Under the pieces are notes generated by a model. The model was not told the origin of the DNA and ran no database searches. It worked only from the letters and a program-made list of their open reading frames with translations. A DNA stretch of 28,597 nucleotides from a virus: positions 1 to 28,597 of the IMG/VR virus record IMGVR_UViG_3300042691_010939; one strand, written 5' to 3'. Shown here piece after piece: positions 1-28,597 of this stretch. How positions within the stretch are numbered: the stretch's first letter is position 1; each line of letters opens with the position of its first letter. The translations under genes and the position numbers were made by a program.

Positions 1-85
1 AGGGGCTCGGGGTGTTGGCTTGCAATGTTGCGAAGATTGACCCCACCTCCCGTTAGAACCTGGCGTGGGGGGGGCTGTGTGCCTT

Positions 86-115
86 GTATAAGGCTTTTGG
101 GAAATTGTCTGTAAA
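86..115 (-). promoter_or_regulatory. Candidate leftward promoter, left edge
   Basis: On the minus strand TTTACA (115-110) is followed after 18 bases by TTATAC (91-86), a fair match to a housekeeping -35/-10 pair. It lies downstream of the HNH gene and points toward the left edge, where terminase genes would be expected. A run of eight G (67-74) and a GGGAGG sequence on the minus strand (52-47) follow. All three minus-strand frames are open from there to base 1, so no gene start can be chosen. The assignment rests only on motif resemblance. Confidence 0.3.
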
Positions 116-161
116 GATTTGCTAAGAACGCTTGCTCAAGGCTTCTAGCTCTAAGTGGCGA

Positions 162-503
162 TTAGGTTAGCTTCTTGTTGCCTCTCGAGGCGTTGCACCT
201 AGCGTGAGCTGGAGCAAGTGGGCTGTTGGGGTCACCAGGTATCAAGTGGTCAGCTTGTATCTCATTGCGATCAGCGAATGGTTGCTGGCAGAGATGGCAG
301 TGGGTAGCGGTTTGTTTGAGAGCCCCCGCCCTTTTTTTGTACCCGTAGTTATAAAGCAGGGCTTTTCTTTGTTTGCGCTCGGGGGTTTCAATTCTTGGTT
401 TTTGTTCCCTTGGTTTCTTTTCTAGCCGGCAACCTTCGCAATACTCTGACCTAGCTGTGAAGATTGCCTTGCACTTGAGGCAGGGCTTAGGAAAGATTCT
501 CAA
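162..503 (-). CDS. HNH endonuclease (113 aa)
   Basis: Small HNH-family nuclease. An N-terminal zinc-finger-like part (CLKC near residue 8, then CEGC near residue 22) is followed by a basic linker and the HNH core: CHLC near residue 69, the ADHLIPGD His motif near residues 83-90, and the final HARCNASRGNK segment. In many phages such a protein is encoded next to the cos site and terminase genes and helps the terminase cut DNA, so a packaging role is plausible. The start is TTG, overlapping the TGA of the upstream zinc-ribbon gene, which suggests translational coupling. It is the last gene before the left edge. Family assignment is firm; the packaging role is inferred from known phage gene order. 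Confidence 0.85.
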   Translation of the reverse strand: MRIFPKPCLKCKAIFTARSEYCEGCRLEKKPREQKPRIETPERKQRKALLYNYGYKKRAGALKQTATHCHLCQQPFADRNEIQADHLIPGDPNSPLAPAHARCNASRGNKKLT

Positions 504-673
504 TCCTTACCCCAGCCTTTTCCCTTGAAGGTGACAGCTGGAGCTGAGTCGTAGGCCCGAGGCATGAGCTTTCTACAGTTGATGCAGATGGGCTTGTGCT
601 CCTCGTCAGCTATGCCCCGAACGATTGTTAGGGTCATGCCACAGTCGTTGCACTTGTAGTCGTAGGCTGGCAT
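500..673 (-). CDS. FmdB-like zinc ribbon protein (57 aa)
   Basis: Very short protein with two CxxC pairs (CNDC near residue 8, CINC near residue 30) and the ending VTFKGKGW. The same order, CxxC, CxxC and a terminal TFKG-G-(F/W) motif, is characteristic of FmdB/CxxC_CxxC_SSSS zinc ribbon proteins, which are common in Actinobacteria and their phages and mostly lack a known function. ATG at 673 is preceded by AGAGGAAAG at good spacing, inside the end of the methyltransferase gene. Its TGA overlaps the TTG start of the HNH gene. Nucleic-acid binding is a reasonable guess from the fold only. Confidence 0.75.
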   Translation of the reverse strand: MPAYDYKCNDCGMTLTIVRGIADEEHKPICINCRKLMPRAYDSAPAVTFKGKGWGKD

Positions 674-675
674 CT

Positions 676-1488
676 TTATCTTTCCTCTGGCAAGTCAAGC
701 AGTAGCCTCAATGCTAACTCAGCTTGCTGTGGCACGACTCCGTTACCTGCAAGCTTGAGCTCGTCATTGCGCTTGAGTTCGTGTCCGGTTATCCAGCCAT
801 CAGGTAGTCCCATCATCCACTCTGTGAACTTAGAGCTAAGGCGATGGTTTCCGTCTTTTCCATCTGGCTTTGTTGGCTCTGGTGCAGGTCTGCCAAGGAT
901 AGCTTCCCAGCGTCTTATTGCTGGCTCAAACTTGCCCCAGTCAGTTGTTAGCACTTGATCCTCAATCCTTGACTTAGGTGCTCCTTGCTCTACTTGCTTT
1001 GATGAGGAGTTAGCAGCGTTGGCTCGAGGAGTGCCGAGCAAGACTTCGCCACTGCTAAAGATTGCCCTAGCAACTGTGTCAGTCTGGACCTTGCCATCGC
1101 GTATAACATCTGAGCTCCCGTCTTTGTAATCTCTGACAATAGGTGTGGGCAGTAAGTCTTTCGCTGTCTGTGGCAAGTTGGGGCCATAGCCTTCTCCAGC
1201 TCTGCCGTTTTTCCAGTCCGAGGCTACAGGCGTTGGAAATAGGTCAGGCTTGTGAAAGACCTGAGCCAAAGTCACTGAGTGCATTGAGCCTGGCTTTTGT
1301 TGTGAGCTGGCAAGGTTGCCTGTGTATTGGTCAGAGACAGTTGGGGTTGGCAAGTTAGCAACTTGTCTGCTTACTTTGTGGCCCTGCAATTTAGCAAGGT
1401 CCATAGCCTGATCGCGGATGCCGACTGTGTTGCCACGCTTACGGGCCTCAGCTTCGCCAAGTGCTCCGCCTTCTCCTTGACTAGCTGT
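676..1488 (-). CDS. Cytosine-C5 DNA methyltransferase, C-terminal part (after a +1 shift)
   Basis: This frame carries the target-recognition region and the closing motifs of a C5 methyltransferase. It includes TEWMMGLPDGW and then LAGNGVVPQQAELALR, which is motif X and its neighbourhood. The catalytic half is in the next frame upstream (1481-2038). The C-part frame stays open back to 1686, but its first roughly 66 codons lie antiphase over the conserved catalytic half, so an independent start there is unlikely. The target-recognition region holds four similar blocks around LPTPTVSD, FPTPVASD, LPTPIVRD and LGTPRANA. It becomes one reading frame with the N-part if one base is skipped near 1489-1492. 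Joined length is about 453 aa, usual for a phage Dcm-like enzyme. Whether this is programmed, a mutation or a sequencing error is open. Confidence 0.75.
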   Translation of the reverse strand, partial: TASQGEGGALGEAEARKRGNTVGIRDQAMDLAKLQGHKVSRQVANLPTPTVSDQYTGNLASSQQKPGSMHSVTLAQVFHKPDLFPTPVASDWKNGRAGEGYGPNLPQTAKDLLPTPIVRDYKDGSSDVIRDGKVQTDTVARAIFSSGEVLLGTPRANAANSSSKQVEQGAPKSRIEDQVLTTDWGKFEPAIRRWEAILGRPAPEPTKPDGKDGNHRLSSKFTEWMMGLPDGWITGHELKRNDELKLAGNGVVPQQAELALRLLLDLPEER

Positions 1489-2038
1489 TGGGCTTCGCAA
1501 CAATAAAGACTCTGAAACGCTGGTGGGGAGCTCCTGCGTTGGAAGCTCGTACGCCACTCCACTTTGCGTCATACCCGATGTCGGCCAAGTCCCCGAGTAC
1601 AGCTCCAAGCGCTCGGAGAATAGCCCCTCGCTCGGCTTGGTCCATAATTTCAGGTCCGTATTCCATACCGCTATCTGCTTTTGCACTTAGTAAGCCCCTA
1701 ACATTTTCGATTACAACAATTGATGGCCTCAGAATGTTTATTGCTTTGTGAAACTCCGACCAAAGGCCAGATCGGGTTCCTTCTTGTAGTCCAGCTCGCT
1801 TGCCAGCCAGTGATAAATCCTGGCAAGGAAAGCCGCCTGTGAGGATGTCAACTGGCTCAACTAAGTGCCAGTCAACTTTGGTTACATCTCGGTAGTTCGG
1901 AACGCCTGGGAAGTGAGCCTCGAGCACCTTGCTCGGTGCGTCCTCCCATTCACAGTGCCAAGCAACCTCAGCGTTCAAGACTTTGCTGACCGCTAGGTCC
2001 AAGCCTCCATAGCCGCTGAATAAGCTTCCTATTTTCAT
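1481..2038 (-). CDS. Cytosine-C5 DNA methyltransferase, N-terminal catalytic part
   Basis: Catalytic half of an S-adenosylmethionine-dependent cytosine-C5 methyltransferase, presumably protecting phage DNA from restriction. Motif I is GSLFSGYGGLDLAV at residues 4-17. Motif IV with the catalytic Cys is GGFPCQDLSLAG, motif VI is ENVRGL, and motif VIII appears as QRFRVFIVA just before the stop. ATG at 2038 gives the usual MKIGSLFSGYGG start after an AGAGAGAG sequence; a TTG at 2056 would add six residues. The frame stops at TAG (1481) immediately after motif VIII, before the recognition domain. That domain continues in the +1 frame (676-1488). A lone N-part lacks motifs IX-X and should be inactive alone. 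Confidence 0.85.
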   Translation of the reverse strand: MKIGSLFSGYGGLDLAVSKVLNAEVAWHCEWEDAPSKVLEAHFPGVPNYRDVTKVDWHLVEPVDILTGGFPCQDLSLAGKRAGLQEGTRSGLWSEFHKAINILRPSIVVIENVRGLLSAKADSGMEYGPEIMDQAERGAILRALGAVLGDLADIGYDAKWSGVRASNAGAPHQRFRVFIVAKPNS

Positions 2039-2057
2039 CTCTCTCTTTTCTTGCAAC

Positions 2058-3212
2058 TTACAGTTTGTAAACAGTGCCTTGGAAGTGTTTGTTGCGCTCT
2101 AGCTCAAAGCAGACAATCCCACAGGTTGAGTCGGTGCCGGACTGCAAGCGGAACCAGTCTGAGCCATTGTCCATCGTGCTGGCCTGTACCCAGTAGCGTG
2201 AACCTCCGTTGTGCCCTTGTCCTAGCTCCTCAACTCTTAGGTGATGGAAGTGTCCAGAGACAAAAGTTGTGAAGGATGAGGTTGGGCCCTGACCAAAGGT
2301 TTGCTTTTGAAGCCACTGCTCCATTCCGTTAGGTCGCTTTGCCTGATGGCCATGAGCTAAGGCAACGATATGGAACTGATCACCAAAGACATCGTAGGCA
2401 AGTGATTCGTCAAAGGGGTCTGGGATGAGGTAGTTGACATCCATTCCCAGCTCGGTGCTGAGTCTGCGTAACTGTTGCAAGATCACAATGCCCCAGTCAT
2501 CAAGTCCAGGCTTTCCAACAGCCTTTCCGTTGAATCTCCATTGGCAATGGTTAGAGCCAACTGAAGCGTAGGTCACTGGTGCGTACTTAGCCGAGAGCTT
2601 TATCAGGTCCCAGAGCAAAGCAGCAGCCATGTCAACCTGTTGCATTGGGCTAAGGTCGTTGCTCTCAAGTTGAGCAAAGTTAGCAGCGTTAGAGACCGAC
2701 TCAATCACATCGCCAGCGTCAAGAATAATTACCTTCTCGTAGTTGCCTTGCTTTAGCTTTTGCTCGATGCGCTGGTAGCTGTCAAAGACTCTGGCAATCA
2801 AGTCTTGGGTGTTGCCCCTTGAGCCTGTCTTGCCTACCTGGTAGTCAGCTGGAATGATGACAAAGGCCTTGCCCTCTTTTGCTTCTTTCCTTGCTGGCAA
2901 CTTAGTCTTTTTGGCCTGAGCGTAGAGCGTTGGCAAATCAAGATCAAGCTCTGTCTTAGTTCGGAAGTTGAATCTCCAGCTAACCAGCCAGTCCCCACCC
3001 TCGCGCTGTTGCCAGCGTGAAGTTCTAACTGGACCAAAAATCTCTACTCTCTCAGGGTCAAAGCCTTGGTCAATTAGAAACTGAGTGAAGTCTGGCTGGT
3101 TGCCGGTAGTCGGCGGAGTTGTAGCCTGGCCGTTAGTGCCATCAAACTCCACCGCTGGACGCCAATCCTTTGGGGCCGTAATCCTCGGGGTTGGCTCAAG
3201 TGATTCAAGCAC
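2058..3212 (-). CDS. Calcineurin-like metallophosphoesterase (384 aa)
   Basis: Binuclear-metal phosphoesterase of the calcineurin-like superfamily. The ligands are visible in the usual order: ADYQ (D123), DAGD (165-168), GSNH (219-222), HGH (287-289) and SGHFHH (319-324). The GD, GNH-like and GHxH signatures make the fold convincing. The first 110 residues are an extension rich in Pro and charged residues. Superfamily members range from Mre11/SbcD-type nucleases to phosphodiesterases, so the substrate is unknown; in this DNA-metabolism region a nuclease role is possible. The start is GTG at 3212, overlapping the end of the small HTH-like gene. Its TAA is 20 bases before the methyltransferase ATG, so the two are probably co-transcribed. 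Confidence 0.85.
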   Translation of the reverse strand: MLESLEPTPRITAPKDWRPAVEFDGTNGQATTPPTTGNQPDFTQFLIDQGFDPERVEIFGPVRTSRWQQREGGDWLVSWRFNFRTKTELDLDLPTLYAQAKKTKLPARKEAKEGKAFVIIPADYQVGKTGSRGNTQDLIARVFDSYQRIEQKLKQGNYEKVIILDAGDVIESVSNAANFAQLESNDLSPMQQVDMAAALLWDLIKLSAKYAPVTYASVGSNHCQWRFNGKAVGKPGLDDWGIVILQQLRRLSTELGMDVNYLIPDPFDESLAYDVFGDQFHIVALAHGHQAKRPNGMEQWLQKQTFGQGPTSSFTTFVSGHFHHLRVEELGQGHNGGSRYWVQASTMDNGSDWFRLQSGTDSTCGIVCFELERNKHFQGTVYKL

Positions 3213-3423
3213 AGCTACACCTGCCGAGCCTGTGAGTGCGAATTGGTTGCTCGCTTATCTTTACGCCTCGCTTGTTTAGCTCGTGCGCCAAAGTTGAGTG
3301 AGGCCAATCTGGGTTAGCCAGTGCCTCTTTTAGAATCTGCGAATCTTTTGGTTCTAGTGATTCAATCACAGTCCTAACTTTACAAGCTGGCTGTTTCTTT
3401 GGTGGTGTTAGCCCTTCAAGCAT
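3205..3423 (-). CDS. Small putative helix-turn-helix protein (72 aa)
   Basis: Short basic protein whose second half resembles a helix-turn-helix unit: a first helix around SQILKEALANPDW, a second around STLAHELNKRG, then VKISEQPIRTHRLGRCSC. The pattern L-al-dp-w..la..L..rG followed by an HR-G-C-C end recurs in small actinophage proteins. ATG at 3423 is chosen because AAGGGGG lies just upstream; the frame extends to a TTG at 3489 (94 aa), which has no ribosome-binding site but lies about 7 bases after a TATAAG. The gene overlaps the metallophosphoesterase start. DNA binding is an inference from the predicted fold. Confidence 0.6.
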   Translation of the reverse strand: MLEGLTPPKKQPACKVRTVIESLEPKDSQILKEALANPDWPHSTLAHELNKRGVKISEQPIRTHRLGRCSCA

Positions 3424-3496
3424 TGCTGCCCCCTTAGTGTCTGCCTCGTGAGATGTATGCCTTAGCAAGTCTGCCAAGGTAAAACTCAATTCGGTA

Positions 3497-3524
3497 CTTA
3501 TACCAGCGTAGTAGAAACTTCCAG
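3497..3524 (-). promoter_or_regulatory. Weak promoter candidate upstream of HTH-like gene
   Basis: On the minus strand CTGGAA (3524-3519) is followed by a 16-base spacer and TATAAG (3502-3497). It is in one of the few gaps between genes of this operon (3490-3536). The TTG at 3489 sits about 7 bases after the -10, so a leaderless transcript starting there is conceivable. The -35 is poor, so this is tentative. Confidence 0.25.
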
Positions 3525-3536
3525 TTTGTCTTGTGT

Positions 3537-3782
3537 CTAATCATTCGGTGTTTCGCCACTATCTCTCACCGCCTCGATAATCTCCACGATCCGTTCAAGA
3601 GTGTCCAGGTCGGCAGTCATGCTTAGAACTGCATCGTCCTGTAGCTCCTGGATGACTCGGTTGGTTAGGTACTCAATGCCGTCATGGTTTCCTGCTTGGT
3701 ATCCGGCAGCGTATCCTCGGTACCAAATGTCCTTGAGCTTTCTCTTGGCCCACTTGCGCATCGCTCGACTAAAGATTGCCAT
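3537..3782 (-). CDS. Small conserved-motif protein, tandem family member (81 aa)
   Basis: Function not recognised. The N-terminus is strongly basic (RAMRKWAKRKLK), followed by GYAAGYQAGNHDGIEYL and a helical acidic C-terminus. The central aromatic-xx-G-xxxx pattern followed by a helix is shared with the small proteins at 3885, 4054, 4248 and 4405, suggesting distant paralogy. ATG at 3782 is preferred because GGAGGAGATT precedes it at ideal spacing; the longer frame to 3809 has no such site. It overlaps the end of the 41-aa gene upstream by 14 bases. Confidence 0.6.
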   Translation of the reverse strand: MAIFSRAMRKWAKRKLKDIWYRGYAAGYQAGNHDGIEYLTNRVIQELQDDAVLSMTADLDTLERIVEIIEAVRDSGETPND

Positions 3783-3894
3783 TTTGAATCTCCTCCGCTT
3801 GGGCCTCAATCTCGTTGACTATCTTGGCAAGTTCGGCAAGCTGGATGGAAAGCAGGTCAAGCCTTAGCTCAAGCTCCTCAATGCTCAGTCCCAT
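3769..3894 (-). CDS. 41-aa coiled-coil microprotein
   Basis: Very short frame encoding an almost uninterrupted amphipathic helix with Leu/Ile at heptad-like spacing (IEELELRLDLL, then IQLAELAKIVNEI). ATG at 3894 has AGGTG a few bases upstream and lies inside the last codons of the 58-aa gene before it (10-base overlap). The downstream gene starts inside its 3' end. The tight overlap on both sides and the protein-like heptad pattern support it as real. It may be an oligomerisation or partner-binding peptide; nothing more can be said. Confidence 0.5.
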   Translation of the reverse strand: MGLSIEELELRLDLLSIQLAELAKIVNEIEAQAEEIQNGNL

Positions 3895-4061
3895 TTTGCA
3901 CCTGCCAGGTTAGCTCTCATGTCTGACTTGTATCTGCCTTCTATCTCGGCAGTAATGTCCTCAGCTGTCGCTTGTGGATGGTAGGCAAGGTATTCAAGGA
4001 TGGCCTCGCGCTCGTATCGCTTGCCGTTGTTGAATCCTGAAGTGTATTCGGTATCAGTCAT
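3885..4061 (-). CDS. Small tandem-family protein (58 aa)
   Basis: Unrecognised function. The N-terminal half reads SGFNNGKRYEREAILEYL, matching the aromatic-xx-G-xxxER-xxI-xxL pattern of the neighbouring genes at 4054 and 4248. ATG at 4061 lies inside the TGA-containing end of the preceding gene (overlap of 8 bases), so translation is probably coupled. The C-terminal half (ATAEDITAEIEGRYK) resembles the start of a small winged-helix element, but this is weak. It was recognised from coding continuity, overlap and family resemblance. Confidence 0.6.
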   Translation of the reverse strand: MTDTEYTSGFNNGKRYEREAILEYLAYHPQATAEDITAEIEGRYKSDMRANLAGAKWD

Positions 4062-4251
4062 GGATCTTGTTTTCTATCCTGGCGATTATGTAATCCAAAG
4101 CGTTGAGCCATTCCTTACAGCCATGACAAGTGCAGAGTGTCTGGTCTTTGGTTTCTGCTAGTAGCTGGATGATGTGGTTGCGCTCGTGTTGCATTCCATT
4201 CTTGAAGGCTTTTATGCTGTTGGTTGCAATAATTTCTTGTAGGTCGCTCAT
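4054..4251 (-). CDS. Small tandem-family protein with CxCxxC (65 aa)
   Basis: Contains FKNGMQHERNHIIQLLAE at residues 16-33, then CTCHGC (three Cys and a His able to bind a metal), then a helical end WLNALDYIIARIEN. The first segment matches the family pattern shared with its neighbours. The ATG overlaps the upstream TGA as ATGA (4251/4248). Function is unknown. Related small actinophage proteins with a G-xxx-ER-xxI helix and a C-terminal aIxxI helix exist, but none is characterised to my knowledge. Confidence 0.7.
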   Translation of the reverse strand: MSDLQEIIATNSIKAFKNGMQHERNHIIQLLAETKDQTLCTCHGCKEWLNALDYIIARIENKIHD

Positions 4252-4442
4252 GCCTCCACCTTTGGCCTTCTGTCTAATGTTGCCAAGTAGCCCATAATCA
4301 TGTGGCCTGTTGCGATGTCAAGGGTGCCGTCAAGTCGCATTGCCTCGAGTAGAGATTCGACTGCCAGCTGTTCATCGCGCCGGCCCTTGTTGTAAGCGGC
4401 GAGCTTATCTTGTGGAAGCTGAGAGACTGCTATCTGAATCAA
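4248..4442 (-). CDS. Small tandem-family protein (64 aa)
   Basis: Carries AAYNKGRRDEQLAVESLLEAM, the same aromatic-xx-G-xxxE-xx(I/V)-xxLL block as the adjacent genes, then a helical end IATGHMIMGYLATL. A TTG at 4442 is chosen as start because GAGGGGGTG lies 6 bases upstream; the longer TTG start at 4466 has no site. The gene begins inside the end of the 80-aa gene (38-base overlap) and ends in an ATGA overlap. Function unknown. Confidence 0.6.
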   Translation of the reverse strand: MIQIAVSQLPQDKLAAYNKGRRDEQLAVESLLEAMRLDGTLDIATGHMIMGYLATLDRRPKVEA

Positions 4443-4647
4443 CTTGCACCCCCTCAATAAGGTCAATCACAATTGCGATCGCTTTTGTTGGCTGTGGGTA
4501 AGCAGCGTTAATGAGTCTTAGGACTTCGTCCTTCATCATCTTTCTGCCCATGTTGATTCCGTCAGCTTTGGCAATCCCAAAGTTGTATTGGTTTGGGTTG
4601 TAGTCCATGACTGCAAACTCAATTGGTTCAGGGTTATAGTTGGCCAT
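4405..4647 (-). CDS. Small tandem-family protein (80 aa)
   Basis: Has a short N-terminal extension (NPEPIEFAVMDYNPNQY), then GINMGRKMMKDEVLRLINAAY and a hydrophobic helix AIAIVIDLIEGV. The central block fits the G-xxx-xx-(E)-xxxLI pattern of the neighbouring small genes, here joined to a different N-terminus. ATG at 4647 follows GAGAGAAA and overlaps the previous gene by 14 bases. No function can be assigned. Confidence 0.65.
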   Translation of the reverse strand: MANYNPEPIEFAVMDYNPNQYNFGIAKADGINMGRKMMKDEVLRLINAAYPQPTKAIAIVIDLIEGVQVDSDSSLSASTR

Positions 4648-4819
4648 TTTCTCTCTGTTCTATGTAGGTGTCAGCAATGTGTTGCAGAAGGGTTAGCCTG
4701 GCAAGCTGTTGCTGAATGTAGTAAAAGTCAGTTTCAGGCTTGCCCCCCTTGGTTTCGTACTCTTTGTTTGTCCAGAGTCTTGCTTGCTCTAGGACTTCTC
4801 CGAGGTGTTTTTTATTCAT
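4634..4819 (-). CDS. Hypothetical protein (61 aa)
   Basis: Predicted mostly helical, charged protein, with no motif that I recognise. ATG at 4819 follows AAGGATTCC at good spacing and overlaps the TGA of the membrane protein gene upstream (ATGA). It lies in the run of short co-transcribed genes between the replication genes and the metallophosphoesterase. It lacks the glycine-helix block of its neighbours, apart from a similar C-terminal helix. Confidence 0.6.
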   Translation of the reverse strand: MNKKHLGEVLEQARLWTNKEYETKGGKPETDFYYIQQQLARLTLLQHIADTYIEQRENGQL

Positions 4820-4977
4820 CTGGAATCCTTGCGAGTAAACCAGAGTGCGATCACTAAAAAGTGAATCCCAATCAGAGCCACGCCAATCAGGTAGCCAAGG
4901 TTGATGCTGTATTCCTGAATGGCTAGAGTCAAGCCGAATGATAGGAAGACGCTTACTGTCAGTAGCCAGCCTCTCAT
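4816..4977 (-). CDS. Two-helix membrane microprotein (53 aa)
   Basis: Two strong hydrophobic segments, WLLTVSVFLSFGLTLAI (residues 4-20) and LIGVALIGIHFLVIALWF (30-47), joined by a short polar turn and followed by a basic TRKDSR tail. The topology is probably N-in/C-in. The ATG overlaps the upstream stop as TGATG and its TGA overlaps the next ATG, so it is embedded in the operon. It is too far from the lysis genes to be called a holin; a superinfection or membrane-anchoring role is only a guess. Confidence 0.6.
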   Translation of the reverse strand: MRGWLLTVSVFLSFGLTLAIQEYSINLGYLIGVALIGIHFLVIALWFTRKDSR

Positions 4978-5174
4978 CAGTTTTTTCTCACAATCTCAAT
5001 GGCAATTCTCAGTCCGAATGCTTCATCTGGGTTTTTTGTTGAGTCAAGTTTCTTGCGAAGCTCCTCAAGAATGCGGAACTTGTTTAGCTCTGCACCGGTG
5101 TCCCTAGCAGAAGTGTAAAAGCCTTCAATGTTGTAGCTGTAGCCCTCTGCGGTAGCTGGGTCAGTTGTGTTCAT
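4977..5174 (-). CDS. Small hypothetical protein, first gene of the run (65 aa)
   Basis: Polar N-terminus, then helical segments GAELNKFRILEELRKKL and AFGLRIAIEIVRKN. The two-helix layout resembles the neighbouring small family, though the key ER motif is absent. ATG at 5174 has AGGAGCACCAA upstream, a good ribosome-binding site. It is the first gene after the A-tract gap at 5175-5302, so it may lead a separate transcript. Confidence 0.6.
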   Translation of the reverse strand: MNTTDPATAEGYSYNIEGFYTSARDTGAELNKFRILEELRKKLDSTKNPDEAFGLRIAIEIVRKN

Positions 5175-5302
5175 TTGGTGCTCCTGTTCTGAGCTCCCCT
5201 TGAGCTCGTATATTTACAGTAGCAATCTTTTTGGTGTTTTTTGGGAGATTTTTGCCTTTTTTTTGCCTTTTTTTGGCATTGTTATAAAGGCGTTATTTTG
5301 GC
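5175..5302 (-). promoter_or_regulatory. A-tract regulatory gap with GAGCTC pair
   Basis: 128 bases without a gene between RusA and the run of small genes. On the minus strand it has phased A-runs of 7, 8, 5 and 6 (5272-5230), including a repeated GGCAAAAA unit. A TATACG hexamer lies at about 5213-5208. Two GAGCTC palindromes follow, separated by five bases (5206-5201 and 5195-5190), just before the ribosome-binding site. Such A-tracts bend DNA and act as UP-type promoter elements. No good -35 is seen, so the promoter is inferred from context. Confidence 0.35.
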
Positions 5303-5701
5303 CTAATCTAGGGCTTTTACAGTGATTGTGGCCCCTGGTTCAATGCCTTGGGCGTAGAGCTTTCGCGCTGAGATTCGAGTGATTCGGCTGTCATCGGTAT
5401 AAACCCCTGCAATGGCTAGGGCATCGCCCACCGATCGGACAAGCTTGTCTAGGTCGGGAGCTACTGAAGGGGATGAGCGTTTTACTGACGCTGGCTTTGC
5501 CATGTAGAAGTTGACTATGAGCTCACAGGGGCCGTCTATCGGCTCCCAGTCGGGGGGCAGTGTTGCACCTACCTCATCGGTTATTGCTTTTCGCCAGGCC
5601 TTGTGTTTCTTACTGTTGACCTGCACAATCCGGCCTTGCATGATTGCGTGGGAGCCTTGGCTGGCTGGATCGCCAGAAACGCTAAAGCTTACCTCGGCCA
5701 T
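5303..5701 (-). CDS. rusA: RusA-family Holliday junction resolvase (132 aa)
   Basis: Resolves branched DNA made during phage replication and recombination. The RusA acidic pattern is clear: PDLDKLVRSVGDAL (D83, D85, D93) followed by GVYTDDSRI (D103/D104), and the N-terminal FSVSGDPASQGSH matches the family's opening strand. Length is typical. ATG at 5701 lies within the end of the small membrane protein gene (20-base overlap). Its place downstream of helicase and SSB fits the job. Its TAG is followed by the A-tract gap. Confidence 0.92.
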   Translation of the reverse strand: MAEVSFSVSGDPASQGSHAIMQGRIVQVNSKKHKAWRKAITDEVGATLPPDWEPIDGPCELIVNFYMAKPASVKRSSPSVAPDLDKLVRSVGDALAIAGVYTDDSRITRISARKLYAQGIEPGATITVKALD

Positions 5702-5849
5702 GCAGTTCCCATGCTCCCATTATGGCAGCAAGGCTGTAGAGAAGGCCGAGGGCTAGTCCCAAACCCTCAAGAACGCTAGTTGTGTTCAAGGATAGGTTTA
5801 TTAGTATGCCGGCGGTGAGGGCAGGGACTAGCCAACGGAGATTTTTCAA
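5682..5849 (-). CDS. Two-helix membrane microprotein (55 aa)
   Basis: Fills the 144-base gap between the SSB-like gene and rusA. A TTG at 5849 overlaps the SSB TGA, and the frame continues into rusA. It has two hydrophobic segments, WLVPALTAGILINLSL (residues 6-21) and GLGLALGLLYSLAAIMGAW (29-47), ending in ELHGRGKL. There is no ribosome-binding site of its own, so translation would depend on coupling to the SSB-like gene. Function unknown. It resembles the 53-aa membrane protein at 4816 in size and layout but not clearly in sequence. Confidence 0.5.
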   Translation of the reverse strand: MKNLRWLVPALTAGILINLSLNTTSVLEGLGLALGLLYSLAAIMGAWELHGRGKL

Positions 5850-6175
5850 AAGGGGCTTGGCTCGTGCATTGGCTCAAACATCGACTTCACCACATCGGCA
5901 GGGTTGCCTGGTGTGATGTAAGGGTTGTTGATGCTGACCTTGATTGACTGTTTTGCTTCGCCTTCTTTGTTGGTCCAGTTGTCAATCTCAGAGCTGTAAA
6001 GACCCTCAACCTGAATCTCCTGACCGATGTCAAAAGTGGTTGGTGTCTTTAGCCAAACTGTGTATCGCTTGTTGATTGTTTCGCCAGCCTTGGTTGTGTA
6101 GGCCTCGGTTAGCTCAATGCCTTTGCCTTCGTAGAAGACTCGGCTAATGGTGCCTTTTACTTTGATGCTTGCCAT
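5846..6175 (-). CDS. Single-stranded DNA-binding protein, SSB-like (109 aa)
   Basis: Predicted OB-fold: alternating strands IKVKGTISRVFYEGKGIELTE, then RYTVWLKTP and IQVEGLYSSEI, ending with a short acidic/Pro tail (FEPMHEPSPF) like the partner-binding tip of SSBs. It is shorter than bacterial SSB (about 150-180 aa) and lacks the long Gly/Gln linker, which is common in phage versions. ATG at 6175 follows AGGAAAAAGAG. Neighbours are the DnaB-type helicase upstream and RusA downstream. Function is assigned from fold pattern and context. Confidence 0.7.
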   Translation of the reverse strand: MASIKVKGTISRVFYEGKGIELTEAYTTKAGETINKRYTVWLKTPTTFDIGQEIQVEGLYSSEIDNWTNKEGEAKQSIKVSINNPYITPGNPADVVKSMFEPMHEPSPF

Positions 6176-6207
6176 CTCTTTTTCCTTTTCTCTTGTTTTT
6201 TTTTACT

Positions 6208-6483
6208 TTAGTGGTCACCTATGACATGGTTAGGGTTGGTGCAGTCTAGGTGGCCACAAGATCTAAGTCCTGGTAGCACTGGTTTTCCGTCAAAGAGTGG
6301 AATGGTAAGGGTTTCCTTGTCAAACTCGCCTTGCCAAGGTATGCACTTCTCAGAGCCGTACTTAATGACCAAGGCTCGGTGCATCCGGCAGGACTGGCAC
6401 TTAAGGTCTTTCCTCTTTCGCTTGTGAGTGTTGACCTTCCAGGTCGCACCGCATCGGCAGCACAGTGCCACATTGTCATCCAC
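6208..6483 (-). CDS. Zinc-binding protein, HNH-like (91 aa)
   Basis: Small protein with an N-terminal CCRC, a CQSC pair near residue 29, then CIPWQGEFDKETLTIP and CGHLDCTNPNHV at the end. The combination of CxxC pairs and a C-terminal H-x-DC-NP-NH segment looks like a degenerate HNH/zinc-finger fold found in actinophages. Without a clear catalytic DH it may only bind DNA. The only in-frame start is GTG at 6483, 10 bases after the helicase TAA, with GAGG rather far upstream. A function in replication is suggested by position only. Confidence 0.6.
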   Translation of the reverse strand: MDDNVALCCRCGATWKVNTHKRKRKDLKCQSCRMHRALVIKYGSEKCIPWQGEFDKETLTIPLFDGKPVLPGLRSCGHLDCTNPNHVIGDH

Positions 6484-6492
6484 GCCATAATC

Positions 6493-7725
6493 TTATCCCT
6501 CAACAACTCGGGAAAGGTGGCCTTCAAACTTGAGTCCTACTTCTCCCAAGCCTCCCTGTCGGTTCTTGGCAACCTTCATAATCATCCAGCTCTTTTGCCA
6601 CTCAAACTGATCCTCAGCGATTGACTCTCGGTGCAGAAGTATTACAGCGTCAGCGTCCTGCTCAATCCCTCCTGAGTCGCGAAGGTCAGCCAGGTCGGGT
6701 CGGGCGTCTTTGCGTTGCTCAGGTCCTCTGTTGAGCTGGGCTAGTGCAATGACTGGCACATCCAAATCTCGAGCAAGGTTCTTTAGCCCGATAGAAATGT
6801 CAGTGATCATCTCGTAACGCTTTCGGCCCTTTTCAGTGTCCTGAATCAAGCCGAGGTAGTCAACGACTATTGCTCGGAGCTTGCCGTTGCCTTTTACGCT
6901 GTTCGCAAGGGCTCGTATCTGCATAAGGTTTTGGCCAGACTTGTCGTGGATCGCGAGCTGATGGCTCGTTATCTTTTCTTTAGCTCTTGCAATCTTGTCC
7001 CAGTCAATGTCCTTGAGTGTCCCCTTCTCAATGTTGCCAATGTAGACCTCGGCCTCCATGCTGATTATGCGGTTGTAGAGTTCCGATTTGCCCATCTCAA
7101 GGCTGTGAAAACTAACTGGCCCCTGCTTTGAAAGCTCCCAAGCAATCTGCAAGCCAACAATTGTTTTTCCAATGCCAGGCCGAGCTCCAATAATGTAAAG
7201 AGCTCCTGGTCTAAATCCTGCAAGAATCTCGTTGAGTGATGGCCAAGGGCTAAGTGGGTAATCTTTGGGCTTGTCAATCTCGTCAAGGTAAGGAATCAGC
7301 TCCTCGCTAACATAGCTTGGTTTGCTTGCTTGGTTGCGGTCAATTAGATTGTCAATCTCTCGCTTGGCCTGATTCATTGCAGCAGGTAAGTCATCGCTTT
7401 GTGCCTTTAGCTGGATCAGTGTTCCGGCCTGTGCAAGCTTTCTCCTAGTTGATTCCTCAATCACCTTGCTGGCGTAGTAGGCAACGCTCACAGCTGTTGG
7501 GGTTGCGGTCATGCAGTCGTGCAAAAAGCTTGCGTACTTAGGAAGCCTTGCAGAGAGAGTAATCACATCCAAGGGCAATCTGTCGCGCTTCATCTCGAGC
7601 ATCGCCTCGTAGATTTTGCCATTGTTTAGATCGTAGAAGTCGGCTGGCGAGAGTGTCAGGTCATCCAGTGCCTTGCCGTTGGTCAGGAGCACCGAGCCAA
7701 TAACGGACATCTCAAAGTGGGTCAC
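6493..7725 (-). CDS. dnaB: DnaB-type replicative helicase (410 aa)
   Basis: Hexameric helicase that would unwind phage DNA ahead of the host polymerase. The N-terminal domain (MTHFEMSVIGSVLL...) matches DnaB, and the RecA-like domain follows. Walker A is GARPGIGKT (180-188), Walker B is around VVDYLGLI (287-294), then ALAQLNRG and a C-terminal KNRQGG segment with the expected Arg. At 410 aa it is slightly shorter than cellular DnaB (about 450-470). A GTG start at 7725 overlaps the TGA of the initiator gene (GTGA), the classic initiator-helicase pair as in lambda O-P. No primase or DNA polymerase is in the window, so host enzymes are probably recruited. Confidence 0.95.
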   Translation of the reverse strand: MTHFEMSVIGSVLLTNGKALDDLTLSPADFYDLNNGKIYEAMLEMKRDRLPLDVITLSARLPKYASFLHDCMTATPTAVSVAYYASKVIEESTRRKLAQAGTLIQLKAQSDDLPAAMNQAKREIDNLIDRNQASKPSYVSEELIPYLDEIDKPKDYPLSPWPSLNEILAGFRPGALYIIGARPGIGKTIVGLQIAWELSKQGPVSFHSLEMGKSELYNRIISMEAEVYIGNIEKGTLKDIDWDKIARAKEKITSHQLAIHDKSGQNLMQIRALANSVKGNGKLRAIVVDYLGLIQDTEKGRKRYEMITDISIGLKNLARDLDVPVIALAQLNRGPEQRKDARPDLADLRDSGGIEQDADAVILLHRESIAEDQFEWQKSWMIMKVAKNRQGGLGEVGLKFEGHLSRVVEG

Positions 7726-8384
7726 TTGATTCTCCCAAAGATAGGTTTGCCAGCTGGTTTTGTTTGCTCAGTTTGGACTGTATCGTAAAGCTCTTTGTTT
7801 AGCCATGAGGCAGGGTAAGGGATGAACTGGTGGTCGGGTAGTTTGCTCTCTGAGTAAGCCTTGACTAGTCCAATCAGCTCCTCAGCGGTTTTTTTCTTTG
7901 TGGCTTTGTTCCAGGCTTTTAGAGCATCAGCTTTTGCAATCTTTTTTGGGTATAGATTCCAGAAGGTTTCAAACTCATCAGCGTTGCTTTTTAGTGATGG
8001 TTCTTTGATGGTTATATTGATGTTTTGTGTGCCAACAGGTGTCACCCCTGATTTACCTGAGCTGTCACCCCTGCTTACCCAGTCTGTCACCCCTGGTGCT
8101 GAATCTGTCACCCCTGAGCCAATTGTTATCCAGTAAAGGTTGGTCTTGTATTGGTGATTTGTCGGTGCGTTTTGTAGCTCGACCCTTAGCTCGCCGAGCT
8201 CAATCAGTTCTTGGATGTCGCGCTTGACAGATCGGTCTGAGGCATTTGCGTATCGTGCCAAAGTGCTAATTGAAGGCCAGGCTCCTTGATCTCCAAGATG
8301 GTTTGCAATTCCAAGCAAGACAAGTTTCGCCCTGCCGGTGGCTTTGGAGTTGTTTAGTACTAGGGCTACTGCCTCAATGCTCAT
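7722..8384 (-). CDS. Replication initiator, lambda O-like winged-helix protein (220 aa)
   Basis: Residues about 10-75 form a winged-helix DNA-binding domain (GRAKLVLLGIANHLGD, WPSISTLARYANASDRSVKRDIQELIELGEL), the type found at the N-terminus of many phage initiators. A linker (about 88-125) rich in Gly, Thr, Asp and Ser follows. The C-terminal block has FWNLYPKK...KADALKAW and FIPYPASWLNKE, a recurring motif of phage replication proteins. The linker DNA contains four copies of an 11-base iteron, so the origin is probably inside this gene as in lambda. ATG at 8384 overlaps the upstream TGA (ATGA), and the end overlaps the helicase start. Confidence 0.85.
   Translation of the reverse strand: MSIEAVALVLNNSKATGRAKLVLLGIANHLGDQGAWPSISTLARYANASDRSVKRDIQELIELGELRVELQNAPTNHQYKTNLYWITIGSGVTDSAPGVTDWVSRGDSSGKSGVTPVGTQNINITIKEPSLKSNADEFETFWNLYPKKIAKADALKAWNKATKKKTAEELIGLVKAYSESKLPDHQFIPYPASWLNKELYDTVQTEQTKPAGKPIFGRIK
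8040..8116. repeat. Four origin iterons inside the initiator gene
   Basis: Four perfect copies of TGTCACCCCTG start at 8040, 8063, 8085 and 8106, so the spacing is 23, 22 and 21 bases, about two DNA turns. Because these steps are not all multiples of three, the copies are read in different frames (GVT in three, RGD in one), so the DNA rather than the protein is repeated. An A+T-rich stretch (about 7985-8033) lies alongside on the gene-downstream side. Lambda ori has the same layout: iterons in the middle of O followed by A+T-rich DNA. Confidence 0.8.
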
Positions 8385-8578
8385 CTTGCTGCTGCTCTCT
8401 CAGCCATCAGCATCATGACAGTCGGGCTAATGACTCTGTTATCGTAACCCTCTTTGACAAGCATGACCCACTGGCCGTTGTCTAGTCCCATAGCCTGGTA
8501 ATCCATCTCAGCCATGAAAATGTTTCCGCCGTACATCTCAAGCACTTCGGCGAGTGTTTTGCTCTCCCAGTTAAACAT
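8381..8578 (-). CDS. Hypothetical protein before the initiator (65 aa)
   Basis: Unrecognised acidic, Met-rich protein (MYGGNIFMAEMDYQAMGLD, then PTVMMLMAERAAAR). ATG at 8578 has AAGGAAGG upstream. Its TGA overlaps the initiator ATG (ATGA), so it is the first gene of the origin-initiator-helicase transcript after the non-coding gap. A regulatory or loader role would fit the position but is not shown by the sequence. Confidence 0.65.
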   Translation of the reverse strand: MFNWESKTLAEVLEMYGGNIFMAEMDYQAMGLDNGQWVMLVKEGYDNRVISPTVMMLMAERAAAR

Positions 8579-8609
8579 AAAATGCGCCTTCCTTTTTAGG
8601 TTGGCACAC

Positions 8610-8615
8610 TATAAT
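8610..8615 (+). promoter_or_regulatory. TATAAT -10 box for plus-strand small RNA
   Basis: A perfect TATAAT on the plus strand, flanked symmetrically by TTGGCA (8601-8606) and TGCCAA (8625-8630), an inverted repeat that could be an operator. No good -35 is present at 16-18 bases (about 8586-8593 is C/T-rich), so the promoter may need an activator. On the minus strand the same site reads TATAGT. Confidence 0.45.
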
Positions 8616-8621
8616 TGCTAG

Positions 8622-8686
8622 AGATGCCAACACCTGATCTGTTGGTATCGGCCTCTCTGAGTTCTCTCAGGGGGGCCTTTGTTATT
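8622..8686 (+). ncRNA. Putative phage small RNA, two stem-loops
   Basis: The gap between the HNH gene and the 65-aa gene has no frame but holds an ordered plus-strand transcript unit. A TATAAT comes first, about 7 bases later a start near 8622. Stem 1 is ATGCCAACA/TGTTGGTAT (8624-8632 with 8640-8648, one G-U pair) with a 7-base loop CCTGATC. A 12-bp terminator stem follows directly. It is antisense to all flanking genes and lies just upstream of the origin region. The exposed loop could pair with an mRNA target. The structure is seen directly; that it is transcribed and what it does is inferred. Confidence 0.5.
8650..8686 (+). terminator. Rho-independent terminator of the small RNA
   Basis: GGCCTCTCTGAG (8650-8661), loop TTCT, CTCAGGGGGGCC (8666-8677): all 12 positions pair on the plus strand, two of them as G-U, followed by TTTGTTATTT. 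On the minus strand the two wobble pairs become A-C mismatches and no T-run follows, so the orientation is plus. No plus-strand protein gene ends here, which is the main reason to propose a small RNA. Confidence 0.65.
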
Positions 8687-8710
8687 TAGTTGTGTTTGTA
8701 CATTAGCAGT

Positions 8711-9049
8711 CTAAAAGTAATCAATGTCGTGCTCTACCCTGCGTGTGTTGTAATCGTTATCTAGCAGGAACCAGCCGTTGCCCATGTAAACAGGGGTGCT
8801 TTCAGGCTCTTGCCAGCGCTCAAGCTTCCAGCCGAACTTGCGGCCGAGCTCTGCAAACTTGCTGTTTGACTCGAGCAAGCCGTTAGCCTCCGAGCACAAG
8901 ACAATGATGTTGCTTGGTCTGTCTAGCTTTTTGCTTCCTCCCATGCCTCGGTTCTTGCGGTGCTGAGGGATAAGTGTGTCATCCGTAGTGCCACAGTGAG
9001 AGCAGCAAACATCCCTTGCTAAAAACTTGTCAAAGGTTTTTTTATTCAT
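8711..9049 (-). CDS. HNH endonuclease-like protein (112 aa)
   Basis: Begins MNKKTFDKFLARD, then CSHCG, a PQHRKNRGMGGS His-containing motif and PSNIIVLCSEANGLLES, the NIIVLC-x-N-x-L segment typical of HNH proteins in phages. The C-terminal third (about 40 residues) is an added domain rich in aromatics. ATG at 9049 overlaps the TAA of the preceding gene and is favoured over the frame's far upstream ATG (9133), which would overlap that gene for 90 bases. Nuclease activity is likely if the His motif is intact; its role may be recombination or a selfish one. Confidence 0.75.
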   Translation of the reverse strand: MNKKTFDKFLARDVCCSHCGTTDDTLIPQHRKNRGMGGSKKLDRPSNIIVLCSEANGLLESNSKFAELGRKFGWKLERWQEPESTPVYMGNGWFLLDNDYNTRRVEHDIDYF

Positions 9050-9257
9050 CCCAAGGGTCGTATTCTTTTGCAGGGATGTCAAGTCCGGTGCCTTTGTAGT
9101 CGGCGCTAAATCCAATCGATGAGCTTGTTTCAAAATCCCTCAGTTCTGGTGCTGGCTCCTGGCAGTTGTGTTTTCTGCGCCATTCTCTAACTAGCAGAAT
9201 CGGGTTGGCCTCGTCAGTTTTGAACTTGGCACCACATGAGCAGGTTTCGGCAATCAC
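9042..9257 (-). CDS. Small zinc-binding protein (71 aa)
   Basis: Starts with CSCGAKF and has WRRKHNC near residue 26, a C-x-C...H-x4-C-like metal site, then an acidic Pro-rich end. Similar short proteins with C-x-CGA and W-xx-H-xC occur in actinophage early regions and have no assigned function. The start is taken as GTG at 9257; it has no strong ribosome-binding site, and it follows the upstream TAG by 16 bases. The end overlaps the HNH gene start. Confidence 0.6.
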   Translation of the reverse strand: MIAETCSCGAKFKTDEANPILLVREWRRKHNCQEPAPELRDFETSSSIGFSADYKGTGLDIPAKEYDPWDE

Positions 9258-9273
9258 CAGCCAAGGCTACCAG

Positions 9274-9612
9274 CTAGGCGTGTTTCCACTGTATTTCCAC
9301 ATTTTTGCTTATGACAGCCATCATTGTGGCCTGATCTGACAGGGTTCTCATCTTGGTTTTGACCCTGTTGTACTCAGCCTTGGCTAGGTCAGCCTTTAGC
9401 TTTTCCTCTACCGATTGCAACTTAGCAACAGCCTGTCGGTCTGCAACTGTGCCGGCGTTATTGATAAAGGCTAAAGAGACTGCCTTGTCGTATGCCGCTT
9501 CTGCATCCGCGAGCTTGCACTCTGCGTCATAGAGAGCACTAGCTCCCCTGTCCATCTCGCTTGTCAGGCGTTGCAGCTCCTGGACTATGTGGCCTGGTGT
9601 AATAATTTCCAT
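9274..9612 (-). CDS. Hypothetical helical protein near recombination genes (112 aa)
   Basis: Almost wholly helical and Ala/Lys/Glu-rich, with a coiled-coil-like stretch at residues 15-95 (LYDAECKLADAEAAYDKAV, then VEEKLKADLAKAEYN). Proteins of this size and pattern often sit beside YqaJ exonuclease and annealing genes in actinophages, possibly as a recombination accessory, but function is not known. ATG at 9612 follows AAGGCTAAGAG and starts inside the 3' end of the upstream small gene. Confidence 0.65.
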   Translation of the reverse strand: MEIITPGHIVQELQRLTSEMDRGASALYDAECKLADAEAAYDKAVSLAFINNAGTVADRQAVAKLQSVEEKLKADLAKAEYNRVKTKMRTLSDQATMMAVISKNVEIQWKHA

Positions 9613-9754
9613 CTCTTAGCCTTCTAGCTTTCTCTCTTTGTAATCTCCATAGGTCGGTCAGGATGTCGTATTCGCCTTTGTCGTATTGCTCATGCAAGCA
9701 TTCCTGCACTTCAAGAATTGAACTAAGCAGGATCCTTTGTGCCTGATAGTCCAT
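9539..9754 (-). CDS. Small hypothetical protein bridging two genes (71 aa)
   Basis: Frame from ATG 9754, preceded by AAGGAAATCGCTA, overlapping the end of the annealing-protein gene by 32 bases. The N-terminal 47 residues (MDYQAQRILLSSILEVQECL...) look like a normal helical protein and are the only coding in 9613-9722. The last 24 residues overlap the next gene and are low in structure. Likely real because of the start site and because it fills the gap; function unknown. Confidence 0.5.
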   Translation of the reverse strand: MDYQAQRILLSSILEVQECLHEQYDKGEYDILTDLWRLQREKARRLRDGNYYTRPHSPGAATPDKRDGQGS

Positions 9755-10244
9755 TAGCGATTTCCTTGATTTTGTCTAGCGTTGCTGTGTCAGCTCCGCC
9801 AGTCTTAGCTTCGCTGTAAAGCAAGCGTAAACCATCAAGGTCATTGCCTAACTCTGCTGCCATTGCAAGCCAGTCTTTAGCAGTTGCACTTGGTTTTTTA
9901 TCCCTTGCAACCTTGGCCATCTCCTCGCGTGAAGCTCGCTTGTTTCCTGAGTAGCCAGCGTTAGCTAGGGCTCTACCAATAGCAGATGTTTCTGCGTTTT
10001 CAAGAGCTGAAGTTTTGTTAGCCATGCCAACTCCGTCAATCTCGTAAGCCAGCCCTGTTGCTCTTGCTAAAGCCTCGCGGTCATTAGTGAGGTAGACAGC
10101 AGCGTAAACAACCCAAGTGCTGACCTGTCGGTCCTGAAGTGTTGTCTGATTTTCAGTGATGATCCTGCCGTCAGGGTTGTCTTTGTAGAAACGCCTGATG
10201 CGCTCCTCGACTGTTTCGTAGTCGTTGAGGTTGAATTGTGCCAT
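9723..10244 (-). CDS. Putative ssDNA-annealing recombination protein (173 aa)
   Basis: Opens NLNDYETVEERIRRFYKDNPDGRI and has the conserved-looking core GMANKTSALENAETSAIGRALANAGY (residues about 75-100, cited here in two parts: GMANKTSALENAE and TSAIGRALANAGY), a signature I associate with a single-strand annealing or binding family widespread in actinophages. It lies directly after the YqaJ exonuclease, matching the exonuclease-annealase pairs of lambda Exo/Bet and RecE/RecT. ATG at 10244 is one base before that gene's end. The C-terminal 50 residues form a variable helical tail. The assignment to Erf, Sak or another group cannot be made by eye. Confidence 0.65.
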   Translation of the reverse strand: MAQFNLNDYETVEERIRRFYKDNPDGRIITENQTTLQDRQVSTWVVYAAVYLTNDREALARATGLAYEIDGVGMANKTSALENAETSAIGRALANAGYSGNKRASREEMAKVARDKKPSATAKDWLAMAAELGNDLDGLRLLYSEAKTGGADTATLDKIKEIANGLSGTKDPA

Positions 10245-11168
10245 TTACTTTCCCTTCTCGTGGTGCAAGTAAGGTGCTCCGCCGGCTCTTGACCTAAGAC
10301 TGAGCAGGTGCTCGCCGTAGATGATGCCTCGCTTCTTACCTTCCATTGCTTTGATAACTCTAGCCTTGAGGTCTGTCATTAGCTTGTTAGCCTTCTCAGC
10401 GTCATTGACAGCGTTGAAGTAGTGCACCCCAAGCTCGTCAAGGTCAGCTTCGCCGTCCTCAATGTTTGGGCTCAGAGCTCTTATTGTTTCTAGTGTTGAG
10501 TTGGAGCCGTCCCAGTCAGGCATCTTTAGGTCAAGGCAAGCTTGTCTAAATCTAAGAGCTGACTCCCAAAGTGTGTTCGCCTCAAACTCATCCCACTCAA
10601 TGTCAAACTCCATAAAGCTTGATCCTGCAAGAGCAACAACCTTGGCTTGTCTAATTCCAAAAACCTTCATGTACCAAAGCACCTGAGCTCGGTAAGACTG
10701 AGGCACTGAGCTCCAGTAATCCCTAGAAAACTTGACCTCAATAATGCCCCAGTTGCCCTCTGAGTCTTTGTAGAGTCCGTCAAGGTTTGCTCTTGCCCAA
10801 GGGTAGGTCTTGTTGGCCCAGGTGCCTGTTTCGTAAATCTCAAGTTCAGGGTGCTCATCTGCAAAGAGTTCCAAGATAGGTGCCTCGAGCTTTGTCCCAA
10901 GCTTCATGCTCATGTTGGGCTGGACTTCGTCAGGAATCTGTCCGGTCTTTTTTGCCCATTTTGTTATGGGTGACTCCCATTGTGAAAGACCACTGCAAGC
11001 TGCTATCTCGCTGCCCCCGATGGCTCCTGGCTCGTTGCGGAGCTCGTGCCATTCAGGCGAGCCGTTGGCAAAGTTGCCTAGCAGGACTGCATCGTGCAAC
11101 TCGTTTATCTCGGTTGGTAGCTTTGATACTGGCAAGGTTTCCCTCTCTTTCCTTGTCGGCAAGCCCAC
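10245..11168 (-). CDS. YqaJ-family 5'-3' exonuclease (307 aa)
   Basis: PD-(D/E)XK-fold exonuclease that would chew ends for recombination. The visible site order is GSPEWHELR (36-44), GGSE (51-54), LEAPI with E96, ANLDG with D130, IIEVK (142-146, the E-x-K) and YRAQVLWYM (159-167). These are the YqaJ landmarks. The C-terminal region (about 230-307) is helical and basic. Start is ambiguous: GTG at 11168, or a TTG at 11135 preceded by GAGAGGG; both precede the first domain residues. It is the first gene of the leftward early operon, divergent from whiB. Confidence 0.9.
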   Translation of the reverse strand: MGLPTRKERETLPVSKLPTEINELHDAVLLGNFANGSPEWHELRNEPGAIGGSEIAACSGLSQWESPITKWAKKTGQIPDEVQPNMSMKLGTKLEAPILELFADEHPELEIYETGTWANKTYPWARANLDGLYKDSEGNWGIIEVKFSRDYWSSVPQSYRAQVLWYMKVFGIRQAKVVALAGSSFMEFDIEWDEFEANTLWESALRFRQACLDLKMPDWDGSNSTLETIRALSPNIEDGEADLDELGVHYFNAVNDAEKANKLMTDLKARVIKAMEGKKRGIIYGEHLLSLRSRAGGAPYLHHEKGK

Positions 11169-11193
11169 GCTAACTCTCTCGGCGTGGGTTTGC
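11159..11193. promoter_or_regulatory. 12-bp hairpin at the start of the exonuclease gene
   Basis: GCAAGCCCACGC (11159-11170) pairs with GCGTGGGTTTGC (11182-11193) over 12 positions, one a G-U in plus-strand RNA. The loop is 11 bases. It spans the candidate GTG start of the exonuclease gene, so in the leftward mRNA it would hide that start and favour the TTG at 11135. Neither strand has a strong T-run after it, so it is more likely a leader structure or protein site than a terminator. Confidence 0.45.
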
Positions 11194-11204
11194 TATTTGT
11201 CTTG

Positions 11205-11219
11205 AGATTACTCTAATCT
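11205..11219. promoter_or_regulatory. Divergent promoter/operator between whiB and exonuclease
   Basis: AGATTA, three bases, TAATCT: a perfect 6-bp inverted repeat that supplies a TAATCT -10-like hexamer in both directions. Rightward, the -10 ends six bases before the whiB ATG, so that mRNA would be leaderless, as is common in Actinobacteria. Leftward, TTGTCA (11232-11227) precedes the -10 by 16 bases, a good -35. A dimeric regulator bound here would switch both transcripts. Confidence 0.55.
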
Positions 11220-11225
11220 GACCCT

Positions 11226-11492
11226 ATGACAAGACAACTTGAAAGAAAATACATTGAGCTTCAACACGCCATCAGCGAGAACGGGGGCGTTGAGTGTAGC
11301 CAGCTACCTGAGTGCTTTTTTCCCGAGGATGAGCCAGATGTTTACCTGCGCAAAAAGCTGATCGCTGTAGCCAAGGAAGTCTGCACCGACTGTCCGGTAA
11401 GGCTGAGGTGTCTTGACTACGCTTTGTCAGCTGGCATGGTTGGTATCTGGGGTGGCACTACAGCCGAGGAACGCTCGAAGCTAAGGGCTTAG
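11226..11492 (+). CDS. whiB: WhiB-family iron-sulfur transcription regulator (88 aa)
   Basis: Fe-S cluster regulator restricted to Actinobacteria and their phages. It has the WhiB order: C24 before FFP, then C53-TDC56-PVRLRC62 (the C-x2-C-x5-C set), then GIWGG (73-77) and a short basic ERSKLR end. An additional C30 lies next to FFP. Family members bind sigma factor region 4 and alter transcription; mycobacteriophage TM4 has one that affects the host cell. It is one of only two plus-strand genes and is divergent from the early operon, sharing a palindromic control region; the ATG is probably the first base of its mRNA. The stop overlaps the stop of the convergent membrane protein gene. Confidence 0.95.
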   Translation: MTRQLERKYIELQHAISENGGVECSQLPECFFPEDEPDVYLRKKLIAVAKEVCTDCPVRLRCLDYALSAGMVGIWGGTTAEERSKLRA

Positions 11493-11500
11493 CCCTTTTT
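11483..11500 (+). terminator. Short terminator after whiB
   Basis: AAGGGC, loop TTA, GCCCTT and then TTT spans the overlapping stop codons of whiB and the convergent leftward gene. The stem is only 6 bp, so it is weak, but the position at a convergent junction is what one expects. Confidence 0.4.
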
Positions 11501-11731
11501 GTCAGTCTTGTCGGCAATCTTGCCAAAAGACTTGTTGATCTCCTCGGCGTCAATCTGCCCATCTGCCAGGTAAGAGCGAGAGAGCTCCTGAGCCACATCA
11601 ATGATTCCGGCGAACGCTGCCATTGCTACTGCCTGAGCTACCTCAAGTCCAATGACTGCGCCTCCAACAAAGATGCCTGTGACCTTCAAAATAATAACGG
11701 CCAAGGTTCTGCGAGCGATGTCTAACCACAT
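11489..11731 (-). CDS. Holin-like membrane protein (80 aa)
   Basis: Hydrophobic segment(s) between residues 9 and 43 (LAVIILKVTGIFVGGAVIGLEV-type run followed by an Ala-rich stretch), then a polar tail with ADGQIDAEEINKSF, which matches the second half of an EF-hand loop (D-G-x-I-D-x-x-E). Size, membrane segment and position two genes after the endolysin suggest a holin or anti-holin. ATG at 11731 follows AAAGGACTGACC and lies four bases after the stop of the other small membrane protein, so the two form a pair. Confidence 0.65.
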   Translation of the reverse strand: MWLDIARRTLAVIILKVTGIFVGGAVIGLEVAQAVAMAAFAGIIDVAQELSRSYLADGQIDAEEINKSFGKIADKTDKKG

Positions 11732-11734
11732 AGG

Positions 11735-11893
11735 TCAGTCCTTTCGTAGGGGGTAAGTTGCTGCCCAAAGTGCAATGGTAATTAGGATGGCCCAACCTGC
11801 AAAGTCTTTAGCTGTGCCTTCAAGCACGACCCAAGCGATGCTCAGGCCAACGATTGTCCAAGCCTGATCTAGTTGGTCTTTGATGAACTTCAA
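11735..11893 (-). CDS. Two-helix holin-like protein (52 aa)
   Basis: Fills the gap between the exported Pro-rich protein and the 80-aa membrane protein. TTG start at 11893 with GTAGGAAACC upstream, overlapping the preceding TGA. Short charged N-terminus, then two hydrophobic helices, WTIVGLSIAWVVLEG (residues 12-26) and GWAILITIALWAATYP (33-48), and an RKD tail. Together with the next gene it makes a pair of small membrane proteins after the endolysin, the usual holin/anti-holin arrangement. Too short for most gene callers. Confidence 0.65.
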   Translation of the reverse strand: MKFIKDQLDQAWTIVGLSIAWVVLEGTAKDFAGWAILITIALWAATYPLRKD

Positions 11894-12741
11894 GGTTTCC
11901 TACCTGCTAGAGCGACCTGGGTGACGATTACAGACGCAACAATTACTTGCTGTGCCTGTTCTCGTACTTCTGGACTAAGGTCCGACCCGATTGAGCGTAG
12001 GTTGTTTACAAGTTTACCGACTGCTTCCAACGCTAGTTCGATGCTGATTGTTTCCTCTGGCAAAGTAGGCTCAGGACTAGGCTCGCTCGGAATCTGAGGC
12101 TCTGTCGGGCTCGTAGAAGGCTCAACAGGTTCGAGGGTAGGTGTTATGGCTTCTGGGGGCTTTGTCGGCTCTACGGGCTTTACAGGGCTTGTGGCACTAG
12201 GCTCTGGTTCTGGACTCGGTTCTGGCGTAGGTTCAGGGGTTGGTTCTGGGTTTATGGGAGCCACCTGAGCCACTGGCTCAGGCTCTCTGACAGCTTCCTC
12301 AGTGCGAGCCACATCTTGGGAGCGCTCAACTGTTTCGGTTCGTTCAACTTGATCTGTCCTTACTGTCGTTTTAGTTTCCGGTAAAGGTTCAGGGCTAGGA
12401 GTGGGGCTGATAGGCAAAGGAGCAGTGTAGCCAGGATGGTAAAGCAAAGCAGGATCCAGCTCAGTGCCGTCACTAGATACAACGCCAACAAAAGCGGTGA
12501 ACTGGCCAGCCCAACCACCCTCGCAAAAGTGCTGGGCAATGTTGCCTTTATCCAAGAAGTAGTTGTTTTCATTGTTCCATCCTGTCGCATAGCTTTGTTG
12601 ATTGCCAGTTGAGTCGGCACAGGTTATTGTGGCCATCGCTTGTGCAGCGTAGGCAGGGGAAGGTTGCCAAGCCATAAAGAAAAGAAAAAAGCCCACAAAC
12701 ATAAGTCGTAGGCTTTTGTTCTTGGCTAATCTACTTAGCAA
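11890..12741 (-). CDS. Exported Pro/Glu-rich protein in lysis module (283 aa)
   Basis: N-terminal signal peptide: basic start (LAKNKSLRLM), hydrophobic core FVGFFLFFMAW, and likely cleavage after PAYA (about residue 32). A small globular part with two Cys (TITCADS, QHFCEGG) follows to about residue 105, then a low-complexity stalk rich in PEP, PTP and EPT repeats (about 110-230), and a final helix VIVASVIVTQVALAG that could span a membrane. The overall shape is a wall-spanning surface or lysis accessory protein. TTG at 12741 overlaps the endolysin TAG; an ATG at codon 14 is an alternative. A second frame is nested in it (12360-12572). No family recognised. Confidence 0.65.
   Translation of the reverse strand: MLSRLAKNKSLRLMFVGFFLFFMAWQPSPAYAAQAMATITCADSTGNQQSYATGWNNENNYFLDKGNIAQHFCEGGWAGQFTAFVGVVSSDGTELDPALLYHPGYTAPLPISPTPSPEPLPETKTTVRTDQVERTETVERSQDVARTEEAVREPEPVAQVAPINPEPTPEPTPEPSPEPEPSATSPVKPVEPTKPPEAITPTLEPVEPSTSPTEPQIPSEPSPEPTLPEETISIELALEAVGKLVNNLRSIGSDLSPEVREQAQQVIVASVIVTQVALAGRKP
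12360..12572 (-). CDS. Nested holin-like frame (70 aa), uncertain
   Basis: Frame lying wholly inside the exported-protein gene on the same strand. ATG at 12572 has AGGATGGAACA just upstream, a better initiation site than that of the host gene. The product has a polar N-terminus, a continuous hydrophobic region (PLLLALYLVTALSWILL then TILATLLLCLSAPLLALNL) long enough for two helices, and a basic end YRKLKRQ. Lysis modules are known for nested membrane genes, such as Rz1 in Rz and dual-start holins. It could still be a chance by-product of Pro/Ser/Thr codons in the main frame, so it is provisional. Confidence 0.35.
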   Translation of the reverse strand: MKTTTSWIKATLPSTFARVVGLASSPLLLALYLVTALSWILLCFTILATLLLCLSAPLLALNLYRKLKRQ

Positions 12742-13354
12742 GTTTTGGCTTTACCTTTGGGGGCTTAGGGGCTTTTACTACTGGCTCTGGCTCGTGAATC
12801 GGGGCAGGTAGGGTTTCGCCTGTGTCCTCGATTGGCTTAGGGATGGTCTGGTCTAAATCCCACTTGTCAATGACATTGAATACAAACTTCATCGGGTCAA
12901 CAAAACCCTTGCCGTCAAGTGTCCAGCGGTGAACCCGACCCTTACAAATCTCAAAGTGTAAGTGTCTACCAGCCGATGCACCGGTGTTGCCCATGATGCC
13001 TAGCTTTGTGCCAGCGGTAATCTTTTGGCCCTTTGCAACCTTGAGGCTACCCTCGACCATGTGGCCGTACCTGGACACAAACCACTTGCCGTCAATCTTT
13101 GATCGAACATCAACATAGTAGCCAATGCCACCTAGTGAGCCGTCTGCCTTTTTTAGCCTTGATGGGCCTGAGTAAAGAACAGTGCCGTCATGCCAAGCCT
13201 CAACCCAAATCTTTGGCTTTGGCCCCCACAAGTCGGTCCCATTATGTGACTTTCTAATTTTCTCAATTGGATGTATACGGATCCCAAAGGGTGAGGTGAC
13301 TTTCCAGTCTTTGTTTCTTTTGCCGTCTAAAGGGAACTGTGGCCTGGTTTTCAT
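12731..13354 (-). CDS. M23-family endopeptidase endolysin (207 aa)
   Basis: Zinc endopeptidase predicted to cut peptidoglycan cross-links at lysis. The LytM/M23 signature is complete: HNGTDLWG (H37, D41), YGHM (H98) and HLHFE (H131, H133). The tail from about 165 is a Pro/Lys-rich linker (KAPKPPKVKPKLAK) that may bind the wall. No other catalytic domain is present. ATG at 13354 with AGGACAACA is preferred; the frame runs on to 13483, but that part would cover the divergent promoter region. Its TAG overlaps the start of the exported protein gene, and the holin-like genes follow. Confidence 0.9.
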   Translation of the reverse strand: MKTRPQFPLDGKRNKDWKVTSPFGIRIHPIEKIRKSHNGTDLWGPKPKIWVEAWHDGTVLYSGPSRLKKADGSLGGIGYYVDVRSKIDGKWFVSRYGHMVEGSLKVAKGQKITAGTKLGIMGNTGASAGRHLHFEICKGRVHRWTLDGKGFVDPMKFVFNVIDKWDLDQTIPKPIEDTGETLPAPIHEPEPVVKAPKPPKVKPKLAK

Positions 13355-13460
13355 TGTTGTCCTATCAGTCTTTATAACCAGTTTACAGGTAGAATAAAAG
13401 CTAAGACCCCTGCGATGCGGAAACATCCAGGGGCGTGAGCAGACTGAAAAGGAGTCCACT
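13355..13460. promoter_or_regulatory. Divergent gap between endolysin and plus-strand HNH gene
   Basis: Holds start signals for both directions. Leftward, TATAAA (minus strand, about 13377-13372) lies 20 bases before the endolysin ATG. Rightward, TAGAAT at about 13390 precedes a leader with a strong hairpin: CCCCTG (13407-13412), a bulged C, GATG, loop CGGAAA, CATC, CAGGGG (13428-13433). The leader then has AAAAGGAG seven bases before the HNH ATG. Read leftward the hairpin is followed by TCTTAGCTTTT, so it may also stop tail-operon transcripts. Neither -35 is convincing. Confidence 0.45.
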
Positions 13461-14048
13461 ATGACCGAGTATAAGACTTGCACTTACTGTAAGCAACTTA
13501 AGCCTGTATCTGACTATTACCTAAATCATGGGACTACAACGCCCAGAAGCAGGTGCAAGCCATGTGTCAATTTGTGTTCAAACATTAGTAGGCAAAAAGA
13601 CCCCGATAAATACCGGAAGCAAAATTTAGCTCATTACTACAAAAACAAAGACAAGCTGAATGAGCAAAGGCGAGCCAAGTGGCCTGAGCTTTACAAGTCA
13701 AAGATTGAATACCACAGGGAAAAGGGCAAAAAGTATCGAGCCGAAAACCCAGACAAGATAAACGCCATAGCTCGTAGAAAAAGGGCTAGGAAAAAAGCTA
13801 ACGGCTGGGAAAAATACACAGAGGCTCAGGTACTTGAGCTGTATGGTGCTGTTTGCCACATCTGTTGCGAGGCAATAGACCTAACCTTGCCTAGAAGGAT
13901 TGGTGTTGAGGGCTGGGAAAAAGGTTTGCAGATTGACCATGTAATACCTATCTCAAAGGGTGGCCCCGATACTTTGGCTAATGTCAAGCCGAGTCATGGC
14001 AAGTGCAACCAGAATAAAAGGGCTAACTTACCTGATGATGTTCAGTAG
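13461..14048 (+). CDS. HNH homing-type endonuclease, opposite strand (195 aa)
   Basis: N-terminal zinc finger (CTYCKQLKPVSDYY, then SRCKPC), a long very basic helical region (residues 45-120, many Lys/Arg/Tyr) and a C-terminal HNH core: CHICCEAIDL, QIDHVIPISKGGPDTLANV, then HGKCNQNKR. This build is common for free-standing phage HNH endonucleases. ATG at 13461 follows AAAAGGAG. It is on the plus strand between the tail and lysis genes, is A-rich compared with its neighbours, and overlaps the convergent XhlA-like gene by 21 bases, all signs of a mobile insertion with its own promoter. Confidence 0.9.
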   Translation: MTEYKTCTYCKQLKPVSDYYLNHGTTTPRSRCKPCVNLCSNISRQKDPDKYRKQNLAHYYKNKDKLNEQRRAKWPELYKSKIEYHREKGKKYRAENPDKINAIARRKRARKKANGWEKYTEAQVLELYGAVCHICCEAIDLTLPRRIGVEGWEKGLQIDHVIPISKGGPDTLANVKPSHGKCNQNKRANLPDDVQ

Positions 14049-14270
14049 TGATCCAACAAGGGCAACTACACCAGCAGCAAGGCCTGTGTAGGCAATCTTT
14101 TCAATCCAGGCTAGGCGAGCCAAAGACAGCTCGACTTCTCTAATCCTGTCCGGCACATCATCCAGGTTGTCTAGCTTGACAAGCATCTTGAGCTGAGTGT
14201 CGTTCATCTCTAGTTGCTTTTGGTAGATCATGTGCTGGGTAATGCGTACCCCAGTTGTTTCCTCAGCCAT
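14028..14270 (-). CDS. XhlA-like membrane protein (80 aa)
   Basis: Polar N-terminal half with a heptad-like helix (LEMNDTQLKMLVKL), then a single C-terminal membrane segment IAYTGLAAGVVALVGSLLNII (residues about 58-78). This layout is that of the XhlA/hemolysin family, which works with holins in lysis. ATG at 14270 overlaps the upstream TAA (TAATG). It is the last gene of the tail operon and probably serves the lysis module. It converges on the plus-strand HNH gene, with the 3' ends overlapping. Confidence 0.7.
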   Translation of the reverse strand: MAEETTGVRITQHMIYQKQLEMNDTQLKMLVKLDNLDDVPDRIREVELSLARLAWIEKIAYTGLAAGVVALVGSLLNIIR

Positions 14271-14503
14271 TAGTTAGTGATAGCAGCGATTTCAGAGTCT
14301 GTCAGACCCAGAGCTTTTAGCTTGGCATTAGCAGAGGCTTTAGCAGTTTCTTTTTCTGCCTCGGCAGCTAGGCGTTCTGCTTCCTGAGCTTCGTAAGCTA
14401 GGCGGTCAGTTTCTCGCTGTGCTAGTTCCTCGGTTGTTAGAGGTACTTCTGTTGCTTCGCCTGTTGAGCAGTCCACTACTAGCTTGGTAATTACTTCTGT
14501 CAT
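14270..14503 (-). CDS. Small tail-tip associated protein (77 aa)
   Basis: Starts MTEVITKLVVDCSTGE, has an Ala/Glu-rich helix (EAQEAERLAAEAEKE) and ends LKALGLTDSEIAAI. Short proteins of this exact layout, with the final ALGLT-x-E-(I/V)-A(A) motif, follow fibre genes in many phages of aquatic bacteria; some larger fibre proteins end the same way. Function not established; structural or fibre assembly role inferred. The ATG lacks a strong ribosome-binding site. Confidence 0.65.
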   Translation of the reverse strand: MTEVITKLVVDCSTGEATEVPLTTEELAQRETDRLAYEAQEAERLAAEAEKETAKASANAKLKALGLTDSEIAAITN

Positions 14504-14519
14504 TTTCTTTTCTTTCTTG

Positions 14520-15047
14520 TTATGGAGAGGTGGTGACTATTCCGTCAGAGCCTTTTAGGATTCCGTATAAAGAAACTGTTGAGCCAGCCTCAAAGTTGCC
14601 AGCAATTGAATTGAAGGTGAGCGTTGTTATAGCGGCAGTATTTGACCAAAGACCGGCACCAATAGCATTTAGGACTCCTGTTGCGTTATTTTCAGTAACG
14701 CTGTCAATAGAGATTGACTTATTTGTTGAGCCTGTGTAATTAGGAATGTAAAGCTCGTTGTTTGAGAATGTATTAGCTGTTGTCGAATTAGATGGTGTCC
14801 ATAAATAAAACTCTGTGTAGTTAGGTGACGATGTCCCAGTGCCCTCACCGATAAGATAACGACTTGTCTTATTAGAGGCACTAGAATTCAATGCAAAACT
14901 GATAGGCGCATAAGGATTGCCAAAATTGCTACTTTGCCTGACTGAAATTTTAGCAATAATGTCAGTAAATGTTTGCGGTATAGAGGTGAACTCAATCGAG
15001 GCAGCAGCAGTACCTAGAGTTTTAGATTCTATAAGTTTCATTGTCAT
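14520..15047 (-). CDS. Tail tip/fibre protein, paralog 1 (175 aa)
   Basis: Beta-rich, Ser/Thr/Asn-rich protein. It starts with TLGTAAASIEFTSIPQTFTD and ends with WSNTAAITTLTF...FEAGSTVSLYGI. Both blocks recur in the next two genes, so the three are tandem paralogs. The start is ATG at 15047 (a second ATG follows two codons later) right after the previous stop. A role in host recognition or virion decoration is inferred from position at the end of the tail operon and from composition. Confidence 0.7.
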   Translation of the reverse strand: MTMKLIESKTLGTAAASIEFTSIPQTFTDIIAKISVRQSSNFGNPYAPISFALNSSASNKTSRYLIGEGTGTSSPNYTEFYLWTPSNSTTANTFSNNELYIPNYTGSTNKSISIDSVTENNATGVLNAIGAGLWSNTAAITTLTFNSIAGNFEAGSTVSLYGILKGSDGIVTTSP

Positions 15048-15050
15048 TTT

Positions 15051-15536
15051 CTAGCTCGCAATTCCGTATAAAGTTGCTGTGAAGCCAGACGCAAACTGGT
15101 CAGACCCAGCGTAAACAAGTATTGAAGTTATAGCTGCGGTGTTTGACCATCTTCCAGCATTAGCAAGAACCGCTCCAAGTGAAGATTCTTGTGGGCGGGA
15201 TAGAATTGTCTTGTGCTTGTCTGTAGCAGAGTAATCCATAAATTGAACGACTGACTGGTATCCGTCATTTGTATTCATAGCACCAATGTCCAGAAAAGCT
15301 CCAGTCCCAGCATCAGAGCCAGTTCCACCAGAGTATCCGTACATTCTAATATTTGGATAGTTTGTACTAGTATCCCCATTGACTCTTAGCCTCGCTCCTG
15401 AGCCACCTGCTGTTGCTTTTCCATTCAAAATAAGAACCAAGTCCCGATAGGAAGCTGGGATATTTGAAAACGACACGCTCGAAGTTGCTGAAGCCAGAGT
15501 CACAGTAGCTAGAGGTGTATAAGTAGGTGTTGGCAT
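15051..15536 (-). CDS. Tail tip/fibre protein, paralog 2 (161 aa)
   Basis: Has TLASATSSVSFSNIPASYRDL near the start and WSNTAAITSILVY...GFTATLYGIAS at the end, matching paralog 1 closely in both places (WSNTAAIT is identical). The middle (Gly/Ser/Asp-rich, residues 40-110) differs, which suggests a conserved frame with a variable ligand-binding face. ATG at 15536 is two bases after the stop of paralog 3. Confidence 0.7.
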   Translation of the reverse strand: MPTPTYTPLATVTLASATSSVSFSNIPASYRDLVLILNGKATAGGSGARLRVNGDTSTNYPNIRMYGYSGGTGSDAGTGAFLDIGAMNTNDGYQSVVQFMDYSATDKHKTILSRPQESSLGAVLANAGRWSNTAAITSILVYAGSDQFASGFTATLYGIAS

Positions 15537-15538
15537 TT

Positions 15539-16105
15539 CTAACCTTTCAGGCCATAGATTGAAAAGCGAGAACCAGTATTGAAGCTGGCAAAAGCGTCAA
15601 TGAGCTTTATCTCAGTAATGCTGTTGGTCAATGCCAAGCTTCCGCTAGTAAGCCTAATTCGGTTAAGGTCAGTTCCACCAGTCAAAGCTCTAAAGGTTTT
15701 ATTCTTTGTTGTTGAGTAAGCGTCAAGGACATCAAGCACCATAGCACCATGAGCATTAGAAGCTGAGCTGTTTCCAGTAGTGAAACCAAGTCGCATCGAG
15801 CTTTGAGAAGTAGAAGCCGATGATGAAACGCTAGAGCCGTTGCCTTGAAGTTCGTGGTAGAAGTATCCAGAAGTTGTTGCGTTGAACTGGACATTTATAG
15901 CTGAGTCAACATCTGCTCTAGTGGAGCGAGCAACTGCCCTAATCTGTAAGTGCTTGTAGGTAGATGAATAGTCCCCTAAACTGCTGAAGGTGACAGAAGG
16001 CTGGGAACTACCTAAAATGGTAGAGCTGATTAGCTCATAGGCATCTAGGGAAACTCCCCCACCAGCCCCAGCAGCACTAAAAATACCTAACGCTGAGAGA
16101 GTCAT
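15539..16105 (-). CDS. Tail tip/fibre protein, paralog 3 (188 aa)
   Basis: Has an extra Gly/Ala-rich N-terminus (ALGIFSAAGAGGG, about 17 residues) before the shared part ISSTILGSSQPSVTFSSLG, and ends FNTGSRFSIYGLKG. It has weaker resemblance to paralogs 1 and 2 but the same start and end pattern. The loop SSVSSSASTSQSS is low-complexity. The ATG overlaps the previous stop (TAATG). Confidence 0.65.
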   Translation of the reverse strand: MTLSALGIFSAAGAGGGVSLDAYELISSTILGSSQPSVTFSSLGDYSSTYKHLQIRAVARSTRADVDSAINVQFNATTSGYFYHELQGNGSSVSSSASTSQSSMRLGFTTGNSSASNAHGAMVLDVLDAYSTTKNKTFRALTGGTDLNRIRLTSGSLALTNSITEIKLIDAFASFNTGSRFSIYGLKG

Positions 16106-16494
16106 TAGACTGCCGTTGCGTTACCAATAATGCGGTAAGAGTTAGTACCTACACAGACAACAGAAACAGCGTCATAACGCTGACCAATGCGGTAAGCGGT
16201 GCCAGCGGTTCCTCGACCTGCAAGGCTAACGGCTGTGCCGTCCCTAGTGATCGTGACAGTGCCAGCGCCATCCTGAAGGATGTCAACACGCTCGCCAGCG
16301 ATAAAAGCTGTGGCGGTTGAGAATGTCACAGTAGTAGCTGACCCACCATCAAACTCTAGAATCTTGTAGCGGTCAGTGGTAAGCACTGTGTAAGAGGTAG
16401 CTGTTGAGGCAGTGAGATTCTGTTCATTTGAAAGATACAGATTGACATCAGCAGCCGCAAGAACTTCTCCTGCGGTAAAGGTTTTTCTTGGCAT
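16105..16494 (-). CDS. Minor tail/fibre protein with FTAGEVL motif (129 aa)
   Basis: Begins KTFTAGEVLAAADVNLYLSN, a motif found near the start of many phage fibre and minor tail proteins ('FtaGevLtaadvN'). The rest is beta-rich with ATTVTFSTATAF and AGTVTITRDG-like strands, resembling carbohydrate-binding or fibre-tip domains. ATG at 16494; stop overlaps the next gene. It lies between the large minor tail protein and the fibre paralogs. Confidence 0.7.
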   Translation of the reverse strand: MPRKTFTAGEVLAAADVNLYLSNEQNLTASTATSYTVLTTDRYKILEFDGGSATTVTFSTATAFIAGERVDILQDGAGTVTITRDGTAVSLAGRGTAGTAYRIGQRYDAVSVVCVGTNSYRIIGNATAV

Positions 16495-16523
16495 TGGGTT
16501 CCTTATGTTCTCGTTTTAGTTTA

Positions 16524-17771
16524 CTACTCGTAGGCCAAGCGGTCATTGTCCAGCTCGCCCAAGACAGGGTTGTCTAGGATAAAGATGGCAAAGTCAAGCC
16601 GCTCTAGGGCAAAGGTTATGTTCTTGCTGGATGATGACCAGTCATGGCTAATTCCAATGATTCTGACATACTGCTCAATGGCTGGCGGAATGTCTGAAGG
16701 CTCAAACCTAACAAGGACGATGTCCCCAATCTCAAGGTCCAAGACTGCGTTTTGGTTAGCTAGTGTCAAGGTGTCCATAACCACTGTGACGGCCTCAAAG
16801 CGATACTGTGGCTCCTTGAATCGGGCAAGCAAGAAGTCTGCCAAGAACTGCAACTCAGACTGATCAGCAACTAGCAGGTTGCTTTGAGAGTAGCTTCGCG
16901 GTCCGTAGATTGTTTGTGAGTCGGCATCTGAAGCTGTGGCCTCAAGTGCAGGGCTGGCAGCGTTGCTAATAAGAATTCGGTTGTAAAGGTTTTCTGAGCC
17001 AAAGACATTGTTGACGCTCGCAAACTGAATGCCTGTGTAAACTCCGCCAACAATCTCATCGCTAAAAACCAGGTTCGGTGTGTTAGGCACGGAGTTTCGC
17101 TCGCGGAAAACGACCTTGCCGTCCTTGCCAATAAACAAGTTGCCAAACTCTGAGTTGCTGACAAGCTGTAAGTATTCCAGCACCGAGGTTCCCTCGTCAA
17201 TCAGGGCCCCAAGCATGGTTGAGTTTCCTGTGTCAATCTCTCTGTTTGCGGTGGGCCAGTCGACTTCTGGCCTGTCTAGAATGGCGTTGACTCGAGCACC
17301 TGAGAGCTGAGCAGTAGGAGTAAACTCCTCAAGCCCTGAGTTGGTCAGCACCGAGAAGGCGTCCGAGACCGAGATGCTTACCTGCGATCGGTTGCTAGGT
17401 GCATAGGCAATGTCAAAGTCATCGATTGAGCCAAGGAAAACTGGCAAGTCGTTGCAGCTAATCCTCACAGTTCGGCGAGGAATGAGCTGGCCAAAGTAAG
17501 GGCCGTTGGGATACAAGGGGTCAAAGTGCCGGTCCGAGTTGTCAACTGTAATAGTTGAGGTTCCAGCGTCAATGCGGTCAAGTGCCTGGTTCTTGCCTCG
17601 TGCCACGCTTGTGGCTATAAGCCTGTCGCTGATGTCAAAAAATCTCTCGCCACCCAGAGTAAAGCTGGTGTTGTCTAAGACGCCTTCAACAGCGTCATTG
17701 AGAGTAAAAGCAAAAGGGTCAGACTGGCCAAGGTTTAGACCTAGTTCAACTTTGACTGAGGGGGCTGGCAT
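16524..17771 (-). CDS. Large minor tail protein, tail tip hub (415 aa)
   Basis: Resembles actinophage minor tail proteins that form the distal tail hub. The N-terminal part has DISDRLIATSVARGKN and then STITVDNSDRHFDPLYPNGPY, a block ('RG...G...LdN-dr-fdP') I recognise from that family. The middle (residues 100-300) looks like a baseplate-hub beta domain, and the C-terminal half has IGDIVLVRFEP and IIGISHDWSSSSKNITF, as in Tal/Dit-like proteins. ATG at 17771 overlaps the tape-measure stop (TAATG). It is the only large tip protein here, so the tip is simple. Confidence 0.8.
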   Translation of the reverse strand: MPAPSVKVELGLNLGQSDPFAFTLNDAVEGVLDNTSFTLGGERFFDISDRLIATSVARGKNQALDRIDAGTSTITVDNSDRHFDPLYPNGPYFGQLIPRRTVRISCNDLPVFLGSIDDFDIAYAPSNRSQVSISVSDAFSVLTNSGLEEFTPTAQLSGARVNAILDRPEVDWPTANREIDTGNSTMLGALIDEGTSVLEYLQLVSNSEFGNLFIGKDGKVVFRERNSVPNTPNLVFSDEIVGGVYTGIQFASVNNVFGSENLYNRILISNAASPALEATASDADSQTIYGPRSYSQSNLLVADQSELQFLADFLLARFKEPQYRFEAVTVVMDTLTLANQNAVLDLEIGDIVLVRFEPSDIPPAIEQYVRIIGISHDWSSSSKNITFALERLDFAIFILDNPVLGELDNDRLAYE

Positions 17772-19288
17772 TACGCTCCCACAAAGACAGCACCGGAAGA
17801 TCGCTCATAAGCCTTAATGGCCTCAACGATTGACCTGCCGATTGTGGCTCCAGAGCCAACACCGCCGTTGACATTTATGTTGTAAACATTCTGTGGCTTG
17901 TTGTTTGTGTATTGGCCCATCTTGTTTAGTGGAATGACTGCTTCAGGCTGTCCTGCCTCAGCAAGGTTGGCAAGCACTCCGCCTGGGCGAGGCATAACGA
18001 TTCCGCCAAGAGCCAGCTTTGGAATCTTGGCAGGTATCTTTGCTGGAGTCTTTACTGGCACCTTTGGTATTGATACAGTCGGCACCTTTGGCACCTGAAT
18101 GTTTACGGCTCCGCCAGTCACTCCAGAGACGATTGAAAGAGCTGAGTTAGCAAGGCTAATGATTCCGTTGAGCCCACTGATAATTGTGTTGATAAAGTTC
18201 TCAAACCTAGTTGCCAGTCCGTTGATAACTCCAACAACCAAGTTGCTAATGCCATCAAAGACAGCTCCAAAGAACTTGCCTACTTCAGCCAAGCCCTTCT
18301 GCATAGCCTCAAACAACTTGCCCCAGCCACCAGACAAGCCGACTAGGTAGTTAATCAAGACAACAGCTCCAGCGGCTAAAGCTGCAATTAGTGTGATGAC
18401 CTTGACAATCGGGTTAGCGTTCAGGGCAAAGTTCACAGCAAGAATGGCAACAGCCAGAGCTCCAAAGATTCCAGCAAGGACGGAAACAACCACCGAGTTC
18501 TTGGCGATAAAGTCAAAGAGTCCAGTGATCAGTGGCACAAGCGTTTCCAAAATCGGCAACAAAGCGTTGCCTAGAGATTCCTGCATCTCGCCAAAAGCCA
18601 CAGCCATCTTTGCTGAGCCTGTTGCAGTTGCAGCAGCAGTTCCACCAACCTGAGTTTCAATAGCTTTTAGAATCATGTCCTGAGCTTCAAGCATTTTGCC
18701 TGACTCAACCAGGGCCTTTATCTTGTCCTTCTCTTGCTGAGTAAATGTCACACCAGCTCGAGCTAGGGCAGTGATTCCCTTGATAGGGTCTTGCAAAGCT
18801 TTACCAAGCTGAGTGGCGTTAGTTTCTGCCGAGCCGAATCCTGCTGCTGCCAAGTCAATAGCAGCTAGGGTAGCTCGGTCCATAGCTCCACCCATGACAT
18901 CGGCAGTTGCAGCTAGGTTCTTGAAGGTAAGAAGTTTGGCCTGTGTTGCCTTGATGACCTCATCGTCAATGGCAGTTTGCTTCATTGTTGCGTCAGCAAA
19001 TTCTCGTAGTCGCTTTGTGACTGCTCCGGTCTGAGTGCCAAAAAGGTTCATAGATTCTGCAACGCTGGCAAGTCTGCGGTCAGCAACCTGAGCGTCCTCG
19101 GCAGCTCTAACGGCAGCAACCCCAAGAGCTGTCAAAGCCACAAGCCCAATCTGTGCAGCAGGGGCTAGAGATCTAGTGACAGCTCCAAGCTTTTCAATAG
19201 GTGTGTCAAGTCGCTTGAGTTCCCTTTGTAGCTTGGTGAATCCCTGAGCATTGAAGTTGCTCAGGATGTTGATTTTTATACCGGCCAT
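17771..19288 (-). CDS. Tape measure protein (505 aa)
   Basis: Sets tail length. The N-terminal helical part is rich in Ala/Arg (LKRLDTPIEKLGAVTRSLAP), with TMP-family elements such as GKALQDPIKGITALARAGV. The middle is strongly hydrophobic (about residues 245-320), and a Pro/Lys linker (VPKVPTVSIPKVPVKTP) precedes the C-terminal LANLAEAGQPEAVIPLNK typical of phage tape measures. With about 1.5 angstrom per residue the tail would be short, near 75 nm; this rule of thumb is only approximate. ATG at 19288 overlaps the upstream stop as TAATG. Confidence 0.93.
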   Translation of the reverse strand: MAGIKINILSNFNAQGFTKLQRELKRLDTPIEKLGAVTRSLAPAAQIGLVALTALGVAAVRAAEDAQVADRRLASVAESMNLFGTQTGAVTKRLREFADATMKQTAIDDEVIKATQAKLLTFKNLAATADVMGGAMDRATLAAIDLAAAGFGSAETNATQLGKALQDPIKGITALARAGVTFTQQEKDKIKALVESGKMLEAQDMILKAIETQVGGTAAATATGSAKMAVAFGEMQESLGNALLPILETLVPLITGLFDFIAKNSVVVSVLAGIFGALAVAILAVNFALNANPIVKVITLIAALAAGAVVLINYLVGLSGGWGKLFEAMQKGLAEVGKFFGAVFDGISNLVVGVINGLATRFENFINTIISGLNGIISLANSALSIVSGVTGGAVNIQVPKVPTVSIPKVPVKTPAKIPAKIPKLALGGIVMPRPGGVLANLAEAGQPEAVIPLNKMGQYTNNKPQNVYNINVNGGVGSGATIGRSIVEAIKAYERSSGAVFVGA

Positions 19289-19851
19289 TAGCTGTTCCCA
19301 ATCACTTCGATGTTTCTATTGAGCTTGTTAGTGTATGCCTCAACGCCTTGCAAGACATAGCCCTGAATGAATGGAACGCTGGCCTCGGCCTCTGGGTAGA
19401 TGTAGCGTGACGGAGCCATCCCCAGGGCCTTGATCATTGCTTGGCCCTGAGTTGTAACAGTGTGCCTACGGGTAGTGCCTTTCCACTCATAGGTCCTAGT
19501 GGTCTGGAGCCGAGTCTTGCCTCCGCCTCGTCCTGCCATGTCGGCAATGCTTACGGCAGTTCCATTCACAATCACCTGGAGAAGGGGAGTTGCGCCATCC
19601 ATACCAGCTCTAGCATTACGACCACTTACAACTGTTTTAGTTGTGGCAGGTTTCCACGAGGTTCTACCCGAATGCCTAAAGCCTCGAGTCGGTGCAAGCA
19701 AAGGGATGTTGCCCTGAATCCTGCGACCAAGGGTGTCACCCCCACGCTTCATAAAGGCTCTAATCTCAAAGAATAGGTCTTTGTCTACATCGCGAATCTC
19801 GGCAAGGGTTTCCCTAATGCCGTAAACCTCGACTGACATACTCTTAATCAT
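19288..19851 (-). CDS. HK97-gp10-like tail completion protein (187 aa)
   Basis: Early region VYGIRETLAEIRDVDKDLFFEIRAFMKRGGD resembles the N-terminal helix pair of HK97 gp10-like tail completion proteins, and FIQGYVLQGVEAYTNKL is the usual C-terminal helix. The basic middle (THxT-like Arg/Thr-rich loops) is of unknown structure. In most siphoviruses this gene precedes the tail terminator, but here it stands between the tail chaperone and the tape measure. ATG at 19851 overlaps the stop of the frameshifted chaperone (TAATG). Confidence 0.55.
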   Translation of the reverse strand: MIKSMSVEVYGIRETLAEIRDVDKDLFFEIRAFMKRGGDTLGRRIQGNIPLLAPTRGFRHSGRTSWKPATTKTVVSGRNARAGMDGATPLLQVIVNGTAVSIADMAGRGGGKTRLQTTRTYEWKGTTRRHTVTTQGQAMIKALGMAPSRYIYPEAEASVPFIQGYVLQGVEAYTNKLNRNIEVIGNS

Positions 19852-20263
19852 TATTGCCTCATCTGTTCTGCTTTGCCCTTTAGATACATCTGCATCGTAA
19901 AGAGCATACGCTCGGACTCTTGTAGTAGAGCCGAGGGTGCAATCCCTGTTTCACAGGCCAAGTAAGCGATAAGGAAGTGCTGGCTTGTTGCTCCCAGCCC
20001 CTTGATCTTTAGACTTTTGGGTCCACATCATCGCCTGAGATGGAGCTCAGCGTTTCAACAAAATCCTCAAAAGACTTGTCGGTCTTTTTAGTTCTGCGAA
20101 GCGAGTTCCAGACGATAAAGCTTAGGTAGGTTAGGCGAGGGTCCGACTGGATAGTCGTTATGGCCAAGTTGTATCTCTCCTCAAAGGCAATAAAGTCTGG
20201 GGTGCCAGTGACAACCTTTTCCGTATTGCCATCCACAAACTCAACTATGAATGGGATCTGCAT
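19851..20263 (-). CDS. Tail assembly chaperone GT, -1 frameshift product (137 aa)
   Basis: The G frame (83 codons used) switches to the -1 frame at CCCAAAA (20021-20015), in phase as C CCA AAA, the canonical X-XXY-YYZ slip site. The -1 frame then stays open for 54 codons (SLKIKGLGATSQHFLIAYLA...) and stops at TAA overlapping the next ATG. This fills the otherwise empty gap 19852-20008. Ratio control of G and GT by a frameshift just before the tape measure is conserved in long-tailed phages. Confidence 0.88.
20009..20263 (-). CDS. Tail assembly chaperone G (84 aa)
   Basis: Chaperone that coats the tape measure during tail assembly. Sequence starts MQIPFIVEFVDGNTEKVVTGTPDFIAFEERY, continues with SFIVWNSLRRTKK and ends in an acidic tail (SSISGDDVDPKV); the layout (beta strand start, F-ERY helix, W-x-S-(L/A)-R) is that of actinophage G proteins. 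It is located between the major tail protein and the tape measure as required. ATG at 20263. The last codons contain the slip site that gives GT. Confidence 0.85.
   Translation of the reverse strand: MQIPFIVEFVDGNTEKVVTGTPDFIAFEERYNLAITTIQSDPRLTYLSFIVWNSLRRTKKTDKSFEDFVETLSSISGDDVDPKV
20015..20021 (-). promoter_or_regulatory. CCCAAAA ribosomal slippery site
   Basis: The heptamer is in phase C CCA AAA in the G frame, four bases before the G stop codon (AAA GTC TAA). Both P- and A-site tRNAs can re-pair in the -1 frame. No obvious strong stem-loop follows directly, though the downstream stretch CAAGGGGCTGGGAGC could take part in a structure. Confidence 0.88.
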
Positions 20264-20267
20264 GGTC

Positions 20268-20675
20268 TTAGGCTGTTGCCCTTGTCAATGCGCCGTTCAA
20301 TGGCCAGGTCACGCTCAGGGTAGCGAGGTCACCAATGGTTGAATTGAATGGGGAGTACTGGGTCACAAGATAGGTTCCAGTGAAGCTCGGGTTGGTAGCT
20401 GACACTGTTGCTGAGGTTGGGCTTACAGTCACAGTTGCGTTGGTTCCCAGTAGTGGGTAAAGAACGCTGTCAATAGCTCCGCCAGCAAAGTCCTGGTGAA
20501 ACTCTAGTGTGATTGAGCCGGTCTGCAATCCTGCGATTGCTGTGCGGAAGGTTGCACCAAAAGCGGTTGTGTCCTGAGTTTCTACTTCAATCGGCAATTC
20601 AACCGATGCAAGTGAGGAACTAAAGTTTGTGCCGTTGATTGTGACCTTGTAGTCGGTAGCGATGAACTTTGCCAT
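20268..20675 (-). CDS. Major tail protein (135 aa)
   Basis: Tail tube subunit. Beta-rich: KVTINGTNFSSSLASVELPIEV, then DTTAFGATFRTAIAGLQTGSITLEF and SVTWPLNG at the end, as in short HK97/lambda-type tube proteins of actinophages ('tta.G......iaGl..gs..l.f'). Short (135 aa) because it lacks an added Ig-like domain. ATG at 20675. It lies in the expected place upstream of the chaperones. Confidence 0.85.
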   Translation of the reverse strand: MAKFIATDYKVTINGTNFSSSLASVELPIEVETQDTTAFGATFRTAIAGLQTGSITLEFHQDFAGGAIDSVLYPLLGTNATVTVSPTSATVSATNPSFTGTYLVTQYSPFNSTIGDLATLSVTWPLNGALTRATA

Positions 20676-20689
20676 TGTCTGTTTTTCTC

Positions 20690-21097
20690 CTAGTCGGCAA
20701 ACACATCAACAGCGAACTCCGCTGCTAAGTATGTGCCTTCGTTTAGCTGGATGGGGGTGTAATTTCTCATTTCAGTCACTCGGCAGTCGTAGGCATTGCC
20801 ACCAAGTGTCTTATCTGATTCTACTGCGTTCTTTATACTTGAGGCCCCTGTGGATGAGCAGTAAGCGTCAAGCGATCGCTGAGCAGTTCTTTCGTCAGCC
20901 CTGCCAACAATGACAACGACTGTGAAGTTGTATTTTGTAAGGCCCTTGGCCATCGCCTGGTTGTATTCAACAGTGACAGGCCTGACTAAAGCAATCGGTG
21001 GGTTAGGGTTGTCCGGCATCTCAGGGCTAGTGCGTAGGCCAGAGATTGTGCCAAGGTTGGTTGCAATGGCTGTTCGTAGGTCGGTAATGCTTGCCAC
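20690..21097 (-). CDS. Tail terminator/neck protein (135 aa)
   Basis: Starts with an N-terminal helix SITDLRTAIATNLGTISGLR followed by NPPIALVRP and a strand KYNFTVVVIVGRADERTAQRSLDAYC, the layout of tail terminator (HK97 gp10/lambda U-type) proteins, which cap the tube at the head-proximal end. ATG at 21097 overlaps the connector stop by one base. Neighbour order, connector-terminator-tube, agrees. Exact family cannot be told by eye. Confidence 0.65.
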   Translation of the reverse strand: MASITDLRTAIATNLGTISGLRTSPEMPDNPNPPIALVRPVTVEYNQAMAKGLTKYNFTVVVIVGRADERTAQRSLDAYCSSTGASSIKNAVESDKTLGGNAYDCRVTEMRNYTPIQLNEGTYLAAEFAVDVFAD

Positions 21098-21696
21098 TAT
21101 GCAAACCTGATTCTGCGTAGTGGGTCAACCAGCTGAGCCACATCAGGGTCAAGTCTGTTGCTCACTCTCATTATCCCGATGTCAGAAATTCCGGCTACGC
21201 CCAAGGGTGAGTCCAAACGCTTATAAATTCTTGACGCCTGAATGACAGTTGCCTGTGTGACTGAGATTGGCACTGCTGCCCAACCCCAAACTCCTGTGAC
21301 CTGCACAGTTGCCTCTTGCTCAAACTGGCTAAATAGGTAATCGCCAACGGCTCGGATGCTTGTGTAAGGTGAGGTCAGTCCGTCAGCTCTGCCGTTCAGT
21401 GGCTCGAGCTGGTAGTCGGTTGATGTCCAAGTCGTGTCAAAGGCGCTGTCATCATCAGTCATCGTCCTCAGAGTTGTCAGAGTGACCAAATCGTCAATCT
21501 CTGTGACAAAGCTGTCGCTAGGTGTGAAGACCCTTACTGCGGTGCCGTTGGCGTAGAAGTTGCGGTTTGTGTATCCGTCAATAGCTCGTGAGCCTGACTC
21601 AATAGCCATTTCTAAAAGGCTGTCATCTACTGTGTCTGTAATTCTTAGTGCTGCTTTGACCTGAGCCAGGGTAGCGTAACCATTTGTGATTGCCAT
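21097..21696 (-). CDS. Head-tail connector protein (199 aa)
   Basis: Adaptor that joins the portal to the tail. ATLAQVKAALRITDTVDDSLLEMAIESGSRAIDGYTNRNFY at the start (cited here as the two parts ATLAQVKAALRIT and DDSLLEMAIESGSRAIDGY) is the typical helical opening of HK97 gp6-like connectors. A beta region and WGWAAVP-(x)-V-QA-IxxASRIYKR near residues 138-160 follow, another family mark. ATG at 21696; no ribosome-binding overlap with the cytidylyltransferase stop 29 bases upstream. Confidence 0.85.
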   Translation of the reverse strand: MAITNGYATLAQVKAALRITDTVDDSLLEMAIESGSRAIDGYTNRNFYANGTAVRVFTPSDSFVTEIDDLVTLTTLRTMTDDDSAFDTTWTSTDYQLEPLNGRADGLTSPYTSIRAVGDYLFSQFEQEATVQVTGVWGWAAVPISVTQATVIQASRIYKRLDSPLGVAGISDIGIMRVSNRLDPDVAQLVDPLRRIRFA

Positions 21697-21725
21697 TGAA
21701 ATCCTTTGATAAGTCTTTGTCTAGT

Positions 21726-22148
21726 CTAACGCCTAAACATCATCCGCTCTTTTATGGCTGTTGAGCTTATGCCTTGTGTGTATGGAATGTAGATCAAGGC
21801 AATGCCCCTCTCGTCCAGCCAATCCTGGTCAAAGCTCATTTGTTTGTAGTAGTCGCGCCGAGCCCAGTCTGTCCCAATGGCAATGATGTCCGGCCAGACT
21901 TCCTCAATGCTTGGCTTGCTGTTCGTCCCACCTGTGTTGGGCACCACTCGGTCGACAAAGCGACAAGCTAAAAGCACAGCCTCTCGGTCTGCATAGCTAA
22001 TGACTGGGGGCTTGCCTTTGTATTCCTCAATGAACTCATCTGTGTTTAGAGAGACCACGACAGGCCCTAGCTCTGCACAGCGTTGCAGAAACCTAGCATG
22101 GCCAGAGTGGAAAAGGTCAAAAGTTCCACCTGTATAAACTAGTCCCAA
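21726..22148 (-). CDS. Cytidylyltransferase-like nucleotidyl transferase (140 aa)
   Basis: TagD-like nucleotidyltransferase. GTFDLFHSGHA (8-18) is the HxGH nucleotide-binding signature, and GISSTAIKERM (about 126-136) the closing ISST motif. In TagD-like enzymes this couples CTP to glycerol 3-phosphate; in others to ethanolamine phosphate, pantetheine or a sugar phosphate. The substrate cannot be deduced. It sits in a three-gene block with two glycosyltransferases, so an activated polyol or sugar for virion decoration is a reasonable inference. Overlaps the upstream GT2-like gene by 10 bases. Confidence 0.85.
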   Translation of the reverse strand: MGLVYTGGTFDLFHSGHARFLQRCAELGPVVVSLNTDEFIEEYKGKPPVISYADREAVLLACRFVDRVVPNTGGTNSKPSIEEVWPDIIAIGTDWARRDYYKQMSFDQDWLDERGIALIYIPYTQGISSTAIKERMMFRR

Positions 22149-22783
22149 GAGTTTGCCCTTCTAATTTTTAGCGACCAGTTGCCTTCGCTGTAATCGTCAT
22201 TCAAAACTTTAGATTCAAAAAGTGCCTGATTACGGCCATAGGTCTGATTGTTCTTTAGTTCGTTGCCCTTCAAGCTAGAGCTGTTGTCATGGTGGACTAT
22301 TGCGTCTATCCTTCTGACTGGCAAGCCAGCTTTTCTGATTCTGCGCTCATAGTCGTTGTCATCAAAGTAAAGGGGGTAAAGGCGTTCATCGTAAAGTCCT
22401 ACCTCCTCGACCACCTTTTGCCCAAGCACAATGCAAGACCAATCGGTGTTGATGTGTGGAAAGCAAAGCCCATCGGGGTTTGCGTCTTGATCAATGATGT
22501 CAAGAGCTCCCTCGCCAAACCATGCGTCATCGTTCACTAGCAACCAGTAAGGGGCGTGAGGTGTTGACTTTACAATCAAGTTCCAAGCACCTACAAGGCC
22601 AAGCCCAAAGGGCACTCTAATCATCCAAAGGTTTTTCACCTTTTCTGGCTGAGCAGGTTGCCAAGTGTTAGTCCCTGAGTTGTCAACAATGACTAGGTGC
22701 TCTACTGGGTAGTCGATTGAGTCAAGTAGCCTTTGAGCTAGGTCAAACCTTTTTAGGGTTGCAAAGCCTAAGACTGGGATCAC
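22139..22783 (-). CDS. GT2-like glycosyltransferase (214 aa)
   Basis: GT-A-fold family 2-type enzyme. Visible parts are VIVDNSG (31-37) in the nucleotide-binding strand, LVNDDAW (82-88) with the DxD-like acidic pair, and FDDNDYERRIRKAG (140-153), which carries a base-type Asp and matches GT2 rhamnosyl/galactosyl transferases. Short for the family and without membrane segments, hence probably cytosolic. ATG at 22783 overlaps the GT4-like gene's end (ATGA). Confidence 0.85.
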   Translation of the reverse strand: MIPVLGFATLKRFDLAQRLLDSIDYPVEHLVIVDNSGTNTWQPAQPEKVKNLWMIRVPFGLGLVGAWNLIVKSTPHAPYWLLVNDDAWFGEGALDIIDQDANPDGLCFPHINTDWSCIVLGQKVVEEVGLYDERLYPLYFDDNDYERRIRKAGLPVRRIDAIVHHDNSSSLKGNELKNNQTYGRNQALFESKVLNDDYSEGNWSLKIRRANSWD

Positions 22784-23973
22784 TTGAGTAGCTTCTTTAG
22801 CACCGGCACCCAGTGGTTTTCCCAGACTGTTTGAATGTCAAACTGTTGAGCAAAGTCGACTGCAATTGTGGAAGTGCCTCGCTCTGCTTCGTAAGCCTCC
22901 TTGAGTGCGTTGACAAGGCTAGGGATGTTTGGTGTTTGCCACCAGGCGTCTTGCCCTGCATCCCAGCTCGGCTGTCCATCGGTAAGCCAAGAGTCCTCAC
23001 TGATTAGGTCAGGAGTTGCTGCCCAGTTAGATCCGATGACCCTCGTGCCACAGGCTTGAGCTTCAAGAGCAGTGACGCCAAAGCCTTCTCCATAGCTAGG
23101 GGCAAGTAGCACATCCATTCTTGTGTAGATAGCAGCAAGGTCTTTCTTGGACATTCCAAAGCGGTAGTCGTGTGGGTTAGGCAAGAGCACCTTGTCTTTA
23201 GGTATGCCAAGTGACTGAAGGATCTTGATTAGGTTCCAGCCTCCTGCTAAGCCGTAAGGGTCAGTGTGTAGATAGAGCAAAGCGTCAGGGTGGTCTTTGG
23301 AGAAGATGCTAAAGGCCATGAGCAATTCACTAAAAGCTTTGCGGTGCACTAAGCCCGAGGCCTTGTTAGCTGCAACAACCCCAACAAGGAATTGGTCTGG
23401 CTCAATGCCAAGGTAGTCGTTGATGGCGTGGTTGCCAATCTCAAAGCTTGGCTTGTAAACCTTTGTGTCAACAGCGTGAGGCACATACTCACAGTCGATT
23501 CCTTTTGCTGTCATCTGCCTAACGCCATGAGGTGCCATCGCAATAGGTGTGACATTCGGCTTTGTTAGCCACTGCTCAACCTTTGGTGGCATTGTCACAT
23601 GATCAAGGGGCACCCATGAGGCAATCGGAAACTTGTCGTAGCCTGGCGCTTGCATAACCCAAACATCGTAAAGGCTAATAAACAGGTTTGGTTTGTCTGG
23701 GTTTCTATCGATAAAGCTTTGGTGGTCTATCGGTGCAGCATCGTTGCTGTAAAGGTCAATGCCTCGAGGGTAGTGTGGAACCTCTCCATGAGGGGTCTTG
23801 ATTGTTGTTGGCACACCTTCAAGTCCGTAGTTGGAGAGCATCTGCACATCAAGGCCAGAGCCCTTGAGGCTGTCTAGCAGGTGAGTGGCTTGCTGTCCGT
23901 ATCCGGTTGGTGAGTTGTAGCTGTTTGACCAAAGGCTGACAGCTCCGTTTAGTTTCTCTTTTTTAGTAGGCAT
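22780..23973 (-). CDS. GT4-like glycosyltransferase (397 aa)
   Basis: GT-B-fold transferase. The C-terminal half has the family's sugar-nucleotide motif SYGEGFGVTALEAQACG (E296 and E304, the E-x7-E pair) and a YVPHAVDT-type strand near residue 163. The N-terminal SPTGYGQQATHLLDSL segment matches the acceptor-side Gly loop. Cytosolic. It starts just 20 bases after the capsid terminator and has only a weak upstream site, so its own promoter is not evident; it may depend on read-through. With the next two genes it forms a sugar-modification block inserted in the head module. Confidence 0.88.
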   Translation of the reverse strand: MPTKKEKLNGAVSLWSNSYNSPTGYGQQATHLLDSLKGSGLDVQMLSNYGLEGVPTTIKTPHGEVPHYPRGIDLYSNDAAPIDHQSFIDRNPDKPNLFISLYDVWVMQAPGYDKFPIASWVPLDHVTMPPKVEQWLTKPNVTPIAMAPHGVRQMTAKGIDCEYVPHAVDTKVYKPSFEIGNHAINDYLGIEPDQFLVGVVAANKASGLVHRKAFSELLMAFSIFSKDHPDALLYLHTDPYGLAGGWNLIKILQSLGIPKDKVLLPNPHDYRFGMSKKDLAAIYTRMDVLLAPSYGEGFGVTALEAQACGTRVIGSNWAATPDLISEDSWLTDGQPSWDAGQDAWWQTPNIPSLVNALKEAYEAERGTSTIAVDFAQQFDIQTVWENHWVPVLKKLLK

Positions 23974-23992
23974 GGCAGTAGCCTAGCAAAAG

Positions 23993-24028
23993 AAAGGCCC
24001 CAAGCGAACCTACACGCTTGGGGCCTTT
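23993..24028 (-). terminator. Strong terminator after the capsid gene
   Basis: Minus-strand AAAGGCCCCAAGCG (24028-24015), 8-base loop, CGCTTGGGGCCTTT (24006-23993): a perfect 14-bp stem followed by CTTTTGC. It is 20 bases after the capsid stop and 20 before the GT4 start, so it ends most capsid transcripts. It is also fairly symmetric and could work in both directions. Confidence 0.85.
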
Positions 24029-24047
24029 CAGCTTTTGAGCTAAGGGT

Positions 24048-25199
24048 TTAGCTTGCTCCACCCTTGAAGTACCCGATGTGGGTAGCGTGGGTTAGTCCAC
24101 CATCAAGGCGAATTAGGCCTCGGTAGGTAACTGTGTCAGTGTTGAAGGCGTAGTCAGCTGACTGGTCAACTCGGATACCGCCGGCAACGCGAACGACGAA
24201 ACTCGGTAGGTGCCCAAAGAGCACCGACTTGGTTCCTGTTCCAACTGCTGCAACATTTGGGTTCTCAAATACTGGGTAGCCAAGAAGTGTTGCTGGCTGA
24301 CCTGGTACTGCTGAGTCGGTCCAGATGTAGTTTCCTGCACCATCCTTTAGCTTGCGAGCTGCTGCGATACCTGACTTGCTCATCTGGAAGCCCAAGTTTG
24401 GCAACACACGAGCGCCATCTGCGATTCCGTAGACTAGGTCGATCAGGTTTTCGTAGGTAGCTGCTCCACCAACACCGGTTCCACCAGTCACTACTGAGCC
24501 AGCGGCTGCAGATAGCTTTGAGGTTAGAACGGAGTTAGCCTGTAGACCCAGGCTTGTACCGAGCTGTTGGGCGATGTAGCTGGTGATGTTAAATCCGGCA
24601 TCGCTTACTAGTTCGCTGGCGATTTGGCTCAAAGCTCCGTATTTCTCAGCACCTAGTGTGATGGATGAGAAGGTTGGGTTTGACTCTGAGATGGTTCCGC
24701 CGGCTGCAACTGATCCTGATGTTGAAGTCGCTGTGACTGTCGGAATTACCAGGTTCTCGCCCGACTGAGTGTTCAAGACATCAGACACAGTTAGCATTGG
24801 GCCAACTAGCTGAGCAATCTCAAATACCTGGTCGTAGAAGCTCTGGCCAACAGTGTTAGCTGAAGGAACTAGAGTTCTGTTTTCACGAGCAAACTCGTAT
24901 CCGCGCATCTCGCCCATAGCGATTGAGCGAAGGATGTCTGCATCGTTGTTTGCTGTTGCGTTGGTTGATGGAGCGAATGAAGCGGATGCTTCAGCTGCGC
25001 GAGCTTCGCGGTCTGCGATAGAACGAGCGGTTGAGATAGCTGTGTCGGCCTGGTCAATGTCAGCCTCGATACGAGCAATCTTCTGGTTTTCTTCTGCTGA
25101 TAGACCGCGAGCCTCAGCCTGTGCGATGTCAAGAACTTCTCTTGCCTGTGCAATCAGGTTGTTGCGAGTGTCCATCTGTGACTTAATAAAGTCAGACAT
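24048..25199 (-). CDS. Major capsid protein, HK97 fold (383 aa)
   Basis: Forms the icosahedral shell. Residues 1-75 (MSDFIKSQMDTRNNLIAQA..., ending in an Ala/Arg/Glu helix) are a delta-domain scaffold that the protease should remove. The mature part begins near AMGEMRGYEFAREN. Family landmarks include IPTVTATSTSGSVAAGGTI, SSITLGAEKYGALSQIASEL (cited to 20) and the end VRVAGGIRVDQSADYAFNTD. ATG at 25199 with TTAGGAGAA is much better than the frame's far start at 25271, whose extra 24 residues would cover the upstream repeats. Flanked by terminators on both sides. Confidence 0.95.
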   Translation of the reverse strand: MSDFIKSQMDTRNNLIAQAREVLDIAQAEARGLSAEENQKIARIEADIDQADTAISTARSIADREARAAEASASFAPSTNATANNDADILRSIAMGEMRGYEFARENRTLVPSANTVGQSFYDQVFEIAQLVGPMLTVSDVLNTQSGENLVIPTVTATSTSGSVAAGGTISESNPTFSSITLGAEKYGALSQIASELVSDAGFNITSYIAQQLGTSLGLQANSVLTSKLSAAAGSVVTGGTGVGGAATYENLIDLVYGIADGARVLPNLGFQMSKSGIAAARKLKDGAGNYIWTDSAVPGQPATLLGYPVFENPNVAAVGTGTKSVLFGHLPSFVVRVAGGIRVDQSADYAFNTDTVTYRGLIRLDGGLTHATHIGYFKGGAS

Positions 25200-25233
25200 G
25201 ATTCTCCTAATGATTTGATTTGAGGGGTTTCCT

Positions 25234-25274
25234 GCGGTGCTAACACTCAACAGAAACAGCGGTGCTAACACTCA
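25234..25274. repeat. Tandem 16-bp repeats upstream of capsid gene
   Basis: GCGGTGCTAACACTCA occurs at 25234-25249 and again, identical, at 25259-25274, a step of 25 bases. Each contains the near-palindrome GTGCTAACAC. They lie between the upstream terminator and the capsid ribosome-binding site, where the capsid promoter must be, so an operator or activator pair is likely. A TATAAA (minus strand, 25294-25289) lies just before them but has no clear -35. Confidence 0.65.
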
Positions 25275-25299
25275 GCCGTTAGCTCAAGTTTATAGGCAG

Positions 25300-25336
25300 A
25301 AAAAAACCCCAGCTCAGGAAGGGGGCCGAGCTGGGG
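25300..25336 (-). terminator. Terminator before the capsid gene
   Basis: Minus-strand CCCCAGCTC (25336-25328), 12-base loop, GAGCTGGGG (25315-25307), then seven T (25306-25300): a textbook rho-independent terminator. It comes 13 bases after the stop of the 58-aa gene and separates portal and protease genes from the capsid gene. Confidence 0.88.
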
Positions 25337-25348
25337 CTAAAAAACTCT

Positions 25349-25525
25349 TTAGCGAGTTTCTTTTATGTCAATAACCCTTGCTTCTTTGGCTGGGTTATTT
25401 GAGTTCTTGTTGTCAAGTTCCCAGACTGCTTTTGCAAGCTCATCTGCTATCTCGGCAACAGCGCCGGCGGAAGGGTTGCCAGCAGCCTTTAGTATAGCTG
25501 ACTTGATTTCATCTTTAGTTGCCAT
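25349..25525 (-). CDS. Small protein after the protease (58 aa)
   Basis: Helical, Ala/Asp/Glu-rich: DEIKSAILKAAGNPSAGAV then IADELAKAVWELDN, ending ARVIDIKETR. ATG at 25525 starts two bases after the protease stop, with AGGATTT-like sequence upstream. A short gene in this place between protease and capsid is frequent in actinophages, but its function is not known; an assembly or scaffold role fits. Terminator directly downstream. Confidence 0.7.
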   Translation of the reverse strand: MATKDEIKSAILKAAGNPSAGAVAEIADELAKAVWELDNKNSNNPAKEARVIDIKETR

Positions 25526-25527
25526 GA

Positions 25528-27258
25528 TTAAATCCTTTTCAGTAGAAGGTCAAATTGCTTTTTCTTTAGGTCTAGCAACTCAAGCCCATTGTCACTAACA
25601 GCTTCCTCTGGCTCTGGCTGAGCTTTTAGCTTGCCAACAACCTCTGTGATTAGAGTTGCCTGAGCCTCGTCAAGGTCATCTCCAGACTCTAGCCTAAGCA
25701 AAGCATCAGCAAGCTTGTCTGGGTCAATCGCTTGGTCAGCCGATCTGACAGTTGCAGTGGTGGCGGCGTAGGCCGGAAAAGAGACGATACTTGCTTCAAA
25801 CAATCTGACTGATTCCAAGGTTCTTGTTTTCCCATCTGGTGACCATGAGTCTTTGATCACATTGAAGCCAAAGCTCATTGAGTCTATAACCTTAGTCCTA
25901 AGTAGCTCGGCAATGTCGCGACCTCGGGTTGTGTTGGGAAGTTGTGCTGTGACCTTTAGGCCTCTGTTGTCCTCAACAAGTTGCATGGTTCCACCTCGTA
26001 GTGAGGCAAGCGGTTCACCTGCATCGTGGTTCCAGAGAAGCTTTACTTCGTTGCGAGATTGCAAGGAACGCTTGAAAGCGCCAGGGGCTACATACTCAAT
26101 AAAGCCACCAAGGTCCTCAGAAGGGCTGTTGAACACCGAGGCGTAGCCAGTGAAGGTCATGCCATCGCCCTCAGCCCTGACCTCAAAGTCAACGCTGTTA
26201 GTTCTTACCTCTGGCTGTTTAGCCTGTGGGCCGTCAATCTTTAGAGCAATAGCTCTCGCAACATCTTGCCACTTGTTTTTATTAGTCATTCTGGTAGCTT
26301 CCTCTGCTCTGATTCTAGCAACAACCGAATCAGCGTAGTCTTTTGTTCTCTGTGCGGCTCTCTTGGATGGTCCTGAACCCCAAAGCAAGTGAGCAACAAC
26401 ACCGGCTGATGGGTAGTTGTCTGAGTCTGGGTTTGCGTCTGGGCTATCTAGGTCAACCAAGTGTCTGGAAATCCAGGCTGCAATCCTAATCCACTTGTCA
26501 TCGCTGACTGTGCCCTCTGCCATTAGCCTTGCTTCCCTGATCGTCTTAGGTGTGACTCCATCGCCAGCTAGGCCCTCTGCGTAATACTCGAGGCCTCGGC
26601 GAGCAGCTGCTCTCATGTATGCAGGTGCGTCTTGGTTGATTGCGCGTTCCTCGTTGTTTGATTCCCAAGCGTTGCAGTAGTAGCCAGCGTCAACAAAGGC
26701 GTCCCAGCGTTCGCACCAGGCTTTATCGCCGTCCTCGTTCACTCTTGACTCGTCAAAGAAAAAGCAGTTGCCACAAGCTCGGCCTTCAGGCACATCCTCG
26801 GCCAAGGCAGGTCTGTAGTTGTCAGGCAGATTGGCCTCTAGCTCATCCTCTTGATCCTCAAGGTCATCGCTAGGTTCATCCTCTACCTCAAAAGCTAGTA
26901 GCTGAGGTGCTGGCACCTTTTCTAGCTTCAGGACATTTATCACCATGAGCTTGTCGGTGGCAGTAAAAACGCCCAGCTCTTGCTCAAAGATTTGCACAAC
27001 AGCAATTTGCTCGTCAACCATAACCACTTGAGAAAGCACTCTTGGGTCTTTCGGTGCCCAGCTAACATAATCGCCAACCGCTAGTGAGCCAACGGCTGCT
27101 CTTTCCCCTTCAAAGGGCTCATCTGTGTCAATTGAAATAGCGACTGCCTGTTCAATGGCTGACTCTTTTGTGTCATGGCAACCAAGCACTTCGCCGTCAT
27201 CTTTGATTACTGCCCAGGCTGAGCACTCGTCTGATTTGTCTGTGATGTAGTAAGGCAC
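25528..27258 (-). CDS. Multidomain HK97-family prohead protease (576 aa)
   Basis: Cleaves capsid delta domains during head maturation. From GTG 27258 the domains are: (1) residues 1-45, CSAWAVIKDDGEVLGCHDT motif; (2) about 55-115, an SH3-like AVGDYVSW region; (3) acidic linker 125-145; (4) Cys cluster 160-200 (ACGNCFFF, WCERW, YYCNAW) like a high-potential iron-sulfur or zinc fold; (5) helical region 210-320; (6) protease from about 355, with LLWNHD (His 411) and DSMSFGF (Ser about 460-462). A simple HK97 protease is about 200 aa, so 350 residues are added. GTG overlaps the previous stop as TAGTG; a TTG at 27288 is the alternative. Confidence 0.9.
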   Translation of the reverse strand: MPYYITDKSDECSAWAVIKDDGEVLGCHDTKESAIEQAVAISIDTDEPFEGERAAVGSLAVGDYVSWAPKDPRVLSQVVMVDEQIAVVQIFEQELGVFTATDKLMVINVLKLEKVPAPQLLAFEVEDEPSDDLEDQEDELEANLPDNYRPALAEDVPEGRACGNCFFFDESRVNEDGDKAWCERWDAFVDAGYYCNAWESNNEERAINQDAPAYMRAAARRGLEYYAEGLAGDGVTPKTIREARLMAEGTVSDDKWIRIAAWISRHLVDLDSPDANPDSDNYPSAGVVAHLLWGSGPSKRAAQRTKDYADSVVARIRAEEATRMTNKNKWQDVARAIALKIDGPQAKQPEVRTNSVDFEVRAEGDGMTFTGYASVFNSPSEDLGGFIEYVAPGAFKRSLQSRNEVKLLWNHDAGEPLASLRGGTMQLVEDNRGLKVTAQLPNTTRGRDIAELLRTKVIDSMSFGFNVIKDSWSPDGKTRTLESVRLFEASIVSFPAYAATTATVRSADQAIDPDKLADALLRLESGDDLDEAQATLITEVVGKLKAQPEPEEAVSDNGLELLDLKKKQFDLLLKRI

Positions 27259-27524
27259 TATTTGACCACCAGTATTCTTAGATTGCAATCCTGATTTGCA
27301 ATTGCGTACAGTTCATCGCTCGGAAGTAGTTGCACAGTTCCAGTTGCAGTTGCAACAGCATGCATACCATTGGTCAAAGTGACATCGGGCCCACCAACAA
27401 AAATCTCGTGATTTTGGTTGTGCTCGTGATTGTGTATGCAGATGTGCTGAACTCCAACGCTTGCAGGAACTACTAAAGTCCGAACATTGGCTACAAGGTC
27501 ATAGCCATAAGTCTTGACAGTCAT
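27258..27524 (-). CDS. Small virion-type protein between portal and protease (88 aa)
   Basis: Beta-rich protein, VRTLVVPASVGVQHICIHNHEHNQ... with EIFVGGPDVTLTNGMHAV and DELYAIANQDCNLRILVVK at the end. The pattern, a strand-rich repeat ending in 'lyai....  ..lrvl', is like small decoration or head-associated proteins of aquatic phages. The His cluster HNHEHNQNHE (residues 31-40) is unusual and could bind metal. ATG at 27524 overlaps the portal stop (TGATG) and its stop overlaps the protease GTG. Confidence 0.65.
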   Translation of the reverse strand: MTVKTYGYDLVANVRTLVVPASVGVQHICIHNHEHNQNHEIFVGGPDVTLTNGMHAVATATGTVQLLPSDELYAIANQDCNLRILVVK

Positions 27525-28597
27525 CAGACCTCGTATACGCTTTCTGGGTCTGCTGGGTTGACCTGAGCAATACCTTGTAGCTGGACAGTTGGTAGTCCGG
27601 TGTGAAGGATCGGTGGTAAGCCCATAACAGCTAAGACATCGGCAGGGTCGTAACCTGAGTTGACTAGCTTCTGAGCCATGTTGACTCGCTTGTCAGTTGC
27701 TACTAGCTCGGCAGCGTCAATGTTCACATTGGCTAGTGGCACTCTAATAATCTCTCCGCCGTCAACTGGTGGTAGGTCCTCAAGTCTGCGGATGTCATTA
27801 ATCGTTAGGTATCCAGCTTGCAGTCCTGTTGAGTAAGCAGAGAATCGGGTTGCTGCATCGCCTCGTAGAAGTCCGTCAAGTGTGAACTTAATAAAGGCAG
27901 TGGCTCCGCCTGGCTCGTTAGCCATCAAAGGAGTGAAGGCTGACTCGAGCTTCTGAACGATCGGGCGTAGAGTGTGAGTCACAAAGGCAATGTTGTTTTG
28001 CTCAACGCTTGAGTAAGTGTTTGTGCCTGGCAGTCCTAGCAGGTGCGGTGGAATGTTGAAGGCTCTAGCAACATCCTCAACTGCCATTCTGCGAGAGTCA
28101 ATAAACTGAGCCTTGTCGTTTTCCACTGTGGTCTGGACAAACTTAGCTCCGCCCGATAGCACTCCGGTCTTGTGTGCTTTTCTAAATCCCTTGTGTCTAG
28201 CGTCAAAGCCGTCAACTAGGTTCTTGGCTTGGTCAGGTGTTAGGTTGCCAGGAAATTCGATTATGCCGTTGGTGCTTGCGCCCTGTCCAAAGAATCTAGC
28301 GGCGTAAGACTCAAGCGCAATAGCAAGTCCAAAGTTATCCTTTAGTGCAGTGACTCTGGAGATTCCGCGAATCTCGCCTGGGCGAACCACATCAGGGATA
28401 TGGATAATCTCATCTTTAGTAAGTGGCTTGTTTTCGCCTTCGTAAATGTAGACAACTGAGCCAACCTTATCCCTGCGAATCTCAACCTTGGAAGGGTTCA
28501 GAACTGTCATGTTTACAACTCTGCCCTGCTGATCTCTAAAGGTTCTGACAAAGCCGTTGCCGTCAAGCAACATGGAAACAATCAAAGACCCATAAAA
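27524..28597 (-). CDS. Portal protein, HK97 family (partial, N-terminus missing)
   Basis: Dodecameric ring at the packaging vertex. The frame continues past the right edge, so at least the first part is outside the window (about 357 residues are present). Recognised by LLDGNGFVRTFRDQQGRV, IHIPDVVRPGEIRGIS, SYAARFFGQGASTNGI, RMAVEDVARAFNIPPHLLG and YSSVEQNNIAFVTHTLRP, the standard clip-, stem- and wing-region motifs of HK97 portals. The C-terminus (MGLPPILHTGLPTVQLQ) matches this family. Stop overlaps the next ATG. Confidence 0.95.
   Translation of the reverse strand, partial: FYGSLIVSMLLDGNGFVRTFRDQQGRVVNMTVLNPSKVEIRRDKVGSVVYIYEGENKPLTKDEIIHIPDVVRPGEIRGISRVTALKDNFGLAIALESYAARFFGQGASTNGIIEFPGNLTPDQAKNLVDGFDARHKGFRKAHKTGVLSGGAKFVQTTVENDKAQFIDSRRMAVEDVARAFNIPPHLLGLPGTNTYSSVEQNNIAFVTHTLRPIVQKLESAFTPLMANEPGGATAFIKFTLDGLLRGDAATRFSAYSTGLQAGYLTINDIRRLEDLPPVDGGEIIRVPLANVNIDAAELVATDKRVNMAQKLVNSGYDPADVLAVMGLPPILHTGLPTVQLQGIAQVNPADPESVYEV

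Follow-up and report, generated by a model that had tools for sequence, protein, structure and literature searches.

Replication origins formed by iterons within the gene of their own initiator are textbook knowledge for phage lambda. The lambda O protein has an N-terminal DNA-binding domain, and four iterons, spaced about 20-24 bp apart near the middle of its gene, adjoin an A+T-rich tract (PMC7466680). In-gene origins of this kind are also known from the RepA_N plasmids: in the pSK41 initiator the central region, encoded by the ori, acts as a linker that can be dispensed with, and the C-terminal domain contacts the replisome (PMC5703833). A chimeric initiator is found in the staphylococcal plasmid pPR9, where a PF13730 N-terminal domain, with its own origin segment, sits on a pSK41-type C-terminal domain; this PF13730/origin module of about 500 bp was swapped and autonomous replication shown (PMC5703833). 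A further type of layout is seen in the RK2 oriV, in which the iterons are followed by tandem A+T-rich 13-mers with the consensus TAAACnTTnTTTT, bound in single-stranded form by TrfA (PMC4081077). For phages with PF13730 initiators, no origin is described in the open-access literature that we searched.

The window, i.e. the whole 28,597-bp stretch of viral DNA analyzed here, is a linear and possibly incomplete contig. We consider it very probable that its segment 7985-8116 is a phage replication origin situated within the coding sequence of the phage's own initiator, with binding by the N-terminal part of that protein, melting of the adjacent DNA and recruitment of the helicase. The features concerned are:

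6493..7725, minus strand: DnaB-type replicative helicase, 410 aa, with both DnaB domains (PF03796, E 7.9e-74; PF00772, E 1.3e-14)
7722..8384, minus strand: initiator gene, 220 aa, encoding a winged-helix domain, a disordered linker and a C-terminal helical domain (PF13730, PHROG, AlphaFold2)
7785..7985, minus strand: C-terminal helical domain, codons 134-200, the putative helicase-recruiting part (AlphaFold2; PHROG match)
7985..8033, no strand assigned: A+T-rich stretch (65% A+T) holding short repeats, the probable melting site
7995..8002, minus strand: second AACCATCA of the short array, at a distance of 11 nt from the first and in a different reading frame (position; motif-family enrichment; conservation)
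8006..8013, minus strand: first AACCATCA of the short array, a candidate DNA-unwinding element (position; motif-family enrichment; conservation)
8040..8050, plus strand: iteron TGTCACCCCTG, the copy nearest the AACCATCA repeats (exact match; third-position conservation)
8063..8073, plus strand: iteron TGTCACCCCTG (exact match; third-position conservation)
8085..8095, plus strand: iteron TGTCACCCCTG (exact match; third-position conservation)
8106..8116, plus strand: iteron TGTCACCCCTG, the copy farthest from the AACCATCA repeats (exact match; third-position conservation)
8115..8384, minus strand: winged-helix DNA-binding domain, codons 1-90, with the recognition helix S49-D-R51-S-V-K-R55 (AlphaFold2 model)

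The four exact iteron copies in the linker DNA of the initiator gene are located where the preliminary description had placed them, with start-to-start steps of 23, 22 and 21 nt, i.e. as direct repeats about two helical turns apart within the coding sequence, and the 28,597-bp record contains no further copy of TGTCACCCCTG. When the window was shuffled 100 times with its dinucleotides kept, the biggest cluster of one 11-mer within 110 bp had three copies (once) and otherwise two or one; in the remainder of the real window such clusters reach two. As TGTCACCCCTG lies on the antisense strand of the ORF, the gene strand reads CAGGGGTGACA, with gene offsets of 268, 289, 311 and 334, corresponding to frames 1, 1, 2 and 1. 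It contains TGA in one of its three frames, and the copies occupy the other two. The earlier claim that the steps break the reading frame is thus correct for those of 22 and 23 nt, but the 21-nt step keeps it.

The initiator shows a PF13730 HTH_36 domain at residues 17-64 (E 2.9e-10; 40.2 bits against a cut-off of 25) and matches several replication-initiation families of PHROG, among them phrog_270 (E 2.9e-34) and phrog_8540 (E 2.9e-23). With HTH_36 above its curated score and a PHROG replication-initiation match, it belongs to the PF13730 phage initiators. Its initial labeling as lambda O-like is borne out only at the level of PHROG: it has no match to the Pfam lambda O family PF04492 (Phage_rep_O) at a threshold as lax as E<=1, and lambda O, used as a control, matches that family at E 5.7e-36. 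There is likewise no Pfam match to RepA_N (PF06970). The gene of the DnaB-type helicase comes next after that of the initiator, with a 4-bp overlap, and RusA and YqaJ nuclease genes are found near the pair. Among the window genes scanned, which cover part of the ORFs, none was identified as encoding a helicase loader comparable to lambda P or DnaC. Elsewhere in the window, an HNH/endonuclease VII-like gene is on the plus strand (13461-14048), with the other identified genes on the minus strand, and a glycosyltransferase-like gene (22780-23973, minus strand) adjoins that for the major head protein (24048-25271) in the structural block.

In an AlphaFold2 model of the initiator, built from 46 viral sequences, the winged helix is predicted with confidence as far as residue 90 or so (pLDDT by block mostly 89-98, with one block at 77), comprising helices 39-46 and 50-63 and strands 66-69 and 83-86. 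R51 and R55 of its recognition helix are at least 90% invariant in group A2. The segment 92-129 is predicted to be disordered (pLDDT <50), and is followed by a C-terminal domain with helices 135-144, 151-164, 167-179 and 191-196 (pLDDT 80 in block 131-140 and 91-96 from residue 141). A PHROG 'primosomal protein' match covers residues 119-204. Since the iterons and short repeats lie in the DNA for residues 90-131, their position coincides almost exactly with the disordered part. A Foldseek search of the model against the PDB brought up nothing beyond winged-helix matches of a generic sort, all of them with E above 0.001; 4pql, 4pt7 and 5kbj, which we take to be structures of RepA_N-type domains, are among these weak matches.

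Comparable arrays are widespread in viral initiators. A DNA-only search of viral contigs for TGTCACCCC N8-22 TGTCACCCC gave at least 120 rows, and among the matches listed the spacings of the pairs peak at 21-23 nt (60, 58 and 52 cases). ORFs spanning the repeat pair, again among the matches listed, contain PF13730 in 93 of 111 cases and match phrog_270 in 98 of 111, with the repeats mostly near mid-gene; the repeat alone thus finds replication initiators. A control with the reversed word yielded 13 loci, and none of the 10 ORFs scanned there has PF13730. In unrelated initiators among the matches listed the word is antisense to the gene in 88 cases and sense in 24. We also assembled a word-independent set by gathering initiators through protein similarity only and clustering them at 65% identity, which gave 28 clusters inclusive of the window; a scan based on SfV recovered near-identical copies and added one cluster to this set. 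In 23 of these 28 non-redundant initiators, as in the window, the linker DNA holds an exact repeat, 9 nt or longer, at a spacing of 20-25 nt, often with another word, and hardly any 9-nt repeats occur where the genes encode the wHTH and the C-terminal part. The search of related phages proposed at the outset therefore came out positive, with in-gene repeats at the same place but with other words at about 24-39% protein identity. The linker words include GGGGTGACA, GGGGTGCAA or GGGGTGCAC in Pseudomonas phages, GGGGTGAAC in Arthrobacter phage Galaxy, AAACCCGGAAC in EBPR podovirus 2 and AATGAACCCA in Acinetobacter phage AP22. As a positive control, the known in-gene iterons of lambda O (L602) were detected at 20 and 23 nt; as a negative control, the HTH gene on ColRNAI plasmids showed no linker iterons.

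Small Enterobacter plasmids with a related HTH gene, which are ColRNAI/Rop replicons whose genes are devoid of such repeats, were used as a negative control only. Two of these (L603:127-678 and L604:1136-1813) encode an initiator-like winged-helix part and have no in-gene repeats, and their linkers instead repeat TVDQLVRIAAA-like peptides. A three-copy pattern searched in genome contigs returned mostly simple tandem repeats, with 43 of 115 loci lacking a suitable ORF and a winged-helix domain at only 15 loci (16 ORF pieces), and this set was left out of the breadth counts. In two large contigs (L046, 76.6 kb, near 1381; L081, 84.7 kb, near 5092) TGTCACC arrays occur in both orientations (22, 22 and 72 nt), alternating with GGTGACA and overlapping only a 112-aa ORF; the word may have a different role there, or mark an origin that is not of the initiator type. 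In many initiators, including L024, L038, L054, L090, L117 and L280, TGTCACC and GGTGACA lie close together as partly palindromic sites about 10-12 nt apart, unlike the window, which has direct repeats only; the mixed sites may reflect binding of a dimer in those phages.

The preliminary description had also pointed to an A+T-rich stretch at 7985-8033. At 65% A+T it ranks at the 97.7th percentile among 49-bp stretches, but it has no sharp bounds: the A+T fraction stays at about 0.6-0.67 between roughly 7916 and 8050, and within the initiator gene the 49-mer with the highest value starts at 7932. That account was also incomplete, the conserved feature being the tandem AACCATCA. AACC(A/G)TC words at 10-13-nt spacing, occurring in all three reading frames, are located past the iterons on the gene strand of many initiators (mostly by 7-36 nt), and two or more of them are present in 8 of the 28 protein-selected initiators against 0.5 expected with the protein fixed. 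In Arthrobacter phage Galaxy GAACCGTCC is repeated at 11 nt in three frames, and SfV-type and Y8A-type genes, which have other iterons, display GAACCAGTCA and GAACCTATCA at 12 nt. In the window and in the linkers of many initiator loci, the tandem GAACC(A/G)TC-type repeats that follow the iterons, with a spacing of 11-12 nt, are alike even where the iterons differ. In the window the iterons are adjoined by a stretch combining high A+T content with conserved short repeats, where melting is predicted. The second array, AACCATCA at 11-nt spacing, is likely an unwinding element, as its place, composition and layout resemble those of the repeated unwinding elements of plasmid origins.

Base composition at the scale of the record offers no comparable signal: the turn of the cumulative GC skew that had been anticipated near 8.0 kb is absent, with the minimum at 11,273 and the maximum at 25,412, although in a possibly partial record of 28.6 kb this null result weighs little. 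It is nevertheless one of the points in favor of the repeats being operator sites, through which the wHTH protein regulates the transcription of its own operon, with replication starting elsewhere: the skew gives an origin here no support, a wHTH protein whose gene contains its cognate repeats would occupy them either way, and sites within a transcribed gene can repress. We regard this as improbable, given that the sites are in mid-gene rather than at a promoter, that the protein families are those of replication initiators, that an operator has no need of a second conserved array on the A+T-rich side, and that the same layout constitutes an origin in both lambda and pSK41 (PMC7466680, PMC5703833).

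Comparison of initiators with different linker words revealed a relationship between the word and two residues of the recognition helix. Among close relatives of the window, L187 has S51 in place of R51, and its four copies all read GGGGTGTCA; L196, also with S51, has GGGGGTTCA in all three. In a distant Pseudomonas-type group L589 combines S51 with R55 and again has GGGGTGTCA, whereas GGGGTGCA is the word of those neighbors that combine R51 with Y, N, S or T at position 55. Overall, R55 pairs with TGNCA words and other residues at this position with other words, S51 pairs with GTGTCA or GGTTCA, and all copies in a gene switch together. Under a blind rule that asks for paired TGACA or TGTCA words 19-26 nt apart, 87 of 93 cluster-and-residue rows agree with the presence or absence of R55 (66/21) and six disagree (Fisher p 4e-15, kinship ignored); for the protein-selected rows 30 of 32 agree (p 3e-6, kinship likewise ignored). 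Hand-read labels gave a perfect 69/20 split, but the blind 66/21 with its six exceptions is the figure to trust. These exceptions are L431, with R55 and GTGCCA; L103 and L116, with repeats at other spacing; L062 and L079, whose examined region is free of such repeats; and the Vibrio phage D68 initiator (L336:2444-3238), which has N55 yet TGACA pairs in the linker and is a true exception. On a tree built without columns 51 and 55, R55 and the word each change 11 times; well-supported branches provide only three independent pairs, all three agreeing. This co-variation supports binding of the iterons by the winged helix, in which R55 would contact the G opposite the C of GTGAC.

It also bears on the proposal that a different protein, either a host factor or another phage protein, binds the iterons. 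Binding by the initiator is itself deduced, and the GGGGTG half, present in initiators from phages whose hosts differ widely, could be explained by a conserved partner. However, the word switches together with residues 51 and 55 of the initiator's own recognition helix, to the point that separate lineages (L187 and L589) arrive at the same S51 and GGGGTGTCA, and it differs between close relatives (L187 and L196 versus the window); we therefore consider it a quite unlikely explanation.

Selection on the DNA beyond the encoded protein is apparent from two lines of evidence, and upholds the initial claim to this effect. Across 40 distinct colinear relatives with more than 75% protein identity, all 16 third codon positions inside the iterons are identical (100%) and those in the AACCATCA repeats are 99% conserved, as against 74% in the remaining linker and 55% in the wHTH codons; 4-fold sites of the iterons differ from all other 4-fold sites at a Mann-Whitney p of 2e-7. 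Synonymous shuffles with the protein fixed leave a linker repeat in 2.1 of the 28 initiators on average (maximum 6), as opposed to 23 in the real genes. Hence, although linker repeats do grow by slippage and residues such as GVT recur in this linker, we reject the view that the repeats merely reflect the protein, as a linker repeat of GVTD/RGDS/GVTP type, or are a slippage product without function in DNA, which is extremely improbable in view of the shuffles and third positions, the copies in two frames, the predicted disorder of the linker and the occurrence of the word on either strand in unrelated initiators.

The repeats, the selection on DNA, their conserved place and the co-variation of word and helix are thus computed here, and the parallels with lambda (PMC7466680) and pSK41 (PMC5703833) lead us to infer how the in-gene origin might operate. 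The N-terminal winged helix would bind the four iterons (CAGGGGTGACA on the gene strand), whose spacing of about two helical turns brings the copies to nearly the same side of the double helix. Once assembled, the initiator complex would open the adjacent A+T-rich stretch with the tandem, 11-nt-spaced AACCATCA, and the C-terminal helical domain, tethered by the origin-encoded disordered linker, would help place the phage DnaB encoded next door.

On balance, we lean towards a broader proposal, namely that a large class of phages with PF13730 initiators possesses a bipartite in-gene origin, consisting of iterons with a GGGGTG-NN-A core obeying a two-residue code (51, 55) and a GAACC(A/G)TC-type array at 11-12 nt. 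The likeness of the short array beside differing iterons raises the question as to what recognizes it; its constancy as the iteron word changes would point to a conserved part of the initiator or the host machinery. As the same layout, with a word changing along with two residues, recurs in many unrelated phages, the sequence could serve to predict their origins. Used by itself, the repeat word picks out initiators among hundreds of thousands of contigs that have no annotation, and a word predictable from two residues would aid origin annotation and the prediction of phages or phage-plasmids competing for one initiator. If this is true, both the origin and the compatibility group of the initiator could be read from sequence for many phages that have not been cultivated. 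The window type, L187 and L196, as natural matched specificity switches, offer a clean experimental system.

Literature searches with the iteron word returned unrelated primers and sequences only, and the open-access papers searched contain no description of the shared iteron core of the PF13730 class, the two-residue relation or the second array, though part of this may be known. In its layout the window resembles lambda, but the proteins belong to different families (PF04492 in lambda, PF13730 here), and the lambda iterons are 18-bp near-palindromes, ATCCCTCAAAACGAGGGA, whereas the window core is GGGGTGACA. Lambda uses the separate loader P, whereas in the window the DnaB gene is directly next, with no loader among the genes scanned; the lambda-type combination of iteron word and partner P was accordingly not recovered. 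Nor did the lambda O gene yield any repeat, 8 nt or longer, with a spacing of 10-14 nt. With the RepA_N initiator of pSK41 the window shares the in-gene position of the origin, but it differs in the box sequence and has neither PF06970 nor a fold match at E 0.001. The RK2 oriV is similar in that its iterons are followed by tandem short A+T-rich repeats; it lies outside the rep gene, with another initiator family and DnaA boxes, as opposed to the in-gene GAACCATCA-like word at 11-12-nt spacing seen here. Compared by description, pPR9 and the window have the PF13730 N-terminal domain in common and differ in the C-terminal part, which is pSK41-type in pPR9; this plasmid provides the nearest experimental support for the origin proposed here.
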